From positions 4,171,001 to 4,235,000 of the forward strand of contig NZ_JARUBM010000002.1 of the NCBI RefSeq assembly GCF_029626175.1: a DNA stretch of 64,000 nt, written 5' to 3'. This DNA comes from Micromonospora sp. WMMD1082. Lineage in GTDB: Bacteria > Actinomycetota > Actinomycetes > Mycobacteriales > Micromonosporaceae. The position numbers and the translations under genes were made by a program. The notes below the pieces were generated by a model. That model searched no databases. It was not told the origin of the DNA and saw nothing but the letters and a program-made list of their open reading frames with translations. Of this stretch, positions 1 through 64,000 are shown piece by piece. Numbering within the stretch: the stretch's first letter is position 1; each line of letters opens with the position of its first letter.

Positions 1-58
1 CGACGACGTGCATGACATCCGGCCCGCCGAACTCGTCGAACACGACGACTCGTGGCAT
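1..58 (-). CDS. NAD(P)-dependent zinc-type/quinone oxidoreductase, N-terminus only
   Basis: On the minus strand an ATG at 58 opens a frame reading MPRVVVFDEFGGPDVMHVV up to the window edge. This is the typical opening of the quinone oxidoreductase branch of the MDR alcohol dehydrogenase superfamily (substrate-binding GroES-like strand followed by the 'GGP-V' turn). Only 19 residues are visible, so the reaction and cofactor cannot be judged. The gene is divergent from, and overlaps the upstream part of, the HxlR regulator at 146-529, a common regulator-target arrangement for HxlR proteins and redox enzymes. The family call rests on this short segment. Confidence 0.6.
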   Translation of the reverse strand, partial: MPRVVVFDEFGGPDVMHVV

Positions 59-145
59 GGTGACTCCTCCGCATCTGGTGCTGGCCTCGTTGCTCGCGGA
101 GAACGCTACGGAGCCGTGGGTTACCTCCTGGTACCTTCGACTTTC

Positions 146-529
146 ATGCAGAACGCGGCTGGACCAGCCTTCCTCGCCGACTGCCCCACGCGCCTGGCGG
201 TCGAGATCATCTCCGACAAATGGGCCGTGCTCGTGCTCTTCGGGCTCAGCCAGCGGCCTCGCAGGCACGGTGAACTCGTGGACCTCATCGGCGGCATCTC
301 GCGCAAGGTCCTCACCCAGACGCTGCGCCGGCTCCAGCAGTACGGTCTGGTCGAACGTCATGCCGAAGCGCCACGGCGGGTCGAGTACGACCTCACCGAC
401 CTCGGCCGGACCCTCGTCGAACCCATCGAGGTCCTAACGAGCTGGGCGAGGGACTACGGCGGGGCCATCGCCGACTTCCAGGAGGCGGCGGAAGCCGCTG
501 CTTCTGCCCCGGATCGCACCGCGGGTTGA
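146..529 (+). CDS. HxlR-type winged-helix transcriptional regulator
   Basis: The product (127 aa from the ATG at 146) has the HxlR layout: a conserved Cys (in ADCP) early, the helix with SDKWAVLVLFGL, a recognition region around GISRKVLTQTLRRLQQYGLV, and the wing VEYDLTDLGRTLVEP. HxlR proteins are dimeric DNA-binding regulators, often redox- or aldehyde-responsive through the N-terminal Cys. The frame stays open upstream to an ATG at 8, but that extension overlaps the divergent oxidoreductase start and resembles no domain, so 146 is preferred. The likely target is the divergent oxidoreductase at 1-58. Confidence 0.85.
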   Translation: MQNAAGPAFLADCPTRLAVEIISDKWAVLVLFGLSQRPRRHGELVDLIGGISRKVLTQTLRRLQQYGLVERHAEAPRRVEYDLTDLGRTLVEPIEVLTSWARDYGGAIADFQEAAEAAASAPDRTAG

Positions 530-604
530 TCTGCCGACGCCATCGCCCGCATCAAGGCCAGGCCCGCCCGGATAGCCGAGCGCCGACGCCGGTCAGAGCC
601 GGCG

Positions 605-796
605 TCAGTCAGGCAGTTGCCAGATGAACACGAGGTTGGCGCCCTTCGCCGTGGTCGTGGCTTGGAATGAGTGAAGAACCCAACCGTTCGCCGTCCCACC
701 GTCCAGGATGGGCTGAATCGTCTCCTCGATCTTGTCCTCGGCATTGTCGATGAAGCCGTGCTTGATGTACTGGTTCTGCACCTTGTAGCTGGCCAT
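605..796 (-). CDS. Small DUF4177-like protein
   Basis: 63-residue protein starting MASYKVQNQY. It has the DUF4177-type pattern: an N-terminal strand YKV, a helical stretch with DKIEETIQPIL, a GW turn (NGWVLHSF) and a final hydrophobic strand LVFIWQL. The role of DUF4177 proteins is not established. The start at 796 is supported by AGGAG about 9 nt upstream on the minus strand; a longer frame to 1018 is open but runs antisense into the MerR gene. It stands alone, convergent with the HxlR gene and divergent from the MerR-methyltransferase gene. Confidence 0.65.
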   Translation of the reverse strand: MASYKVQNQYIKHGFIDNAEDKIEETIQPILDGGTANGWVLHSFQATTTAKGANLVFIWQLPD

Positions 797-938
797 GTTC
801 CCGCGCTCCTGGGAGTCACCTACCTGATCGCTGTCATCGCCGGTTGGATCAGGTACCAATGAAGAACCGTATCGCGGGCCTCCGGGCCGAGCGCGCCTGG
901 AGGCAGGCCAGGAGTGACTGGCTTGTTCCTGACGTGGC

Positions 939-2075
939 GTGATGCCAGATAGTCGGTGGATGGCGGAGCACCTGACCGTGGGACGGGTGGCCGAGTTGGC
1001 CGGGGTAACCGTTCGCACGCTGCACCACTATGACGAGATCGGCCTCCTGCGGCCGTCCACGCGGACCGCAGCTGGGCACCGGGCCTACTCCGCGGGCGAT
1101 CTGGAGCGCCTGCGGGAGGTGCTCGCCTACCGGCGGCTGGGTTTCGGACTGCGCGAGATCACGGCTCTCGTTGACGACCCGACCATCGACGCGGTCGCAC
1201 ATCTGCACCGGCTGCGCGGTCTGCTGTCGGAACAGCGCGACCGAACTGCAGCCATGGTGACGGCGATAGACAGGGAACTTCAGGCGCGGGCGATGGGGAT
1301 CAGGATGACACCGGAGGAACAACTGACAATGTTCGGCGCGCAGTTGTACGAATCCATCGGATCCGCGTACCCGGCGACGCGGCGCACCGAGCTGCGGATC
1401 GCCGCGCGCGTCTGGGATGCCCTCGGCGACGCACGGACCGTACTGAACGTCGGGGCCGGCACCGGCTCCTACGAACCACCCGACCGTGATGTCACGGCGG
1501 TAGAACCGTCGGCGGTCATGCGGGCACAGCGTCCCGCAGGCGCGGCGCCGTGCGTGGCCGCCGCCGCGGAGAACCTGCCGTTCGAGGACCAGTCCTTCGA
1601 CGCCGCGATGGCCTTCAGCACCGTCCATCACTGGCACGATCCGATCGCCGGGCTGCGCGAGATGCGGCGTGTGGCCCGCCGCGTGGTGGTGTTCACCCAC
1701 GATGCCAGTGTCACTGGCTGGCGTCACCGGTTCTGGCTAACCCGCGACTACCTGCCCGAGGTCTCCGGTCTGGTAACCGACCGCCCCTCGGTGGACCGGC
1801 TGGCCCACGCGATCGGAGCCCGCATGGAGCCGGTGCTCATCCCGTCGGACTGCGCTGACGGCTTCTTCGAGGCGTACTGGCGCCGACCCGAGGCGTACCT
1901 GGACGATCATGTGCGCCGCGCGGTATCGGTCTGGACCAGAGTCGGGCCGCAGGCCGAGCAACGGGCAGTAGACAAACTCCGCGAAGACCTTTCCTCCGGC
2001 CGGTGGGCCGAACGCAACCGCGAACTCGCTGCCCTCGACGCGGCAGAACTCGGCCTCCGTCTCCTCATAGCCTGA
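939..2075 (+). CDS. MerR-family regulator fused to a SAM-dependent methyltransferase
   Basis: 378 residues. Residues 11-80 are a MerR winged helix (LTVGRVAELAGVTVRTLHHY, then the HRAYSAGDLERL wing), followed by a MerR-type coiled helix to about 120. Residues 165-300 are a class I methyltransferase: motif I VLNVGAGTGSYEP at 168-180, the acidic loop VTAVEPS at 186-192, and the ENLPFEDQSFDAAMAF region typical of UbiE/COQ5-like enzymes. The C-terminal part could act as a small-molecule methyltransferase or as a ligand-sensing domain for the MerR head. Alternative starts are the ATG at 942 and at 960; none has a clear ribosome-binding site. No obvious target gene lies next to it. Confidence 0.85.
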   Translation: MMPDSRWMAEHLTVGRVAELAGVTVRTLHHYDEIGLLRPSTRTAAGHRAYSAGDLERLREVLAYRRLGFGLREITALVDDPTIDAVAHLHRLRGLLSEQRDRTAAMVTAIDRELQARAMGIRMTPEEQLTMFGAQLYESIGSAYPATRRTELRIAARVWDALGDARTVLNVGAGTGSYEPPDRDVTAVEPSAVMRAQRPAGAAPCVAAAAENLPFEDQSFDAAMAFSTVHHWHDPIAGLREMRRVARRVVVFTHDASVTGWRHRFWLTRDYLPEVSGLVTDRPSVDRLAHAIGARMEPVLIPSDCADGFFEAYWRRPEAYLDDHVRRAVSVWTRVGPQAEQRAVDKLREDLSSGRWAERNRELAALDAAELGLRLLIA

Positions 2076-2095
2076 AACCTGATCGGCGAAGACCG

Positions 2096-2194
2096 TCACG
2101 GCAGGCAGCCAGCGATCCCGGCCACCATCACGACCAGGACGATGCCGGCGGCGATCCACCCGACGACGAGTTGGCGACGCGGCACGGGCGTCAT
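2096..2194 (-). CDS. 32-residue single-span membrane protein
   Basis: Very short frame starting MTPVPRRQLV. A basic N-terminus is followed by one hydrophobic span (VVGWIAAGIVLVVMVAGIAG) and a terminal CLP. It overlaps the stop of the upstream 150-aa gene by 4 nt (ATGA at 2191-2194), which argues that it is translated by coupling. Function unknown; a membrane-anchored accessory of the upstream protein is one possibility. The frame is open upstream to 2296 but that part is antisense-like in composition. Confidence 0.5.
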   Translation of the reverse strand: MTPVPRRQLVVGWIAAGIVLVVMVAGIAGCLP

Positions 2195-2643
2195 TGGGCC
2201 GCCGCCTGCTTCGGATCGACCGGCGGTGGTGTCCAGGTGTCCGTGGTTCCGACAGCCATCTGCGGTAGGTCGAGGATGTCGATCAGGCCCCACCACGCGG
2301 AGATCGGCATGCCGGTGACCCGAGATAGTTGCCAGCCCGCGATCTCGACGCTGGTGGTGCCGTAGAGCGCGGCGTGGTCGACCCGTACGTAGGCGTGCTC
2401 ACCCCGGTAAGGGACCTGGAGCACGACCTCGCTCATTGGTGGACCCGGCCGCCGTGGCCCCGGTACCGCTGGGCGCGGGTGGCGAGCGGCGGCAGGGGGA
2501 AGGATCTCGGTCGGTGCGTCCCATGGCGGGCGGGGGCCGTCGCCGGATGGCGGGTGCGCCCCGGCGCGGTGGTGGTACGCCGTCGCTGGCCCAGTCGCGT
2601 CGACCTGCGGTGTCGGGCGGCGCCGGCGGAACGGATTCCACAT
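2191..2643 (-). CDS. Hypothetical protein, Pro/Arg-rich N-terminus with conserved C-terminal domain
   Basis: 150 residues. The first 70 are Arg- and Pro-rich and look disordered (MWNPFRRRRPTP onward). From about residue 70 (MSEVVLQVPYRGEHAYVRVD) the chain is a compact, probably folded domain containing EIAGWQLSRVTGMPISAWW and ending in a PPPVDPK tail. I do not recognise the family. An internal start at residue 70 is possible. It is coupled to the 32-aa membrane protein downstream and lies beyond the DUF397-XRE pair in the same direction, but separated from it by a terminator hairpin. Confidence 0.5.
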   Translation of the reverse strand: MWNPFRRRRPTPQVDATGPATAYHHRAGAHPPSGDGPRPPWDAPTEILPPAAARHPRPAVPGPRRPGPPMSEVVLQVPYRGEHAYVRVDHAALYGTTSVEIAGWQLSRVTGMPISAWWGLIDILDLPQMAVGTTDTWTPPPVDPKQAAAQ

Positions 2644-2983
2644 TGCGTGCCTCTCGCCTCAGGAGCGGGGGCGGCCGGCCTGCCTGGCTCGGCCGCCCCT
2701 GCCCTTCCTGGGTGGGACGCGCGGCGGCGGGCATGCGCCGCCGCGGCCCCGGGCGCGGTGCTCGCGGACGGACGGGGGACCGTCGCTCACGCCGTGCCCG
2801 GCTGGAGGATGCGACCGCGGCCGAGATGTGTGCTGTGGGATTTGTGCTGCCGCATCCGTCCTATCGGAATGATTCGCTACGGCATCTGTCACTCTGGCAT
2901 CTTGCGCTCAAGGTCACAAGGGCACAGACTGTGGATAGACGAAGGGCCGGCACCCGCTCGGGTGCCGGCCCTCCTCTCGATGG
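2644..2983. other. Intergenic region between the 150-aa gene and the DUF397 gene
   Basis: About 340 bases without a convincing gene. The right end holds the terminator hairpin at 2943-2972. The middle (2830-2930) is visibly richer in A/T than its surroundings and probably contains the promoter of the minus-strand gene at 2191-2643, but I cannot name -35/-10 boxes with confidence. Frames that stay open here in other directions are Pro/Arg-rich shadows. Confidence 0.5.
2943..2972 (-). terminator. Terminator hairpin after the DUF397 gene
   Basis: Perfect 13-bp inverted repeat AGGGCCGGCACCC / GGGTGCCGGCCCT with a 4-nt loop, 11 nt beyond the stop of the minus-strand DUF397 gene. Only a short, mixed T stretch follows it on the minus strand, as is usual for high-GC actinomycete terminators. 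Confidence 0.75.
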
Positions 2984-3223
2984 TCAGATGTGGTCGAACG
3001 CACCGCTCTTGGCCCCGGCCAGGAACGCCGTCCACTCCGTCCGGTTGAACACCTGGACCGGCGCCTCCGGGCCGGCCTTGCTATCGGCCACGGCCACGTC
3101 GCCGGATCCGTCGCCGGCGCCTGCGACGTAGACGCAACCTTCGTTCCCCCCTGACTGGGGAGCCTTCACCCAGTTGGTGAAGCGGGGGTTCGTCGTGTTG
3201 GTGAACTGCTGCGGGTCGGACAT
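2984..3223 (-). CDS. DUF397 domain protein
   Basis: 79 residues covering a whole DUF397 domain: the conserved Trp (FTNWVKAPQSGGNEGCVYVA), the central VAVADSKAG strand and the closing EWTAFLAGAKSGAFDH. DUF397 proteins are paired with DUF5753-type XRE regulators across actinomycetes (the BldB/WhiJ-like systems) and are thought to act with them as a small antagonist or partner. Here the gene follows the XRE gene by 9 nt in the same direction, so the two are almost certainly one operon ending at the 2943-2972 hairpin. Confidence 0.9.
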   Translation of the reverse strand: MSDPQQFTNTTNPRFTNWVKAPQSGGNEGCVYVAGAGDGSGDVAVADSKAGPEAPVQVFNRTEWTAFLAGAKSGAFDHI

Positions 3224-3232
3224 GGGGTCTCC

Positions 3233-4117
3233 TTAGGTCGCGGCGGCCAGCTCGGCCGCCACATCGCGGATGTACGCCGCACTGTCCGCGTCAGGCAGTG
3301 CGGCGTCGCGCAGCCGCTGGTGCAGCCGCGCGTACCCCGACACCTCGTCCGGATCCGTGACGAGCAGTGCACGGGTCACGTTGTCGACGACGACGATCGG
3401 CGGATCGTCCAGGTCGGGGTAGCTGGTGTGCGCGAATGGAGCCCTCGGCGCGTACCCGTCGCCGAGGCGGGCGTCGACCGGCACGATCCGCACGCTGATC
3501 GCGTCGTCCATCAGGGCCAGGAGGCGCCGCAGCTGCTCCAGCATCACCGCGGGCGGCACGGGATGCCGCCGTACTGCCTGCTCTTCGAGCACGAGCTGGT
3601 ACTCGGCCTTTCCGGCCTCGATGAGCTGCCGGTGCCGCTCCAGTCGGCCAGCGACGATCGCCTCTGGGTTGCTCGCCGGGCCATCGCTGGTCACCGCCAA
3701 GACCCGGTGCCGTGCGTACTCGGCGGTCTGCACGATGCCTGGCAGGAGTAGCCCGGCGTACTCCCAGACCCTGGAGGCGCCGGCCTCGACCAGGGCGTAG
3801 GTGCGCTGTCCGTCACCCATGTGCGCGTACGTCGGCGCCTCCCACCACCCGGCGCCAGCGGCGTCCTCGGCGTACCCCTCGACCTGAGTCCACAGGGTGC
3901 TGCCGCGAGGCACCTCCAGGGCGTCGAGCAGGCGGCGCACGGACAGCAGATTCGGCTTTCGGTGCACGTCGCCGAGGGGAGACTCCGTACGGGAGATGAC
4001 GCTCGCGCTGACGCCGCTGCGGCGGCTGAGTTCGGCGTGGTTGTAGCCGCGCTCGGTGCGCAGCGCGTGCAGGGAGCTGGCGAGCTGCCGCCGCCTGGCG
4101 AGTGGGTTGGGGGTCAC
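3233..4117 (-). CDS. XRE-family regulator with DUF5753 domain
   Basis: 294 residues from a GTG at 4117, chosen because AAGGAGG sits 5 nt upstream on the minus strand; the frame is open further to 4255 without support. Residues 8-65 form a Cro/C1 helix-turn-helix (LRTERGYNHAELSRRSGVS..SRTE). The remainder is a DUF5753 domain, with the hallmark VWEYAGLLLPGIVQTAEYAR and VVLEEQAVRR-type segments. Such proteins are putative DNA-binding regulators, many linked to development or secondary metabolism, working with DUF397 partners like the gene just downstream. It is probably an autoregulator of this two-gene operon. Confidence 0.9.
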   Translation of the reverse strand: MTPNPLARRRQLASSLHALRTERGYNHAELSRRSGVSASVISRTESPLGDVHRKPNLLSVRRLLDALEVPRGSTLWTQVEGYAEDAAGAGWWEAPTYAHMGDGQRTYALVEAGASRVWEYAGLLLPGIVQTAEYARHRVLAVTSDGPASNPEAIVAGRLERHRQLIEAGKAEYQLVLEEQAVRRHPVPPAVMLEQLRRLLALMDDAISVRIVPVDARLGDGYAPRAPFAHTSYPDLDDPPIVVVDNVTRALLVTDPDEVSGYARLHQRLRDAALPDADSAAYIRDVAAELAAAT

Positions 4118-4395
4118 CCGGCCTCCTTGCCCAGCAGAATGATGCCGGCTGGCACCGGTTCTGAGCGTACTCAACCGGCGCCGATGTGCTCGCTGATCGC
4201 GCCTGCGTCGCACCGCTACCCTGGCCCCTCGGCGCGGATCGGGCGCGGCAACCACCCGGGGGCCGGGCCGCGTCAGCCGCCACTGGGACTGTGGAGTTCG
4301 CCGCCGTGGGGGAGGCGACCCGACCGCCGCATGGCCATCGGACGGCCTGTGGGCCCCTCGACGTGCTCTCGCGCACGCTGCACGAGGAGTCGCCC

Positions 4396-4536
4396 ATGCA
4401 CCACCGAACGATGATTATCCAGCGCCTGCTCGACGGCGGACTCACCCGCGCTCGAGGCTACGTCGACGGTGTGCGGGAGACCGTCGACCGGCTCGCTGCG
4501 GCGCTGTCCGATCGGCCGGTCGCGTGGGCCCGCTGA
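4396..4536 (+). CDS. Hypothetical 46-aa protein
   Basis: Short frame starting MHHRTMIIQRLLDGGLTRAR and continuing as a helical, mildly basic peptide. The ATG at 4396 has GAGGAG 6 nt upstream (4384-4389), the main support for translation. The frame is open upstream to 4186 without a better site. No family recognised. It sits between the XRE operon and the large NTPase gene. Confidence 0.35.
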   Translation: MHHRTMIIQRLLDGGLTRARGYVDGVRETVDRLAAALSDRPVAWAR

Positions 4537-4710
4537 GCTGACGCTGTCCCCACACTCTGGGCAACGGCTCTTCGGAGATCGCCCCGGGGGCCGTTTCTGC
4601 TGCTAAACAGAGGTGCACCTGATCCAGGGTCTTACGAACCCGGACTGGGAGGCGCGGCGTCTACTCAACACAGCTACTGGCAGCCAAGATCAGAGGCCAG
4701 CAAAACACTC

Positions 4711-7700
4711 CTAACGTTCTGCGGCGCTGACCAACTCAGCCATACCATAGGCGTTAAGTGCCAGCAGCTGATCGATTAGGTCTAGGCATTCTCGTCGCTG
4801 GGCTTGAGAACTAGCTTGAGCGTATGCCCTGGATACAAGCTGCCCGATCTCCCTCGCATCTCCAGCAGCACTCGTCGAGATGTCGCCAATATCTGACCCG
4901 TGAACTTCAATAAAACGACGAGCGCACGAAATTACAAGCGAATCGACACGATCTGGCGCATGTTCGAGCGTTATGAGCAACTGCGGCACTGCTTGTGGAT
5001 AAGTCTCGGAGGAGATTAGCGCCGACAAGGCACGGGAAAACGGACGCAGTCGCTCGTCGCGAAGAGCGCCAGCAACCTCGGCCACAGCCCTGCGAACACC
5101 TTCGTCACTATCGTTCATCAGCCCTACTAGAGCGTCTTCCGCCACAGCAGGATTGCTTGAAGACGGCGTTAGATGCGCACATGCTTCTGCGGCACCTTTT
5201 CGACTTGATGAATCCGGACTCCCAACAACAGACGTGAGTAACTCCTCCCACCCCCACTCAACTCCTGCGTAGCCCGCTAAAGCACCACCACACTGCCGCA
5301 CCTCGGCAGCGTCCGCGTGGAGCATCCGTGGCACAATCGGCCTAACGAGGGTGGAATCTCCGTTTCCGATATACCTAATGAGTCGCGTAACAGTCTCAAC
5401 CGCAAGCAACCTATCGTCTGCCTGTACCAGCAGATTGAAGGCCTCAACTGCTTCAGGTCGTGCGTGCCGTAAGCAGGCCGCGATCACGTGGGCTATGCAC
5501 GATCGAACGGCGATAGATGAATCCTGTGCCATTCGGCGCAGAGCAGGCACAACTAGCGCTGTCCGACTTCCATTCGAGTCGTAGAAGAGAAGATCTCCTA
5601 AGCTGAGAGCAAGACTACCCCTCGCCGTGTTCATGCCCTCCGAGAAAATCGCATCGCCAAGAGACTCTCGTTCGCCCAATTCACGGGTGGACCATCTGTC
5701 TTCGGCGGGATTCTCCGACTTCAACGTCAACTCCACTATCATCGAAATGATGTCGGCCGGAATATCAGTCTTAAGGTAATTGCGACGGATAGGCCAGCCG
5801 AGCCATCGATCGTTTCCGACGAGTTGAAGTGACGCAATGTGCCGCATGGCTGCAAAGATCGGCTCTGGATCAGGAAGAGCCCCAGATTCTCCCAGGCCAA
5901 GCAAGATTGCCTCAGTATAGGCAGGGTTAATTTCGCTAGTGAACCGCAGGGAGAGCTTCGCGAACCGTTCCGGATCCTTCGATACCTCACTCTTTAGAAC
6001 CTGTGAGAATTCGTGAGGCCCCCCTCGTAGCGCTCTAAATCCCTCACGGTCTGAGTGATGCTTAGCCATTGCGCGCAGCCAGTCATCATCAGACATGTAC
6101 TGCGCCGCTTCTGGTGCAATAGGCGACGGCACTGAACGCGCCACGATTGGTTCCGGCGCCTCGGGGTTTTCTGTACCAATGAGACGCCTGAGCTCACCCA
6201 GCCGTCGACGACCCGCAGGGGACAATCTAGTGTCATCCATGGCGGATAGCAGACAGAACATGTACCAGCCGGAACTCCCTATTTCCCATGGGAATCGAAG
6301 GCCAAGAATTTCCTGCTCCAAACGACCGAATAGATCCGCTGACAAATGAGGGCCTATAGCTTCGATGAGCTGGCGAGTCGTCCAGACACCGTTCGACATA
6401 TACCCGCTTAAGAATCGCTCGGGCCTCTGCAAAAGGAGGCTTCCTGCCCAATGGGCGAAGCATTCTGCCGCCGGACCTCTGATCCCTTCATACAGTAGCC
6501 ATTGAGCCGCCTCGTGTTGATCTGCCGCTAGGCTCTCTAGCAACGGCCAAGCCGCCTCCGGATCTTGGCCGGCGAAGTTGCGAAGAGCGTTAGCCGCGCC
6601 AAAAAGCAGGGCATCCTCTAGCTCATGGAAGCTTTCGTGTGGGACTCGTAGGCCAAAATGCCCGTCTGCGAAAAGGTGGTCCTCCCACTGTCGCTCCGTC
6701 AGGCGCATCACGGTCAGCAGGTATGGTATGAGCAGCTCACAGAAGGTTCGTGGAGCGCCCTCTGCTGCCTGTGTCGCTAGCCTGATTATGGCATCGTCGC
6801 GGTCAAGAAGGGGCGCAACCTTTCCGGATTCGTCCACAGCCAAAGAATCTGGCCGTAGGACAAGATGCGCGGCAAGCAATTCCACTGCCCACGTCGGCTG
6901 ATGTTCCGCTAGGTCATACGTAAACATCCACAGATTCTGATCGTACGTACGTATTTTGCCCGTGGAGATAGCATCAAGGAGTAAGTCAAAAAGTGAACGA
7001 CTCTCATGGACCCTTGCAAATCGCACAGTCCAGAGAAGCCAATCGCCATACCTATGGGCACGACCTGCGTGCGGCTTGAGAAGTTCGGCCATCCGGTCGG
7101 GCCTTTTCCTGATCCCGCCGAGCGCCACGTGCAAAGCGCAGTTCTGGACTTGTTCATCGCCACTTGCGAGCCACTCATCAAACATACCCTCGGCGTCGAG
7201 ACGATCGAACCAGGGCAGGGTACGCAATGAGAACCAGACTCGGTCTTCGAATGGTGGGTGTGAATCAACAACCCGACTCACCATATCCCAATCCGCGCTT
7301 GACGGATCAGGCAGAGAGCTAAGGATTCCGAGCACGACATCCTTAATATGGAATCTCACCTTGTCGTGCGAGAGTAAGCCCTCCACTTCCTCTACGAACC
7401 GCTCCGGCTCCGACGCTCTGAGATGGCTAAGAATCTGGCGAACCTGAGACCGCCGGAATAACTCCTGCTCACTCGCAAGGAGAAATTCGACGATGCTTTG
7501 CTGCCGACTAATCCATCCACGAGTAAAGACGTAGCCAAAAAAAGCCTCGTGAAAGAACGCGATCTGCTGGCCATCCCGGGTAAGAACATGTTCCGATACC
7601 AGCACGCTGGCATCGACTGCCAGATCATTCTGGTCGAGAACCGACGCGCTCACTGAAAGGCGCTGCCGCGAACTCATCGCGTTAGCGACAGTTTGAGCAA

Positions 7701-9168
7701 CCAACGCGAATCGGGTGCCTTCACGCCTACGTGAGCAGTCGATTACCTTACGGTCCCAAAAAGCATCGAACAGGTTGTTTGGAGTCTGAAAGGACAGCGC
7801 TCCTGCCTGATCAGCAATACTTTGCAATAGGACGAGATGTAAGGGCGACTGAAGCAAATCTAGTTGTCGTTGATCTAGCGCGGCAGGATCGAGCCCCATC
7901 CGGTGTACAGCTTCTGCCACCTGAGATTCGGACAGCTTCCCTAGCTCCACGCGCGCAGATCGCTCACCCGCAACCAATTCACGTATGCGATGATCGTTCT
8001 CAACGTCGAACTTGCGGCAAGCGAGCACAACCCGCATGTTCGGAAAAGCGGAGGCCTCCCTGACCGTGTTTGCGATGGCATCAAAGCTGCGGGGCATACG
8101 ACCAGACGCCAGGCTAACCGCATCAAGCTGATCTATTACAAGGACCGCCGCGCGTTCACCCGCGAGGACCGAGAGCGCCGTTACCGGAGAAACTCCGAGA
8201 CCGAGCCGTTCACCAAGCTCAGTAGTGGATGAGAAAGGTTCAAGTCGGTCAAGTCGAAACCCAAGGACCGCTACCTGCTTGTCGTTTAGTCGTGCCGCCA
8301 CTTCGTGAAGTACCGCACTCTTACCATAACCCGCGTCACCAGTGAGGAGGAGTAAGCGATCCTCGCTCTCCAACATGTCAACCAGATTGACCGCCTCGCT
8401 ACGTCCAATCACCGGATCAATAAGCTCGCGTTCGACCCCTGCTATCCATCCCGCTGTAGCGGCAGCGACCTTTTCAACTATTGATGCTGTGCGCATTCGT
8501 TGCGCACGGCGAAGCCCGTACTCGGACAAGTTGGATTCGATGGTTTGGGCATCGAGCCGGACGCCGAGGTTATGTTGGATAAGATCGCCGAGACCAACTG
8601 CGGCAAGCTTGCCCTCCGCACCTTCAAGTAGCAAGCCAGCGAGCGCAGCATTCATGTCGTTGATGTTTCGCTCATCTGGCCACTCAATCCAAAAGCCCCG
8701 TAGAACGGTCCAAGCAACTTGCGCTGACCCGAAGATCGCAGTAGAAGCAAGCTCGTCGAAAGGGTCCTTTAGCTCCTGAGTCAGCCAGTGATCCCAAAAA
8801 GACGTCAGGTCGGACGAGCGTCGGACTCTATCGCTAAGCTCTTGTAATGGACGGGCGGGGATTGTAGACACGAAGTGGAATCGGCGCCCATCCTCAACAT
8901 GCTTTCGGGCATTCTCCCAAATTCCTTTATCGTGAAGCGACTTAGGCGTCCAACTGTTCGCATTTCCGTTTTGCCGCTTCAGTTGGTGCACCTGCACTGA
9001 ACTGCCTTGGTAAAAGGTAAACTCTACCCCCTTTGCCAAGTCGTCGATATCCTCGACAGTGATCGATTCGGCGGCACCAGTGAGCACTCGTAGGGCATGC
9101 TGGATAGTCCAAGCGCCTTCGTAACGATTGCCGAACTTATCGGCTTCACCGCCAGGTCGCGGACTCAT
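4711..9168 (-). CDS. Avs-like STAND NTPase with N-terminal nuclease-like domain (candidate antiphage defence)
   Basis: 1485 residues. Residues 12-110 resemble the Cap4/DUF4297 dsDNA endonuclease fold: YEGAW helix, acidic patch EDIDD at 39-43 with E49, then the Q-x-K signature HQLKRQ at 61-66 (Q62, K64). Residues 250-450 form a STAND/AAA-like NTPase with Walker A GDAGYGKS (277-284), Walker B AAVLVIDQLD (340-349) and a sensor-like VVLACRKFD. Roughly 1000 helical residues follow, with HEAT-like repeats visible near the end (around 1330-1440). Nuclease plus STAND plus long repeat sensor is the plan of Avs (AVAST) proteins, which bind a conserved phage protein, oligomerise and cleave DNA. The gene is visibly lower in GC than its neighbours, which suggests recent transfer. 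The start has GGAG 7 nt upstream. It stands alone between two regulator modules. Antiphage activity is inferred. Confidence 0.75.
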   Translation of the reverse strand: MSPRPGGEADKFGNRYEGAWTIQHALRVLTGAAESITVEDIDDLAKGVEFTFYQGSSVQVHQLKRQNGNANSWTPKSLHDKGIWENARKHVEDGRRFHFVSTIPARPLQELSDRVRRSSDLTSFWDHWLTQELKDPFDELASTAIFGSAQVAWTVLRGFWIEWPDERNINDMNAALAGLLLEGAEGKLAAVGLGDLIQHNLGVRLDAQTIESNLSEYGLRRAQRMRTASIVEKVAAATAGWIAGVERELIDPVIGRSEAVNLVDMLESEDRLLLLTGDAGYGKSAVLHEVAARLNDKQVAVLGFRLDRLEPFSSTTELGERLGLGVSPVTALSVLAGERAAVLVIDQLDAVSLASGRMPRSFDAIANTVREASAFPNMRVVLACRKFDVENDHRIRELVAGERSARVELGKLSESQVAEAVHRMGLDPAALDQRQLDLLQSPLHLVLLQSIADQAGALSFQTPNNLFDAFWDRKVIDCSRRREGTRFALVAQTVANAMSSRQRLSVSASVLDQNDLAVDASVLVSEHVLTRDGQQIAFFHEAFFGYVFTRGWISRQQSIVEFLLASEQELFRRSQVRQILSHLRASEPERFVEEVEGLLSHDKVRFHIKDVVLGILSSLPDPSSADWDMVSRVVDSHPPFEDRVWFSLRTLPWFDRLDAEGMFDEWLASGDEQVQNCALHVALGGIRKRPDRMAELLKPHAGRAHRYGDWLLWTVRFARVHESRSLFDLLLDAISTGKIRTYDQNLWMFTYDLAEHQPTWAVELLAAHLVLRPDSLAVDESGKVAPLLDRDDAIIRLATQAAEGAPRTFCELLIPYLLTVMRLTERQWEDHLFADGHFGLRVPHESFHELEDALLFGAANALRNFAGQDPEAAWPLLESLAADQHEAAQWLLYEGIRGPAAECFAHWAGSLLLQRPERFLSGYMSNGVWTTRQLIEAIGPHLSADLFGRLEQEILGLRFPWEIGSSGWYMFCLLSAMDDTRLSPAGRRRLGELRRLIGTENPEAPEPIVARSVPSPIAPEAAQYMSDDDWLRAMAKHHSDREGFRALRGGPHEFSQVLKSEVSKDPERFAKLSLRFTSEINPAYTEAILLGLGESGALPDPEPIFAAMRHIASLQLVGNDRWLGWPIRRNYLKTDIPADIISMIVELTLKSENPAEDRWSTRELGERESLGDAIFSEGMNTARGSLALSLGDLLFYDSNGSRTALVVPALRRMAQDSSIAVRSCIAHVIAACLRHARPEAVEAFNLLVQADDRLLAVETVTRLIRYIGNGDSTLVRPIVPRMLHADAAEVRQCGGALAGYAGVEWGWEELLTSVVGSPDSSSRKGAAEACAHLTPSSSNPAVAEDALVGLMNDSDEGVRRAVAEVAGALRDERLRPFSRALSALISSETYPQAVPQLLITLEHAPDRVDSLVISCARRFIEVHGSDIGDISTSAAGDAREIGQLVSRAYAQASSQAQRRECLDLIDQLLALNAYGMAELVSAAER

Positions 9169-9498
9169 TCACCGGTCTCCGATCCAGTCCAGGCGAAGTG
9201 GAGATTCCAAATTTTTGGGCTATTGGTAATGAAGCTCATTGCATATCATTTTGGACACTCTGGTGAATTTGTCAAACACGAGCAGCAACTCACCGCTTGG
9301 CGACCTGCTGCTCGCATCAGGTTGGTGAGCTGCGTCCTGATCGCTCCAAAGGAGGGTCACCGCGTCACCGTACGCTCACTCGGCGACAGTCTTCCAGGAC
9401 CGCCGCGTCTGCCTGTTCGACCAGATGGCCAGGGCCTACAGGCGAAGGAGCGTGTGGGGCTGGCCAGTCATCGCTATCTGTAACTCAATGTCTACTCC

Positions 9499-9527
9499 TT
9501 GACGTCACCCGCCCCGGCACTCAGGAT
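9499..9527 (+). promoter_or_regulatory. Candidate promoter of the 72aa-DUF6879-XRE operon
   Basis: TTGACG at 9499-9504 and CAGGAT at 9522-9527 are separated by 17 nt, placing a transcription start near 9534. The -10 box is only a partial match. The operon's first start codon follows at 9573 with AGGGAG in front of it. Confidence 0.45.
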
Positions 9528-9533
9528 GACTAC

Positions 9534-9551
9534 GTCGCAACATCCCGCAAC
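9534..9551 (+). promoter_or_regulatory. Tandem CGCAAC repeat, putative operator (copy 1)
   Basis: The sequence GTCGCAACATCCCGCAAC contains two CGCAAC words 10 bp apart, so they lie on one helical face. It overlaps the expected transcription start of the following operon. The same arrangement recurs at 11130-11147 right after the XRE gene. Direct repeats of this kind would suit binding by the operon's own XRE protein; that is inference. Confidence 0.4.
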
Positions 9552-9572
9552 CAGTAGGACAGGGAGTGGACC

Positions 9573-9791
9573 ATGCGCCTAACGTTGATCGGTAAGGATC
9601 CGGAGTCGAACCCGACCGGCTCGCCCACGGTGTACCGCACCGACCGGGAGAGCTGGGTGGTGCAGGGTTGGGTGGTGTCGGATCCGGCGGTGTTGGCCCA
9701 GATGAGCATCCCGGAGGGTGAGTCCTGCGTGGAGATCCCGGACCGGATGCTTCAGTTCTTCAGGCAGGGGGATCGTGACCTCGATCAGTGA
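9573..9791 (+). CDS. Hypothetical 72-aa protein of the DUF6879-XRE operon
   Basis: Small acidic protein (MRLTLIGKDPESNPTGSPTVYR onward) with strands around SWVVQGWVV and a closing CVEIPDRMLQFF. Proteins of this appearance are common as the first gene before DUF6879 and DUF5753-type XRE genes in actinomycetes. Their function is not known; a small partner of the regulator, analogous to DUF397, is plausible. AGGGAG lies about 7 nt upstream. Its 3' end overlaps the GTG start of the next gene by 17 nt, indicating coupled translation. Confidence 0.7.
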   Translation: MRLTLIGKDPESNPTGSPTVYRTDRESWVVQGWVVSDPAVLAQMSIPEGESCVEIPDRMLQFFRQGDRDLDQ

Positions 9792-10293
9792 GGCTGAGTT
9801 CGAGCGGCTGTTGGTGAGCTTCGAGCGCGATGCCATCCACCTGGAGACGCGCGACGCCTACGGCACGGCGGTCGAGTTGCCGTACATGGCCAAGTGGGCC
9901 GCCAGTGAGCCGGACGACCTGGCGTGGCTGGACGGCTGGTGTGAGAGCCTGCGCGAGCACGTCAAGGCGGGTCGGTCGGTGCGCCGGGCGCGTATCGTCT
10001 CTGAGCCATTGAGCGACTACCAGCGTTGGTCGTACAGCATCGCTGCGCCCATGGTGGACGCGGGCGAGGACATCCGCTGGGTGCCGCGTCGGCTGGTGTC
10101 GTCGCTGGCGTTGCCGGGCAACGACTACTACCTGTTCGACGATCGGTTGGCGGTCTTCCTGATCTACGCAGGCAACGGCCTGGCCGTGGATCGGGTGGTG
10201 TCCACCGACCCAGCTGACCTGCGGTTGTGCCGGTCTGCGTTCGAGGCCGTCTGGCAGTTGGCCATCCCGCACCATGACTACCAACCCGTCTAG
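9775..10293 (+). CDS. DUF6879 family protein
   Basis: 172 residues from a GTG at 9775, preceded by an AGG-rich ribosome-binding region. The chain has the DUF6879 pattern throughout: FERDAIHLETRDAYG, VRRARIVSEPLSDYQRWSY, ALPGNDYYLFDDRLAVFLIYAG and the C-terminal AFEAVWQLAIPHHDY. The biochemical role of DUF6879 is unknown. It nearly always neighbours an XRE/DUF5753 gene, as here, where the two overlap by 20 nt. It may be a cytoplasmic partner that modulates the regulator. Confidence 0.85.
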   Translation: MTSISEAEFERLLVSFERDAIHLETRDAYGTAVELPYMAKWAASEPDDLAWLDGWCESLREHVKAGRSVRRARIVSEPLSDYQRWSYSIAAPMVDAGEDIRWVPRRLVSSLALPGNDYYLFDDRLAVFLIYAGNGLAVDRVVSTDPADLRLCRSAFEAVWQLAIPHHDYQPV

Positions 10294-11128
10294 CGCTGCC
10301 CGCCAGGGCCAGGAGGCGCTCGGCGTCCGTCTCCGTGAGCTGCGTAAGGAAGCAGGGCTCACGGGGCGGGCGCTGGCGGCCTTGACCGGCCAGCACTTCA
10401 CGCGGGTCAGCAAGATTGAGCATGGCGTCCAGCCGCCGACCGACCACGACATCCGGGCCTGGTGCCGGGTGTGCAGCGCCGAGGACCAGATTCCGGATCT
10501 GACCGCCACGTTGCGGGCGGTGGAGTCGGCGTACCTGGAGTTCCGGCGGCAGAGCCGGGCGGGCATGAAGCGGGTGCTCGGCGCGCACACCGTTGGCTTG
10601 TACGAGCAGACGTCGGTGTTCCGGATCTACGAGCACAACGCCATCCCCGGGCTGTTCCAGACCGCCGACTACACGGCGGCGATGCTGTCGTTCTGGATCG
10701 ACTTCCTGGACACGCCCAACGACCTGGACGAGGCCGTGGCGGTGCGGATGGAGCGTCAGCGGGTGCTCTACCAGCGGGGCAAGCGGTTCGTGGTGGTGCT
10801 GGAGGAACAGGCGTTGCGCACCTGGTTCGGGGACGCCGCCACCCAGGCCGGGCAGATGGACCGGCTGCTCGCGGTAATGTCCCTGCCCAACGTCTCAGTC
10901 GGCATCATCCCCCTGATGACCGAACGCCCAGCGGTCGCTTCCACTGGATTTTGGATCTTCGACAACCTGCTGGTCGCCCTGGAAACGCCCACGGCGAGCA
11001 TCGAGGTCACCCGGCCACACGAGATCGAGCTGTACGCGCGGATGTTCGACCGCCTCCAGGTGTCGGCTGTGTACGGACCCGAGGCGCGGGCGTTGATCGG
11101 CCACACGATCGATCAACTCGGCCAGTAG
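10274..11128 (+). CDS. XRE-family regulator with DUF5753 domain
   Basis: 284 residues. Residues 16-70 are a Cro/C1-type helix-turn-helix (LRELRKEAGLTGRALAALTG..FTRVSKIEHG). Residues 100-280 are a DUF5753 domain, recognisable by IYEHNAIPGLFQTADYTAAML, FVVVLEEQALRTWFG and the terminal ARMFDRLQVSAVYG. It is the last gene of the three-gene operon beginning at 9573 and overlaps DUF6879. CGCAAC tandem repeats lie at the operon promoter and again immediately after this stop, which fits autoregulation. With the 3233-4117 paralogue it brackets the large NTPase gene. Confidence 0.9.
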   Translation: MTTNPSSAARQGQEALGVRLRELRKEAGLTGRALAALTGQHFTRVSKIEHGVQPPTDHDIRAWCRVCSAEDQIPDLTATLRAVESAYLEFRRQSRAGMKRVLGAHTVGLYEQTSVFRIYEHNAIPGLFQTADYTAAMLSFWIDFLDTPNDLDEAVAVRMERQRVLYQRGKRFVVVLEEQALRTWFGDAATQAGQMDRLLAVMSLPNVSVGIIPLMTERPAVASTGFWIFDNLLVALETPTASIEVTRPHEIELYARMFDRLQVSAVYGPEARALIGHTIDQLGQ

Positions 11129-11129
11129 T

Positions 11130-11147
11130 GTCGCAACACTTCGCAAC
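11130..11147 (+). promoter_or_regulatory. Tandem CGCAAC repeat, putative operator (copy 2)
   Basis: GTCGCAACACTTCGCAAC begins 2 nt after the XRE stop codon. It matches the promoter-proximal copy at 9534-9551 except in the spacer, again with CGCAAC words 10 bp apart. Being downstream of the operon, it might control the next gene or support looping between the two copies. Confidence 0.35.
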
Positions 11148-11351
11148 ATCATGGACGGTGCTTATGGCCCGCTCATACCGTCATTGCGGAACTTCGGTAA
11201 GACGGACGCCGGGTACGAAAGGCGGTCGTTGCAGTGGATCCGGTGACGGCACCCGAGCCGGAAGCCCACTGGCTAACGGACGAACGGCCGACCACTCGCC
11301 TGGCCATGACGAATCAACGTCTGTCCGTTCGGTGACGAGGTTCCCTTGAGG

Positions 11352-11389
11352 CTGCCGGACGGCCCGTCGCAACGGTGTCCGTCCGGCAG
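11352..11389. terminator. Inverted repeat, possible terminator
   Basis: Arms CTGCCGGACGG (11352-11362) and CCGTCCGGCAG (11379-11389) pair perfectly, with a TGAGG/CCTCA pair just outside. The hairpin lies between the XRE operon and the small membrane-protein gene at 11423 and probably ends transcription of the former. No T tract follows. Confidence 0.5.
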
Positions 11390-11422
11390 TCACCCTCAGA
11401 GGCAGGCGAAGGGTGAGCCGTG

Positions 11423-11623
11423 ATGACGCTTGGTGCTCTAATCAGCGCCGTACTACTGGGATTCCTGGCAGGACTGTTCAGCTTCAAGGTCAAAGAGCGG
11501 TGGTGCCCGGAGTGCGGCGCGTCCACCCTCCGCAAAGCCCCGGCAGGCACCCGCAGGGAGCAGCATCCCGCCACCAGCACGGCAGGTGCGCCAGCTCGTC
11601 GCCACGATGACCGCGAACGGTAG
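11423..11623 (+). CDS. Small membrane protein with zinc-binding-like CxxC motif
   Basis: 66 residues. Residues 2-22 form a membrane span (GALISAVLLGFLAGLFSF), followed at once by the cytoplasmic KVKERWCPECGAS segment with a CPEC pair and a basic, disordered tail. This short span-plus-WCPECG layout is common in actinomycete mobile and regulatory regions; its function is unknown. GAAGGG precedes the ATG at 11423 (a GTG at 11420 is equally in frame). The 3' end overlaps the next gene. Confidence 0.65.
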   Translation: MTLGALISAVLLGFLAGLFSFKVKERWCPECGASTLRKAPAGTRREQHPATSTAGAPARRHDDRER

Positions 11624-11876
11624 GCCGAGCAGACGACACGAGCACCTACCTGCCTCGCCGGTGCTGCCGACGCCCAAGCCGGGCGATGTGCTGGAGATCG
11701 GCGGGGCCGCCAGCGTCCAGTTCGCAGGTGACCGAGGTTTCCGGTTCAGAGTCATCAAGGTCTGTCCAAGGCCGAGCTACTGGGGATGGCTGTGGCTGAC
11801 AGGGTATGTGCTCGATAACAAGGGGCAGGCCAAGGAGCGGCGGGAGATATTCGTGCAACGAGAAGGCTTGCAGTAA
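11607..11876 (+). CDS. Hypothetical protein of the PKPGDVL type
   Basis: 89 residues from the ATG at 11607 (a GTG at 11586 is also in frame; neither has a clear ribosome-binding site, and coupling to the preceding overlapping gene is likely). The core has PVLPTPKPGDVLEIGG, FRFRVIKV, WGWLWLTGYVLD and a terminal REIFVQREGLQ: a small beta-rich protein of a kind often seen beside XRE modules in Micromonosporaceae. Role unknown. Confidence 0.6.
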   Translation: MTANGRPSRRHEHLPASPVLPTPKPGDVLEIGGAASVQFAGDRGFRFRVIKVCPRPSYWGWLWLTGYVLDNKGQAKERREIFVQREGLQ

Positions 11877-11965
11877 GTGGATTCAAGCAGCGTGAACAGG
11901 GGCCAGACAGCGGGTTTGAGGTGGCTGTCAATCGTACTACTCACGCCAAAATTCAGTCCTCTTGC

Positions 11966-13210
11966 TTATCTGGTGGACGTGTACATGGGCGCGATCTCTA
12001 TTGCCGCACGCCCTTTCGTGCAGACGGGTGAAAGAAAATCATGCTTTAGGTCGGCTTGCAGCCATGCAACAAATTGGAAACTCTCCAAAGGAGGGAGGAG
12101 TTTTTCGCTAATTCCTGCTCGCAGGTTACTACCATGCAGTACGCCCTCCGTGAGAATTAGGTCACCTAGGAAGATCCGCCAGTGCAGGTAGTGGTCGCAT
12201 CCGGCTTCGGGAAGGAAGATCACCTCTGCCTCGATGATATTAATCGGTCCTTGCGTCGACCTAAGCGTAACGTCAAAGTATCGTGATGGGCTAATTTCTT
12301 GCTGCGAAATGTCAGCCTCAACTGTCGTTCCCCGTTCGGTGTGCGTTAGCTTCAGGTCTGGATGGGTTGACTTCTCGACGGTCAGGTACAGTCGCTCCTG
12401 CGATGGCCGCCCGTCTCGCACAGCAACGACATAGACTAGGGCGGCAATGGCTAGCACTACCAGCGAGACTCCGGCAACCAACCGCCTCCTAGTGAGCCTT
12501 TGCATCAAGGCCATTCTCTTTAGTCTGAAATTCCCAAGCGCACCTGGCTCCGACTTGTCAACGACTTCCTCTGAAATGGCTGGGCGATTCAACGGCTGCC
12601 GAGGAATGTCCGGCTCTTCAGAAACAACCTCCGGCGTGCCCCTATCCCCGTCGACGAACTCGGAATCTTGGCTGTCAACCTTCTCCGTCGGCGGCAGTTG
12701 CACTGCTGGAGCAATGTCCATCATGCTCTCAATGAGTTCCGGTTGTACGGTTATCCACGCAAAAACCTTGTAAGCCGGAGGAATCGACTTGTCGATGTGC
12801 TCTCTTGCATTCCGGGGGCTGGATATTCCTCCACGGCCACTGCCTCGACTCGTAATCTTGCGCCCTGCGCGCGCTTGCCTGACCTCGGTCTCGCCATAAC
12901 GTCCTTTGGCTGGCTTTGGGTCTTCCGGATAGCGCTCATCCCGGATCCCAGCAAATTCCCCGAACACATCTACATAATCGAACCCGCCACGCTCTGGAGC
13001 CGGATTTTCCCTACGGTAGGCGACCAAAGCGTGTAGCACGCGAGAAAGGGCGTCAGTCGGCGGCACTTGCCAGCGGTCAGCCAGGTGGGCAGTCAGATCG
13101 AGCAAGGCCACGCATTCTAGAAGCTGGGACTGGCTAATCCCGCGTCGGGCAATTTTTTCCAGCTCAATCTTAGCCTGCAGCTCATCCTTGCGAGGGATAA
13201 CGTCCGCCAC
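11966..13210 (-). CDS. Single-pass membrane protein of unknown function, low-GC cargo
   Basis: 414 residues from a GTG at 13210 with AAAGGG upstream. Residues 1-70 are helical, and 80-140 are rich in Gly/Arg and look flexible. A Pro/Glu-rich linker runs to about 240. A transmembrane span lies at about 244-264 (LVAGVSLVVLAIAALVYVVAV), preceded by an Arg cluster, so the N-terminal part should be cytoplasmic. The outer part (265-414) is beta-rich with strands such as YFDVTLRSTQ and IIEAEVIFLP. I recognise no family. Base composition is clearly lower in GC than flanking genes. Divergent from the 13303-13785 gene. A transmembrane signalling or sensing protein is one reading, without direct support. 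Confidence 0.7.
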   Translation of the reverse strand: MADVIPRKDELQAKIELEKIARRGISQSQLLECVALLDLTAHLADRWQVPPTDALSRVLHALVAYRRENPAPERGGFDYVDVFGEFAGIRDERYPEDPKPAKGRYGETEVRQARAGRKITSRGSGRGGISSPRNAREHIDKSIPPAYKVFAWITVQPELIESMMDIAPAVQLPPTEKVDSQDSEFVDGDRGTPEVVSEEPDIPRQPLNRPAISEEVVDKSEPGALGNFRLKRMALMQRLTRRRLVAGVSLVVLAIAALVYVVAVRDGRPSQERLYLTVEKSTHPDLKLTHTERGTTVEADISQQEISPSRYFDVTLRSTQGPINIIEAEVIFLPEAGCDHYLHWRIFLGDLILTEGVLHGSNLRAGISEKLLPPLESFQFVAWLQADLKHDFLSPVCTKGRAAIEIAPMYTSTR

Positions 13211-13235
13211 AATTACCCTTTCGAGCCTTGCGATC

Positions 13236-13265
13236 TTGACAGATTGGTTAACCTATATTTAAATA
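13236..13265 (+). promoter_or_regulatory. Promoter of the 13303 gene
   Basis: A perfect -35 TTGACA at 13236-13241 is followed after 17-18 nt by TTAAAT/TAAATA at 13259-13265. The surroundings are AT-rich and the gene start lies about 30 nt further on, with GGAG ahead of it. The minus-strand promoter for the divergent 11966-13210 gene must share this 90-nt region. Confidence 0.65.
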
Positions 13266-13302
13266 CTGCGGGGCTAGGTTACTTCCACTTTGGAGACCTG
13301 GC

Positions 13303-13785
13303 ATGGCTGATTCTATCATTAACGCTAGCGGCCTCGAAGTTGTGTGGCCAAAGATCTCTCCGGTTGCAGACCTTGCTATGAGAGAGTTCCTTGTGTCAGC
13401 AGAGTTCGAAGAAGCCTTCTGGGGTGGCCCGTACGCGCCGGAAGGCTATTTGGAGTCGTACTTCTATAATTGGCTCTGCGACACCCACCCTGAAAGCAGC
13501 TGCTTCGAGCTTACGAATGGAAACTTCCACACCTTTCTTGAGGTGACGCAAGGCGTAATCCACATCCTCCTGCAGGATCCGACGTTCCTCAACTGCGGGC
13601 CTGAGTACGTGGATTTGGGGATCGGACCTAAAGGTCCAATCTCGGGCAGTTCTCCGGGAAAGCCCCGGAGGATCCTGGGGATATTCGATCCCAATCTCGA
13701 CCGCCCGCACTGTTTTGATGAGCGAGTGTACGAGGCATGCAAGTTCAGATGGCTCCAGCATCAAACACTTGCTCAAACTCCCTGA
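13303..13785 (+). CDS. Hypothetical 160-aa protein, low-GC cargo
   Basis: Starts MADSIINASGLEVVWPKISP, about 10 nt after GGAG and 40 nt after a good promoter. The chain is acidic and aromatic-rich, with segments EAFWGGPYAPEGYLESYFYNW, CFELTNGNFHTFLEVT and DRPHCFDERVYEACKF. It has no signal peptide or membrane span. I recognise no family. Its reduced GC matches the divergent membrane-protein gene, so the two probably arrived together. A two-gene exclusion, defence or toxin-type unit is possible, but no motif proves it. Confidence 0.65.
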   Translation: MADSIINASGLEVVWPKISPVADLAMREFLVSAEFEEAFWGGPYAPEGYLESYFYNWLCDTHPESSCFELTNGNFHTFLEVTQGVIHILLQDPTFLNCGPEYVDLGIGPKGPISGSSPGKPRRILGIFDPNLDRPHCFDERVYEACKFRWLQHQTLAQTP

Positions 13786-13912
13786 TTCCGCCGCCTGGCC
13801 CCAAGTGTGCCCGCCCAATTCGCGAATGCGGAGAGGGCGGGCTTTTCCTTTGCCGTCCACAGCGACATCCCGACTGCATCCTCACGCCATCCGCCCAGCG
13901 CAGACAGCAACA

Positions 13913-13963
13913 GGATGCAGCGAGGATGCAATTGGGATGCTACGCACCCGTGACTCGGATGCA
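13913..13963 (+). repeat. 11-bp iteron-like repeats (GGATGC)
   Basis: GGATGCA or GGATGCT starts at 13913, 13924, 13935 and 13957. The spacing is 11, 11 and 22 bp, so one degenerate unit fills the gap. An inverted TGCATCC lies at 13875-13881 and a further GGATGCA at 15107. Regular single-turn spacing suggests cooperative protein binding, either a transfer or replication control site or an operator for the gene starting at 14064. Confidence 0.6.
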
Positions 13964-14063
13964 GGCCGCTCGCTACTTTCTCTTCAGCGCCCGAGCGCGC
14001 AGGCCGAAGCGCCAAGCAAAAGGAACACGAGTTCCCCTTGGCCCGAGTAAGAAAGAGGTCTAC

Positions 14064-14366
14064 ATGTCCAACCACATCCGCCGAGACGTGTCCTCGGCTG
14101 TTGCCAGGCGGCGTACGTCGTCGGCTACGACACGGGCAGTCGGTAGGGCTGTCGAGCAGGTTGAGGGTAACGCGGTTGTGCACGCCGCAGAGATTGGGGC
14201 CGGGGCCTACGTGGCCCACGTCGGTATGCGGTACGCCGAGTCCTTGACGCAGCAGGAGTTGCAGGCGGCCGAGATGTACCCGGAGCGGGCGTACAGGTTC
14301 AAGGCCATCGCGGATTCGTTCACGGCCCTAGTCGTCAACGAGCTGCAGGAGATGAGCTACGAATGA
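14064..14366 (+). CDS. Hypothetical 100-aa protein at the start of the transfer region
   Basis: Starts MSNHIRRDVSSAVARRRTSS, with AAGAGG 6 nt upstream. The open frame continues upstream to 13737, but that part crosses the repeat cluster and is not expected to be coding. The N-terminal 30 residues are basic. The middle is small-residue-rich and helical (VVHAAEIGAGAYVAHVGMRYAES), and the C-terminus is helical with ALVVNELQEMSYE. No family recognised; it might bind DNA through its basic N-terminus. It overlaps the next gene by 4 nt. Confidence 0.6.
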   Translation: MSNHIRRDVSSAVARRRTSSATTRAVGRAVEQVEGNAVVHAAEIGAGAYVAHVGMRYAESLTQQELQAAEMYPERAYRFKAIADSFTALVVNELQEMSYE

Positions 14367-14662
14367 GGAACGTGCTGGAGTTCCTTGCGGTGATCGTCGC
14401 CGTCGCTGGGCTGGTCGGGTTGGGCGCGCTGCTGTACTGGGCTTTGGACGACGAGCCGACCGATCGGGAGCGGGCGCTTGAGCGTCAGATCGAGACGCTC
14501 AAGCGCGCGAACCGGATGGGTGCGGCGTACTTCGACGCCCAGGCGCAGATGCGCGAGGAGATGACCCGGGCCGCCAGCGCACGGAGAGGGCCGGTAGGCC
14601 GCGCGTCTGTCGGCCGGGCCAGCGTTCCGCACCATGGCGTTATCGACGGCGACTGGCGTTGA
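14363..14662 (+). CDS. Small membrane protein with coiled-coil tail
   Basis: 99 residues. One N-terminal membrane span (LEFLAVIVAVAGLVGLGALLYW) is followed by a charged helix with heptad-like spacing (DRERALERQIETLKRANRM) and a basic C-terminus. Coupled to its neighbours at both ends by 4-nt overlaps. Small single-span proteins in this position are typical of Spd/transfer-accessory genes of actinomycete elements, but I see no diagnostic motif. Confidence 0.6.
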   Translation: MRNVLEFLAVIVAVAGLVGLGALLYWALDDEPTDRERALERQIETLKRANRMGAAYFDAQAQMREEMTRAASARRGPVGRASVGRASVPHHGVIDGDWR

Positions 14663-14838
14663 GTCGGGAGCCGGGCGGCACCTGGCGGTCGAAGGTACTC
14701 GGGTCGGTGTTCATTCTGCTGGGCACGGCCCTGGCGGCGCGGGTGGTCTGGGAACTGCTTCGCCCGCTCGTCGGGTTTTTGGTAGTCATTCTCGTCCTGT
14801 CGCTCATTTACTGGCTGGCGTTTTCGCGGCGACGGTAG
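14659..14838 (+). CDS. 59-aa two-span membrane protein with TTG start
   Basis: A TTG at 14659 overlaps the preceding stop (TTGA) and opens a 59-residue frame: a short polar head, hydrophobic span one (VLGSVFILLGTALAARVVW), a Leu-Arg-Pro turn, span two (LVGFLVVILVLSLIYWLAF) and a terminal SRRR. The two clean spans and coupling to the upstream membrane-protein gene favour a real gene over the competing frame at 14634-14879, which is Gly/His-rich and shadow-like. Likely a spread or transfer-accessory membrane protein. Confidence 0.55.
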   Translation: MSREPGGTWRSKVLGSVFILLGTALAARVVWELLRPLVGFLVVILVLSLIYWLAFSRRR

Positions 14839-14914
14839 GCGGCAGGCAAAGCGACCTGGTTCAGCAGGTTCGCAGTTAGAAATCTCGTTCAAAGAAGGGA
14901 GTCACAGTGCCTCC

Positions 14915-15058
14915 ATGCCCAGACAGGGTCGGAAGGAAATCATCGGCAAGCGTGAGGATATTGCGCGGCGGCTGCGGGAGGAAGAGCTTCACGAACTGAA
15001 GCGCGAGTTGCGGCGGGAGTGGCGCAAGAAGCGCCGTAAGCCGCAACAGGAGAAGTAG
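14915..15058 (+). CDS. 47-aa highly charged helical protein
   Basis: Frame starting MPRQGRKEIIGKREDIARRL and continuing as alternating Arg/Glu/Lys helix with no hydrophobic core, ending in KPQQEK. GAAGGGAG lies about 13 nt upstream, somewhat far. Such peptides are often nucleic-acid-binding or unstructured accessory proteins; function unknown. A 36-codon frame after it (15063-15173, GTG start) is Pro/Gly-rich and overlaps a hairpin, and I do not call it a gene. Confidence 0.45.
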   Translation: MPRQGRKEIIGKREDIARRLREEELHELKRELRREWRKKRRKPQQEK

Positions 15059-15074
15059 GTAGGTGACGGCCGTG

Positions 15075-15109
15075 TCCAAGCCACCGGGCCCGCGTGGCCC
15101 CGGCTTGGA
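15075..15109. terminator. Long hairpin (terminator or transfer-origin structure)
   Basis: Arms TCCAAGCC (15075-15082) and GGCTTGGA (15102-15109) pair perfectly. Inside them GGGCC and GGCCC extend the stem after a small bulge. It follows the 47-aa gene by 16 nt, with no T tract. Simple termination and a nick-site hairpin are both possible. Confidence 0.5.
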
Positions 15110-15194
15110 TGCAGCCGTCATCCCGCTACAAATGTTGGCACCGCTCTTGTGGTCGGAGGGTGCCGGTCGGTGATGCGGAAATTACTTAACTCTA

Positions 15195-15229
15195 TTGACC
15201 AAATCTAGTCATTCCCTCATAAGTGAGGG
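15195..15229 (+). promoter_or_regulatory. Promoter with overlapping palindromic operator
   Basis: TTGACC at 15195-15200 and CATAAG at 15218-15223 are 17 nt apart. The -10 box sits inside the perfect palindrome CCCTCA-TAAG-TGAGGG (15214-15229). A repressor bound there would block RNA polymerase. It is the likely promoter of the 15431-19756 operon, with a long leader of about 200 nt. Confidence 0.5.
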
Positions 15230-15430
15230 CGGGCGGGAACTGGGCTGCCGGGCAGTATCGGGTCAATCGGACGACATGATGACTGCCCCGCAGCAAGTGA
15301 GCCGGAGTAACCGGTCATTGGACATTTAAGCAAACTTGGGCTGCGCGAATCAATGCGTAGGTCTTGTTCGAGATGCCCACATGGCCGTTGCTACTTCGGT
15401 CCGCCTCCTAATTCGGAAGGAGGACGAGAA

Positions 15431-15604
15431 GTGAGTCAGATCAACAACAAGCCGGTCGCGGTGACCGGCTACGAGGAGAGGAGACGCCCGGAGATCAGGA
15501 AGCTTGCGCGGGCCTGTATCGAGCTGGCGCGGTTGCGCCTTGCCAAGCAGTCGCCGGGCGAGAAGCACGGCAAGCCGGAGTCCAGCACGGAGGGTGCAGC
15601 ATGA
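15431..15604 (+). CDS. Hypothetical 57-aa protein before the ATPase gene
   Basis: GTG start at 15431 with AAGGAGG 7 nt upstream, a strong ribosome-binding site that sets the start. The peptide MSQINNKPVAVTGYEERRRP continues with a basic helix (EIRKLARACIELARLRLAK) and a disordered tail. It overlaps the ATPase gene by 4 nt (ATGA). No family recognised. Small basic helical proteins ahead of conjugation ATPases can be DNA-binding accessories, but that is only suggested by position. Confidence 0.65.
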   Translation: MSQINNKPVAVTGYEERRRPEIRKLARACIELARLRLAKQSPGEKHGKPESSTEGAA

Positions 15605-17802
15605 GTCGCCTGAGCTGGTACTCGTTGAGCTTGCCGCGTGGCATGGAGATGGCCGACGTGACGGCAGTGCTGCGCCCGCTGGCCGCCCGGCCGCGCTTCG
15701 GCGTCACCGGTGCGGTGCCCTTGGCGGTACTCGAAGTCTGGAGCATCGGCGGCCAGGTGTCGTGGCGCCTGGGACTGGACTTCCGGGTTGCGCGCAGCCT
15801 GTCGCAACAGATGGCCGCGCACCTGCCCCGGCTGGGCATACAGCAGGAACAAGAGGTCGAACACCCGGAGCTATCCACAGCCGCCGAGGTACGGATGTAC
15901 GGCTTGGCAATGCCGCTGCGACTGGAGACTGCCGGGGCGGTGGCCTCGGGGCTACTTGCCGTTCTTGGCGGGCTGGCCACGTCGGAGACAGCGGTCGTGC
16001 AGTGGGTTGTCGGGCCCTGCCGCACCCGGCCGTGCCCGCCAGCCCGGCTCGATGTCGGTGAAGTCCTTGGACTGCACGCGCCCCACACGCCGGATGCCAC
16101 CGCACTCGGGCTGTGGCGAGACAAGGTTACGGAACCCCTGTTCGGGTGTCGGGGCAGAATCGCGGCGGATAGTCCGACGCCGACCCGGGCGGCGGCCATC
16201 GTGCGGAGCTTGGTCGATGCGCTTGCCTTGGCCGACACCGCACACGCCGGACTCCGCAGGGGCCGGATCAGCGCCCGATGCGCCCGCCGGGTCGGTGCCG
16301 CTGGCCGTGCACCGCTGACCTGGAGCTGCCTTCTCTCGGCTGCCGAGCTGGCGGCCGTGATCGGCTGGCCACTTAAGGAGACGCCGGGCGAGAATCTGCC
16401 GCTGGTCGGCGGTCACATCAACGAGGCCCCGCACAAACTTCTCGTTGACGAGGACGAGGAAGTAGGCGGCGGCGGCCGGATTCTCGGAGAGAGCCTGCAC
16501 GCCGCCCAACGCGGTCAGCTGGTGGCCATGCCGGTTGGCTCTGCCCTGCACCACGTCCAGGTCGTGGGCCCGACCGGATCGGGTAAGTCGACTCTGCTGG
16601 CCTCGATGATCCTGGCCGACATCGCAGCGGGCCGCTCGACGCTGGTAGTCGAGCCACGCGGCGATCTGATCAACGACGTGCTTGCGCGAATACCGAAAGA
16701 CCGGCGCGACCGGGTAGTGGTGATTGACCCAGCCAGCGGCGGCCATGGCCGTGCCGTCGGCGTCAACGTCCTGACTGGCAAACGAGAAGACGCCGAGCGC
16801 CGTGCCGACGAAGTGGTACACCTGCTGGCCGAGCTGCACGGCGGCAATCTTGGCCCACGCAGTACGGATGTGCTGCTGCACGCGCTCATCACGGCCGCGC
16901 GGCTGCCGGACGGCACCTTGTGCGACGTGCCTGCCCTGCTGGCTAATGTAGCGTTCCGCCGCCAGGCGCTCGCCAAGGTCGGTGATCCGCTGGTGCTGTC
17001 ACCGTGGTGGGCAGGCTTCGACGCCTTGTCCGAGCCGGAGCGCGGCCGGTACGTCGCCCCGCTCATGAACAAGCTGCGCCCGATCCTCAGCCGGTCGCAT
17101 CTGCGGCGGATGCTCGGCCAGCCCGCGCCGAAGTTCGGCATGGACGAGCTGTTCACCACGCCCGGCACGGTCGTGCTGGTGAATCTCAATCGCGGACTGC
17201 TCGGCACACCGGCCGCAAACATGCTCGGCGCACTGGTGCTCAGCCAGGCATGGGCCGCCATCCAGCGGCGGGCCGCACTACCGCCAGAGAAGCGGCAGGC
17301 CGCCTCGATCGTCGTCGACGAGTTCCAGGATTTCCTGCGCCTTCCGGGCGGGGTTGACTTCGGAGACGCCCTGGCTCAATCCCGAGGCCTCGGGGTGGCC
17401 TGGACACTTGCCCACCAACACCTTGACCAGCTCAGTTCCGCCCAGCAAGCCGGAGTGCTAGCCAATGCTCGCTCCCGGATCGTGTTCCGTCCCTCGCCCG
17501 GCGACGCCAAGCCGCTCGCGGCGGCCCTCGGCGGCGGCGTCACCGCCGACGACTTGCTCAGCCTGCGGGCCTACCAGGCGTGCGTCCAGTTGCACTTTGA
17601 CGGGCAGCCGACTCGGCCCTTCTCGATCCGCACCCGGCCGTTGCCGCCCTGGACCGGCGACCCAGCCAAGCTTCGCCAGGCCAGCGCCGAGCGCTACGGC
17701 GTGGACGGCGGAGAACTCGATAACGCCCTGATCCAGCGGTGGCAAAGCAACCCGGCCACGACCGACGCCCCGGTCGGCTTCAAACGGAGGGAGGCCCCGT
17801 GA
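15601..17802 (+). CDS. TraG/VirD4-like conjugative DNA-transfer ATPase
   Basis: 733 residues. The N-terminal 300 residues are poorly conserved, Arg/Ala-rich, with a possible hydrophobic stretch near 112-124. The ATPase has Walker A GPTGSGKS at 323-330, a TLVVEPRGDLIND segment, and Walker B IVVDEFQDF at about 570-578. A late RIVFRPSPGDAK..LAAALGG region is typical of type IV coupling-protein-like ATPases of Gram-positive elements. The family couples ATP hydrolysis to DNA export at the cell membrane. There is no clear transmembrane pair, so it may depend on the small membrane proteins encoded just upstream. Overlaps neighbours by 4 nt on both sides. Confidence 0.85.
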   Translation: MSRLSWYSLSLPRGMEMADVTAVLRPLAARPRFGVTGAVPLAVLEVWSIGGQVSWRLGLDFRVARSLSQQMAAHLPRLGIQQEQEVEHPELSTAAEVRMYGLAMPLRLETAGAVASGLLAVLGGLATSETAVVQWVVGPCRTRPCPPARLDVGEVLGLHAPHTPDATALGLWRDKVTEPLFGCRGRIAADSPTPTRAAAIVRSLVDALALADTAHAGLRRGRISARCARRVGAAGRAPLTWSCLLSAAELAAVIGWPLKETPGENLPLVGGHINEAPHKLLVDEDEEVGGGGRILGESLHAAQRGQLVAMPVGSALHHVQVVGPTGSGKSTLLASMILADIAAGRSTLVVEPRGDLINDVLARIPKDRRDRVVVIDPASGGHGRAVGVNVLTGKREDAERRADEVVHLLAELHGGNLGPRSTDVLLHALITAARLPDGTLCDVPALLANVAFRRQALAKVGDPLVLSPWWAGFDALSEPERGRYVAPLMNKLRPILSRSHLRRMLGQPAPKFGMDELFTTPGTVVLVNLNRGLLGTPAANMLGALVLSQAWAAIQRRAALPPEKRQAASIVVDEFQDFLRLPGGVDFGDALAQSRGLGVAWTLAHQHLDQLSSAQQAGVLANARSRIVFRPSPGDAKPLAAALGGGVTADDLLSLRAYQACVQLHFDGQPTRPFSIRTRPLPPWTGDPAKLRQASAERYGVDGGELDNALIQRWQSNPATTDAPVGFKRREAP

Positions 17803-18734
17803 GCCCGCACATCGATTCCCCTACCCCTGCCGGTCGCCCTGCCTGCCGCGTCGAGCCGGTCATGCCGCTGACATGCGCAAACGGCGTTGCCGCGCCAACG
17901 ACTGTCGAGCCGATACCGGCTCGACCCCGGAGCCCACGAGCCCACCTGCTCAGGAAGCGGCTCAGCGACCGCGACCTGGCCGTACTGCAATCGCTGGCCA
18001 TGCTGCGCCTACTGAGGGGTGATCAGGTACAGCGGCTCCACGTCGCGGAAGGATCGGCTGAGACAAGAGCGAGACGGGCACGGGCCCTGCTGCAACGCCT
18101 GGCCGAACTCAAACTGGTCGTGCGGCTCGCCCGTAGGGTCGGCGGCGTACGTGCGGGCAGCGCCGGTTACGTCTACGGACTGAGCGGTCACGGCCAGGCG
18201 GTGCTTGCCGTTGACGGGCCCACGGGCGGACGCCGCCGGCGGGTGTGGGAAACCAGCCCCAGCTTCATGGGGCATGTCCTCGACGGCAGCGAGGTGTACA
18301 TCCGCCTGGTCGAAGCGGAACGCACCGGCAAGCTGGAGATTCTTAACTTCCAGGCCGAACCCGCAGCCTGGCGGCATTTCCCCGGCCCTGGTGGACCGAC
18401 AGCCACCCTGAAGCCCGATGGCTTCGTGCGCCTCGGCATCGGTGACGTCGAGTCCAGCGCCTTCCTGGAGGTCGACCGCGGCACCGAAAGCGTGCCGACA
18501 CTCGTGCGCAAGTGCCGCACCTACGCCGCCTACTGGCAAAGCGGTATCGAGCAAGCCGCGCACGCGGTGTTCCCTCGGGTGCTGTGGCTGGCCAGTGGCG
18601 CACGCAGCGCGGAGCGCATCACCAGGGCACTCACCCAGCTACCCGCTGACACCCAGCACCTGTTCCACACGTCGTTCCTGGAAGACGTCGTGACAGTGCT
18701 GACCGCTACGGCCCTGGGAGGCCGCAGTGCATGA
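17799..18734 (+). CDS. Replication-relaxation family protein
   Basis: 311 residues from a GTG at 17799 overlapping the ATPase stop (GTGA), with GGAGGGAGG upstream. After a Pro-rich leader of about 45 residues comes a winged-helix segment (LSDRDLAVLQSLAMLRLLRGDQVQRL), then a nuclease-like alpha/beta domain with PDGFVRLGIG, SSAFLEVDRGTES and KCRTYAAYWQ, as in Replic_Relax (PF13814) proteins. The D..EvD pattern resembles a restriction-endonuclease fold. These proteins are found beside TraG-like ATPases on actinomycete plasmids and elements and are thought to act at the origin, perhaps in place of a relaxase; the exact activity is not established. Confidence 0.85.
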   Translation: MSPHIDSPTPAGRPACRVEPVMPLTCANGVAAPTTVEPIPARPRSPRAHLLRKRLSDRDLAVLQSLAMLRLLRGDQVQRLHVAEGSAETRARRARALLQRLAELKLVVRLARRVGGVRAGSAGYVYGLSGHGQAVLAVDGPTGGRRRRVWETSPSFMGHVLDGSEVYIRLVEAERTGKLEILNFQAEPAAWRHFPGPGGPTATLKPDGFVRLGIGDVESSAFLEVDRGTESVPTLVRKCRTYAAYWQSGIEQAAHAVFPRVLWLASGARSAERITRALTQLPADTQHLFHTSFLEDVVTVLTATALGGRSA

Positions 18735-19756
18735 GCGGGCCACAACAGGCCCGGCTTCCCCTGGGGCAGATCGTCATCGGGGACGCGCGCCAGCGGCTGG
18801 CCGAACTGCCGGATGCGAGTATCGACACCTGCATCACCAGCCCGCCCTACTGGAACCTGCGCGACTACGGCCACCACGGGCAACTCGGCCTTGAGCCGGA
18901 CGTCAACGGCTGGGTACGCAACCTGGTCAGCGTCTGCCGCCTGGTCGCCCGGGTTCTCAAGCCCAGCGGATCACTCTGGCTGAACGTCGCAGACTCGTAC
19001 TCGATCCACCACCGCCAGGGCGCACCCAAGAAGAGTCTGCTGCTCGGCCCGCAGCGCCTCGCCCTGGCCCTGCTCGATGACGGCTGGCTCATCCGGAACC
19101 AAGTCGTGTGGGCCAAGACCAACCCGATGCCGTCCAGTGTGGGCGACCGGCTGAGCTGCACCTACGAGGTGATGTTCCTGCTGGTGCGCTCACCGCGCTA
19201 CTACTTTGACCTTGACGCGATCCGCCAGCCGCTCATCACCAAGGCGAAGAAGCGCCCGAACGCGGCGGCCTACCGCTACCTGCCGGACGACGCGATTCCG
19301 CCGGACATCGGGTTCAACGACGACCAGGGCCTCAACCGGCTCAAGGCCGAAGGCCGCGCCGGGCACCCACTTGGCAAGAATCCCGGAGATGTCTTCGCCC
19401 TACCCACCGCTGGCTACCGGGGCGCGCACTTCGCCACCTTCCCGCTGGCGCTTGTCGAACGGCCGCTGCTGGCCACCTGCCCCGAAAGGGTCTGCGCGGC
19501 CTGCGGCACGCCGTGGGCGCGGCAGCCCGTCGACCGCCAGCAACCGACACCAACGCTCGGCGCACTCTGGGCAGGCTGCCAGTGCAACGCCAGAACCCAA
19601 CCGGGCGTGGCGCTCGACCCGTTCTTGGGATCCGGCACCGTCGCCATGGCAGCCGAGAAGCACGGCCGCCACTGGATCGGCATCGAGCTGAACTCGACGT
19701 ACGCGACGCTGGCGCGTGACCGGCTCGCCGCGTGGCGGAAGCGGCAGGGCCGATGA
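18731..19756 (+). CDS. Site-specific DNA (N4-cytosine/N6-adenine) methyltransferase
   Basis: 341 residues. Catalytic motif TSPPYWNLRDYG starts at 36, and the SAM-binding motif DPFLGSGT is at 296-303 near the C-terminus, so the motif order is that of a beta-class amino-methyltransferase. Between them lie target-recognition sequences and a Cys cluster (C250, C255, C258, C283, C285) that should bind zinc. No restriction enzyme is next to it. Overlap by 4 nt with the replication-relaxation gene places it in the transfer operon, suggesting protection of the element from host restriction or marking of its own origin. Confidence 0.9.
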   Translation: MSGPQQARLPLGQIVIGDARQRLAELPDASIDTCITSPPYWNLRDYGHHGQLGLEPDVNGWVRNLVSVCRLVARVLKPSGSLWLNVADSYSIHHRQGAPKKSLLLGPQRLALALLDDGWLIRNQVVWAKTNPMPSSVGDRLSCTYEVMFLLVRSPRYYFDLDAIRQPLITKAKKRPNAAAYRYLPDDAIPPDIGFNDDQGLNRLKAEGRAGHPLGKNPGDVFALPTAGYRGAHFATFPLALVERPLLATCPERVCAACGTPWARQPVDRQQPTPTLGALWAGCQCNARTQPGVALDPFLGSGTVAMAAEKHGRHWIGIELNSTYATLARDRLAAWRKRQGR

Positions 19757-19857
19757 ACCCGCACCTCCCGGCACTCCCCGGTGCCGTGCGGCTGCTGTCG
19801 CCACCTGCACCACAGCAGATGGCCAGCCGCACCAACACCGAGGAGGGAGTTCCCAAC

Positions 19858-20184
19858 ATGGAACCCGGAAACGGCAAGACCGGCGTCAAGACGCTCGGCC
19901 TGAAGCTGCCAGACAAACTGCACGCCCAGTTCGCCCTGGTGGCACAGCTCGACGGACTGAACCTGACCGACGCCATGCGGCGGGCGGTGGAGCTGTACGT
20001 CGAGCACAAGCAGGCACAGCCGGACTTCGCCGCGCGAGCCGCTGCCGTGCTTGAAGAAATCGAGCGGGAGGCAGCCGCCCGACGCGGCGCGATCCAGGCG
20101 CTGTTCGGGAACACCGGCACGTCGCCAGCCGAGGCGAAGACTACAAGCAAGCGGCGGAGCGGCGAGGCTCCCGCGCAGGCATGA
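19858..20184 (+). CDS. RHH-like (CopG/Arc-type) small DNA-binding protein
   Basis: 108 residues from the ATG at 19858, preceded by GAGGAGGGAG at 8 nt; the frame is open to 19732, and an ATG at 19753 overlaps the methyltransferase stop, but the strong site favours 19858. A strand (KTLGLKLPDKLHAQF) is followed by two helices (ALVAQLDGLNLTDAMRRAVELYVEHK), the ribbon-helix-helix pattern. A charged helix and a basic tail follow. Such proteins act as repressors or as transfer-origin accessory proteins. Last gene of the transfer operon, before the hairpin at 20202-20243. Confidence 0.65.
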   Translation: MEPGNGKTGVKTLGLKLPDKLHAQFALVAQLDGLNLTDAMRRAVELYVEHKQAQPDFAARAAAVLEEIEREAAARRGAIQALFGNTGTSPAEAKTTSKRRSGEAPAQA

Positions 20185-20201
20185 GGACGTTGCCGTGAGA
20201 A

Positions 20202-20243
20202 GGGGTGGAGGGTATTCGCGCTACGCGCCAAGCCCTCCACCCC
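20202..20243 (+). terminator. Terminator hairpin at the end of the transfer operon
   Basis: Arms GGGGTGGAGGG (20202-20212) and CCCTCCACCCC (20233-20243) pair perfectly over a 20-nt loop with its own GCGC/GCGC pairing. It begins 18 nt after the RHH-like gene. A perfect DnaA-box word TTATCCACA follows at 20246-20254; whether it is used is unknown. Confidence 0.65.
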
Positions 20244-20425
20244 GCTTATCCACAACAAAGCTGCAAAAACTACAGCTCGCGATATGAAATCGGCCTGAGA
20301 AAATAGAAGGGAACATGAATGAAGAATCAAGATCACAAAGAATTGCATCGGAATCGGCGAGAACGTATCCTGCCTGGCCCCAGGACGCGCGGGGGCGCGA
20401 TGGAATGACGGATCGGGAGGAAGAC

Positions 20426-22414
20426 ATGCCTGCCGAATTGCCGGTGTACACGGACGAAGATCAGGGGACAGATCAAGATCGGGATGGAAGGGCGGCAGGG
20501 ACTGTCGAGCGTTCAGCGCGACGTTCCCTGAACCAGACCGACCGCAAGGCGCTCATCAGCCGCCTAAACGACGGCAGCAGTTCGGTAAGCGAGATGGTCG
20601 GCAACCTGCGCGGCAGCCGTAGCAGTCCCAAGCCGCAGACTGCGGGAAACATCCCGCGCATCGCGATCTACCTGCGAGTGAGTACCGAAGAACAAGCCAA
20701 GATGGGCGGCGAAGCCGAAGGCTACTCGATTCCGTACCAGCGGGAAGCCTGTCTGGGCAAGGTGCGGGCGCTTGGCGGGATTTTGGTTGAGGAATACGTG
20801 GACGCTGGCGAGAGTGCGAAGTCGGCGCATCGGCCGCAGCTACAGAAGATGCTGCGCGAGTTGAAAGCCAAGCGCGTTGACTTCGTGATCGTCCACAAAA
20901 TCGACAGGCTGGCCCGCAACCGAGCCGATGATGTCGAGATCAACGCCGCCATAGCCCGCGCCGGAGCCAAGCTGATCTCTGTGGCTGAGCCGGTGGACGA
21001 GACGCCTGCAGGCAAGCTGCTCTACAACATGATGGCCGACGTTGCTCAGTATCACTCCGACAACTTGGCGGCCGAAGTGCTCAAGGGCATGGACACCAAG
21101 GCACAGCGTGGCGGCACGCCATATCGCGCACCGCTGGGTTACCTGAACCGCAAGGAGTTCATCCGGAACGCCCGGCACAGCTACGTAGTGACGGACGAGG
21201 AGCGTGCGCCACTGATCCGCTGGGCGTTCGAGCAGTATGCCCTTGGCGACTGGGCAATCCGGCAACTGGTGGATGCTCTCAACGCCCAGGGGCTACAGAC
21301 ACGGACAACCCGCAAGCTGGCGGCCAAGCCGCTGACGATCTCGGGGGTGCACCACATGCTGCGCAACCCGTACTACATGGGCGTGGTGCCCTACCGGGGT
21401 GTGTATCACGAGGGCAAGCATGAGCCGCTGGTCAGTCCGAAGCTGTGGTTGCGGGTCCAAGACGTACTGACCGCACACCACCTGGCCGGAGAGAAAGAAC
21501 GGAAGCATCCGCACTACCTGAAGGGCTCAATCTTCTGCGGTGAGTGCGGTGCCCGCCTGATCTACAGCCGCAACCGGGGCAACGGCGGCGAGTACGAGTA
21601 CTTCACCTGCCTTTCCCGGCGCACGGGCCGACGGCCCTGCACGCGCAAGCCGATGCGGCTGGAGCGGATTGAGGATGGCATCGCAGAGTTCTACGGCACG
21701 TTCCGGCTGTCGGCCGAGCGAGCTGAGCTTATCCGCGATGGCGTACTGGACGAACTGGCCGCCAGCCGTGAGGAAGCCGACCGCAGCAGTCAGCGAGCCA
21801 AGCTGCGGATCGCTCGCCTCAGCGACGAACGGCAGAAGCTGCTTACCGCGCACTACGCCGGAGCGGTGCCGTTGGACATGCTCAAGAGCGAGATGGACCG
21901 GCTGACCGCCGAGATGACTGATGCTGAAGCACAAGCGGCTGCGGCTACCCGTGAAGTTGCTGACGTGGAAGGCACGCTGACGGCGGCGCTTGAGATCGCA
22001 GAGGGGTGCGAGCGGGAGTATCTGGTTGCCATACCCAGGCTGCGCAGGCTGATCAACCAGGGGTTGTTCAAGGCGCTGTACATAGGAGAGGACTGCTCGG
22101 TGGAGCGGTTCGAGATGACAGAACCCTTCGCCACGCTGTTGGACCGTGACCTGCTCGAAGATCTGGCGACGGAACAGGCCAACCGCAAGCAGGCGATTCT
22201 TGGCGTGGCCGAGCAAGCGGAGCGTGGGCACCAAAAAGCCGAGGACCGCTGTCGGCCCTCGGCTGTGATGGCAAGGAGTTTCACCTGTCTACCCAAAACG
22301 GACAAGCCGGACGGCGGGGCCGTCCGGCTTGGTTTGCACAAGATCTATCTGGTGCGCCCGGCAGGATTCGAACCTGCGGCCTTGGGATTAGAAGTCCCCT
22401 GCTCTATCCGCTGA
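20426..22414 (+). CDS. Large serine recombinase (integrase) of the element
   Basis: 662 residues from the ATG at 20426, chosen for GGGAGG 5 nt upstream; the frame is open to 20315. An unusual 75-residue polar leader precedes the resolvase domain, which starts RIAIYLRVSTEEQ with catalytic Ser86 and includes VHKIDRLARN. A recombinase domain follows (AIRQLVDALNAQG, LRNPYYMG), then a zinc ribbon (CGECGARLIYS with later CLSRR and PCTRKP), a long coiled coil and a C-terminal tail. Large serine integrases join attP and attB without host factors and need a directionality factor for excision; no candidate is obvious. The last ~55 residues read through two minus-strand terminators and into the antisense of tRNA-Arg, so the natural C-terminus probably lies near 22240. 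Confidence 0.9.
   Translation: MPAELPVYTDEDQGTDQDRDGRAAGTVERSARRSLNQTDRKALISRLNDGSSSVSEMVGNLRGSRSSPKPQTAGNIPRIAIYLRVSTEEQAKMGGEAEGYSIPYQREACLGKVRALGGILVEEYVDAGESAKSAHRPQLQKMLRELKAKRVDFVIVHKIDRLARNRADDVEINAAIARAGAKLISVAEPVDETPAGKLLYNMMADVAQYHSDNLAAEVLKGMDTKAQRGGTPYRAPLGYLNRKEFIRNARHSYVVTDEERAPLIRWAFEQYALGDWAIRQLVDALNAQGLQTRTTRKLAAKPLTISGVHHMLRNPYYMGVVPYRGVYHEGKHEPLVSPKLWLRVQDVLTAHHLAGEKERKHPHYLKGSIFCGECGARLIYSRNRGNGGEYEYFTCLSRRTGRRPCTRKPMRLERIEDGIAEFYGTFRLSAERAELIRDGVLDELAASREEADRSSQRAKLRIARLSDERQKLLTAHYAGAVPLDMLKSEMDRLTAEMTDAEAQAAAATREVADVEGTLTAALEIAEGCEREYLVAIPRLRRLINQGLFKALYIGEDCSVERFEMTEPFATLLDRDLLEDLATEQANRKQAILGVAEQAERGHQKAEDRCRPSAVMARSFTCLPKTDKPDGGAVRLGLHKIYLVRPAGFEPAALGLEVPCSIR
22238..22263 (-). 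terminator. Intrinsic terminator downstream of tRNA-Arg (distal)
   Basis: On the minus strand GCCGAGG pairs with CCTCGGC around a 12-nt loop and is followed directly by TTTTT. It lies inside the 3' part of the recombinase frame. It is the second of two minus-strand hairpins after the tRNA. Confidence 0.65.
22303..22331 (-). terminator. Intrinsic terminator of tRNA-Arg (proximal)
   Basis: A perfect 12-bp stem CAAGCCGGACGG / CCGTCCGGCTTG with a 5-nt loop. On the minus strand it is followed by TCCGTTTT. It starts about 19 nt after the CCA end of the tRNA gene and also lies inside the recombinase frame. Confidence 0.75.
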
Positions 22415-22425
22415 GCTACGGGCGC
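22350..22425 (-). tRNA. tRNA-Arg (anticodon TCT), CCA encoded
   Basis: Full cloverleaf on the minus strand: acceptor GCGCCCG/CGGGCGC, D-stem GCTC/GAGC, anticodon loop CTTCTAA giving TCT, T-arm with GGTTCGAATCC, discriminator A and genomic CCA. The antisense of this gene encodes the last residues of the neighbouring serine-recombinase frame, and its 3' end faces the element, the usual side for integration. Confidence 0.97.
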
Positions 22426-22548
22426 AACGCGCTGTCGCGCGAGAAGGGTACCGCCGCCCTGGCCCCGCGCGACGGAACGGGTGGCCGGGTCAGCATCGCA
22501 GGCGCCGTCGGCGCCGGGCATCCGGATTCCCGTGCCGGTCGGCGAGAC

Positions 22549-23592
22549 TCAGGCGTCCGCACGGGCGCCGGCCTCCGTTGCCGTCGCAGGTTGCTCCGTC
22601 GGCGGTCGCCGGGGCTGCGGCGGGGCCGGGTGGGTGGTCGTCGGTCCGGCACCGAGGAACGCCTCGGCCCACCGGCCGACCTCGGCGAAGACCTTCTCGC
22701 GTACGGCGGGGCCGGAGAGCGTCAGGTCGTGCATGCCGCCGTCGAAGCGGGCGACGGTGACGTGCCGGCCGAGGCGTGGCGCCCAGCGGACCATGTGCTC
22801 CACGTCGAGGACGGCGTCGGCGAGGCTCGCCGCGTCCTGCCACTTCGTGCCCCGAAACGATCGGGTGGAGCAGGCGAGCAGCACCGGTACCGGGATGCGC
22901 AGCCCGGCGCGCAGCCGCCGCTGACCGGTGCGGACGGCGTCCAGCCAGCCGGCCCGGACGGGGAAGCCGGCCAGCGGCTTCCAGGCCAGGTCGTACGTCC
23001 ACTCGCCGCGATGGTCGGCGTGGATGCTCTCGCCGTACACCGTGCCGAGCCCGAACGGGAGGATGCGGTGCGGCGCCCTGCGGCCCAGGCGTGCGGCGGC
23101 GGCCGCGAGGGGTCGACGCACGAACCAGGGGGCGTTGAGGTCGAAGAAGGGGCTGTTGAGGAAGAGGCCGTCGACCAGGCCGGCGTCGCGGCGGGCGTGC
23201 GCCCAGAGCGAGACGATCAGACCGCCGGTCGAGTGGCCCATGGCCAGCAGGGTGTCGTGCCCGTCCTCGGTGCGGACGATCCGCGCGGCGGAGTCCAGCT
23301 CCGGGAAGTAGTCATCGAGGCCCCGGCAGAAGTTGGCGGTCTGGTGCGGTAGCAGACTGCGGCCGTACTTGCGCAGGTCGAGCGCGTAGAAGTCCCAGCC
23401 CCGGGCGGCGAAAAAGTCGGCCACGTGGGTCTGGAAGAAGTAGTCGACGAAGCCGTGCACGTAGAGTACGGCGCGCCCGGTGGGGCGCTCGGCCCGGCGG
23501 CGGACCAGGGTGGCCACCACCGGGCCCTCGTCGTCGCGGCCCAGGTCGATGGTGCGCCGTTCGTACGGCGGGCCAAGCAGGTCGGGTTCCAC
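22549..23592 (-). CDS. Alpha/beta hydrolase (monoacylglycerol lipase / S33-like)
   Basis: 347 residues with a serine hydrolase fold. Oxyanion region LYVHGFVDYF, nucleophile elbow GHSTGG, and the late catalytic His in GGMHDLTLS; the Asp is expected in the VLDVEHM region. The LDLRKYGRS segment is typical of lysophospholipase/monoacylglycerol lipase relatives. The C-terminal 40 residues are Pro-rich and disordered. No signal peptide, so probably a cytoplasmic lipase or esterase. First chromosomal gene to the right of the tRNA; substrate unknown. Confidence 0.85.
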   Translation of the reverse strand: MEPDLLGPPYERRTIDLGRDDEGPVVATLVRRRAERPTGRAVLYVHGFVDYFFQTHVADFFAARGWDFYALDLRKYGRSLLPHQTANFCRGLDDYFPELDSAARIVRTEDGHDTLLAMGHSTGGLIVSLWAHARRDAGLVDGLFLNSPFFDLNAPWFVRRPLAAAAARLGRRAPHRILPFGLGTVYGESIHADHRGEWTYDLAWKPLAGFPVRAGWLDAVRTGQRRLRAGLRIPVPVLLACSTRSFRGTKWQDAASLADAVLDVEHMVRWAPRLGRHVTVARFDGGMHDLTLSGPAVREKVFAEVGRWAEAFLGAGPTTTHPAPPQPRRPPTEQPATATEAGARADA

Positions 23593-23764
23593 CTCGTCGA
23601 CGGTACGCCGGCAAGCTACCGGGCGGTAGCCCTGCCCGCCCCACCCGCACCCGGCGGGCGGGGCGGCCCGATGTCAGTCGCCCTCGGCCTCGCGGCCGGT
23701 CGGCTCGTGCCGTTCAGCGCCACGATCGGCCGCCGGCCGGGCGATCCCCGGCCGGCGCGCGCGA

Positions 23765-24214
23765 TCACCTCTCGTCGGTCGTCTTCCCCGCGCCGGCCAG
23801 TTCGTCGGCCGGCTTACCGTCCGGCGTGGCCTGGCCGGGCGGGGCGGTGACCCGCAGGTGCTTGTTGTTGCGCGGCTCCTGCCGGGTCTTCGCGTCGTTG
23901 AGCTTGCGGCGCAGGTCGTCGCGGGCGTCGTGGAGCGCGGCGCGCAGATCCTCCTCGGTCGAGGTGGTGACGATCTTCTGGCGGCCGGCGATCCAGCACT
24001 CCAGCGTGATCCGTTGGCCTCTGGCCTCCCGGTTCTTCACCGACACCTCGAGTTCGGTGGCGTCGGCGTGGAAGGTGGCCAGGCGGGCGTCGAGCGTGGC
24101 GAACTGCGTGACGATCCAGTCCCGGTCGGCCTGCGAGAAACCGGCGCCGAGCCGGAGGCACTTCGCCACGGTGGCCGGGCCCGTCGCCGCGGTGGTGGCC
24201 GGGTCCGCGCTCAT
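23765..24214 (-). CDS. HPF/RaiA-like ribosome-associated protein
   Basis: 149 residues. Residues 20-110 match the S30AE/RaiA beta-alpha-beta-beta-beta-alpha plan: LRLGAGFSQADRDWIVTQF, ELEVSVKNREARGQRITLECWI and the basic C-terminal helix DLRAALHDARDDLRRKLND. RaiA/HPF proteins bind the 30S subunit and silence ribosomes in stasis. The long-form dimerisation domain of typical actinobacterial HPF is absent, so this is a short, diverged paralogue. Divergent from the ssb paralogue across a 345-nt gap. Confidence 0.75.
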   Translation of the reverse strand: MSADPATTAATGPATVAKCLRLGAGFSQADRDWIVTQFATLDARLATFHADATELEVSVKNREARGQRITLECWIAGRQKIVTTSTEEDLRAALHDARDDLRRKLNDAKTRQEPRNNKHLRVTAPPGQATPDGKPADELAGAGKTTDER

Positions 24215-24559
24215 CGCCGCACCTGGCCCGGGACGCGGCTGGAACGGGTGGTGGTCATCTTCATGATCGCTGACCTTTCGTTCGACGTCGTGTTCACAGG
24301 TGCGGTTGCAGAGATCCCTACCCCGGTCGGCTCCGTCCGGAACGTGACAATTCCGCTACCTCTTGATCATCGCGGTCCGGCCGGTCGGCGGGTCAGGGCC
24401 GACCGGCCTACCACACCGGGACCTTGATCAGGCGTTCGTCCACAGGCGGCCCGGTCATCCACAGGTACCGCCTGCGGGACTGCCCGACGAGGTTCCGAAC
24501 GGCAGGCTCGGGGGCGAGTCGACTCGCGAAGACAGGACCCGATCCCCGCAGGAGGGGCG
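24215..24559. other. Divergent region between the HPF-like gene and ssb
   Basis: 345 bases without a gene. It contains a perfect 10-bp inverted repeat GGCCGGTCGG / CCGACCGGCC (24379-24388 and 24399-24408). It also has two DnaA-box-like words, TCGTCCACA (24436-24444) and TCATCCACA (24455-24463), 19 bp apart in the same orientation. It must hold the promoters of both flanking genes, but I cannot place the boxes securely. Confidence 0.5.
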
Positions 24560-25363
24560 ATGTTCGATACCTACATGACGATTGTCGGGAACGTGCTGAC
24601 CGCGCCGGAGTGGCGCCGCACGACGCAGAGCAACACGCTGGTGGCCAACTTCAAGGTCGCCTCGACCGCCCGGCGCCTCGACCGCGACAGCGGGCGCTGG
24701 GTCGACGGCAACAGCCTGCGCGTACGGGTCAACTGCTGGCGGAAGCTCGCCGAGGGGGTGGCCGCCTCGGTGATGGTCGGCGACCCCGTGGTGGTTTGCG
24801 GCCGGCTCTACACCCGCGACTGGACCGACGACGCCGGCAACCATCGCACGCTGTACGAGTTGGAGGCGGTCGTGGTCGGCCACGACCTGTCCCGAGGGCG
24901 GGGGCGCTTCCTGCGTAACCGGCCCAGCCTGGCCACCAGCGCGGTCTCCGACCCCGAGGCCGAGAGCCGGGTGCACGGTGAGCCGACCGAGCCGGTTCCG
25001 GACGGGCAGGCGCCCGCCCTACCCGACCACCGCCCGGTCGACGACGACTTCGAGTTGCCCGACTTCGCCCTGCCACGAGCCGGATTGTCCGGCGGCTACG
25101 GCCAGGAGCCGACCGGCGACATCGATCCGACCGGCGACATCGATCCGCCCGACGCCATCGGCGACGAGGACCCGCTGTCGCCCGACCCGTTCGACGACGT
25201 CACCGACGCCGAGGAGACAACCTCCGGCGAGCTGACCCCGGTGTCCAGCCGGGGCACCGGGTCCGAGGCGGGGTCGCCGGGGCGTCCGGAGGAATCGGGG
25301 GCGGACGACGCGACGACCGGGCGTGGCCGGCGGGGGCGCGGGCGGCTGCCACAGCCGGCCTGA
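24560..25363 (+). CDS. ssb: Single-stranded DNA-binding protein (paralogue)
   Basis: 267 residues. Residues 1-115 are an SSB OB-fold: MFDTYMTIVGNVLTAPEWRR, LVANFKVASTAR, LRVRVNCWRKLAE and a VVVCGRLYTRDW strand. SSB coats single-stranded DNA in replication and repair. The C-terminal 150 residues are Pro/Asp-rich and disordered, include a duplicated PTGDID unit, and end RGRLPQPA rather than the acidic DDDxPF tip of canonical SSB, so partner recruitment may differ. AGGAGGGG precedes the ATG at 24560. Probably a second, non-essential SSB. Confidence 0.88.
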   Translation: MFDTYMTIVGNVLTAPEWRRTTQSNTLVANFKVASTARRLDRDSGRWVDGNSLRVRVNCWRKLAEGVAASVMVGDPVVVCGRLYTRDWTDDAGNHRTLYELEAVVVGHDLSRGRGRFLRNRPSLATSAVSDPEAESRVHGEPTEPVPDGQAPALPDHRPVDDDFELPDFALPRAGLSGGYGQEPTGDIDPTGDIDPPDAIGDEDPLSPDPFDDVTDAEETTSGELTPVSSRGTGSEAGSPGRPEESGADDATTGRGRRGRGRLPQPA

Positions 25364-25623
25364 CGCCGAGCCTCGGTGGCTCCGGTGGCTCCGGTGGCGT
25401 CGGCGGCTCGGTGACCTTGCCGGCCCTGCCGGCCTTGCCGAACTCGCCACCGGGCCGGCCGGGAGTCCGTGCCGGGTGGTCCGACCGAGCCTCATGATCG
25501 TCTGCGGGTGGGTGACCGGATGCCGTCTGTCCGTCACTCATCCGCAGCCGATCGACCCCGGCCGGGTGGCTGAGGTCGGCGGGCCGGCCAGCTGCCGGGC
25601 TCGGCTAGGCTGGCCGCCCGGGG

Positions 25624-26724
25624 GTGGTGCGGGTGCGACACGCGGCAGCGGTGGCGAACGCGACGGGACTCGTCGCGGGTTATGCGTTGGACGCACTGCT
25701 CGGCGACCCGCGTCGCGGTCACCCGGTCGCCGGGTTCGGCCGGGCCGCCGCCGCTCTGGAACGGCGCGTCTACCGACCCGACCGGCTGGCCGGTGGCGTC
25801 TACACAGCGCTCTGCGTAGGGGTGCCGGTGCTGGTGGGGGCCGCCGCCACGGTCGGCACCCGGCACCGGCCGGTGGCCCGCGCGACGCTGGTCGCCGCCG
25901 CCACGTGGGCCGTGCTGGGCGGGCGCAGCCTGCGCCACGAGGCGAAGACGATGGGTCGGGCGCTGCGCGGCGGTGACCTGCCGGCCGCCCGGCAGCGGCT
26001 CGGGCACCTCTGCGGGCGGGATCCGTCCGCGCTCGACGAGCCCGAACTGGCCCGAGCCACGGTCGAGTCGGTGGCGGAGAACACCTCCGACGCCGTGGTC
26101 GCCCCGCTGGTCTGGGGCGCGGTCGCCGGGCTGCCCGGCCTGCTCGGCTACCGCGCGGCGAACACCCTCGACGCGATGGTCGGCCACCACAACGCCCGCT
26201 ACGCCCGCTTCGGCACGCCGGCCGCCCGCCTGGACGACCTGCTCAACCTGGCGCCCGCGCGGCTGACCGGCCTGCTGACCGTCGCGCTGGCGTCGGCCGG
26301 GAAGGGCGACCGGGAACGGGCCTGGCGAATCTGGCGGCGGGACCGCGACGACCACCCGAGCCCCAACGCCGGGCAGTGCGAGGCGGCGATGGCCGGGGCG
26401 CTCGGCGTACGGCTGGGTGGGCGCAACATGTACTTCGGCCGTACGGAGGTGCGTCCGTTCCTCGGCGACGGTCCACGTCCCGAGGGGCGGCACCTCGCGC
26501 GGGCCGCCCGGATCTCCCGCGCGGTCGGGCTGGCCGCGCTCGGGCTCGCGGCGGCGTACCCGCTGACCGCCGGCCGGCTGCTCGGCGCCACCGCCCGGCG
26601 GGCCCGGCTGGCCGCCCGGCGGCCAGCCGCGCGGGCAACGGCGCCACGCAGCGGCGGCCCAGTATCACGCAATGGCAAGTCGGCTCCACGCAGCGGCGAG
26701 CCGGCGCTGCGGAGCCGGCGGTGA
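25624..26724 (+). CDS. cobD: Adenosylcobinamide-phosphate synthase CobD/CbiB
   Basis: 366 residues, start GTG at 25624 or 25630. Membrane protein of the CobD/CbiB family that attaches aminopropanol (phosphate) to adenosylcobyric acid. Diagnostic segments: [17 protein letters not shown] near the N-terminus, [38 protein letters not shown] and [17 protein letters not shown]. The C-terminal 50 residues are a Pro/Arg-rich tail beyond the family core. It overlaps cobQ by 4 nt, so the two late cobalamin steps are co-translated. I saw no cobalamin riboswitch upstream. Confidence 0.95.
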
Positions 26725-28262
26725 CGGGTGGACTGCTGGTCGCCGGGACCACCTCGGATGCGGGCAAGAGCGTGCTCACCGCCGGCATCTGCCGGTGGCT
26801 GTACCGCCAGGGCGTGAAGGTGGCGCCCTTCAAGGCGCAGAACATGTCGAACAACTCCGCGGTGGTGCTCGGAGCGGACGGTCGGGGCGGCGAGATCGGC
26901 CGGGCGCAGGCGATGCAGGCCGCGGCCTGCGGGATCGCCCCGGACCTGAGGTTCAACCCGGTGCTGCTCAAGCCGGGCAGCGACCTGGCCAGCCAGGTGG
27001 TGCTGCTCGGCCAGGCCGTCGACACGATCACCGCCGGCACCTTTCGCGCGTTGCGTCCCCGGCTGGCCGAGACCGCGTACGCGGCGCTGGCGGAGTTGCG
27101 GTCGGCGTACGACGTGGTGATCTGTGAGGGTGCCGGCAGCCCCGCGGAGATCAACCTGCGCGACGGCGACTACGTGAACATGGGCCTGGCCCGGCATGCC
27201 CGGCTGCCGACCATCGTGGTCGGTGACATCGACCGGGGCGGCGTGTTCGCCGCCATGTTCGGCACCCTCGCCCTGCTCGAACCCGCCGACCAGGCCCTGA
27301 TCGCCGGCTTCGTGGTCAACAAGTTCCGGGGCGACCTCGGCCTGCTCGCGCCGGGGCTGGAGATGCTGCGTCACCTCACCGGCCGCCCGACGTACGGGGT
27401 GCTGCCCTGGGCGCTGGACCTCTGGCTCGACGCGGAGGACTCGCTCGCCTACGGCCGGGTGCTCGGCCGCCCGGCCGCCCCGCACGGCACCGAGTGGCTC
27501 GACGTGGCGGTGCTGCGGCTGCCCCGGATCAGCAACGCCACCGACGTCGAGGCGCTGGCGACCGAGCCCGGAGTGCGCGTGCGGCTGACCGTCGAGCCGG
27601 CGGAACTCGCCGCCGCCGACCTCGTCGTGCTGCCCGGCTCCAAGTCGACCGTGGCCGACCTGGCCTGGCTGCGCGAGACCGGCCTCGCCGACGCGGTCAC
27701 CGCGCACGCGGCGGCGGGCCGTCCGGTGCTGGGCATCTGCGGCGGCTACCAGATGCTGGCCCGCGCCATCCACGACCCGGTGGAGAGCCGCCGGGGTAGC
27801 GTCCCCGGCCTCGGCCTGCTCCCCGTCGAGGTCACCTTCGATCCACACAAGACGGTCCGGCCGGCGGTGGGCACCGCCGAGGGTCACCTCCCGGTCCATG
27901 GCTACGAGATCCACCACGGGTACGTCTCGGCGGCCGACCCGGAACTGACCCCGCTGCTGCGCGACGCCGACGGCGCCGGGGAGGGCGCGCTGCACGGTGT
28001 CGTGCACGGCACCCACTGGCACGGCACGTTCGAGTCCGACGGGTTCCGGCGGTGGTTCCTGACCCGGGTGGCCCGCCTCGCCGGGCGTACCGGCTTCCGG
28101 GTCGCGCCGGACACCTCCTTCGCCGCCGCCCGGGAGCGCGGCCTCGACCTGCTCGGCGATCTGGTCGAGGAACACCTGGACACGGCGGCGCTGTGGCGGC
28201 TCATCGAGAGCGGCCCACCCGCCGACCTGCCGTTCGTCCCACCCGGCGCCCCGCGACGTTGA
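26721..28262 (+). CDS. cobQ: Cobyric acid synthase CobQ/CbiP
   Basis: 513 residues from a GTG at 26721 overlapping the cobD stop (GTGA). The N-terminal P-loop-like ATP site is in [19 protein letters not shown], with [10 protein letters not shown] right after. The C-terminal class I glutamine amidotransferase has the catalytic Cys in GICGGYQML and the late His in [14 protein letters not shown]. The enzyme amidates four carboxylates of adenosylcobyrinate a,c-diamide using glutamine and ATP. Unlike the CobB-like paralogue at 33993, all the expected catalytic residues are present. Confidence 0.96.
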
Positions 28263-28311
28263 GGTCGCGCCGTCGCGGTCGACGAGCGGTGGTCAGTGCC
28301 GTCATCTCGGG

Positions 28312-28713
28312 TCAGTGCCGGATGTCGGCGGGCTGGTCGGAGAAGGGCAGCCCCGCCGAGCGCCACGCCTCCACCCCGCCGATCATGTCGGTCGCCCGGT
28401 GCAGGCCGAGGGCGCGCAGGCTGGCCGCGGCCAGGCTGGAGCTGTAGCCCTGGCGGCACACCACGACGATGTCGAGGTCGTACCCGGTGGCCTCGGGGAT
28501 GCGCCAGTCGCTGGCCGGGTCGAGCCGCCATTCCAGCACGGTCCGGTCGATCACGATGACGCCGGGCAGGTCGCCCTGCTCCCGCCGCTGAGCGTCGGTA
28601 CGGGTGTCGACCACGAGCGCACCACGGGTGGCGGCCTGCACCGTCTCCTGCGGGGTCAGCCGGGTCATGCCCGCACGGGCCTGTTCCAGCAACGCCTCGA
28701 CGCCGGGACTCAT
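28312..28713 (-). CDS. Rhodanese-domain protein
   Basis: 133 residues, start MSPGVEALLEQARAGMTRLT. A single rhodanese domain: ALVVDTRTDAQRREQGDLPGVIVI, then the active-site loop VVCRQGYSSSLAAASL with the catalytic Cys, and the closing IGGVEAWRSAGLP. Rhodaneses carry persulfide sulfur on this Cys. No partner domain is fused. It is convergent with cobQ and divergent from the P-loop kinase gene at 28801. Confidence 0.9.
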   Translation of the reverse strand: MSPGVEALLEQARAGMTRLTPQETVQAATRGALVVDTRTDAQRREQGDLPGVIVIDRTVLEWRLDPASDWRIPEATGYDLDIVVVCRQGYSSSLAAASLRALGLHRATDMIGGVEAWRSAGLPFSDQPADIRH

Positions 28714-28800
28714 CACGGAATGGGACACGGCACGAGCATGCCGCCTGCCTCCCCGGCGCACGGCCGGAAGCGGCCTGGGACAACCCGATCGGTAACGTCG

Positions 28801-29532
28801 GTGCCCGTGGTGGCGGTCTTCGAGGCGTACGCGGAACTGGCCCGGCGGGTGCTGGCCGGGCCGGCCCGGCTGGGGCGTACCCGGTTGGTGGCCGTCGACG
28901 GGCCCAGCGGCGCGGGCAAGACCGCCTTCGCCGCGCGCCTGGCCGACGCCGTCGCTACCGCGACGCAGGACGCCGTCGCCACCGCGACGCACGACGCCGT
29001 CGCCACTGGGACGCACGACGCCATCGCCGGCGGGCCGGTGGTGGTGCACACCGACGATCTGCTCGACGGGTGGGACGACCAGCTCACCTTCTGGAACCGG
29101 CTGGAGGAGGGGGTGCTGGCCCCGATGCGGGCCGGACAGGCCGGCACCTACCGCCGCTACAGCTGGGCACGTCGGCGTTTCCTGCCCACGCCGGTGCCGG
29201 TGTCGGTCGCGTCGGTGCTGATCGTGGAGGGGGTGAGCGCGGCGCGGGCCGCCGCCGCCGCGGAGCTGACCCTGTCGGTCTTCGTCACCGCCCCGCAGCC
29301 GGTGCGGCTGACCCGGGCGGTGGTGCGCGACGGCCCGTCGATCCTGCCGGAGTTGCGGCGCTGGCACGATACCGAGCGAGCCCACTTCGCCGCCGACGAT
29401 ACCGAGGCCCGGGCCGATCTCGTCGTCGACGGCGCGCCGACGTTGCCGTACGACGTCGACCGCTACTACCTGCGGGCCCTGCGCCGTCAGGGGCAGCGGC
29501 GGGCGGGCGATGCCGGCTACGCGGCCCGGTAA
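28801..29532 (+). CDS. Uridine-kinase-like P-loop kinase
   Basis: 243 residues from a GTG at 28801. Walker A in VAVDGPSGAGKTAFAARL, an Asp-rich VVVHTDDLLDGWDDQ segment, RRYSWARRRF and the VLIVEGVSA strand follow the uridine kinase/PRK-like plan, and RWHDTERAHF is typical of the lid. The phosphate acceptor is not predictable. Between the P-loop helix and the DD motif lies a 24-bp tandem repeat (28945-29028) encoding DAVATATQ/H units, which lengthens a helix. Confidence 0.8.
   Translation: MPVVAVFEAYAELARRVLAGPARLGRTRLVAVDGPSGAGKTAFAARLADAVATATQDAVATATHDAVATGTHDAIAGGPVVVHTDDLLDGWDDQLTFWNRLEEGVLAPMRAGQAGTYRRYSWARRRFLPTPVPVSVASVLIVEGVSAARAAAAAELTLSVFVTAPQPVRLTRAVVRDGPSILPELRRWHDTERAHFAADDTEARADLVVDGAPTLPYDVDRYYLRALRRQGQRRAGDAGYAAR
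28945..29028 (+). repeat. 24-bp tandem repeat inside the kinase gene
   Basis: Three 24-bp units (28945-28968, 28969-28992, 28993-29016) and a half unit follow each other in frame, each encoding DAVATxTx. Units one and two differ at 2 positions, and unit three has a few more changes. This looks like slippage- or recombination-driven expansion that keeps the frame. Confidence 0.85.
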
Positions 29533-29544
29533 GGCGGGCATACG

Positions 29545-30924
29545 ATGCCGGTCATGACCACACCGATCATGACCGAGTCCGACCTACGGGAGGCTGTCGC
29601 GCGGGAACTGCCCGGCGTCCGGGCCGACCTGGAACGTCTCGTCCGCATTCCCGGCATCGCCTTCGAGGGATTCGACCACGCGCACGTGGCGCGTTCCGCC
29701 GAGGCGGTGGCCGAGTTGCTGCGCGGCTGCGGCCTCGACGTCGAGGTGGTGCGCGCCGGTGGTCAGCCGGCGGTGATCGGCCGGCGGGCGGCACCGCCCG
29801 GTGCCCCGACCGTCATGCTCTACGCGCACCACGACGTGCAGCCGGTCGGCGACCGGGCGCTGTGGGAGTCCGACCCGTTCGAGCCGGTCGAGCGGGACGG
29901 CCGGCTCTACGGGCGGGGCGCCGCCGACGACAAGGCCGGCATCATGGCGCACGTCGCGGCGCTGCGTGCCTTCGGCGACCAGCTCCCGGTCGGCGTGGTC
30001 GTGTTCGTCGAGGGCGAGGAGGAGTACGGCTCGGACTCCCTCGAGCAGCTGCTCGCCGAGCACCGGGACAAGCTCGCCTCCGACGTCATCGTGATCGCCG
30101 ACTCCGCCAACTGGGACATCGGCGTGCCGGCGCTGACCACGTCGCTGCGCGGCATCGTCAACTGCTTCGTCGAGGTACGCACGCTGGAGCACGCCGTGCA
30201 CAGCGGGGTGTTCGGCGGCGCGGTGCCGGACGCGCTCACCGCTCTGGTCCGGCTGCTCGCCACGCTGCACGACGACGCGGGGGACGTGGCGGTCGACGGG
30301 CTGGTCAGCCGGGAGGAGGCCCGCGTCGACTATCCCGAGGACCGGTTCCGCGTCGAGGTCGGGCTGGCCGAGGGCGTGCGGCTGTTCGGCACCGGCCGGA
30401 TCACCGACCGGTTGTGGACCAAGCCGGCGCTCGCCGTGCTCGGGATCGACGCCCCGGCCACCGGGGAGGCACCGAACGCCCTGGTCCCGGCGGCCAAGGC
30501 CAAGCTGAGCGTACGACTGGCGCCGGGCGACGAGCCGAAGCGGGCGTACGCGGCGCTCCGCGACCACCTGCAGCGGTACGCGCCGTGGGGCGCCCGGGTG
30601 GAGGTCACCTTCGAACACGACGGCGCGCCGTGCGTCATCGACGCCAGCGGCCCGATGTTCGACGCGGCCCGCTCGGCGTTCCGTACCGCCTGGGACGGCA
30701 CCGACGCGGTGGAGATCGGGATCGGCGGGTCCATCCCGTTCATCGCCACCTTCCAGGAGATGTTCCCGCGGGCGGCGATCCTGGTGACCGGAGTGGAGGA
30801 CCCGCAGGCCCGGGCGCACGGGCCGAACGAGAGCCTGCACCTGGGCGAGTTCGCCCGCGTTTGCCTGGCCGAGGCGTTGTTGCTGGCCAACGTGGCCGAG
30901 GTGCGGCACGCGGCGAACCCGTAA
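29545..30924 (+). CDS. M20-family dipeptidase/carboxypeptidase
   Basis: 459 residues. Metal-binding and catalytic segments of family M20: MLYAHHDVQPVG (His, Asp), GRGAADDKAGI (bridging Asp), VVVFVEGEEEYGSD (catalytic Glu and metal Glu), ADSANWD, and the late His in AHGPNESLHLGEF. The dimerisation lid with TLEHAVHSGVFGGAVPDAL is intact. Expected to be a cytoplasmic di-zinc enzyme hydrolysing dipeptides or acylated amino acids. Stands alone, 12 nt after the kinase gene. Confidence 0.93.
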   Translation: MPVMTTPIMTESDLREAVARELPGVRADLERLVRIPGIAFEGFDHAHVARSAEAVAELLRGCGLDVEVVRAGGQPAVIGRRAAPPGAPTVMLYAHHDVQPVGDRALWESDPFEPVERDGRLYGRGAADDKAGIMAHVAALRAFGDQLPVGVVVFVEGEEEYGSDSLEQLLAEHRDKLASDVIVIADSANWDIGVPALTTSLRGIVNCFVEVRTLEHAVHSGVFGGAVPDALTALVRLLATLHDDAGDVAVDGLVSREEARVDYPEDRFRVEVGLAEGVRLFGTGRITDRLWTKPALAVLGIDAPATGEAPNALVPAAKAKLSVRLAPGDEPKRAYAALRDHLQRYAPWGARVEVTFEHDGAPCVIDASGPMFDAARSAFRTAWDGTDAVEIGIGGSIPFIATFQEMFPRAAILVTGVEDPQARAHGPNESLHLGEFARVCLAEALLLANVAEVRHAANP

Positions 30925-30986
30925 CCTCCCGCCGATGGTGGCCGTTTCCGGTGTGTCGGGCGTCGGGCTGTTGTAGCCTCTCGAAC

Positions 30987-31193
30987 ATGCGTACGAACGA
31001 GGTTCTGGCCCGCCTGGAGGCCGCCGTCATCGCTCTGGGGGACGTCGACGTCTCCGCGTGGCCCGAGGACACGCTCAAGGAACAGCTCGGCGAGCTGTCC
31101 GCCGCCCTGGTGGCACTGGACGCGTCGCTGTCCCGGATCGCCGACGGGGTCCGCGCCCGTGGGCTGCGGATCGAGGAACCGGTCCCGGCCTGA
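30987..31193 (+). CDS. Hypothetical 68-aa helical protein
   Basis: Starts MRTNEVLARLEAAVIALGDV. Two amphipathic helices, with a DVDVSAWPEDTLKEQLGELS turn between them, and a tail ending RIEEPVPA. No family recognised. The context (a separate ATG 60 nt after the peptidase and just before the DNA ligase) and actinobacterial codon use support a real small gene. No strong ribosome-binding site is visible, so it may be translated from a short leader. Confidence 0.55.
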   Translation: MRTNEVLARLEAAVIALGDVDVSAWPEDTLKEQLGELSAALVALDASLSRIADGVRARGLRIEEPVPA

Positions 31194-31257
31194 CGCCGCG
31201 AGCGGGCTACGCGCGCAGGTGGCGTGCGCTGTCGGGGGCGGCTGGCAGGATGAGGTC

Positions 31258-32841
31258 GTGCGGTTCCTGGACCTGGCTGCCACCTCCGCGGCCGTCGGTG
31301 CCATCAGCGGCCGGCGGGCCAAGGTGGAGTTGCTCGCCGACGCCCTACGGCGGCTCGACCCGACCGAGGTCGCGGCGGGCTCCGGCTGGCTCGCCGGTGA
31401 GCTGCGCCAGCGGCAGACCGGCGTCGGCTGGGCCGGCCTGCGGGAGCTTCCGCCGCCGGCCGCCGAGCCGACCCTGACCGTGGCGGCGGTCGATGCCGCC
31501 ATCGACGAGATCGCGGCGGTGGGCGGGCCGGGCTCGCAGGCCCGCCGCCGCGCGCTGGTGCGGGCGCTCTACGCCGCCGCGACCGCCGATGAGCAGCGCC
31601 TGTTGACCGGGCTGTTCCTCGGCGAGCTGCGTCACGGCGCGCAGGCAGGTCTGCTCGCCGACGCGATCGCCCGGGCCGCCGGGGTGCCGGTCGCCGCGGT
31701 GCGCCGGGCGCTGCTGCTCGCCGGCGACCTGCGGGCGGTGGCGGTGGCCGCGCTCGGTGGCGGGGCCCCGGCGCTGGCCGGGTTCGGGCTGCGGGTCGGG
31801 CGGCCCCTCGCACCGATGCTGGCCCAGAGCGCGTCGTCGGTCGACGAGGCGCTCGCCGCCACGGGCACGCCCGCCGTGGTCGACGTCAAGCTCGACGGCA
31901 TCCGCATCCAGGTGCACCGCAGCGGTGCCGACATCGCCGTCTTCTCCCGCAGCCTCGACGAGATCACCAGCCGGGTTCCCGAGGTGGTGGCCGCCGTGCG
32001 CGCACTGCCCGCGCGGGAGCTCGTCCTCGACGGCGAGGCGATCGGGCTGGATGCCACCGGCCGGCCGTTGCCGTTCCAGCAGACGTCGAGTGCCGCCGCC
32101 CGCCGGGCCGGTGCCGCCTCGGGGGCGCCGGTCGCCCCGGCGGTGCGGGCCGCCGCCGAGCGGGCCGGCGAGACCGTGCTCACGCCGTACTTCTTCGATC
32201 TGCTGCACCTCGACGGGGTGGATCTGATCGACCTGCCCGGCCGCGAGCGGTGGGCGGCGCTGCGCGGCACGGCCGACGCGTCGCTGCTGGTGGGCCGGAT
32301 GGAGGTGGACGGCCCGGAACGGGCCGGCGAGGCGTTCGCCGCCGCGCTGGCCGCCGGGCAGGAGGGCGTGGTGGTCAAGGCGCCCGATGCGCCCTACGAC
32401 GCCGGCCGGCGCGGCGCGGCCTGGGTCAAGGTGAAGCCCCGGCACACCCTCGACCTGGTCGTGCTCGCCGTGGAGTGGGGCAGCGGCCGGCGTACCGGTT
32501 GGCTGTCGAACCTGCACCTCGGGGCGCGCGACCCGGACACGGGCGGGTTCGTGATGCTCGGCAAGACCTTCAAGGGGCTCACCGACGAGCTGCTGCGCTG
32601 GCAGACCGAGCGCTTCCTCGACCTTGCCGTGGAGCGTGGGGACTGGGTCGTCCGGGTCCGGCCCGAGCAGGTGGTGGAGATCGCCTTCGACGGCGTGCAG
32701 ACCAGCACACGCTATCCCGGCGGCGTAGCCCTGCGATTCGCCCGCGTGCTCCGCTACCGCGACGACAAGACCGCCGCCGAGGCCGACACCATCACCGCCG
32801 TACGCGCCCTCCAGCTCCCACCCCACCAGAGCCCGGGTTGA
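31258..32841 (+). CDS. lig: ATP-dependent DNA ligase
   Basis: 527 residues from a GTG at 31258. An N-terminal DNA-binding domain (1-175) is followed by the adenylation domain with KLDG at 211-214 (K211 takes the AMP), motif III ELVLDGEAIG, motif IV EGVVVKAP and motif V AAWVKVKPRHTLDLVV. The OB domain (LGKTFKGLTDELLRW..EIAFDGVQTSTRYPGG) closes the chain. This is the LigB-type ATP-dependent ligase found in actinomycetes beside the essential NAD-dependent one, with a repair role. Its stop codon lies inside the left arm of the palindrome at 32837-32896. Confidence 0.95.
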   Translation: MRFLDLAATSAAVGAISGRRAKVELLADALRRLDPTEVAAGSGWLAGELRQRQTGVGWAGLRELPPPAAEPTLTVAAVDAAIDEIAAVGGPGSQARRRALVRALYAAATADEQRLLTGLFLGELRHGAQAGLLADAIARAAGVPVAAVRRALLLAGDLRAVAVAALGGGAPALAGFGLRVGRPLAPMLAQSASSVDEALAATGTPAVVDVKLDGIRIQVHRSGADIAVFSRSLDEITSRVPEVVAAVRALPARELVLDGEAIGLDATGRPLPFQQTSSAAARRAGAASGAPVAPAVRAAAERAGETVLTPYFFDLLHLDGVDLIDLPGRERWAALRGTADASLLVGRMEVDGPERAGEAFAAALAAGQEGVVVKAPDAPYDAGRRGAAWVKVKPRHTLDLVVLAVEWGSGRRTGWLSNLHLGARDPDTGGFVMLGKTFKGLTDELLRWQTERFLDLAVERGDWVVRVRPEQVVEIAFDGVQTSTRYPGGVALRFARVLRYRDDKTAAEADTITAVRALQLPPHQSPG

Positions 32842-32896
32842 TCATGAGGTTAGCGGGGGTTTGGTGATCGAAACGCCCGCTAACCTCATGATCAAC
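32837..32896. terminator. 21-bp-arm palindrome, bidirectional terminator (GTTGATCATGA family, copy 1)
   Basis: Arms GTTGATCATGAGGTTAGCGGG (32837-32857; positions 1-20 are also found in copy 2 up to ATGA) and its exact complement (32876-32896) flank an 18-nt loop. The stops of both convergent genes (ligase TGA at 32839-32841, SURF1 TGA at 32892-32894) are supplied by the arms. Probably terminates transcription from both sides. Confidence 0.85.
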
Positions 32897-33716
32897 GCGA
32901 CTCTTGGGGGGAGGGGGAGGGGTCGGCGGCGAGGTCGCGGGGGAGGGGGTCGGGGGTGCCGGACGACTGGCGGGCCTCGCGGCGGGCGATCCAGCCGTAG
33001 CCGACCAGGGTCATTGCCGCGAAGATCCACCACTGCACGACGTAGCCGAGGTTCTGCCAGTTGTTGGCGTGACCCACCGGCACCGCCTTGAACACCGGAT
33101 CGGCGGCCGGGGTCTGCTCGTCGAGCAGCACGTACGCGCCGTGAATCGGGTACGGCAGCTCCCCGGCGAGCTGGGGCACGGAGACCCGGCGGCTCTCCAG
33201 CCGGCCGTCGCGCCTGGCCACCCGGGCGTTGCCGCTCTCGCTCGCGTGCACCCGACCCTCGACGGTCACCTCGCCCGCGGGCGAGGGCGGCACCTGCGGC
33301 TGCGCCATCGCCCCGCCCGGTGCCGGCGGGATCCAACCCCGGTTCACCAGGACGGCCGTGCCGTCGGCCAGCACCAGCGGGGTGACCACCTCGAAACCGA
33401 CCCTGCTCTCGACCGTACGGCCCCGGACCAGCACGATGTTGTCGGTGTCGTACCGGCCGGTGACGGTGACCCGGGTGAAGGTCCGCTCCTGCGCCGGTGG
33501 CGGGCCGGCCGTGCCGGGGCCGCCGGTCGGGGCGGGGAGCGTGTCACGCAGCGGCACCGCGGCCATCCGCAGCCCGGCGTCGATCCGCTCGTTGACCGCG
33601 GTCCGACCGTGGTAGCGGTCCAGTTGCCAGTTGCCGAGCAGCACCATCACCGTGGCGGCGACCAGAGCCAACGCGAGAAGGCCCAGCCAGCGTGGCGTCA
33701 GCAGGAACCGGTACAC
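32892..33716 (-). CDS. SURF1-family cytochrome oxidase assembly protein
   Basis: 274 residues. Membrane span 1 at 10-30 (WLGLLALALVAATVMVLLGNWQLDRY, with the conserved GxWQ-R), a large periplasmic domain with RVTVTGRYD, VRGRTVESRVGFEVVTPL and LVNRGWIPP, then NWQNLGYVVQWWIFAAMTLVGYGW as span 2. This is the SURF1/Shy1 plan, used in assembling the haem a/copper centre of cytochrome c oxidase. The C-terminal Pro/Ser tail is disordered. Convergent with the ligase gene. Confidence 0.93.
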   Translation of the reverse strand: MYRFLLTPRWLGLLALALVAATVMVLLGNWQLDRYHGRTAVNERIDAGLRMAAVPLRDTLPAPTGGPGTAGPPPAQERTFTRVTVTGRYDTDNIVLVRGRTVESRVGFEVVTPLVLADGTAVLVNRGWIPPAPGGAMAQPQVPPSPAGEVTVEGRVHASESGNARVARRDGRLESRRVSVPQLAGELPYPIHGAYVLLDEQTPAADPVFKAVPVGHANNWQNLGYVVQWWIFAAMTLVGYGWIARREARQSSGTPDPLPRDLAADPSPSPQESR

Positions 33717-33992
33717 GCCACGAGGCTACCCCTACGGCCACCCCGGGCCGCGCCGGACCGTCCACCAGGCCGGCCCGCCCGTCCACCATGCCGTCGCCGG
33801 GCGCCCGGCCGGAGGATGCCGGAGAAGGGGCCGGGGATTGCGGAGAGTGTCCGTTTCGGGGCGGTCCGCGTAGGCGCGCCGCGCGGGAGTGGACGCGGGG
33901 GGCGGGCGGCACGTACCGGCCGCCGGCTTCGGCTATCGTCACGCGGGCGGAGCGCGCCGACGGTCGGCACGCCGACCGCTCGCGAGGAGTCG

Positions 33993-35468
33993 ATGATGAC
34001 CGTCGTGCCGCGTCTGGTGCTCAGTGCTCCCTCCTCCGGGCACGGCAAGAACGCGTTGGCGATCGGTCTGCTCGCCGCGCTCGCCGACCGGGGTCTCGGG
34101 GTTGCCGGATTCAAGATCGGGCCGGACCAGGTGGACGCGGCGTACCTCGGCCTCGCCGCCGGCCGGCCCGGACGCACCCTGGACCCGCGGCTGGTGGGCA
34201 CCGAGCGGCTCGCCCCGCTGCTGCTGCACGGCGCGGCCGGCACGGAACTCGCGGTCGTGCAGGGCAGCATGGGCCTCTACGACAGCCTCACCGGCCGCAG
34301 CGAGACCGAGTCGACCGCCGCCATCGCCACCGCGCTGCGCAGCCCGGTCGTGCTGGTGGTCGACGTCGCCGCGATGGGTCAGTCGGTGGCCGCCCTCGTG
34401 CACGGCTTCCGGGCGTACGACGAACAGCTCTGGATCGGTGGGGTGATCCTCAACCGGGTCGCCTCCGCCCGGCACGAGGCGCTGCTGCGCGAGGCGCTGG
34501 ACGACATCGGCATACCGGTCTATGGCGCGCTGCGCCGCCAGGACCTGCCCTCGGTGCTGCCGTCCCGCCGGCACGGTGTGGTGCCGGTGCTCGACGGCGC
34601 CGGCGAGGCCGCCCGGGCGGTTCGCCGGCTGGGCGAAGCGGTGACCGCGACCGTGGACCTGGAGCGGCTGCTGGGGCTGGCCCGCTCCGCTCCGGAGCTG
34701 GGGGTCCAGCCGTGGTCGCCGGTGGTCACCGACGACGGCGCCCCCGCCGGCGCGGCGCGTCCGATCGTCGCGGTGGCCGGTGGGCCGGGTGGCACCTTCA
34801 GCCACGCCGAGACGGTGGAACTGCTGCGGGCCGCCGGGGCGGAGGTGGTGACGCTGGACCCGCTCGCCGACGAGGTGCTGCCGGTCGGCACCCGGGCGTT
34901 GGTCGTGGGCGGGGCACTGCCCGAGTCGTACGCGGAACAGCTCTCCGCCAACCGGCGGCTTTGCATCGCGGTCGCCGAACTGGCCCGGACCGGTAGGCCG
35001 GTGGTCGCGGAGGGCGCCGGCCTGCTCTGGCTGGCCCGGGAACTCGACGGGCTGCCGATGTGCGGCGTGATCGACGCGATCGGCAGCCTCCGGGACGGGT
35101 TGGTGGTCGGCTACCGGGAGGCGACGGCGCAGAGCGACAGCGTGGTCGCCGCCCGGGGCGAGGTGGTGACCGGGCACAAGGAGCACCGCGCGGTACTCAA
35201 CCCCCGGGGCGGGCAGCGGCCGGCGTGGAGCTGGCCGGGTGGGGCGCCGGAGGGGTTCATCTGGCGCGGCGTGCACGCCTCCCAACTCGTTCCGCACTGG
35301 GCCGCGTACCCGAGAATCGCGACGCGGCTGGTGGCCGCCGCTTCGGCCGAGCCGGCCACGGTCCCGGCCGGGCCCGGCGGCGGTGCCCCGGCCGGGCCGG
35401 CGGGTGTCGATCCGGCCGGCCCGGCCGGTGTCGCGGCGTCCGGGCCGGCCGGTGGGCCGTCGGCCTGA
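33993..35468 (+). CDS. CobB/CbiA-type cobyrinate a,c-diamide synthase homologue lacking key residues
   Basis: 491 residues; GAGGAG precedes ATG codons at 33993 and 33996. Architecture is that of cobyrinate a,c-diamide synthase: N-terminal ATP-binding domain and C-terminal glutamine amidotransferase (VVGGALPESYAEQLSAN). Three expected features are altered. The P-loop reads SSGHGKN (14-20), with Asn in place of Thr/Ser. FKxGPDYID becomes FKIGPDQVD at 40-48. The catalytic Cys of the AECGG motif is Gly341 (AEGAG). The enzyme probably cannot use glutamine normally, and ATP binding may be weakened. A conserved paralogue with a changed role, or a non-catalytic partner, is likely; a canonical cobB may exist elsewhere. 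The C-terminus carries GPAG repeats. Confidence 0.85.
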   Translation: MMTVVPRLVLSAPSSGHGKNALAIGLLAALADRGLGVAGFKIGPDQVDAAYLGLAAGRPGRTLDPRLVGTERLAPLLLHGAAGTELAVVQGSMGLYDSLTGRSETESTAAIATALRSPVVLVVDVAAMGQSVAALVHGFRAYDEQLWIGGVILNRVASARHEALLREALDDIGIPVYGALRRQDLPSVLPSRRHGVVPVLDGAGEAARAVRRLGEAVTATVDLERLLGLARSAPELGVQPWSPVVTDDGAPAGAARPIVAVAGGPGGTFSHAETVELLRAAGAEVVTLDPLADEVLPVGTRALVVGGALPESYAEQLSANRRLCIAVAELARTGRPVVAEGAGLLWLARELDGLPMCGVIDAIGSLRDGLVVGYREATAQSDSVVAARGEVVTGHKEHRAVLNPRGGQRPAWSWPGGAPEGFIWRGVHASQLVPHWAAYPRIATRLVAAASAEPATVPAGPGGGAPAGPAGVDPAGPAGVAASGPAGGPSA

Positions 35469-35471
35469 TCG

Positions 35472-37604
35472 TCAACCGACTATCCGATCCGACGGCGGGA
35501 CGAAGTCCCGGACGGGTTTGCCCTTCAGCGCGTCGCGCAGCGTGTTCGACACCGCCGCGATGGGGATCTCCGACTGGCCGTCACCGACCGCGTTGAAGGG
35601 GTTGTCAGGGTCGGAGATGAAGCTGGCCGCCGCCAACTCCGGGGTGTAGCCGACGAACCAGGCCGACCGGGTGCTGTCCGTGGTACCGGTCTTGCCGGCC
35701 ACCGGCCGACCCACCGTGCCGCGCACGCTGTCCGCCGTCGACCAGCCGCCGCAGCCGCCCGTGGCCGGGGTGTCGCCGGTGGGGCACCGGGCGGCGTCGG
35801 TCGCGGCCCGGGCCGCGTCGGCGCTGACCACCTGGCGGCAGCGCGGCTTGGCGACCTCCCGCTCGATGCCACCGACCGTGGTGAAGGTGGCGGGAGTGCC
35901 GTCGCGGGTGTAGATGGCGTTCACCGGGATCGCCTCGCAGTAGCGCCCGTCGGCGGCGACCGCGGCGTAGGCGTTGGCCATCTCCAGTGGGGTGGCGTCG
36001 GAGACGCCGAGGGTGAACGCGCCCCACTTGTTCGCTCGCGACGGCGCGGCATGCTCCCGGTCCACGTCGGTACGCCAGCGCAGCCCCAGTTGCTCGGCCA
36101 GCCGGACCGCCCGTTCCGCGCCGACCTGCTCCTCCAACCACACGAAGTAGGTGTTCACCGACTTGCCGAAGCCGGACCACATGGTCTGCATGCCGCTCAT
36201 CGCGCCGCTGGCGTTGGAAGGCTGCCAGCCGTCGTAGATCTCGGAGCGGTAGGTGTGCGGCGCGTTGAAGGTGGTGTTGAGTGTCAGGCCGGCGTCCAGC
36301 GCGGCCAGCATGGGGAACATCTTGAACGTCGAACCGGCCTGGTAGCCCGGCAGGTCGCCACCGCCCATCAGCGGGGCCACCGTGTTCGGGTAGTTGGCCT
36401 TCACCGTGGGCCCGGCCTCCGGGTTGGAGCTGAGCGGGTTCTCGTCCAGGTTGAGCGAGTAGGTGCGGTTCACCGCCATCGCCTTGACCCGCCCGGTGCC
36501 CGGCTCGGAGACCACGATGCCGTTGGCGAACGGGCTGCCGGTGTTGCCCTTGGTGCCGACGTTCTCCTCCGCCACTGCCTGGATCTTCGGATCCATGCTG
36601 AGCACGATCCGGTAACCGCCCCGGCGCAGCTTGTCCATCCGCTGCAACCGGTTCTCGCCGAACGCCGGCTGGGCGCTCCACCAGTTCTTCAGGTAGTCGC
36701 AGAGGAAGCCCCAGCTGTTCCACTCCTCGGGCACCGAGGCACAGTCGTTGGGCGGGTAGGTCAGGCGCAACCGGATCGGCTCGCCCTTTGCCGCCTCGGC
36801 CGAGTCGGGCGACAGGTAGCCGAGCTGCGCCATCCGGTCCAGCACGTAGTTGCGTCGGGCGGTGGCGTCCTTCTGGTCGGAGCTGGCCGGGTCGTACTGG
36901 GAGGGGGACTTCACCAGACCGGCGAGGGTGGCCGCCTCGACGGCGGTGAGGTCCTTCGGGGTCTTGGAGAAGAAGATCTCGCTGGCGGCGTAGATGCCGT
37001 ACGCCCGGTGCCCGAAGTACGCCGAGTTGAGGTAGCGCTCCATCACCTCCTCCTTGCTCAGCTCCTTCTCCAGGTCGACCGCCATGCGCATCTCCTTGAC
37101 CTTGCGCATCGGCGTCTGCGCGGTGGCGTCCTGCACCTCCCTCGGCGTGGTGGCGCTGTCCCGCAGCGCCATCCGGACGTACTGCATGGTCAGCGTGGAG
37201 GCGCCCTGGGAGACGCCGCTGGAGCGGGCGTTGGCCACGAAGGCGCGGGCGACGCCCTTCGGGTCGACGCCGTGGTGCTGGTAGAAGCGGTTGTCCTCGG
37301 CGGCCACGATGGCCTGCTGCATGTTCGGCGAGATGTCGGACAGCTTGGTGTACTGCCGGTACTCCTCGTAGAACATGGTCAGCACGGTCTTGCCGTCGGG
37401 CGCGTACAGGTAGGAGGTTTCGGCGGGCAGGGCGGTGGCCAGCAGGCGGGTCTTGCTCTCCACGGCGTGCGCGGTGGCCTTGGCGCCGAGGCCGGTCAGC
37501 GCGACGGCGGGGTACGCGGCGGCGGCGACGACGATGCCGGCGATCAGGCCGGCACGGAGGAGAGGAACGAGACGACCAGCGGCAGCAAGGGGTCGGTTAC
37601 TCAC
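35472..37604 (-). CDS. Bifunctional class A penicillin-binding protein
   Basis: 710 residues, GTG start at 37604. A basic N-terminus and membrane anchor (residues 13-36) are followed by a GT51 transglycosylase with EDNRFYQHHGVDPKG and QGASTLTMQYVRM, then a transpeptidase with the SxxK serine in GSTFKMFP, SVN in GKSVNTYF and KTGTT. It polymerises and crosslinks peptidoglycan on the outer face of the membrane. A Cys-containing insert (CPTGDTPATGGCGGW) precedes KTGT, a common feature of actinomycete PonA homologues. No PASTA domain. Divergent from cobC. Confidence 0.95.
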   Translation of the reverse strand: MSNRPLAAAGRLVPLLRAGLIAGIVVAAAAYPAVALTGLGAKATAHAVESKTRLLATALPAETSYLYAPDGKTVLTMFYEEYRQYTKLSDISPNMQQAIVAAEDNRFYQHHGVDPKGVARAFVANARSSGVSQGASTLTMQYVRMALRDSATTPREVQDATAQTPMRKVKEMRMAVDLEKELSKEEVMERYLNSAYFGHRAYGIYAASEIFFSKTPKDLTAVEAATLAGLVKSPSQYDPASSDQKDATARRNYVLDRMAQLGYLSPDSAEAAKGEPIRLRLTYPPNDCASVPEEWNSWGFLCDYLKNWWSAQPAFGENRLQRMDKLRRGGYRIVLSMDPKIQAVAEENVGTKGNTGSPFANGIVVSEPGTGRVKAMAVNRTYSLNLDENPLSSNPEAGPTVKANYPNTVAPLMGGGDLPGYQAGSTFKMFPMLAALDAGLTLNTTFNAPHTYRSEIYDGWQPSNASGAMSGMQTMWSGFGKSVNTYFVWLEEQVGAERAVRLAEQLGLRWRTDVDREHAAPSRANKWGAFTLGVSDATPLEMANAYAAVAADGRYCEAIPVNAIYTRDGTPATFTTVGGIEREVAKPRCRQVVSADAARAATDAARCPTGDTPATGGCGGWSTADSVRGTVGRPVAGKTGTTDSTRSAWFVGYTPELAAASFISDPDNPFNAVGDGQSEIPIAAVSNTLRDALKGKPVRDFVPPSDRIVG

Positions 37605-37634
37605 ACCGCTAAGTTATGACATTTCCGATTCATC

Positions 37635-37651
37635 CATGAGAAATACTCATG
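37635..37651. promoter_or_regulatory. Inverted repeat in the PBP-cobC divergent region
   Basis: CATGAG-AAATA-CTCATG lies in a short AT-rich stretch between the divergent starts of the PBP (37604) and cobC (37726) genes. Its size and position fit a repressor or activator operator; the cognate protein is unknown. Confidence 0.35.
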
Positions 37652-37725
37652 AAGTGATGAGTGGTGATGCGGCCCACCCCATGGGCTCCTGTCCCCGGCG
37701 CCGCCTTCCCGGCAGGATCGCGGTC

Positions 37726-38811
37726 ATGCATGGCCAGCTGACCGGAACCCTCCGCGCGTCGCCGGCCGAGCCGGATCTCGCCCATCACGGTGACGCGGAG
37801 GTCGGCGAGGGCCTGGTCGACCTCGCCGTCAACGTGCGGCGGGCCCCGATGCCGCCCTGGCTCGCCGGGCCGGTCACGGCCTCGCTGAGCGACCTCGCGG
37901 CCTACCCGGACCCGCGCCCGGCCCGCGCCGCCGTCGCCGCCCGGCACGGCCGGCCGCAGGCCGAGGTGCTGCTCACCGCCGGCGCCGCCGAGGGCTTCGT
38001 GCTGCTCGCCCAGGCGCTGCGCGGGGTCCGCCGACCGGTGGTGGTGCATCCGCAGTTCACCGAGCCGGAGGCCGCGCTGCGGGCCGCCGGACACACCGTG
38101 CAGCGGGTACTGCTCGACGCGGCGGACGGCTTCCGGCTCCATCCCGACCGGATCCCCGCCGACGCCGACCTGGTCATGATCGGTAACCCGACGAACCCCA
38201 CCTCCGTGCTGCACCCGGCCGCGGCCCTCGCCGCCCTGGCCCGTCCCGGTCGGGTGCTGGTGGTCGACGAGGCGTTCGCCGACACCACCGCCACGCCCGG
38301 CGCGCCCGGCGAGCCCGAATCGCTGGCCACCCGCCGGGACCTGCCCGGGCTGCTGGTCGTGCGCAGCCTCACCAAGACCTGGGGACTGGCCGGGCTGCGG
38401 ATCGGCTACCTGCTCGGCGAGGCCGCGCTGCTGGCGCGGCTCGCCGCCGTACAGCCGCTCTGGGCGGTCTCCACGCCGGCGCTGGCTGCCGCGTCCGCCT
38501 GCGCCGGCCCCGAGGCGGTCCGGGCCGAGCGCGCCATCGCCGCCCAGCTCGCGGCCGACCGCGACCACCTGGTCACCCGACTCTCGGCCCTGCCGGGCGT
38601 ACGCGTGGCAGGCGACCCGGCCAGCGCCTTCGTGCTGGTACGGATCTCCGGCGCCGACCGGATCCGGATGGCGTTGCGGGACAGCGGCTGGGCGGTGCGC
38701 CGGGGCGACACGTTCCCGGGTCTCGGTGCCGACTGGCTGCGGATCGCCGTGCGGGACCGGGCGACCACCGACGCGTTCGCCGAGGTGCTGGCAGAGATCA
38801 TGGAGGCATGA
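37726..38811 (+). CDS. cobC: PLP-dependent aminotransferase-fold protein CobC (threonine-phosphate decarboxylase-like)
   Basis: 361 residues from the ATG at 37726 (MHGQLTGTLRAS); the frame is open far upstream into the PBP gene without support. Fold type I PLP enzyme: DLAVNVRRAPMPPWL, LLTAGAAEGFVLLAQAL, MIGNPTNPTSVL, VVDEAFAD and the PLP Lys in SLTKTWGLAGLRIGY. This is the actinobacterial CobC/Rv2231c group, thought to supply the (R)-1-amino-2-propanol phosphate arm of cobalamin. It overlaps cobT by 4 nt. Confidence 0.88.
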   Translation: MHGQLTGTLRASPAEPDLAHHGDAEVGEGLVDLAVNVRRAPMPPWLAGPVTASLSDLAAYPDPRPARAAVAARHGRPQAEVLLTAGAAEGFVLLAQALRGVRRPVVVHPQFTEPEAALRAAGHTVQRVLLDAADGFRLHPDRIPADADLVMIGNPTNPTSVLHPAAALAALARPGRVLVVDEAFADTTATPGAPGEPESLATRRDLPGLLVVRSLTKTWGLAGLRIGYLLGEAALLARLAAVQPLWAVSTPALAAASACAGPEAVRAERAIAAQLAADRDHLVTRLSALPGVRVAGDPASAFVLVRISGADRIRMALRDSGWAVRRGDTFPGLGADWLRIAVRDRATTDAFAEVLAEIMEA

Positions 38812-39950
38812 TGCTGGAGACCACCATCGCGGCGATCGGTCCACTCGACGAGCCGGCGATGACCGCGGCGCGGCAGTTGCAGGCCCGGTTGACCAAGCCG
38901 GCCGGCTCGCTCGGGGCCCTGGAGGAGCTGTCCGTACGCCTCGCCGGCCTGGCCGGCACCTGCCCGCCGCCGCTGCCCACCCCGGCCGCCGTGGCGATCT
39001 TCGCGGGCGACCATGGCGTGCACGCCCAGCGGGTCAGCCCCTGGCCGCAGGAGGTGACCGCGCAGATGGTCGGCAACTTCCTGGCCGGCGGCGCGGTGGT
39101 CAACGCCTTCGCCCGGCAGGCCGGCGCGTCCGTGACCGTGGTCGACGTCGGGGTGGCCAGCCCGCTCGCCGTCCCCGAGCCAAACGACCCGGCCGCGTCG
39201 TCCGGTACCGACGCTGGCGCGGCTGGCGGGCCCGGCAGCGTGGGCGGGCCGGCCGACACCGAGGTGCCCCGGCTGGTCACCGCGACCGTCCGGCGGGGCA
39301 CCCGGGACATGACCGTCACCGCCGCGCTGACCCGCGAGGAAGCGCGAGCGGCGGTCGAGGTCGGCATCCGGATCGCCGGGGAACTGGTCGACGCCGGAGC
39401 GGCGATCCTGCTCACCGGCGACATGGGGATCGCCAACACCACCCCGGCCGCCGCGTTGATCGCGGCGTTCACGGGGGTCGACGCCGCCGAGGCGACCGGC
39501 CGGGGCACCGGCGTCGACGACCCGACCTACCAGCACAAGATCGAGGTGGTACGCGCCGCGTTGCGCCGCCACACCCCTGATCCGGCGGATCCGCTGGGCG
39601 TGCTGGCCGCCGTCGGCGGGTTGGAGCACGCCGCGCTGGCCGGGCTCGTGCTCGGTGCCGCCGCGCGCCGCGTACCGGTGCTGCTGGACGGGGTGATCGC
39701 GGTCTCCGCCGCGCTCGCCGCAGTGGCCTTCGCCCCGGCCGCGGTCGGTGCCGTGGTCGCCGGTCACCGCTCCGCCGAGCCCGGCGCCACGGTCGCGCTG
39801 CGCCGGCTCGGCCTCACCCCGCTGATCGACCTCGGCCTGCGGCTCGGCGAGGGCACCGGCGCGCTGCTGGCCCTGCCCATCGTCACCGGCGCGGTCCGGG
39901 TGCTGCACGAGGTGGCCACCTTCGACTCCGCCGGGGTGGCCGAGAAGTGA
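38808..39950 (+). CDS. cobT: Nicotinate-nucleotide--dimethylbenzimidazole phosphoribosyltransferase CobT
   Basis: 380 residues. CobT activates the lower ligand base of cobalamin by transferring ribose phosphate from nicotinate mononucleotide. Seen: LTKPAGSLGALEELSVRLA, IFAGDHGVHAQRVSPWPQEVT, GDMGIANTTPAAALIAAF and the catalytic Glu region near the C-terminus (LGEGTGALLALPIV). A 25-residue Pro/Gly/Ala insert interrupts the chain after VGVASPLAVPE. It overlaps cobC and the downstream methyltransferase gene by 4 nt each. Confidence 0.95.
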   Translation: MMLETTIAAIGPLDEPAMTAARQLQARLTKPAGSLGALEELSVRLAGLAGTCPPPLPTPAAVAIFAGDHGVHAQRVSPWPQEVTAQMVGNFLAGGAVVNAFARQAGASVTVVDVGVASPLAVPEPNDPAASSGTDAGAAGGPGSVGGPADTEVPRLVTATVRRGTRDMTVTAALTREEARAAVEVGIRIAGELVDAGAAILLTGDMGIANTTPAAALIAAFTGVDAAEATGRGTGVDDPTYQHKIEVVRAALRRHTPDPADPLGVLAAVGGLEHAALAGLVLGAAARRVPVLLDGVIAVSAALAAVAFAPAAVGAVVAGHRSAEPGATVALRRLGLTPLIDLGLRLGEGTGALLALPIVTGAVRVLHEVATFDSAGVAEK

Positions 39951-41185
39951 GTGTCAATCCGTACCCCCTCGGGCTCCGGCTGGCCGGCCTGCGGGTGGTC
40001 GTGGTCGGTGGGGGAGCCGTCGCCACCCGGCGGGTGCCGGCGCTGCTCGACGCGGGCGCGGACGTGCTGCTGGTGGCGCCGGAACTCACCCCGGCCCTGC
40101 GCGCCCACGCGGACGCCGCGCGGCTGCACTGGGTACCGCGTCGCTTCGTCGCCGACGACCTGGACGGCGCCTGGCTGGTGCACGTCGCCGTCGACGACCC
40201 GACCGCCGCGGCCGAGGTCAGCGCCGCCGCCGTCGCGCGTCGGATCTTCTGCGTACGCGCCGACGACCGGCACGCGGCGACGGCCTGGACACCGGCGGTG
40301 ACCCGGTACGGCCCGGTGACCGTGGCGGTGCACGGTGGCGGCGATCCCCGACGCGCGATGACCGTCCGGGATGCCCTGCGCACCCTGCTGCGGGCGAGGG
40401 CGGCCCCCCTGCTGGCGGATCCCGTCGACCTCCCGACCGGCGGGCCGGGCCGGGTCGCCCTGGTCGGCGCCGGTCCCGGAGACCCGGAGCTGATCACCGT
40501 CAAGGGCTGGCGGCTGCTCACCGAGGCCGACGTGGTGGTGGCCGACCGGCTGGTCCCCGGCCTGCTCCTCGACGAGCTGCGTACCGGGGTGGAATTGGTG
40601 GACGCCTCCAAGATCCCGTACGGCCCGTCCCGGGCCCAGGAGGAGATCAACCGGATCCTGGTCGACCGGGCACTGGGCGGCGCCTTCGTGGTACGGCTCA
40701 AGGGCGGCGACCCGTACGTCTTCGGGCGCGGCGGCGAGGAACTCCTGGCCTGTGCGGCGGCCGGGGTGCCGGTCACCGTGGTACCGGGCGTGACCAGCTC
40801 GATCGCCGCTCCCGGGGCGGCGGGCATCCCGGTCACCCACCGGTCGGTGGCGCACGAGTTCACCGTGGTGTCCGGCCATGTCGCGCCGGACTCACCGGAG
40901 TCGCTGGTGCGCTGGGACGCGCTGGCCGGGCTGCGCGGCACGCTGGTCATCCTGATGGGCCTGAAGAACCTCCCCGTGATCACGGCCACGCTGCTCGACC
41001 ACGGCCGCCCGGCGGACACCCCGGCGGCCGTGGTCCAGGAGGCCACCACCGGCGGGCAACGGATCGTCCGCTCGACGCTCGGCGCGGTGGCCGCCGACAC
41101 GACCGCCGCCGGGCTGCGCCCACCGGCCGTCGTGGTGGTGGGCGATGTCGTCACCGCCCTCGATCTGGCCGGTTACCGGGGTTGA
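39947..41185 (+). CDS. cobA: Precorrin-2 dehydrogenase / uroporphyrinogen-III C-methyltransferase fusion
   Basis: 412 residues from a GTG overlapping the cobT stop. Residues 1-150 are a precorrin-2 dehydrogenase-like Rossmann domain (VVVVGGGAVATRRVPALLDAGA). Residues 168-412 are the SUMT methyltransferase: VALVGAGPGDPELITVKG, KIPYGPSRAQEEIN, VVRLKGGDPYVFGRGGEE and VPGVTSSIAAPGAAGIPVTHR. It converts uroporphyrinogen III to precorrin-2 and perhaps sirohydrochlorin, feeding cobalamin and sirohaem. It is shorter than enterobacterial CysG, so the ferrochelatase part may be incomplete. Last gene of the operon before the 41190-41229 hairpin. Confidence 0.93.
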   Translation: MSVNPYPLGLRLAGLRVVVVGGGAVATRRVPALLDAGADVLLVAPELTPALRAHADAARLHWVPRRFVADDLDGAWLVHVAVDDPTAAAEVSAAAVARRIFCVRADDRHAATAWTPAVTRYGPVTVAVHGGGDPRRAMTVRDALRTLLRARAAPLLADPVDLPTGGPGRVALVGAGPGDPELITVKGWRLLTEADVVVADRLVPGLLLDELRTGVELVDASKIPYGPSRAQEEINRILVDRALGGAFVVRLKGGDPYVFGRGGEELLACAAAGVPVTVVPGVTSSIAAPGAAGIPVTHRSVAHEFTVVSGHVAPDSPESLVRWDALAGLRGTLVILMGLKNLPVITATLLDHGRPADTPAAVVQEATTGGQRIVRSTLGAVAADTTAAGLRPPAVVVVGDVVTALDLAGYRG

Positions 41186-41189
41186 CATG

Positions 41190-41229
41190 CCGCTGGCCGG
41201 CACCCCGGGTGGGGGGTGCCGGCCAGCGG
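41190..41229. terminator. Bidirectional terminator between cobA and the lysozyme-like gene
   Basis: Perfect 17-bp arms CCGCTGGCCGGCACCCC (41190-41206) and GGGGTGCCGGCCAGCGG (41213-41229) with a 6-nt loop. It sits 4 nt after the cobA stop and 11 nt from the stop of the convergent gene. Confidence 0.88.
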
Positions 41230-41240
41230 TGTGGTTGGTG

Positions 41241-41825
41241 TCAGCTGTTCCAGTGTTCGGCGACGAGGTCGGCGGCCTGCTGTTCCCACTGGGCGTAGTG
41301 GTCCGGGTAGGCGGAGACCTGGACGGTCTGGGCGGCGACGGTGAGGGGCATGTCCTGCCAGCCGTCGACCTGCTTCAGGCCCTTGAGGAAGGCCAGGGTC
41401 GAGTACTCGGGGTCGGTGATCTGCTCGACGGTGCCCCAGCCGCTGGACGGGCGCTGCTGGAACAGGCCCTGCGAGTCGTGGTCGTTGCGGTCGCCGAGGT
41501 GGCCGAGGTTTTCCAGCTTCGATTCCTGTAGGGCGGTGCCGATGGCGACCACGGCGGCGCGTTCGTCCATGTCGGCCTTCTTGGTGGCGGCGATGATGGC
41601 CTTGACGTTGTCGACCTGCTCGTCGGTGAGGTCGATGTGGGACTGGGCGCCCTGCACGCCGTGCGGGATCAGGGTGCTGGTGTCGGGCTTGTCGGTCTGG
41701 ACGGCGGCGGCGATGGGGTTGGTGGGGGTGGGGTTGTCGGTGGTGTTGAGGGGGCCGGCGGCGAGGCCACCGGCGATGGTGAGTCCGGCGAGGCCGAGGA
41801 TGCTCTTACGCAGCGTGGTGTTCAT
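41241..41825 (-). CDS. Secreted lysozyme-like / lytic-transglycosylase-related protein
   Basis: 194 residues. A signal peptide (MNTTLRKSILGLAGLTIAGGL, cleavage expected near AAGPLN) is followed by a 45-residue linker and a domain with VVAIGTALQESKLENLGHLGD, HDSQGLFQQRPSSGWGTVEQI and EYSTLAFLKGL. This pattern, with the Glu in LQESKL and the QGLFQQRPSSGWGT loop, is common in actinomycete secreted proteins related to the lysozyme-like superfamily; a cell-wall role is likely but the activity is not proven. A SigR-like promoter lies about 145 nt upstream. Confidence 0.7.
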   Translation of the reverse strand: MNTTLRKSILGLAGLTIAGGLAAGPLNTTDNPTPTNPIAAAVQTDKPDTSTLIPHGVQGAQSHIDLTDEQVDNVKAIIAATKKADMDERAAVVAIGTALQESKLENLGHLGDRNDHDSQGLFQQRPSSGWGTVEQITDPEYSTLAFLKGLKQVDGWQDMPLTVAAQTVQVSAYPDHYAQWEQQAADLVAEHWNS

Positions 41826-41967
41826 GGGGAAGCTCCGTTCGGGGGTTGGCGCACGGGTGCCGACAGGGGGTTCGGCGGTGCGCGGGCACCGTCAGGCGCT
41901 CAAGGGAAGGGGGGAGGTCGTGGTGGCGCGCGGGATAGGGGGTTCTTCGCGGCGCCGGACCATGTGT

Positions 41968-41994
41968 AACGACCGACCGGGCCAGGTCATTCCC
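41968..41994 (-). promoter_or_regulatory. SigR-type promoter GGGAAT-N18-GTT
   Basis: On the minus strand GGGAAT (41994-41989) is followed after exactly 18 nt by GTT (41970-41968), within GTTACACA. This matches the thiol-stress sigma factor SigR consensus of actinomycetes (GGAAT-N18-GTT). The only downstream gene is the secreted lysozyme-like protein at 41825. Confidence 0.5.
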
Positions 41995-42149
41995 GGGGTG
42001 CGCCGGCCGGTCGCGCGGCGGTCAGGGCCGGGGGCCCTGCTCGGTCAGCCACCGATTACAACGCCCCCACCCCGCCAGGGATTCCGCCGACCGCCCACCC
42101 GATCCACCCACACACCCCACAACCGGACACCCCGCCCCAGAACGGCACG

Positions 42150-42210
42150 GTTGATCATGAAGTTGTTGCCACGACACGCCGGGCGGGGTGACAACAACTT
42201 CATGATCAAC
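42150..42210. terminator. 19-bp-arm palindrome (GTTGATCATGA family, copy 2)
   Basis: Arms GTTGATCATGAAGTTGTTG (42150-42168) and CAACAACTTCATGATCAAC (42192-42210) pair perfectly around a GC-rich loop. The outer 11 bases match the palindrome at 32837-32896. It lies 26 nt beyond the stop of the minus-strand otsB-GH15 gene and should terminate that operon. Confidence 0.8.
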
Positions 42211-42235
42211 GAGGAGGGTGGGGTGGGAGCCGGGC

Positions 42236-44842
42236 TCAGTGCTTGAGCATGTTGTCCAGGAGTAGGGCGCAGCGGATCACGCCGAGGTGGCTGTACGCCT
42301 GCGGGTGGTTGCCCAGGCCGCGCTCGGCGAGCGGGTCGTACTGCTCCGGGAGCAGCCCGGTGGGACCGGCCGTGTCGATCATCTGGAGGAAGAGTTCCTC
42401 GGCGTCGGTACGCCGCCCGGTGCGCAGGTACGCCTCGATCAACCAGGACGTGCAGATGTGGAAGCCACCCTCCCGGCCGGGCAGGCCGTCGTCCCAGTGG
42501 TAGCGGTAGACAACCGGGCCGCTGCGCAGGTCCGCCTCGATCTTCAACACGGTGGAGAGGAAGCGCGGATCGTCACCGGGCAACAGGCCGGAGATCCCGA
42601 TCCAGAGCGACGAGGCGTCCATGTCCTCGTCCCCGTACGCGACGCTGTACGCCTCGGCGTGCTCGTGCCAGCCGTACTCGAGCACGTTCGCGCCGATCCG
42701 GTCGCGCAACTCCGCCCATTCCGGGCGGTCCTCGCCGCCGTGCTGCCGCATCACGTGCAGTGCCCGGTCGACGGTCATCCAGCACATCACCTTCGAGAAG
42801 ATGTGGTGCCGGGGTGGCAGGCGGGCCTCCCAGATGCCGTGATCCGGCTCGTGCCAGCGGCGACGGACCGCCTCGACCATGTTCTCCAGCACCCGCCACT
42901 CCTCGGCGCGTACCGAGCCACGGGCGTCGGCGGTGGCCGCGATCAGGTCGGCGATCGGGCCGAAGACGTCCAGCTGGAGCTGGTGGTTGGCGAGGTTGCC
43001 GACGCGTACCGGGCGGGAGCCGGCGTAGCCGGGCAGGGTGTCGATGACCGCCTCGGCGCCCAGCTCGTAGCCGTCCACCGTGTAGAGGGGGTGCAGCCGC
43101 TCGGGGTGACCGCCGGTGCGCTCCACGCAGCCGTCCACCCAGCGCAGGAAGGCCTCGGCCTCGGTGATCGAGCCCAGGTCGACCAGGGCCCGGGCGGTCA
43201 TCGCGGCGTCGCGGAGCCAGCAGTAGCGGTAGTCCCAGTTGCGGACTCCGCCCAGTTCCTCCGGCAGCGAGGTGGTCGCCGCGGCCAGGATCGAACCGGT
43301 CGCCTCGTGGCAGAGGCCGCGCAGCGTCAGCGCGCTGCGGGCGACGAGGTCGCGGGCGGTGGTCGGCAGCCGCAGCGAGCCCACCCATTCCTTCCAGGGC
43401 CGCTCCGCCGCAGCCTGCCGCTCGTGGATCGGCAGCCGGTGGTGTTCCAGGCTGTGCGTGCCGAAGCGCAGTTCCAGCACCACCTGCCCGCCGAGGGCGG
43501 CGAGGTCCACCACGGCCTTCGCGGTCTCGTACCCGCCGTCGTTGCCGACCTGCCACTGCACCCCGGGGGAGTAGAGCGCGACCGGTTCGTTGGAGCCGAG
43601 CACCAGCAGGCCGTCGCCGAGCGGCTGGAGCTGCACCGCGACCTGCGCGAACTCCGGTCGGGGCGCGAACTCCAGCCGGACCCGGCCGGTGCCGGTCAGC
43701 ACCCGGATCAGGGTCGAGTCGCCGGAGATGATCGCCGGACCGTCGGGCGTGGCCCGGGGGTCGGGCCTGTCGAGCCAGTCGGTGACGGTCAGGCCCGACC
43801 AGCGGGTCTCCACGGTCATCGTGCCCGACCGGTAGCGCTGGCCCAGCGGGATGCCGTCGCGCTCCGGTGCGACGCTGAAGTGCCCGGCCGGGCTGCCGCC
43901 GACCAGGTCGGCGAAGATCGCCGCCGAGTCGGGCTTGGGGTTGCAGAGCCAGCTCACCTTGGCATCGGGCGTGAGCAGGGCGACTGTCCGGCCGTTGGCC
44001 AGCATCGAGTGCCGCTCGATCGGCACCGCCCGCTCGCCGAACAGCCAGTGCCGGCGGGTCTCCAGGAGCAGCCCGAGCGCGCGGGCGGCCTCGATCGGCT
44101 CGGCGACCCGGTAACCGGCCTTGGTCTCACCCGGGCCGATCTTGATGCCGACGTCGGGGCCGTGCAGGTTGCCGAAGGCGTTCTCGTCGGTCACGTCGTC
44201 GCCGATGAAGAGCACCGCGCTGGCCGACAGCTGGGTGCGCAACTGGTCGACCGCGGTGCCCTTGTGGGTGGCCACCACGGACAGCTCGATGACCTCCTTG
44301 CCCTGGGTGACGGTGACGTCCGGCCAGGTCGCGGGACCGCTGCGGACGGCCTCGATGGTCGCGGCGGCCACCTGGGGATCCACCCCACGGGTGTGGACGG
44401 CGACGCTGGCCGGCTTGCGTTCGAGGCGTACCCCGGGATGGGCCGTGGCGATCTCCCGCAGCGCGTCCCGGAGCCGGGTGCGGACGGCGATCAGCTCGGG
44501 GGAGAGCCGCTCGACGAAGCCGATGTCGAACTCGGAGCCGTGACTGCCGACCAGATGGACCTCGCTGGGCAGCCGGGAGAGCGCGGCCAGGTCGCGCAGC
44601 GCGCGACCGGAGACGACCGCCACCGTGGTCTGCGGCAGCGCGGCCAGGGCGCGCACCGCCGCCACCGACTCCCGCAGCGGTACGGCCTTGCTCGGATCCT
44701 CGACGATCGGCGCGAGGGTGCCGTCGTAGTCGCAGGCGACCAGGAGTTGCGGTACCCGGGCGATCCGACCGATGGCGGCGCGCAGCTCCGGGTCCATGGT
44801 GCCCGCGACGGGCGTGATGATCTCGTTGGGCGCGGCGTTCAC
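42236..44842 (-). CDS. Fusion of trehalose-6-phosphate phosphatase (OtsB) and GH15 trehalase/glucoamylase-like domain
   Basis: 868 residues. Residues 25-260 are a HAD phosphatase of the OtsB type: [17 protein letters not shown] with Asp38 and Asp40, TVAVVSGR, and the late [10 protein letters not shown]. Residues 270-868 are a GH15 enzyme: [79 protein letters not shown] and [28 protein letters not shown]15 proteins of this kind in mycobacteria are trehalases. The two halves would make trehalose from its phosphate and could also hydrolyse it, unless the GH15 part acts on another glucan. It overlaps otsA by 4 nt. Confidence 0.92.
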
Positions 44843-46239
44843 GCCGCCTCCATGTCGGGCACCCCGAGCTCGGTGAGGAACGACTTCGCCCAGTGCCCCA
44901 CGTCATGGGTGCGCAGATGGCGTTGCATGGTCCGCATACGGCGACGAGCCTCCGGCTTCTCCACGTGCACGGCCCGTAGCAGAGCGTCCTTGACCGCGTC
45001 CGGGTCGTGCGGGTTGCACAGGAACGCCTGACGCAGCTCGGTGGCCGCGCCGGCGAACTCACTGAGTACGAGAGCGCCACCGTGGTCCGCCCTGGACGCG
45101 ACGTACTCCTTGGCCACCAGGTTCATTCCGTCGCGCAGCGGAGTAACCATCATCACGTCGGCGGCGGCGTACATCGCAGCCAGTTCTGTCCGACTGTACG
45201 ACTGATGGAGATAGTGCACCGCCGGTACGCCAACCCGGCCGAATTCGCCATTAATCCGACCCACCTCGCGCTCGACCTTGACGCGGAGTGCCTGGTAGTG
45301 CTCCACCCGCTCGCGGCTGGGCGTGGCGACCTGCACCATAACGGCGTCGGGAACTGTCAACTTTCCGTCAGCAAGCAGTTCGCGGAACGCCTTGAGGCGC
45401 AACTCGATGCCCTTGGTGTAGTCGAGCCGGTCGACGCCGAGGATGATCGTCCGCGGGTTGCCCAGTTCCTCGCGGATCTCCTTGGCCCGGGCCTGGATCG
45501 CCGGGTCGGCGGCGAGCCGCTCCATCTCCCTGGTGTCGATCGAGATGGGGAAGGCGCCGGCCTTCACCTGGCGCCCGTCCACCTGGATCATCTGCCCCTC
45601 GTAGCGCAGACCGAGCAGGTGCCGGGCCAGCCGGACGAAGTTCTGCGCGGCCAGCCGCTGCTGGAACCCGACCAGGTCGGCGCCGAGCAGACCGCGCAGG
45701 ATCTCGGTGCGGAACGGCATCTGCATGAACAGCTCGATCGGTGGGAACGGGATGTGCAGGAAGAAGCCGATCCGCAGGTCGGGGCGCAGCTCCCGGAGCA
45801 TCGCCGGCACCAGCTGGAGCTGGTAGTCCTGGACCCAGACGGTGGCGCCGTCGGCCGCGACCTCCGCCGCGGCCTCCGCGAATCGCGCGTTGACCAGGCG
45901 GTACGCCTCGCGCCAGCGGCGCTTGTAGGCGGGGGTCTCGACCGCGTCGTGGTAGAGCGGCCAGATCGTCGCGTTGGACTGCCCCTCGTAGTAGCGCTCC
46001 AGTTCCTCGGCGCTCAGCGGCACCGGGTGCAGCCGGATGCCCTCCAGGTCGAACGGCTCGGGGGCCGCGCCGGTGCCGCCGGCCCAGCCGACCCAGGTGC
46101 CCTGGTGCTCGGCGAGGACGGGATGTAGCGCGGTGACCAGCCCGCCCGGGCTGCGTCGCCACTGCCGTCCCTCGGGTGTGCTCACCTCGTCGACCGGCAG
46201 TCGATTCGCCACTACGACAAAGGAGCTACGGACGGTCAC
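44839..46239 (-). CDS. otsA: Alpha,alpha-trehalose-phosphate synthase OtsA
   Basis: 466 residues from the GTG at 46239, chosen because GGAGG precedes it and the family begins at [14 protein letters not shown]; the frame is open to 46326. GT20 glycosyltransferase: [63 protein letters not shown] and the NDP-sugar site [27 protein letters not shown]. It makes trehalose-6-phosphate from glucose-6-phosphate and a nucleotide-glucose. Coupled by ATGA overlap to the phosphatase-GH15 fusion, so synthesis and dephosphorylation are tied together in one operon. Confidence 0.97.
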
Positions 46240-46597
46240 GATCGGCCACCTCCGGGTGCTGACGGTTCCACCGCGATGAGCGTACTGAGCGTAGCTGCGG
46301 CGTCTGGTGCCCAGTGCCGGACTCACCTACCCGTCCCGAACTCGCCGAAGCCTGGACGTGATCATGTTGACAGGTTGACCGCCCGTGTCGACGCCCGGGT
46401 CGGTCACGATCGACGCCCGGGGCGGTACCGGTCGCCCCGCCCGGCCGGGCGGGGCGATGTGGGCAAGGCCCGGCGTACCTGTCAGGATTGACGACGGCGT
46501 GCGCCCGGCCGACCCGGCCGGCGGCGGCGGGCGGCGGCCCTGACCCGCGCCCGCACCACGCGAATCGGCGATCGGAATCGACGGAGGAGCCCGCACC
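46240..46597. other. Divergent region between otsA and ettA
   Basis: 358 bases without a gene. It includes a loop-free 26-bp palindrome (TCGCCCCGCCCGG and its complement, 46432-46457) and a direct repeat of TCGACGCCCGG about 30 bp before it. The palindrome may be a regulatory site or cruciform; promoters for both flanking genes must be here, but I cannot mark them. Confidence 0.45.
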
Positions 46598-48274
<1,677 letters not shown>

Positions 48275-48289
48275 CCGGGGCTGATCCCC

Positions 48290-48736
48290 TTGGCTGACCG
48301 GTTCGTCTACCACTGTGGCCTGCGGTGGTCCGACCTGGACGCGTACGGCCACGTCAACAACGCCCGTTTCCTCACCCTCTACGAGGAGGCCCGGGTGGCG
48401 CTGATGTTCGTCGGTGCCCGGGCGCACGGGGTCGACTCGTTCGCCGACGGCGTGGTGATCCGCCGGCACGAGGTCGACTACCTGCGCCCGGTCGACTACG
48501 CCCTCGATCGGGCCACCGCCGAGGCGGCACCCACCGTGCGGATCGAGCTGTGGGTGGAGCAGGTGCGGGCCGCGTCCTTCACCCTCGGCTACGAGATGTA
48601 CGACGGCGACCGCCTCGTCAGCCGGGCCCGCTCGGTGCTGGTGCCGTTCGACCTGGCCCGGCAGGTGCCCCGGCGACTGACCGAACCGGAGCGGGCGTTC
48701 CTGCTCGGGTACGCACCGGTTGGTCCGGTGCCGTGA
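48290..48736 (+). CDS. Acyl-CoA thioesterase (hot-dog, 4-hydroxybenzoyl-CoA type)
   Basis: 148 residues, apparently from a TTG start at 48290 close behind ettA. The hot-dog domain has LRWSDLDAYGHVNNARFLTLYEEARV, with the conserved Asp and His-Val-Asn-Asn, VRRHEVDYLRPVD-type pairing and a SFTLGYEMYDGDRLVSRARSVLVPFD strand. Hydrolyses acyl-CoA; the exact acyl group is not predictable. Overlaps the next gene by 4 nt (GTGA). Confidence 0.9.
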   Translation: MADRFVYHCGLRWSDLDAYGHVNNARFLTLYEEARVALMFVGARAHGVDSFADGVVIRRHEVDYLRPVDYALDRATAEAAPTVRIELWVEQVRAASFTLGYEMYDGDRLVSRARSVLVPFDLARQVPRRLTEPERAFLLGYAPVGPVP

Positions 48737-49413
48737 GCGACGGGCACGGCATCGTGGGCGTCGCCGACGCGGGGGCGTTCCTGGCCCGGCTCGTCCGGCT
48801 GGAGCGCGCCGCCCTGGTCCGGCTCCGTCCGGCGGCTCCGGCCGCGCGTACCGCCCTCTGGGCCAGGCTGCCGTGGGGGGTGCTGGCGGTGCGTACGGTG
48901 GCCGGGCCGGGTGCCGGTGACGTCACCGTCGCCGCCGGGCAGCTGCTCGCCGAGCTGGCGGCCGGCCGCGCCGCGCTGCCCGCCCGCCTCGACGCGCAGT
49001 GGCGGTGGGCGCTACCGCCCGCCGCCGGCCGCCGGGTGGAGACGCTGCCCGGCGGGGAACTGCGTCGCCTCGCCGACGCGGCGGCGGGCACCCTGCGGGA
49101 GGCGGCCGAGCAGGGGGTCGCGGGTCGGGCGGTCGGGCAGCGCGCGCTGCGGGACGCCCTGCTGGACCACGTCGCGGTGGTGGTCACCCCCGACGACGAG
49201 CCTGACCGTCCGGTGGAGGTGACCCAGCGGATGGTGCAGGGTCTCGTGCGGATGGGGTTCCTCGGGCCGTCCGAGGCTCCGCCGGGCGAGGACCGGGTGC
49301 AGGTCCGTACGACGGGCCGATGGATTGGCCTGGTGGGACCGTATGGAGCCATCTGGTCGCAGAAGGCCACGGATCTTGCCGTACGGCCGGCCGAGGCTCA
49401 GGCGAAAGGATGA
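48733..49413 (+). CDS. Conserved actinobacterial hypothetical protein
   Basis: 226 residues from a GTG at 48733 overlapping the thioesterase stop. Ala/Arg/Leu-rich, mostly helical; later segments VEVTQRMVQGLVRMGFLG and VRTTGRWIGLVGPYGAIWSQ appear conserved-like. No membrane span or known motif. It is coupled with ettA and the thioesterase, so it may share their physiological link to translation or lipid state, but the product is not recognised. Confidence 0.65.
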   Translation: MSDGHGIVGVADAGAFLARLVRLERAALVRLRPAAPAARTALWARLPWGVLAVRTVAGPGAGDVTVAAGQLLAELAAGRAALPARLDAQWRWALPPAAGRRVETLPGGELRRLADAAAGTLREAAEQGVAGRAVGQRALRDALLDHVAVVVTPDDEPDRPVEVTQRMVQGLVRMGFLGPSEAPPGEDRVQVRTTGRWIGLVGPYGAIWSQKATDLAVRPAEAQAKG

Positions 49414-49512
49414 GCACCAGTCATCCTTCCGGCTTGGTGCTGGCGTTGGGGGGATGCTTCGCTCCGGCTGTCCGGGTACCGTCCATCCTCGGATCCAACC
49501 CACCGTAGGCGA

Positions 49513-49566
49513 CTGGATCCGCTGGGGAGTCTGGATCCGCCGGCAAGTCCGGATCCGCTGGGGAGT
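49513..49566 (+). repeat. Three 18-bp tandem repeats before the YbjN gene
   Basis: Units CTGGATCCGCTGGGGAGT (49513-49530), a variant (49531-49548) and a near-identical third (49549-49566) lie end to end. The array ends 14 nt before the ATG at 49581. Confidence 0.8.
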
Positions 49567-49580
49567 GAGGTGCGCGAGCG

Positions 49581-50165
49581 ATGCCGTGGTGGTCATGGCG
49601 CCCAGGTCCCGCCGGTGGCGGTGACTCGGAAACTCGAAGCAGGATCACGGTGGAGGGTGCTGTCCGGGTCGGACCGCCGGCGCCCCGCCAACCGGGGGAC
49701 GACTGCCCGGGTGGGGAGCATCCGTTGATCGCCGACATGCCCGCCACCGTCGAACAGGTCACCCTGCGTCGCATCTGCGACGCGCTCGACCTCCTCGACG
49801 TGCGCTACCTCGCCGACGGGGACGGCAACCTGCTGGCCATGTGGGAGCGGCACGCCGTGCTGGTCACCCTGGAGGGCCCCGAAGACGAGATCCTCGTGCT
49901 GCGGGCCCGGCCGCACGCGACCGTGCCGCCGGACTGGGCGGACCGGGCCTACCGGGTGGTCAACGAGTGGAACCACACCCGCCGCTTCTGCAAGGCGTAC
50001 GTGGGGGACGCCACCGAGCGCGGCCAGTTGCCGATCTACGCCGAGTTGCAGGTCCCGCTCGCGGCGGGCGCCCACGACGCGCTCCTGGTGGAACTGCTCG
50101 ACTGCGGCGCCGCCGTGGCCACCAGCTTCGTCGACTGGCTGCACGACGAGGGTGCCCTGCTCTGA
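49581..50165 (+). CDS. YbjN-domain protein
   Basis: 194 residues. The first 50 are Gly/Pro/Arg-rich and disordered. The rest is a YbjN domain (type III secretion chaperone-like fold): QVTLRRICDALDLLDVRYLADGDGNLL, AVLVTLEGPEDEILVLRAR, YRVVNEWNHTRRFCKAYVGD and VPLAAGAHDALLVELLDCG. Actinomycetes encode several YbjN proteins of unclear role, suspected in protein-protein regulation. An internal ATG at 49738 (MPATVEQVTLRR) would give the domain alone. Confidence 0.8.
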   Translation: MPWWSWRPGPAGGGDSETRSRITVEGAVRVGPPAPRQPGDDCPGGEHPLIADMPATVEQVTLRRICDALDLLDVRYLADGDGNLLAMWERHAVLVTLEGPEDEILVLRARPHATVPPDWADRAYRVVNEWNHTRRFCKAYVGDATERGQLPIYAELQVPLAAGAHDALLVELLDCGAAVATSFVDWLHDEGALL

Positions 50166-50199
50166 CGGGCGACGACCGCCCGCGCGGTGCGGAGACCGT

Positions 50200-50628
50200 T
50201 CACTCGCGGGCCGACGGGTCCTCCATCACGTTCACCATGAAGTACGCCGCCCGTTCGAGATAGTTCCAGAGTTCGGTGGCGAGCGCCGGGGGCAGGTCGA
50301 GGCTGTCGACCGTGCGCCGCATGTGACGCAGCCAGGCGTCGCGCTCGGCGGCACCGATCCGGAACGGGGCGTGCCGCATCCGCAGCCGGGGATGCCCCCG
50401 CTGGGCGGAGTAGGTGTTCGGGCCGCCCCAGTACTGCATGAGGAAGAGTCGCATCCGGTCGGCGGCCGGCCCCAGATCCTCCTCCGGATACATCGGGCGC
50501 AGCAGCGGGTCGTCGGCGATGCCGGCGTAGAACTCGTCGACCAGTTTGCGGAATGTGGGCTCGCCGCCGACGGCGTCGAAGAGCGTGACCGCCTCGCCGC
50601 GACCCTCGGACTCACCTACGGGATTCAC
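50200..50628 (-). CDS. Truncated haemoglobin, group II (trHbO-like)
   Basis: 142 residues with the 2-on-2 globin pattern: LFDAVGGEPTFRKLVDEFYAGIADD, PMYPEEDLGPAADRMRLFLMQYWGGP (group II YWGGP), the proximal His in RHAPFRIG and the distal Tyr in FY. Group II truncated haemoglobins bind O2 tightly and occur across actinobacteria; roles in oxygen or redox chemistry at the membrane have been proposed. Convergent with the YbjN gene. Confidence 0.94.
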   Translation of the reverse strand: MNPVGESEGRGEAVTLFDAVGGEPTFRKLVDEFYAGIADDPLLRPMYPEEDLGPAADRMRLFLMQYWGGPNTYSAQRGHPRLRMRHAPFRIGAAERDAWLRHMRRTVDSLDLPPALATELWNYLERAAYFMVNVMEDPSARE

Positions 50629-50708
50629 CGTTCCATCCTGCCAGGCGTCGGCGGGCGGCTGCCCGGCCGGACCGGGCGGAACGACGGTGGGTCAGGTCAC
50701 CGCGTGGG

Positions 50709-52055
50709 TCAGGTCACCGCGTGTCGGGGCCGGCCCGGCTCCACGTGACCGGGATCGTCGGAGGACGCTGCCGCCGGCGGCGCGCCGGAGGCGGCCCGGG
50801 CGGCGGTGACGGCGGCGTTCACGGTCTGCTGATCGGGCCAGCGCAGGGCGACGAGCGACATCAGCACCACCCCGGCTGCGCTCCACAGCCCCACGACGAT
50901 CGGGATCGGGAAGCGGTCGGCGAGCAAGCCGGTCGCCATCACCGCGGCTCCCTGGGTGACCTGGAGGCCGGTGGCCATGACACCGAATGCCCGGGCCCGG
51001 AAGCCGTCCGGGAGGGCCTGGACGAAGAGGCCGTTGGCCACCGGCAGCAGCCCGGCGACCGCGAACCCGCAGGTGGCGGCGAGCAGTGCCACCACCACCG
51101 GCGGCGGATCGAGCAGTGCGGGCACCAGGCTCAGGGGGGCGAGGACGGCCAACGGCCGCAGCAGGAGCAGCCGGCGGGCCGGTGCGACGGCGCGCCCGAT
51201 CACCAACCCGCCGACGATGAACCCGAGCGGCGTGGCCGCCATGATCACGCCCTGCGCGAGGCCCGGGTCCATGCTCGCCCCGGCGCGTTCGTTCGCCCAG
51301 GCGGCGGCCAGCCCTTCGGGCACGATGGAGAAGAGCATGGCGCTGAAGACCAGCACGGCGATCGCCCGCAGCACCGGCGTGTGAAAGACCATCCCGAACC
51401 CGGCGGCGGTCTCCCGGAGCAGGTTGCTGCGGTGCTCGCTGGTCATCGCCGGCGGTCGGTGGCGGACGCCGAGCCGGACGATCCCGGCCGATATCGCGAA
51501 GGTGGCCGCGTTCATCAGCAGCGCGGCGGTGGGGTTGACCGTCGCCACGGCGGCACCGAGCAGATAGCCGACGATCTGGGCGGCCTGCCCCACGCTGGCG
51601 TTGACCGAGATCCCGACGACGAGCCGGTCCCCGGGCAGGATCAGCGGCATCAGGGCGGACCGCGCGGCCTGGCTCGGTGGGTTCGCCAAGGTGACGAAGA
51701 ACAGCAGCGCCAGGATCATCGGCGCCGGCATCCCCGGGATGGCGACGATCAGCATCAGCGCCATCCGGACGAGATCGCAGATGATCATGACCCGCCGGTA
51801 CGGGTGCCGCTCGGCGATCGTGGCCAGCAGCGGCCCGCCGATCAACCAGGGCAGGTAGCTGATCGCGAAGGCGGCCGCCGACAGCGCGACGGACTCGGTC
51901 TCCCGATAGACCAGGAGGGTGACCGCCGCCTTGGCGGCATAGTCACCGACCCAGGTCAGCGTGTTGGCCGAGAGGACGGCGCGGTACTCACTCTGGGCGA
52001 AAATCTCACGGAAAGTGGCCGGCCCTTCCGCAGAAGGTCGCTCGTCGGACACCAT
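50709..52055 (-). CDS. MFS transporter
   Basis: 448 residues from the ATG at 52055, preferred over 52133 because GGAGGCG lies just before it. Twelve hydrophobic segments are visible, with the MFS loop ATIAERHPYRRVMIICDLVRM between spans 2 and 3 and RFPIPIVVGLWSAAGVVLMSL near the end. It resembles multidrug-efflux MFS proteins of actinomycetes. Substrate unknown. The gene ends in two perfect 17-bp tandem copies (50687-50703, 50704-50720), with the stop in the second copy. Confidence 0.88.
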   Translation of the reverse strand: MVSDERPSAEGPATFREIFAQSEYRAVLSANTLTWVGDYAAKAAVTLLVYRETESVALSAAAFAISYLPWLIGGPLLATIAERHPYRRVMIICDLVRMALMLIVAIPGMPAPMILALLFFVTLANPPSQAARSALMPLILPGDRLVVGISVNASVGQAAQIVGYLLGAAVATVNPTAALLMNAATFAISAGIVRLGVRHRPPAMTSEHRSNLLRETAAGFGMVFHTPVLRAIAVLVFSAMLFSIVPEGLAAAWANERAGASMDPGLAQGVIMAATPLGFIVGGLVIGRAVAPARRLLLLRPLAVLAPLSLVPALLDPPPVVVALLAATCGFAVAGLLPVANGLFVQALPDGFRARAFGVMATGLQVTQGAAVMATGLLADRFPIPIVVGLWSAAGVVLMSLVALRWPDQQTVNAAVTAARAASGAPPAAASSDDPGHVEPGRPRHAVT

Positions 52056-52274
52056 CGCCTCCACCGTTCCGGTGGCAGGCCACTCGTGGTGGCCGCCCGG
52101 AACATCGTCAGGTCTGCGGATCAGCGAGAACATGACGCGCTCGGGAGCGCGTGCACCGGATTCTGCCCGATAGTCTGAGAACTGGCTAGGGCGAACGGTT
52201 GGTCGGTCGCATCTCCGACTGAACGAACGGACGATACCCGAGGGGCTTCTCGGCCGCGACCCCCGGCGGACGGC

Positions 52275-53342
52275 TCAGGCGGCCCCGCCCTGACCGGTCT
52301 CGGTCTCGGAACGAGTAGGTGCGCCGGGCTGGGGACGGCCCGCCGCGATCCTCGCCGTGATACCGGAGTTCTCCAGCGCCTCGGCGAGCCGGCGGCGCAG
52401 CTCCCGGCCCACGGTGAACTGCCCCTCGGCGGTGGTCTTGACCACCGTCCGGATCACGGTGCCCTCCACGGTGACCTGCTCGACGCCGAGCACCTCGGGT
52501 GGCTCGACGATCGACGTCGCCAGTTGCGGGTCCACGGCGAGTGACGCGGCGGCGGTACGCAGGACCGCCGTGGCCTCCTCGGTGCCGGCGAAGCCGATCG
52601 GCAGGTCGACCACCACCAACGCCCAGCCCTGGCTCCGGTTGCCCACCCGGACGATCTCGCCGTTGCGGATGTACCAGAGCACACCCCGCCCGTCGCGGAC
52701 GGTGGTGACCCGCAGCCCGACCGCCTCGACGACGCCGGTCGCCTCGCCGAGGTCGACGTTGTCGCCGACCCCGTACTGGTCCTCGATCAGCATGAACAGT
52801 CCCGCGATCAGGTCCTTCACCAGGCTCTGCGCGCCGAAGCCGAGGGCCACGCCGGCGATTCCCGCACTGGCCAGCAGCGGTGCCAGATCGAAGCTGAGTT
52901 CCTTGAGCACCATCAGCACGGCGATGCCGAGGATGAAGGCCGTGCTCATGCTGCGCAGCACCGAACCGATCGCCTCGGCACGCTGCCGGCGGCGCTCCGG
53001 GACGAACTCGTCGGGAGCGGTGGCGGCACTCGGGATGCGTTCGCGCAGCGGGCGGAGCATGGGCGGCACGCCGGCGTCCGTGGTGGTCCGCACCAGCCGG
53101 CGGATCGTGCGCTGCACCAGCCACCGGACGGCCATCGCCAGCAGCAGGATCATGACGATCCGCAGCGGCTTGACCAGGATCCAGAAGCTGCCCTCGGCGA
53201 ACCACACCGAGTCGGTGTGGTTCCAGACGAAGTCGCACAGGAACTCGTCCAGGCACTCCGGGCTGGGTGTGTCGACCACCTCGGGGCTGGGCGACGGCGC
53301 GGGGGTGGGGCTGCTGACGGTCACCCTGATTTCGTACCGCAC
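52275..53342 (-). CDS. MscS-family mechanosensitive ion channel
   Basis: 355 residues. Two or three N-terminal spans are followed by the pore-lining segment LLASAGIAGVALGFGAQSLVKDLIAGLFMLIEDQYGVGD, the hallmark of MscS. A beta domain (VEAVGLRVTTVRDGRGVLWYIRNGEI) and alpha-beta cytoplasmic domain come after. The first 30 residues are Pro/Ser-rich and may be extracytoplasmic. Such channels release osmolytes on hypo-osmotic shock. Divergent from the HNH nuclease gene. Confidence 0.93.
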   Translation of the reverse strand: MRYEIRVTVSSPTPAPSPSPEVVDTPSPECLDEFLCDFVWNHTDSVWFAEGSFWILVKPLRIVMILLLAMAVRWLVQRTIRRLVRTTTDAGVPPMLRPLRERIPSAATAPDEFVPERRRQRAEAIGSVLRSMSTAFILGIAVLMVLKELSFDLAPLLASAGIAGVALGFGAQSLVKDLIAGLFMLIEDQYGVGDNVDLGEATGVVEAVGLRVTTVRDGRGVLWYIRNGEIVRVGNRSQGWALVVVDLPIGFAGTEEATAVLRTAAASLAVDPQLATSIVEPPEVLGVEQVTVEGTVIRTVVKTTAEGQFTVGRELRRRLAEALENSGITARIAAGRPQPGAPTRSETETGQGGAA

Positions 53343-53581
53343 CCGCCCGGCGGGCGCGTCGCCGACCCTCCGGTGGGTGACGCCGGACCTCCCGACCGGG
53401 CGCTGCCGGGCGGAAAGCCGGTGCGGGTAGCCCGGATTAGTACGTGCATTCGCGGGTCCGATCAGGGACTATTGGCGCAGCGGACGTCGGTGATCCGGCC
53501 GGCGTCGACGTGGTGCCCGGCTGCGCCCGGTGCCGGTCGGCGGCGGCGAGTGGGAAGCCGCTTGACCGGGAGGGTGACGCG

Positions 53582-54115
53582 ATGCCTGACATACGACCCA
53601 CGGTGGGCTCCGGCGCGCTGGTTCTCAACGCCACCTACGAGCCGCTGTGTGTCGTGTCGGTACGTCGGGCCGCGATCCTCGTGCTCTCCGCCAAGGCGAT
53701 CTGCGTCGCCGACGGCGAGGGCATCCTGCACAGCGCCCGCAACGCGCTGCCGGTGCCCTCGGTCGTCCGGCTCACCCGATTTGTCCGGGTGCCGTACCGC
53801 ACCCACGTGGGCCTGTCCCGCCGGGCGATCTTCGCTCGGGACGGCCGGCGCTGCGCCTACTGCCGTGGCCCGGCGGAGACCATCGACCACGTCTTCCCGC
53901 GCAGCCGGGGTGGGCGGCACGCCTGGGAGAACGTGGTGGCCGCCTGCGCCAGGTGCAACCACACCAAGGGCGACAAGACCCCGGCCGAGCTGGGCTGGCG
54001 ACTGCACTCGCCGCCCACCGCCCCGAAGGGGATCGCCTGGCGGGTGCTCGGCCACCGCGCACCCGACCCGCGCTGGGCCGACTGGCTGGACCTCCGCGAA
54101 CCCGAAGCCGCGTAA
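53582..54115 (+). CDS. HNH endonuclease
   Basis: 177 residues. The N-terminal NATYEPLCVVSVRRAAILVLS region and the C-terminal HNH module RRCAYCRGPAETIDHVFPRSRGG..NVVAACARCNHTKGDKTP (zinc Cys pairs plus DH and N) match the common actinobacterial HNH protein. The Asp-His and the later N-H supply the metal site for DNA cleavage. Widespread on actinomycete chromosomes; the physiological target is unknown. The ATG at 53582 has GGAGGG upstream. Confidence 0.92.
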   Translation: MPDIRPTVGSGALVLNATYEPLCVVSVRRAAILVLSAKAICVADGEGILHSARNALPVPSVVRLTRFVRVPYRTHVGLSRRAIFARDGRRCAYCRGPAETIDHVFPRSRGGRHAWENVVAACARCNHTKGDKTPAELGWRLHSPPTAPKGIAWRVLGHRAPDPRWADWLDLREPEAA

Positions 54116-54143
54116 CCCCACCCCCACCGCGACCACGACAGAC

Positions 54144-54974
54144 CTAGCGAGAGTCGACCAGCGAGGCGAACACCACCACGTTGTCCGCGTAGCCGGTCTG
54201 CCCACCCACCCAGCGCCCGCCGCAGGTGATCAGCCGTAGCTGGGGACGGCTGAAGTCACCGAAGACGTCGTCCGCCGGGAGCTGCTCCTTGTCGTACCTG
54301 CCGACCCGGTCGACCTCGAAGACCGCCACCGAGCCGTCCGACCGGGCGACCTCGACCCGGTCACCGGCCCGCAGGTCCGGCAACTCATGGAAGACCGCCG
54401 GGCCGGTGGTGGTGTCGACGTGCCCCACGATGACGGCCGGGCCGTACTGGCCGGGGGTCGGGCCCTGGTCGTACCAGCCGGCCTCCTGCGCCCGCTCGGC
54501 GGGTGGCGCGGCGATGCTGCCGTCCGGTGCGATGCCCACGTTGTGCACCGGCGCCGCCAGGTCGATCTTGTTGATCTCGATTCCGACCGGCTCGCTCGCC
54601 GCCAGCACCGGGAACTCCTTCGGTGGCTGCGCCAGCCCGGCGATGAAGCGGTCCGGCAGCAGGTTCAGCCCGGTCAGCCGCTCGACGCCGAGCATCGTGA
54701 TGATCAGCAGCATGAGCGAGCCGATCACCAGCACCGGCAGCCCCGGGCCGGAGTGGGCGCGCCGTCGGGCCCCCACCGACCAGGCGCGGCGCGGTCTCGG
54801 TGGCAGTGGCGGGGTCGACGGGTCGGGCGTGGCGACGCTGGCCGATCCCATCTGCGCGGTCACCCGGCCCAGCCGGCCCGCGGCCAGGGCCACCACCCGC
54901 CGCCAGGCGCGGCGGGCGGTGGTCCGGGGGGCGCCCGGACCCGGTTCCGGCGCGGGTACGCGGCAGCCGGTCAT
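54144..54974 (-). CDS. Class F-like sortase
   Basis: 276 residues. A long basic N-terminus, one membrane anchor at about 80-98 (VLVIGSLMLLIITMLGV), then the sortase domain: IEINKIDLAAPVHNVGIAPDG, catalytic His in VIVGHVDTTTG, Cys in LRLITCGGRW and a downstream Arg candidate. Sortases join cell-wall sorting signals to peptidoglycan. It follows the membrane-anchored surface protein gene at 54987-55517 by 12 nt in the same direction, a probable enzyme-substrate pair. Confidence 0.9.
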   Translation of the reverse strand: MTGCRVPAPEPGPGAPRTTARRAWRRVVALAAGRLGRVTAQMGSASVATPDPSTPPLPPRPRRAWSVGARRRAHSGPGLPVLVIGSLMLLIITMLGVERLTGLNLLPDRFIAGLAQPPKEFPVLAASEPVGIEINKIDLAAPVHNVGIAPDGSIAAPPAERAQEAGWYDQGPTPGQYGPAVIVGHVDTTTGPAVFHELPDLRAGDRVEVARSDGSVAVFEVDRVGRYDKEQLPADDVFGDFSRPQLRLITCGGRWVGGQTGYADNVVVFASLVDSR

Positions 54975-54986
54975 GGCGACAGTCGG

Positions 54987-55517
54987 TCAGGAGCCGGCCC
55001 GGCGTCGGCTGCTGATCAGCCCGAAGACCACCACCGCGGCCACCGTGGCGGCGCCGCCGAGCAGCAGCATCGAGCCCGTGCTGCGGCCGGCGGTGCCACC
55101 GCCACCGGTCGCCGGGCCCTTCGTGGGCTGGTCCATGTTCAGCACGGTCAGGGTGGTGGTGGCTGTCCGGTCGTTGTCACAGCGCAGGTGCACCGGATAG
55201 TCGCCGGCCGCCTTGTTGCCCGGCACGGTGACCGACCCGGTGAGCAGGCCGTTGTCCGGCCGGAGGAAGACCCGGTTGAACGCGTCCGAGGTCACCTCGG
55301 CCTGCCGGTCGTTGGCGTTGTCGCAGCTGGCCCGGATGTTCACCCGGGAGCCGGCCTGGACGCTGTTCGGCGTCACCTCGACGAAGGTGTCCTGACCCGC
55401 CCTGGCGGGTGCCGCGCCGACCAGGACGAACGCCCCGATCAGTGCGAACGCCCCGAGCAGTCGGACGATGGTCGACGGGGCGTGGCGGATGCCCCCGTAC
55501 GGTCGCAGACCCCGCAT
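54987..55517 (-). CDS. Secreted surface protein with C-terminal membrane span (sortase-linked)
   Basis: 176 residues from the ATG at 55517, set by GGGAGGGAGG immediately upstream; a start at 55535 is less likely. Signal peptide to about residue 40 (cleavage near ARAGQD), an Ig-like domain (FVEVTPNSVQAGSRVNIRASCDN, TGSVTVPGNKAAGDYPVHLRCDN with two Cys), then a Thr/Gly linker GPATGGGG, a C-terminal span (MLLLGGAATVAAVVVFGLI) and RRRAGS. The layout is that of a sortase substrate, but no LPXTG is present. Anchoring may use a variant signal or simple membrane retention. Confidence 0.8.
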   Translation of the reverse strand: MRGLRPYGGIRHAPSTIVRLLGAFALIGAFVLVGAAPARAGQDTFVEVTPNSVQAGSRVNIRASCDNANDRQAEVTSDAFNRVFLRPDNGLLTGSVTVPGNKAAGDYPVHLRCDNDRTATTTLTVLNMDQPTKGPATGGGGTAGRSTGSMLLLGGAATVAAVVVFGLISSRRRAGS

Positions 55518-55589
55518 GATCCTCCCTCCCGGCACCGGTGCACCGGTCCTGCTGGGGCGACCTGCGGGGCTTTCCCCCTGCTCGCGGTG

Positions 55590-56030
55590 CTAACCGGGGA
55601 GCGGGGTGATCGGTTGCCGGGTGAGCGGGGTGGAGAGGACCATCGTGCTGGACGGCTGGCCGTACGGTGCGAGCCGGTCGATGACCGCCTCGAACGTCCC
55701 GATCGAGCCGACCGCGACCTTCAGCACGCTGCACGCGTCACCGGTGATCCGGTGGATCTCCAGGATCTCCGGCCATCCCGCGACCTCCGGGTCGTGCAGG
55801 ATGCACCGGGCGCCATAGCAGGACATCCGGATCAGCGCGACCACCGTGCGGCCGGCCCGGGTGAGGTCGACATCGGCGTGGTATCCGGTGATCACACCGG
55901 TCTCCTCCAGCCGGCGCACCCGCTCGGCCACCGCCGGCGGGGAGAGATGCACCCGCCGGGACAGTTCGCTGAACGACAACCGTGCGTCGGCCTGCAACTC
56001 GCGCAGCAGCGCCCAGTCCATCTCGTCCAC
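55590..56030 (-). CDS. Lrp/AsnC-family transcriptional regulator
   Basis: 146 residues. N-terminal helix-turn-helix (DWALLRELQADARLSFSELSRRVHLSPPAVAERVRRLEETGVI) and a RAM ligand-binding domain (VVALIRMSC, ILEIHRITGDACSVLKVAVGS). Divergent from the tryptophan-kynurenine operon, so probably its regulator, sensing tryptophan or kynurenine. Related regulators in other bacteria (KynR) activate kynurenine genes. The 150-nt gap between them carries a repeated decamer. Confidence 0.9.
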   Translation of the reverse strand: MDEMDWALLRELQADARLSFSELSRRVHLSPPAVAERVRRLEETGVITGYHADVDLTRAGRTVVALIRMSCYGARCILHDPEVAGWPEILEIHRITGDACSVLKVAVGSIGTFEAVIDRLAPYGQPSSTMVLSTPLTRQPITPLPG

Positions 56031-56040
56031 GCTGACGACC

Positions 56041-56126
56041 TTACGTCCGGAAGGTCGATCCCGGCCAGCGGTTTGTGTTCCTTAGGCCATCCCGCCAAAG
56101 CGCCGTTGAAGAGGCATTCCGTCCGG
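56041..56126. promoter_or_regulatory. Repeated decamer TTmCGTCCGG in the Lrp-kynA divergent region
   Basis: TTACGTCCGG (56041-56050) and TTCCGTCCGG (56117-56126) are 76 bp apart. The first is the centre of an inverted repeat GACCTT/AAGGTC (56037-56056) and the second is followed by GGAA. They are candidate sites for the divergently encoded Lrp protein. kynA has AAGGAGGGAG just before its ATG at 56182. Confidence 0.45.
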
Positions 56127-56181
56127 GGAACCCGGCAGGGGATCATGACTGGAAGGCAGGCATGAAGGAGGGAGCGGACGC

Positions 56182-57081
56182 ATGGAGCAGACCGAGCTGA
56201 GCCCGGGGACCAGGACGGCGGTGCGTCCGGTCACGCCACGGCAGCGGGCGGCCCGCGCCGCGCGCAACGGCGGTGAGCCGACCCTGGAGTTCACCGAGCG
56301 GGTGCCGTACGACGCGTACGTGCAGGCCAGCACGCTGCACCGGCTCCAGCAGCCGCTGAGCAGCGACCCGGGCGAGATGTCCTTCCTGATGGTCAGCCAG
56401 ATCATGGAGCTGTACTTCGGGCTAACCTGCCACGAGCTGCGGGATGCGTCCCGGCTGCTGCGCGCCGACCGGGTGTGGGAGGCGTTGGCCCCGCTGCGCC
56501 GGGCCGCGCTGCACCTGGAGGGGCTCAACGCCGCCTGGCGCGGCCTGCGCTGGATGACCCCGGCCGACTTCAACCGGTTCCGCAACCTGCTCGGCGAGGG
56601 CTCGGGCTTCCAGTCGGCCATGTACCGCCACCTGGAGTTCCTGCTCGGGCTGCGCGACCCGGCCCTGATCCGGCCGTTCCGCCGGCAGACCGAGGTGCAC
56701 GCCGAGCTGACCGCCGCCCTGGCCACGCCGAGCGTCTGGGACGAGGTGCTCGCGCTGCTCGCCCGCCACGGTCACGACCTGCCCGCCGAGCTGCTGGAGC
56801 GGGACGTGGCCGTCGAGCACGAGGCGCACCCCGTCATCGAGGCGGCCTGGGTGCGCATCTACGCCGACACCGGCCCGGACAACCACCTGCGGCTGCTCGG
56901 CGAGGCGCTGACCGAGGTGGCCGAGCAGTTCGGTGACTGGCGGCACCACCACATCAAGGCGGTCCAGCGCACCATGGGCGCCAAGGTCGGCAGCGGTGGC
57001 TCGGCCGGGCTGGCGTGGCTGCAACGCAGCATGGCCCGGGTGGTCTTCCCGGAGCTGTGGTCGGCCCGTACCGCGATGTGA
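56182..57081 (+). CDS. kynA: Tryptophan 2,3-dioxygenase
   Basis: 299 residues. Haem-dependent enzyme opening the pyrrole ring of tryptophan to give N-formylkynurenine. Segments seen: LEFTERVPYDAYVQASTLHRLQQPLS, MSFLMVSQIMELYFGLTCHEL, LGEGSGFQSAMYRHLEFLLG (GSGFQS substrate loop) and the haem-ligand His region with EQFGDWRHHHIKAVQRTMG and GGSAGLAWLQ. A strong AAGGAGGGAG precedes the ATG. First gene of a seven-gene operon. Confidence 0.96.
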   Translation: MEQTELSPGTRTAVRPVTPRQRAARAARNGGEPTLEFTERVPYDAYVQASTLHRLQQPLSSDPGEMSFLMVSQIMELYFGLTCHELRDASRLLRADRVWEALAPLRRAALHLEGLNAAWRGLRWMTPADFNRFRNLLGEGSGFQSAMYRHLEFLLGLRDPALIRPFRRQTEVHAELTAALATPSVWDEVLALLARHGHDLPAELLERDVAVEHEAHPVIEAAWVRIYADTGPDNHLRLLGEALTEVAEQFGDWRHHHIKAVQRTMGAKVGSGGSAGLAWLQRSMARVVFPELWSARTAM

Positions 57082-57092
57082 GGCGAGAGGCG

Positions 57093-58385
57093 ATGACGAC
57101 GGACGAGATCGGCGCCGGTGAGGCCGAGGCGCTGCGCCTGGACGCCGCCGACCCGGGGCACCGGCACCTGTTCCACGTGCCACCGGCCGACGGTGGCCGC
57201 TACCCCGAGGCCGCGTACCTGGCCGGCAACTCGCTCGGCCTGCAACCGAGGGCCACCCGTACCGAACTCCTGGCCGATCTGGACGCCTGGCGCCGGCTCG
57301 GCGTCGAGGGGCACCTGGAGGCGGAACGGCCCTGGCTGCCGTACCACGAGTCGCTGACGGCGCCGGCGGCCCGACTGGTCGGCGCCCTGCCCACGGAGAC
57401 CGTGGTGATGAACTCGCTGACGGTCAACCTGCACCTGCTCATGGTCAGCTTCTACCGGCCCGTCGGCACGCGGACCCGGATCGTCATCGAGGACACCGCC
57501 TTCCCGTCGGACAGCTACGCGGTGCGCAGCCAGGCGCACTTCCACGGCCTCGACCCGGACGCCACGGTGGTCCGGCTCGCGCCGCGCCCCGGCGAGGACA
57601 TCCTGCGGACCGAGGACGTCACCGCGTTCCTCGCCGCCGAGGGGCACACCGTCGCGTTGGTCCTGCTCGGCGGCGTCAACTACCTCACCGGTGAGCTGAT
57701 GGACATCCCGGCGATCACCGCCGCCGGGCGGGCCGCCGGCGCGGTGGTGGGCTGGGACCTGGCCCACGCGGCGGGCAACGTGCCGCTGTCGCTGCACGAC
57801 TGGGACGTCGACTTCGCCGCCTGGTGCTCGTACAAGTACCTCAACTCGGGGCCGGGGGCGCTGGCCGGCGTCTTCGTGCACGAACGGCACCACGACGACG
57901 CGGCGCTGCCCCGCTTCGAGGGCTGGTGGAGCACGGCGGCCGCCACCCGGTTCGAGATGGCGGCGGTCAGCCGGCCACCGGCCACCGTCGAGGCGTGGCA
58001 GGTCTCCAACCCGCCGATCTTCGCGATGGGGCCGGTGCGTACCTCGCTGGAACTGTTCGACTCGGTGGGCATGGCGGCGCTGCGCCAGCGCAGCCTGCGG
58101 CTCACCGGCTACCTGGACCGGTTGCTGGACGAGGTGGCCGCCGGTCGGCCGCTGTCGGTGATCACCCCGCGCGAGCCGCGCCGTCGCGGCTGCCAACTCT
58201 CGGTACGCATCGGCGCGGGCAGCGCCGCCGAGCTGACCAAGCGGCTGCGGCACGAGCACGGGGTGATCGCCGACGCCCGGGAGCCGGACGTGGTCCGGTT
58301 CGCCCCGGTGCCGCTGTACTCGACGTACCACGACTGCTGGCGGGTCGCCGACGCGCTGACCGCGACCGTGGAGACGACGGGATGA
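57093..58385 (+). CDS. kynU: Kynureninase
   Basis: 430 residues from the ATG at 57093. PLP enzyme cleaving kynurenine or 3-hydroxykynurenine to (3-hydroxy)anthranilate and alanine. Seen: YLAGNSLGLQPRATRTEL, VVMNSLTVNLHLLMVSFYRP, LGGVNYLTGELMDI, GWDLAHAAGNVPLSLHDWDVDFAAWCSYKYLNSGPGAL with the PLP Lys in SYKY, and FEGWWST. Spacing to kynA is 11 nt; it overlaps the monooxygenase gene by 4 nt. No formamidase gene is visible in the window. Confidence 0.96.
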   Translation: MTTDEIGAGEAEALRLDAADPGHRHLFHVPPADGGRYPEAAYLAGNSLGLQPRATRTELLADLDAWRRLGVEGHLEAERPWLPYHESLTAPAARLVGALPTETVVMNSLTVNLHLLMVSFYRPVGTRTRIVIEDTAFPSDSYAVRSQAHFHGLDPDATVVRLAPRPGEDILRTEDVTAFLAAEGHTVALVLLGGVNYLTGELMDIPAITAAGRAAGAVVGWDLAHAAGNVPLSLHDWDVDFAAWCSYKYLNSGPGALAGVFVHERHHDDAALPRFEGWWSTAAATRFEMAAVSRPPATVEAWQVSNPPIFAMGPVRTSLELFDSVGMAALRQRSLRLTGYLDRLLDEVAAGRPLSVITPREPRRRGCQLSVRIGAGSAAELTKRLRHEHGVIADAREPDVVRFAPVPLYSTYHDCWRVADALTATVETTG

Positions 58386-59716
58386 GCCGGGAACGCGACG
58401 AGGTCGCGGTGGTGGGCGCCGGGTTGGCCGGCTGCCTGCTCGCCTGCTTCCTGGCCCGGCGGGGTCATCCGGTGGCGCTCTACGAGCGGCGGCCGGACCC
58501 GCGCACCGGCACACCCGAGCGGGGCCGCTCGATCAACCTGGCCCTCTCCGAGCGTGGCCTGGACGCGCTGCGCCGCATCGGGCTCGACGAGCAGCTGATG
58601 GCGGACGCGCTGCCGATGCGCGGGCGGATGGTGCACCCGGTGGTGGGCGAGCCGGGCTTCCAGCCGTACAGCGTCGACGGTGACCGGGCGATCAACTCGA
58701 TCAGCCGGGGCGCGTTGAACAACGCGCTGCTGGCGGCCGCCGCCAAGCTGCCCGGGGTGCGGATCGCCTTCGACCACCGGCTGGTCGGGCTCGACCCGGC
58801 CACCGGTGAGATGACCTTCCAGACCCCGCAGGGCACGGTCACCGCGAACGCCACGGTCGTGCTCGGCACCGACGGCGCCGGTTCGGCGGTACGCGGGCAG
58901 CTGCTCGGACACGGCCTGCTCACCGAGAGCGTCGACTTCCTGGACTACGGCTACAAGGAACTCACCATCCCACCGCTGGACGGTGAGTTCGCGCTCGATC
59001 CGGGCGCGCTGCACATCTGGCCGCGCGGCACCTCGATGATGATCGCGCTGCCCAACCCGGACCGCTCGTTCACCTGCACGCTGTTCTGGCCCACCCACGG
59101 CACCGCCAGCTTCGCCTCGCTGGGCAGCCCGGCGGCGATCGAGCGGCACTTCGCGCAGCACTACCCGGACCTGCTGCCGATCGCCCCGGACCTGATCGAC
59201 GACTACCAGCACAACCCGGTCGGCGTGCTCGGCACCGTGCGCTGCGACCCGTGGCAGGTCGACGGGCGGGTCGGGCTGCTCGGCGACGCGGCGCACGCCA
59301 TCGTGCCGTTCTACGGTCAGGGCGCGAACTGCGCCTTCGAGGACGTGGTGGAGCTGGACCGCTGCCTCGACGAGTGCGCCGGGGACTGGTCGGCGGCGCT
59401 GCCGCTGTTCCAGCACCGCCGGCAGGACAACGCCGAGGCGATCGCCCGGATGGCGCTGGCCAACTTCGTGGAGATGCGGGACATGGTCGCCTCGCCGGTC
59501 TTCCGCACCCGCAAGCGGATCGAGCACGCCCTGGAACGGGCGCTGCCCGGCCGCTACGTGTCCCAGTACGAGCTGGTCTCCTTCTCCACCGTCCCGTACG
59601 CGCAGGTGCGGCGCCGGGTCCGCCGGCAGTACCAGGTGCTCGGCGCGGTGGCCGCCGGTGTGACGGTGGCGGTGGCCGGCGCGGCGGTGGCGCTCGGGCG
59701 GCGGGGACGCCGATGA
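58382..59716 (+). CDS. Kynurenine 3-monooxygenase
   Basis: 444 residues. FAD hydroxylase of the p-hydroxybenzoate hydroxylase type: VAVVGAGLAGCLLACFLARRGH, GRSINLALSERGLDALRRIG, VVLGTDGAGSAVR, LLGDAAHAIVPFYGQGANCAFED and a C-terminal hydrophobic helix (GAVAAGVTVAVAGAAVALG) that may anchor it to the membrane, as in the eukaryotic enzyme. Makes 3-hydroxykynurenine. It lies after kynureninase rather than before it, and overlaps both neighbours by 4 nt. Confidence 0.94.
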   Translation: MSRERDEVAVVGAGLAGCLLACFLARRGHPVALYERRPDPRTGTPERGRSINLALSERGLDALRRIGLDEQLMADALPMRGRMVHPVVGEPGFQPYSVDGDRAINSISRGALNNALLAAAAKLPGVRIAFDHRLVGLDPATGEMTFQTPQGTVTANATVVLGTDGAGSAVRGQLLGHGLLTESVDFLDYGYKELTIPPLDGEFALDPGALHIWPRGTSMMIALPNPDRSFTCTLFWPTHGTASFASLGSPAAIERHFAQHYPDLLPIAPDLIDDYQHNPVGVLGTVRCDPWQVDGRVGLLGDAAHAIVPFYGQGANCAFEDVVELDRCLDECAGDWSAALPLFQHRRQDNAEAIARMALANFVEMRDMVASPVFRTRKRIEHALERALPGRYVSQYELVSFSTVPYAQVRRRVRRQYQVLGAVAAGVTVAVAGAAVALGRRGRR

Positions 59717-61218
59717 CGCTCTGGGATCCCCGGCTGATGGCCGGCCAGGCACCGGGCGGTCCGGGCCTGCTGCGCAACTTCGTCGGCGGCGCCTTCGTCG
59801 ACACCGGCACCCGGTTCACCAAGCGCAGCCCGGTCACCGGCGAGCCGGTCTTCGAGGTGGTCGAGGCCGGCCGCGCCACGGTGGACGACGCGGTCGCCGC
59901 CGCCCGGGCGGCGCTGCGCGGGCCGTGGGGCCGGATGGGGGAGCGCGAGCGCGCCGAGGTGCTGCGCCGGATCGCCGACGAGTTGGAGCGCCGCTTCGAC
60001 GACCTGGTCGCCGCCGAGGTCGCCGACACCGGCAAGGCCATCTCGCAGGCCCGTACCCTGGACATCCCGCGCGGTGCGGCGAACTTCCGGGCCTTCGCGG
60101 AGATCGTGGCGACCGCGCCCACCGAGTCGTTCACGACGGTCACCGCCGGCGGCGGGCGGGCGCTGAACTACGCGGTACGCAAACCGGTCGGCGTCGTCGC
60201 CGTGATCGTGCCGTGGAACCTGCCGCTGCTCCTGCTCACCTGGAAGGTGGCCCCGGCGCTGGCCTGCGGCAACGCGGTGGTGGTCAAGCCCAGCGAGGAG
60301 ACACCCGCGTCGGCCACCCTGCTGGCCGAGGTGATGGCCGCGGCCGGCGTGCCCGACGGCGTGTTCAACCTGGTGCACGGCTTCGGGCCGGACTCGGCCG
60401 GTGAGTTCCTCACCCGGCATCCGGGTGTCGACGCGATCACCTTCACCGGCGAGTCGGCCACCGGTGGCGCCATCATGCGGGCCGCCGCCGACGGGGTGAA
60501 GGCGGTCAGCTTCGAACTGGGGGGCAAGAACGCCGGGCTGGTCTTCGCCGACGCCGACCTGGACGCGGCGGTGACCGGGTCGGTGCGCTCCAGCTTCACC
60601 AACGGGGGTCAGGTCTGCCTCTGCACCGAGCGGATCTACGTGCAGCGGCCGGTGTTCGAGGAGTTCACCGCCCGGCTGGCGGCGCGCGCCGGCGAGCTGG
60701 CGTACGGCTGGCCGGCCGACGAGGCGACGGTGAACATGCCGCTGATCTCGCAGGGTCACCGGGACAAGGTGCTCGGGCACTACGAGCTGGCCCGGGTCGA
60801 GGGCGCGCAGGTGCTCGCCGGCGGCGGGGTGCCGCGGTTCGGCGACGCCCGCGACGGCGGCGCGTACGTGCAACCGACCGTGTTGACCGGGCTCGGCCCG
60901 GACGCCCGGACCAACACCGAGGAGATCTTCGGTCCGGTGGTGCACGTGGCGCCCTTCGACGACGAGGACGAGGCGTACGCCCTGGCCAACGGCACCGAGT
61001 ACGGCCTGGCGGCGACGGTCTGGACCCGCGACGTCGGTCGGGCGCACCGGGCGGGCGCCCGGCTGGACGCCGGCATCGTCTGGGTCAACACCTGGTTCCT
61101 GCGTGACCTGCGCACCCCGTTCGGCGGGGTGAAGGCCTCCGGCATCGGCCGCGAGGGCGGCGTGCACTCGCTCGACTTCTACTCCGAACTCACCAACGTC
61201 TGCGTGGATCTGTCATGA
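59713..61218 (+). CDS. Aldehyde dehydrogenase, likely 2-aminomuconic/2-hydroxymuconic semialdehyde type
   Basis: 501 residues. ALDH superfamily: IVPWNLPLLLLTWKVAPALACGNAVVVKPSEETP, FTGESATGG, FELGGKNAGLVFAD and the catalytic Cys in NGGQVCLCTER, then EIFGPVVHVAPFD. In this operon, after 3-hydroxyanthranilate formation and followed by hydratase, aldolase and acylating dehydrogenase, the probable substrate is 2-aminomuconate (or 2-hydroxymuconate) 6-semialdehyde. ATGA overlap with the monooxygenase gene; 4-nt overlap with the hydratase gene. Confidence 0.9.
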   Translation: MTLWDPRLMAGQAPGGPGLLRNFVGGAFVDTGTRFTKRSPVTGEPVFEVVEAGRATVDDAVAAARAALRGPWGRMGERERAEVLRRIADELERRFDDLVAAEVADTGKAISQARTLDIPRGAANFRAFAEIVATAPTESFTTVTAGGGRALNYAVRKPVGVVAVIVPWNLPLLLLTWKVAPALACGNAVVVKPSEETPASATLLAEVMAAAGVPDGVFNLVHGFGPDSAGEFLTRHPGVDAITFTGESATGGAIMRAAADGVKAVSFELGGKNAGLVFADADLDAAVTGSVRSSFTNGGQVCLCTERIYVQRPVFEEFTARLAARAGELAYGWPADEATVNMPLISQGHRDKVLGHYELARVEGAQVLAGGGVPRFGDARDGGAYVQPTVLTGLGPDARTNTEEIFGPVVHVAPFDDEDEAYALANGTEYGLAATVWTRDVGRAHRAGARLDAGIVWVNTWFLRDLRTPFGGVKASGIGREGGVHSLDFYSELTNVCVDLS

Positions 61219-62009
61219 TTGATATCGAGGCGGCCGCCCGGGAACTGGCCGAGGCCCGGGAGAGCGGCAAGCCCTGCCCGCCGCTGCGGGGGCGGCTGCT
61301 GCCGGCCGACGATGTCGAGTCCGCGTACCGGGTGCAGCAGCTCCAGGTGCGCGAGTGGCTGGCGGCCGGGCGGCGCCGGGTGGGTGCGAAGATCGGGCTC
61401 ACCTCCCGGGCGGTGCAGGAGAGCCTCGGGGTCTACGAGCCGGACTTCGGGGTGCTCACCGACGCGATGGCGGTGCCCGACGGCGCCGAGGTCGCCCTCG
61501 ACCGGCTGCTCCAGCCCCGGGTGGAGGCGGAGATCGCCTTCGTGCTCGGCGCCGACCTGCCCGATGACCGGGTCACCGCCGCCGACCTGCTGCGCGCCGT
61601 CGACCACCTGCTGCCGGCCATCGAGATCGTCGACTCGCGGGTCGCCGGCTGGGACATCTCCATCGTGGACACGGTGGCCGACAACGCCTCCAGCGGACTG
61701 TTCGTGCTCGGCACCGCGCCGCGCCGGCCCGCCGAGGTGGACCTGCGGCTGTGCGGGATGGTGCTGGAACACGCCGGGGAACCGGTGTCGGTCGGCGCCG
61801 GTGCGGCCTGCCTCGGCAACCCGCTGCACGCGCTGGCCTGGCTGGCCGGCACCATGGCCCGCGCCGGCGACCCGCTGCGCGCCGGTGACGTGGTGCTCTC
61901 CGGCGCGCTCGGCCCGATGGTGGCGGTGACGCCGGGCGCGGCGTACGAGGCCCGCATCTCCGGGCTCGGCTCGGTGCGGACCTGCTTCTCCCGGGAGGAC
62001 CTCTCATGA
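61215..62009 (+). CDS. 2-keto-4-pentenoate hydratase
   Basis: 264 residues of the MhpD/DmpE hydratase family, FAH fold: [36 protein letters not shown], the metal-binding Glu residues in [25 protein letters not shown] and [16 protein letters not shown]. Adds water to 2-hydroxypenta-2,4-dienoate to form 4-hydroxy-2-oxovalerate. Coupled on both sides by 4-nt overlaps. Confidence 0.92.
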
Positions 62010-62992
62010 CGACGGGTGTGGCGGTGCTCGGGTCGGGCAACATCGGCACCGACCTGATGATCAAGGTGCTCCGGCTGGGCGGTGCTGCTGACGGGTCGCG
62101 CCGGCGGGACTCCGCCCCGCCGCATTCCTCCCCGGCCAGCCTGCGGATGGTGGCGATGGCCGGTGTCGACCCGGCCTCCGACGGGCTGGCCCGGGCTCGC
62201 CGGCTCGGCGTGGCCACCACGGCGCAGGGGGTGGACGGCCTGGTCGCGCTGCCCGAGTTCGCCGACATCGAGCTGGTCTTCGACGCCACCTCGGCCGGTG
62301 CGCACCGGCACAACGATGCGGTGCTGCGCGGGCACGGGCGGACGGTCGTCGACCTGACCCCGGCCGCGATCGGCCCGTACGTCGTGCCGCCGGTCAACCT
62401 GGACGAGCACCTGGCCGAGACGAACCTCAACATGGTCACCTGCGGTGGACAGGCGACCGTGCCGATCGTCGCCGCGGTGCGCCGGGTCACCCCGGTCGCG
62501 TACGGCGAGATCGTCGCCTCGATCGCCTCGCGCTCGGCCGGTCCGGGCACCCGGGCCAACATCGACGAGTTCACCGAGACCACGGCCCGGGCGATCGAGG
62601 TGGTCGGCGGCGCGGACCGGGGCAAGGCGATCATCGTGCTCAACCCGGCCGAGCCGCCGCTGCTGATGCGGGACACGGTCTACTGCCTCTGCCCGGACCC
62701 GGACGCCGACCGGGGCGCGATCGCCGACTCGGTGGCCGCCATGGTGGCCAGCGTGCAGGAGTACGTCCCGGGCTACCGGCTCAAGCAGGACGTGCAGTTC
62801 GACCGGGTCGACACCTACGTGCCGTCGCTGGGGCGGCGGGTCACCGGGTGGCAGGTCTCGGTCTTCCTGGAGGTCTCCGGCGCCGGGCACTACCTGCCCG
62901 CGTACGCGGGGAACCTGGACATCATGACCTCGGCCGCGCTGCGCACCGCGCAGCGACTGGTCGCCCACCGCGCCGAGCTGGCTGCACGATGA
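62006..62992 (+). CDS. mhpF: Acetaldehyde dehydrogenase (acylating), MhpF/DmpF type
   Basis: 328 residues. NAD-binding [15 protein letters not shown], the catalytic Cys in [40 protein letters not shown] and [26 protein letters not shown]. It channels acetaldehyde from the following aldolase to acetyl-CoA. A 20-residue Arg/Ser/Pro-rich insert (about 27-46) follows the first helix and seems absent from typical family members. 4-nt overlaps on both sides. Confidence 0.95.
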
Positions 62993-64000
62993 CCGAGCTG
63001 TACATCCAGGACGTGACGCTGCGCGACGGCATGCACGCCATCGCGCACCGCTACACCGTCGACCAGGTCCGGACCATCGCGGCCGCGCTGGACGCGGCGG
63101 GGGTGGCCGCGATCGAGGTGGCGCACGGCGACGGCCTGGCCGGTTCCAGCGTGAACTACGGCCACGGCGCGGCGAGCGACGCCGACTGGATCTCGGCCGC
63201 CGCCGAGGTGATGACGAGGGCGAAGCTGACCACGCTGCTGCTGCCCGGCATCGGCACCATCGCCGACCTGAGGGCGGCCCGGGCGCTCGGGGTGACCAGT
63301 GTCCGCATCGCCACCCACTGCACCGAGGCCGACATCTCCGCCCAGCACATCTCGTGGGCCCGGGAGAACGGCATGGACGTGGCCGGCTTCCTGATGATGT
63401 CCCACCTGAACGACCCGACCGGGCTGGCCGAGCAGGCCAAGCTCATGGAGTCGTACGGCGCGCACTGCGTCTACGTCACCGACTCGGGCGGTCGGCTGCT
63501 GATGTCCGACGTGGCGCAGCGGATCGACGCGTACCGGCAGGTGCTGGAGCCGACCACGCAGATCGGCATCCACGCCCACCACAACCTCTCGCTCGGGGTG
63601 GCCAACAGCGTGATCGCCGTGGAGCACGGCCGGGTCGCCGGTGCCGGCCCGGCCGGGTCCGGCGCCGGGCGGACGGTCCGGGTGGACGCCTCGCTGGCCG
63701 GGATGGGCGCCGGTGCCGGCAACGCGCCGCTGGAGGTCTTCGTCGCGGTCGCCGAACTGCACGGCTGGACGCACGGCTGCGACGTCTTCGCGCTGATGGA
63801 CGCCGCCGACGACATCGTCCGCCCGCTCCAGGACCGGCCCGTCCAGGTCGACCGGGAGACCCTCTCCCTGGGGTACGCGGGGGTCTACTCCAGCTTCCTG
63901 CGGCACGCCGAACGGGCCTCGGCGCGCTACGGCGTGGACGTCCGGTCGATCCTGGTCGAGTTGGGCCGGCGGCGGATGGTCGGCGGGCAGGAGGACATGA
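62989..64000 (+). CDS. mhpE: 4-hydroxy-2-oxovalerate aldolase MhpE/DmpG, cut by the window edge
   Basis: 337 codons are visible and no stop is reached (the frame ends GGQEDM). TIM-barrel aldolase: [22 protein letters not shown] (metal and substrate Asp/His), [47 protein letters not shown] (metal His pair) and [13 protein letters not shown]. It splits 4-hydroxy-2-oxovalerate to pyruvate and acetaldehyde, working as a complex with MhpF, the gene it overlaps by 4 nt. A Gly/Ala-rich insert of about 12 residues precedes VRVDASLAG. Confidence 0.95.

Follow-up and report, generated by a model that had tools for sequence, protein, structure and literature searches.

Results

The window analysed here is a 64,000-nucleotide stretch of a Micromonospora sp. 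WMMD1082 contig, and the gene under study occupies positions 4711..9168 of its minus strand as a frame of 1485 codons, running from an ATG at 9168-9166 to a stop at 4713-4711. A possible ribosome-binding site, GGAG, precedes the ATG by 8 nt (9177..9180, minus strand), and the plus strand read from 4711 contains stop codons throughout. A first search with the encoded protein, open to lengths of 0.55-1.75 times that of the query, returned 768 homologues at E<=1e-3. Of the 120 listed, 117 have 1435-1521 amino acids; therefore the observation is more than chance, and the open reading frame, which the earlier note had given without a strand, is real. The gene is under purifying selection: dN/dS is ~0.09 against three Micromonospora orthologues (at a dS of 1.7-1.8, near saturation) and 0.13-0.14 among the three themselves. 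Its low GC content, also remarked on earlier, was reproduced, with 0.55-0.56 over 5001-9000 against values per kb of ~0.65-0.80 over 60 kb on the left side and 0.68-0.77 to the right of 23 kb.

Alignment of the flanks to those of relatives shows that the gene lies in a variable island whose right edge is a tRNA-Arg(tct) gene (22350..22425, minus strand). The island encodes a serine recombinase (20315..22414, plus strand; Pfam Resolvase, Recombinase and Zn_ribbon_recom), presumably its integrase, together with a coupling-type ATPase and a replication-relaxation protein, which supports the placement in a mobile island proposed before. A repeat of the tRNA-Arg sequence was sought as a left attachment site in the window and 60 kb upstream, and rejected, because no exact 14-mer was shared and even the best candidate differed at 12 of 32 bases; serine recombinases do not necessarily leave long repeats behind. 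When 1096 neighbouring open reading frames from 80 homologue loci were compared, no neighbour family recurred in more than 8 loci. Defence genes lay near 4-5 of 20 homologue loci, compared with 1-3 of the 20 regions used as controls, a non-significant difference (Fisher p 0.18-0.69 in five pairings), and PADLOC gave no match for the one protein tested of each of L031 and L060 (14791-16359). Judging from motif and mutual similarity, two cyclase-matching neighbours are probably those of L050.

The N-terminal residues 8-218 (8515..9147, minus strand) are modelled by AlphaFold with a pLDDT of 89 as a PD-(D/E)xK nuclease domain of the Cap4/DUF4297/HamA fold, with VIA matches to 9c1m_G and 8zue_A, and no other nuclease family appeared for residues 1-218 among the Foldseek and VIA matches listed, an absence that rules none out. 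Comparison of the predicted model thus supports the Cap4/DUF4297-type nuclease fold that had been suggested from the letters. The signature E39, E49, Q62-x-K64 (residues 39-64; 8977..9054, minus strand) is unbroken in 234 of the 238 alignment rows with letters there; both the fold and the conserved acidic residues with (Q/E)xK expected of a Cap4/DUF4297-like enzyme were found. No nuclease profile was among the 16 Pfam families listed for the protein at E<=1, a search in which the HMMER filters remove most matches above ~0.1. With its fold and catalytic residues in place in the model, the domain probably cuts DNA.

Residues 226-560 (7489..8493, minus strand) form a NACHT/NLR-like STAND NTPase followed by a winged helix, with VIA matches to NLRC4, NLRP3 and NLRP9. 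Pfam NACHT narrowly exceeds its gathering score (27.4 vs 26.7 bits), and nSTAND1 and AAA_16 fall below theirs. The Walker A motif GDAGYGKS (residues 277-284; 8317..8340, minus strand) has K283 in 246 of 249 rows, the other 3 being gaps, and the Walker B region AVLVIDQLDAVS (residues 341-352; 8113..8148, minus strand) has D346 in 247 and Q347 in 248 of 249; the residue numbers of both motifs, and of Q62-L-K64, agree with those given earlier. In NACHT domains, by definition, a small residue immediately follows the Walker B Asp and an acidic pair lies downstream, which is not what we see in D346-Q-L-D-A with its nearly invariant Q347. The FFHE stretch around H540 (residues 538-547; 7528..7557, minus strand), which we take to be a winged-helix signature, has H540 in 248 of 249 rows.

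The remainder, residues 570-1485 (4714..7461, minus strand), is a helical HEAT-type solenoid with HEAT_2 above its gathering score and an AlphaFold pLDDT of 92, and is presumed to be the sensor. The helical repeats described in the earlier note are therefore there, but they span ~915 residues and not about 1000. The highest TM value among the Foldseek matches listed for the solenoid was with Avs4 8dgf (0.47-0.48), and the lowest E-values were with eukaryotic HEAT proteins, so that the fold alone says little, a point we count against an immune reading. One block, P-I..D..W..GG..L..P.RF at residues 1010-1089 (5902..6141, minus strand), is conserved across phyla: it averages 40 and 43% identity with 22 non-actinobacterial members, whereas 19 of the 23 forty-residue segments of the sensor show 14-36%. 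The block is therefore a concrete site at which to look for a ligand contact or an off-switch.

Full-length relatives occur in Actinomycetota, Cyanobacteria, Chloroflexota and other phyla, under the database names 'hypothetical protein', 'ATP-binding protein' or 'NACHT domain-containing protein'. The distribution is patchy: counting its own genome, the gene was found in 3 of the 61 genomes sampled from the genus/order and in 18 of 394 from the class; several of these 18 are weak matches, to the NTPase alone or fragmentary. A search of 50,697 phage records gave no matches, which also counts against an immune reading. We found no description of the family in the open-licence literature, and nothing on it in the accessible parts of PMC13236601 and PMC13092281. 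It appears to be a widespread branch without a name or a tested function.

The effector is exchanged in some relatives. Two of the four rows without the intact E39/E49/Q62/K64 set are caspase fusions, P0081 (EQRE) and P0151 (EAHA), and they fall within a clade of eight in which the remaining six retain the complete set of nuclease residues; as far as the sequences tell, nuclease-site loss alongside a caspase belongs to two related sequences and is perhaps one event. These are the sole caspase fusions found, P0151 alone of 79 further caspase-search hits (P0151-P0229) matching the window protein. In a different clade, TIR_2 replaces the nuclease in P0123 and P0124. Such exchange of nuclease, caspase and TIR is typical of immune STAND proteins, and it offers a natural experiment in which the sensor can be tested apart from the output, one sensor having several readouts. 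Other candidate swaps were set aside. L011 matches only over 625-1480 and its upstream frame is non-homologous with one unknown residue, so it is a truncated or misassembled copy. The nuclease region is missing from L009/P0139, P0130, P0149, P0125, P0126 and P0008, and Walker A from some of them; they were not counted because truncation, a missed start and an effector in trans are indistinguishable. The L011 locus adjoins a DruE4 gene.

Discussion

The earlier interpretation, in which the protein senses a phage protein and cleaves DNA, is partly supported. We consider it probable that this is a stand-alone immune protein, NLR-like and of the effector-STAND-repeat type, because of the folds of its modules, the Avs3 and Avs4 chains at the top of its structure matches, the kept nuclease residues and the replacement of the nuclease by caspase or TIR, and also because of purifying selection, patchiness, the lack of recurrent neighbours, the variable island and the precedent of bNACHT25/32. 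Against this reading we count that no named Avs profile covers the protein, that the excess of defence genes near homologue loci is not significant, and that the caspase-linked loss of the site is confined to two related sequences. In the resting state, the C-terminal solenoid would keep the NTPase closed. The solenoid would bind something made by an invader, a phage or another mobile element, perhaps at block 1010-1089, and the ATP-bound NTPase/winged-helix modules would oligomerise, as suggested by Avs3/Avs4 and NLRs. The oligomer would bring the Cap4-like nuclease domains together and turn on DNA cutting, with DNA loss and abortive infection as the presumable outcome. The effector is exchangeable, as the sequences of relatives with a caspase or TIR in its place show.

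It is possible, though we do not favour it, that the protein binds no invader product and indirectly guards a host process disturbed by phages, since the nuclease-NACHT protein bNACHT25 depends on DnaJ of the host and did not co-precipitate with its phage trigger, according to the available part of PMC12169576, and since a block conserved across phyla is what is expected for a conserved host partner; however, the structures of Avs3 and Avs4, the nearest architectures solved, have phage terminase and portal bound, as their entry titles state. Rather unlikely is a weapon of the island itself against rival plasmids or integrative elements and not phages. The coupling-type ATPase, replication-relaxation protein and recombinase of the island would fit such exclusion, as would remote relatives in 13 plasmid records, 4 of them at 82% coverage, but all 13 are below 60% identity and the Avs and bNACHT precedents act on phages (PMC12931631 and PMC12169576, in their available parts). 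A housekeeping or regulatory, transcription-factor-like STAND ATPase is very improbable, for although regulators are also found among STAND NTPases and a maltose-system regulator (8bob_C) is in the structure-match list, the patchy distribution, the conserved nuclease site, the replacement of the effector by caspase and TIR, and a list of Pfam families that includes no DNA-binding output domain all argue against it.

Returning to the immune reading, a more detailed version can be put forward tentatively: the protein may represent a further unnamed Avs-like type, spread over about eleven phyla by record titles (several of them metagenome bins), in which block 1010-1089 would recognise one conserved feature of invaders, not terminase or portal, and nuclease, TIR or caspase outputs would be mounted on the same sensor.

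Comparison with known systems

The nearest named systems are Avs3 and Avs4 (AVAST; PDB 8dgc and 8dgf), which carry nuclease, STAND NTPase and helical repeat in one polypeptide as our protein does; their chains are the top four Foldseek hits of residues 1-600, at best with E 3e-13 and 2e-11. Models and fold searches accordingly place an effector, a STAND NTPase and a C-terminal repeat in a single protein, and the description as Avs-like stands for the architecture, of which Avs3/Avs4 are the best full matches. It does not extend to the profiles: NCBIfam Avs2 reaches 11.9 bits against a cut-off of 1000, over residues 268-386 only, and PADLOC Avs2, the one Avs model of the 9 listed, has E 2e-4 at best over residues 260-386. 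The best PADLOC score (60.8 bits) belongs to PDC-M54A, 'PDC' presumably meaning 'candidate', which is matched by 12 of 21 members at E<=1e-5; this match covers the NTPase alone and not the full length (residues 256-573 of 1485, profile positions 305-644 of 1657). A term search of the main text of the PADLOC paper (PMC9252829) did not find 'PDC'.

The nuclease fold of residues 8-218 is common to HamA of Hachiman (8zue) and to the DUF4297 of HerA-DUF4297 (9c1m). Chain 8zue_A is, we assume, HamA, one Hachiman subunit with a partner, whereas here the nuclease domain is fused to the STAND NTPase. DUF4297 likewise differs from this fusion in being encoded separately, with the ATPase HerA as its partner, as described in the available part of PMC12198126. 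A remote relative with solved structures is the 1523-residue 'AAA family ATPase' of PDB 9n00/9n01/9yix, for which we found no publication in the open-licence literature. Its profile match (9n00, E 5e-40) covers residues 36-641 and the collinear stretches 1006-1093, which overlaps the conserved block, and 1172-1329; its nuclease part also has a Q-x-K run, and the match over its second half is weak (14 and 26 bits). Searching plasmids with a portion of the 9n00 sequence yielded only cyanobacterial and Segatella records, below 60% identity.

Clade 6 bNACHT25/32 share the N-terminal PD-(D/E)xK nuclease and NACHT-like NTPase, and they degrade DNA on infection, for which the nuclease residue D48 is required; from their description in the available part of PMC12169576 they are set apart by a C-terminal NCH1 helical domain, in place of the ~915-residue HEAT-type solenoid. 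The build also resembles that of human inflammasome sensors; the NLRs NLRC4, NLRP3 and NLRP9 are matched by residues 226-560. The build itself is thus known, and the protein is a new, apparently unnamed member of the effector-STAND-repeat kind; if it is immune, the NLR-like proteins of bacteria would gain a large branch that crosses phyla.

Reading frame and distribution of the family

The reading frame at 4711-9168 on the minus strand encodes 1485 unbroken residues, and a plus-strand reading from 4711 meets stops throughout. The start is supported because GGAG lies 8 nt before the start codon and the N-terminus is close to MSPRPGGEADKFGNRYEGAW, which is common to most of 21 aligned members. 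The gene occurs as a single copy in its genome and has a GC content of 0.55-0.56, against about 0.65-0.80 per kb for the chromosome, bearing out the large, low-GC, one-gene protein that the earlier note had described.

The first protein search gave 768 homologues at E<=1e-3 from 7993 scored candidates, and among those listed (the best 120 of 768), 118 covered at least 97% of the query. The closest named orthologues, from Micromonospora okii, M. sp. RP3T and M. wenchangensis, matched at 75% each, as did a Krasilnikovia homologue among the matches listed. When one genome per species was scanned, 203 of 309 pattern stretches were confirmed, and the best 80 of these 203 were retained as related loci. 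By record title, 23 of the 80 lie outside Actinomycetota (many being metagenome bins), namely in cyanobacteria, Chloroflexota, Planctomycetota, KSB1, Armatimonadetes, Nitrospinota, Omnitrophota, Halomonas, Bryobacterales and Geobacteraceae; all except one of them align from residue 5 or earlier to residue 1468 or later, with 29-33% identity. Counting the genome itself, a match was present in 3 of 61 genomes, mostly from the genus and order, and in 18 of 394 from the class, several of the latter being weak NTPase-only or fragment matches. Thirteen plasmid records carried a match (coverage of at least 80% in four), and none of 50,697 phage records matched the protein. Short matches restricted to the nuclease part, in open frames of 62-90 aa at three loci (L012, L013, L022), are probably remnants of decayed copies. 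A genus relative carries a remote 1602-aa member (L148:5989-10797); its match positions indicate the same layout, and its nuclease part contains an HQCK run.

Conservation of the nuclease and NTPase

We aligned 249 rows (242 distinct sequences), of which 238 have letters at all four nuclease positions 39, 49, 62 and 64; the other 11, which are truncated or nuclease-less proteins and a TIR pair, were left out of this count. E-E-Q-K was found in 234 of the 238. Among the four exceptions, P0114 (EDQK) shows a conservative change, and the main protein of L102, from a Planctomycetota bin, has S at Q62 and retains E39, E49 and K64 (EESK). In the remaining two, P0081 (EQRE) and P0151 (EAHA), an N-terminally fused caspase precedes a nuclease domain devoid of its catalytic residues. 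These two pair together (support 0.595) within an eight-member clade (support 1.0) whose other six members retain E-E-Q-K. Because the fusions nest among these six, the simplest reading of the sequences is that the caspase was gained and the nuclease then decayed, in one event or a few. Of 79 further hits (P0151-P0229) obtained by searching with the caspase end, P0151 alone matched the window protein by BLAST.

A different effector, TIR_2, occupies the place of the nuclease in P0123 and P0124 (5e-21 for P0123), which fall within an 18-member clade (support 0.947) that includes nuclease-bearing relatives, its nearer nodes being weakly supported. Beside a nuclease-less member at L145 lie an opposite-strand TIR gene and, before the STAND gene, a small unknown gene (5694-6506 and 8198-8707); these neighbours are possibly an effector acting in trans.

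In the NTPase, 246 of 249 rows have the Walker A K283, the other three being gaps; D346 stands in 247, and Q347, R385, D388 and H540 in 248 each. Pfam (a narrow pass) and the fold point to a NACHT/NLR NTPase; the Walker B run D-Q-L-D-A deviates from the usual NACHT signature.

Genomic setting

No gene family was found in more than 8 of the 80 related loci, whose flanks are of unequal length. The most recurrent neighbour, at 8 loci, resembles a tyrosine integrase on visual inspection; Pfam on 120 neighbours assigned Phage_integrase to three and Recombinase to two. Six Streptomyces loci (L039, L040, L042, L053, L058, L068) have downstream genes in common, and the genes shared in this subgroup include a Crp-like cNMP-binding regulator (L053:14458-15300) as well as families that match nothing in Pfam.

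Defence genes were sought with PADLOC (E<=1e-10) in 120 neighbour ORFs from 20 loci and as many from 20 same-contig control regions, with the same heuristic gene calling for both sets. Models matched numbered 138 near the family and 47 in the controls, the former having been followed up more closely. The best 25 of the 138 include type I restriction (L032), type III restriction (L057), Gabija (L069), two cyclases placed at L050 by motif, and an unplaced PDC-S19 match. The controls gave an unplaced AbiU match (5e-181) and, from one SNF2 helicase at L134, ZorD and DpdE rows, mostly via its C-terminal half; their mad3, AriA and mad8 rows were taken for generic. Defence-positive were 4-5 of 20 loci versus 1-3 of 20 controls (p 0.18-0.69 across five pairings), so the excess near the family is a trend and no proof. 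At L147, Druantia DruE4 (4421-9919, PADLOC E = 0) directly adjoins a truncated family member.

Plus-strand DUF6879 and HTH-DUF5753 genes lie to the right of the gene, and on its left side is a second, minus-strand HTH-DUF5753 gene. The minus-strand product of 11966-13210 (414 aa) matched nothing in Pfam (E<=1e-3) or PADLOC (E<=1e-5). Further right, genes for a coupling-type ATPase, a replication-relaxation protein and an N4/N6 DNA methylase follow consecutively at 15601-19756, a row resembling an integrative conjugative element. Both flanks are present in 3 of 7 genus relatives examined; in these, homology ends on the left at -5342 to -5375, upstream of the window, and starts on the right at 22351-22354; between the two lie 10.4, 8.7 and 2.6 kb of differing DNA, versus 27.7 kb here. 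The other four have the right flank, and one of them has the left flank further out. Because the flanks enclose differing DNA in the three relatives, the stretch from -5350 (on L103) to 22351 is, judged by sequence comparison, a variable integration spot at tRNA-Arg. The mobile-island setting proposed earlier is supported, and the frame of a serine recombinase (20315-22414) ends within the antisense of the tRNA-Arg.

Presumed sensor solenoid and comparison with known systems

Across 22 non-actinobacterial members (the truncated L099 left out), the mean identity with the window protein, taken over successive 40-residue segments, was 14-36% in 19 of 23 sensor windows and higher at 570-609 (48%), 1010-1049 (40%), 1050-1089 (43%) and 1210-1249 (40%). 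The block 1010-1089 coincides in part with a region of the model that is rich in loops and less regular, and we infer that it may contact the ligand.

The family profile matched PDB 9n00 (also 9n01 and 9yix), a 1523-aa 'AAA family ATPase', at E 5e-40. The alignment is collinear with the window protein over nuclease and NTPase stretches and, weakly, the solenoid, with residues 1006-1093 forming one aligned stretch. 9n00 was absent among the 50 Foldseek matches listed (library to 8 April 2026), and the open-licence literature yielded no publication naming the three entries. Because the structure of a distant cousin is already solved, novelty is lower. The protein is apparently without a family name, its effector-STAND-repeat kind being already known; calling it an Avs-like nuclease-STAND-repeat protein was right in kind and too strong in name.

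According to published work, Avs1-4 recognise terminase, portal or another phage protein and then cut phage and host DNA (PMC12931631), and dimerisation is said to activate the Avs3 nuclease domains (PMC12198126). According to another report, bNACHT25/32 degrade DNA on infection, and bNACHT25 senses via DnaJ, the trigger not co-precipitating with it (PMC12169576). Conflict proteins that combine interchangeable effectors with STAND NTPases and repeats forming superstructures are described in general terms elsewhere (PMC7159879, PMC8195603), and the window protein matches these effector-STAND-repeat proteins in build.
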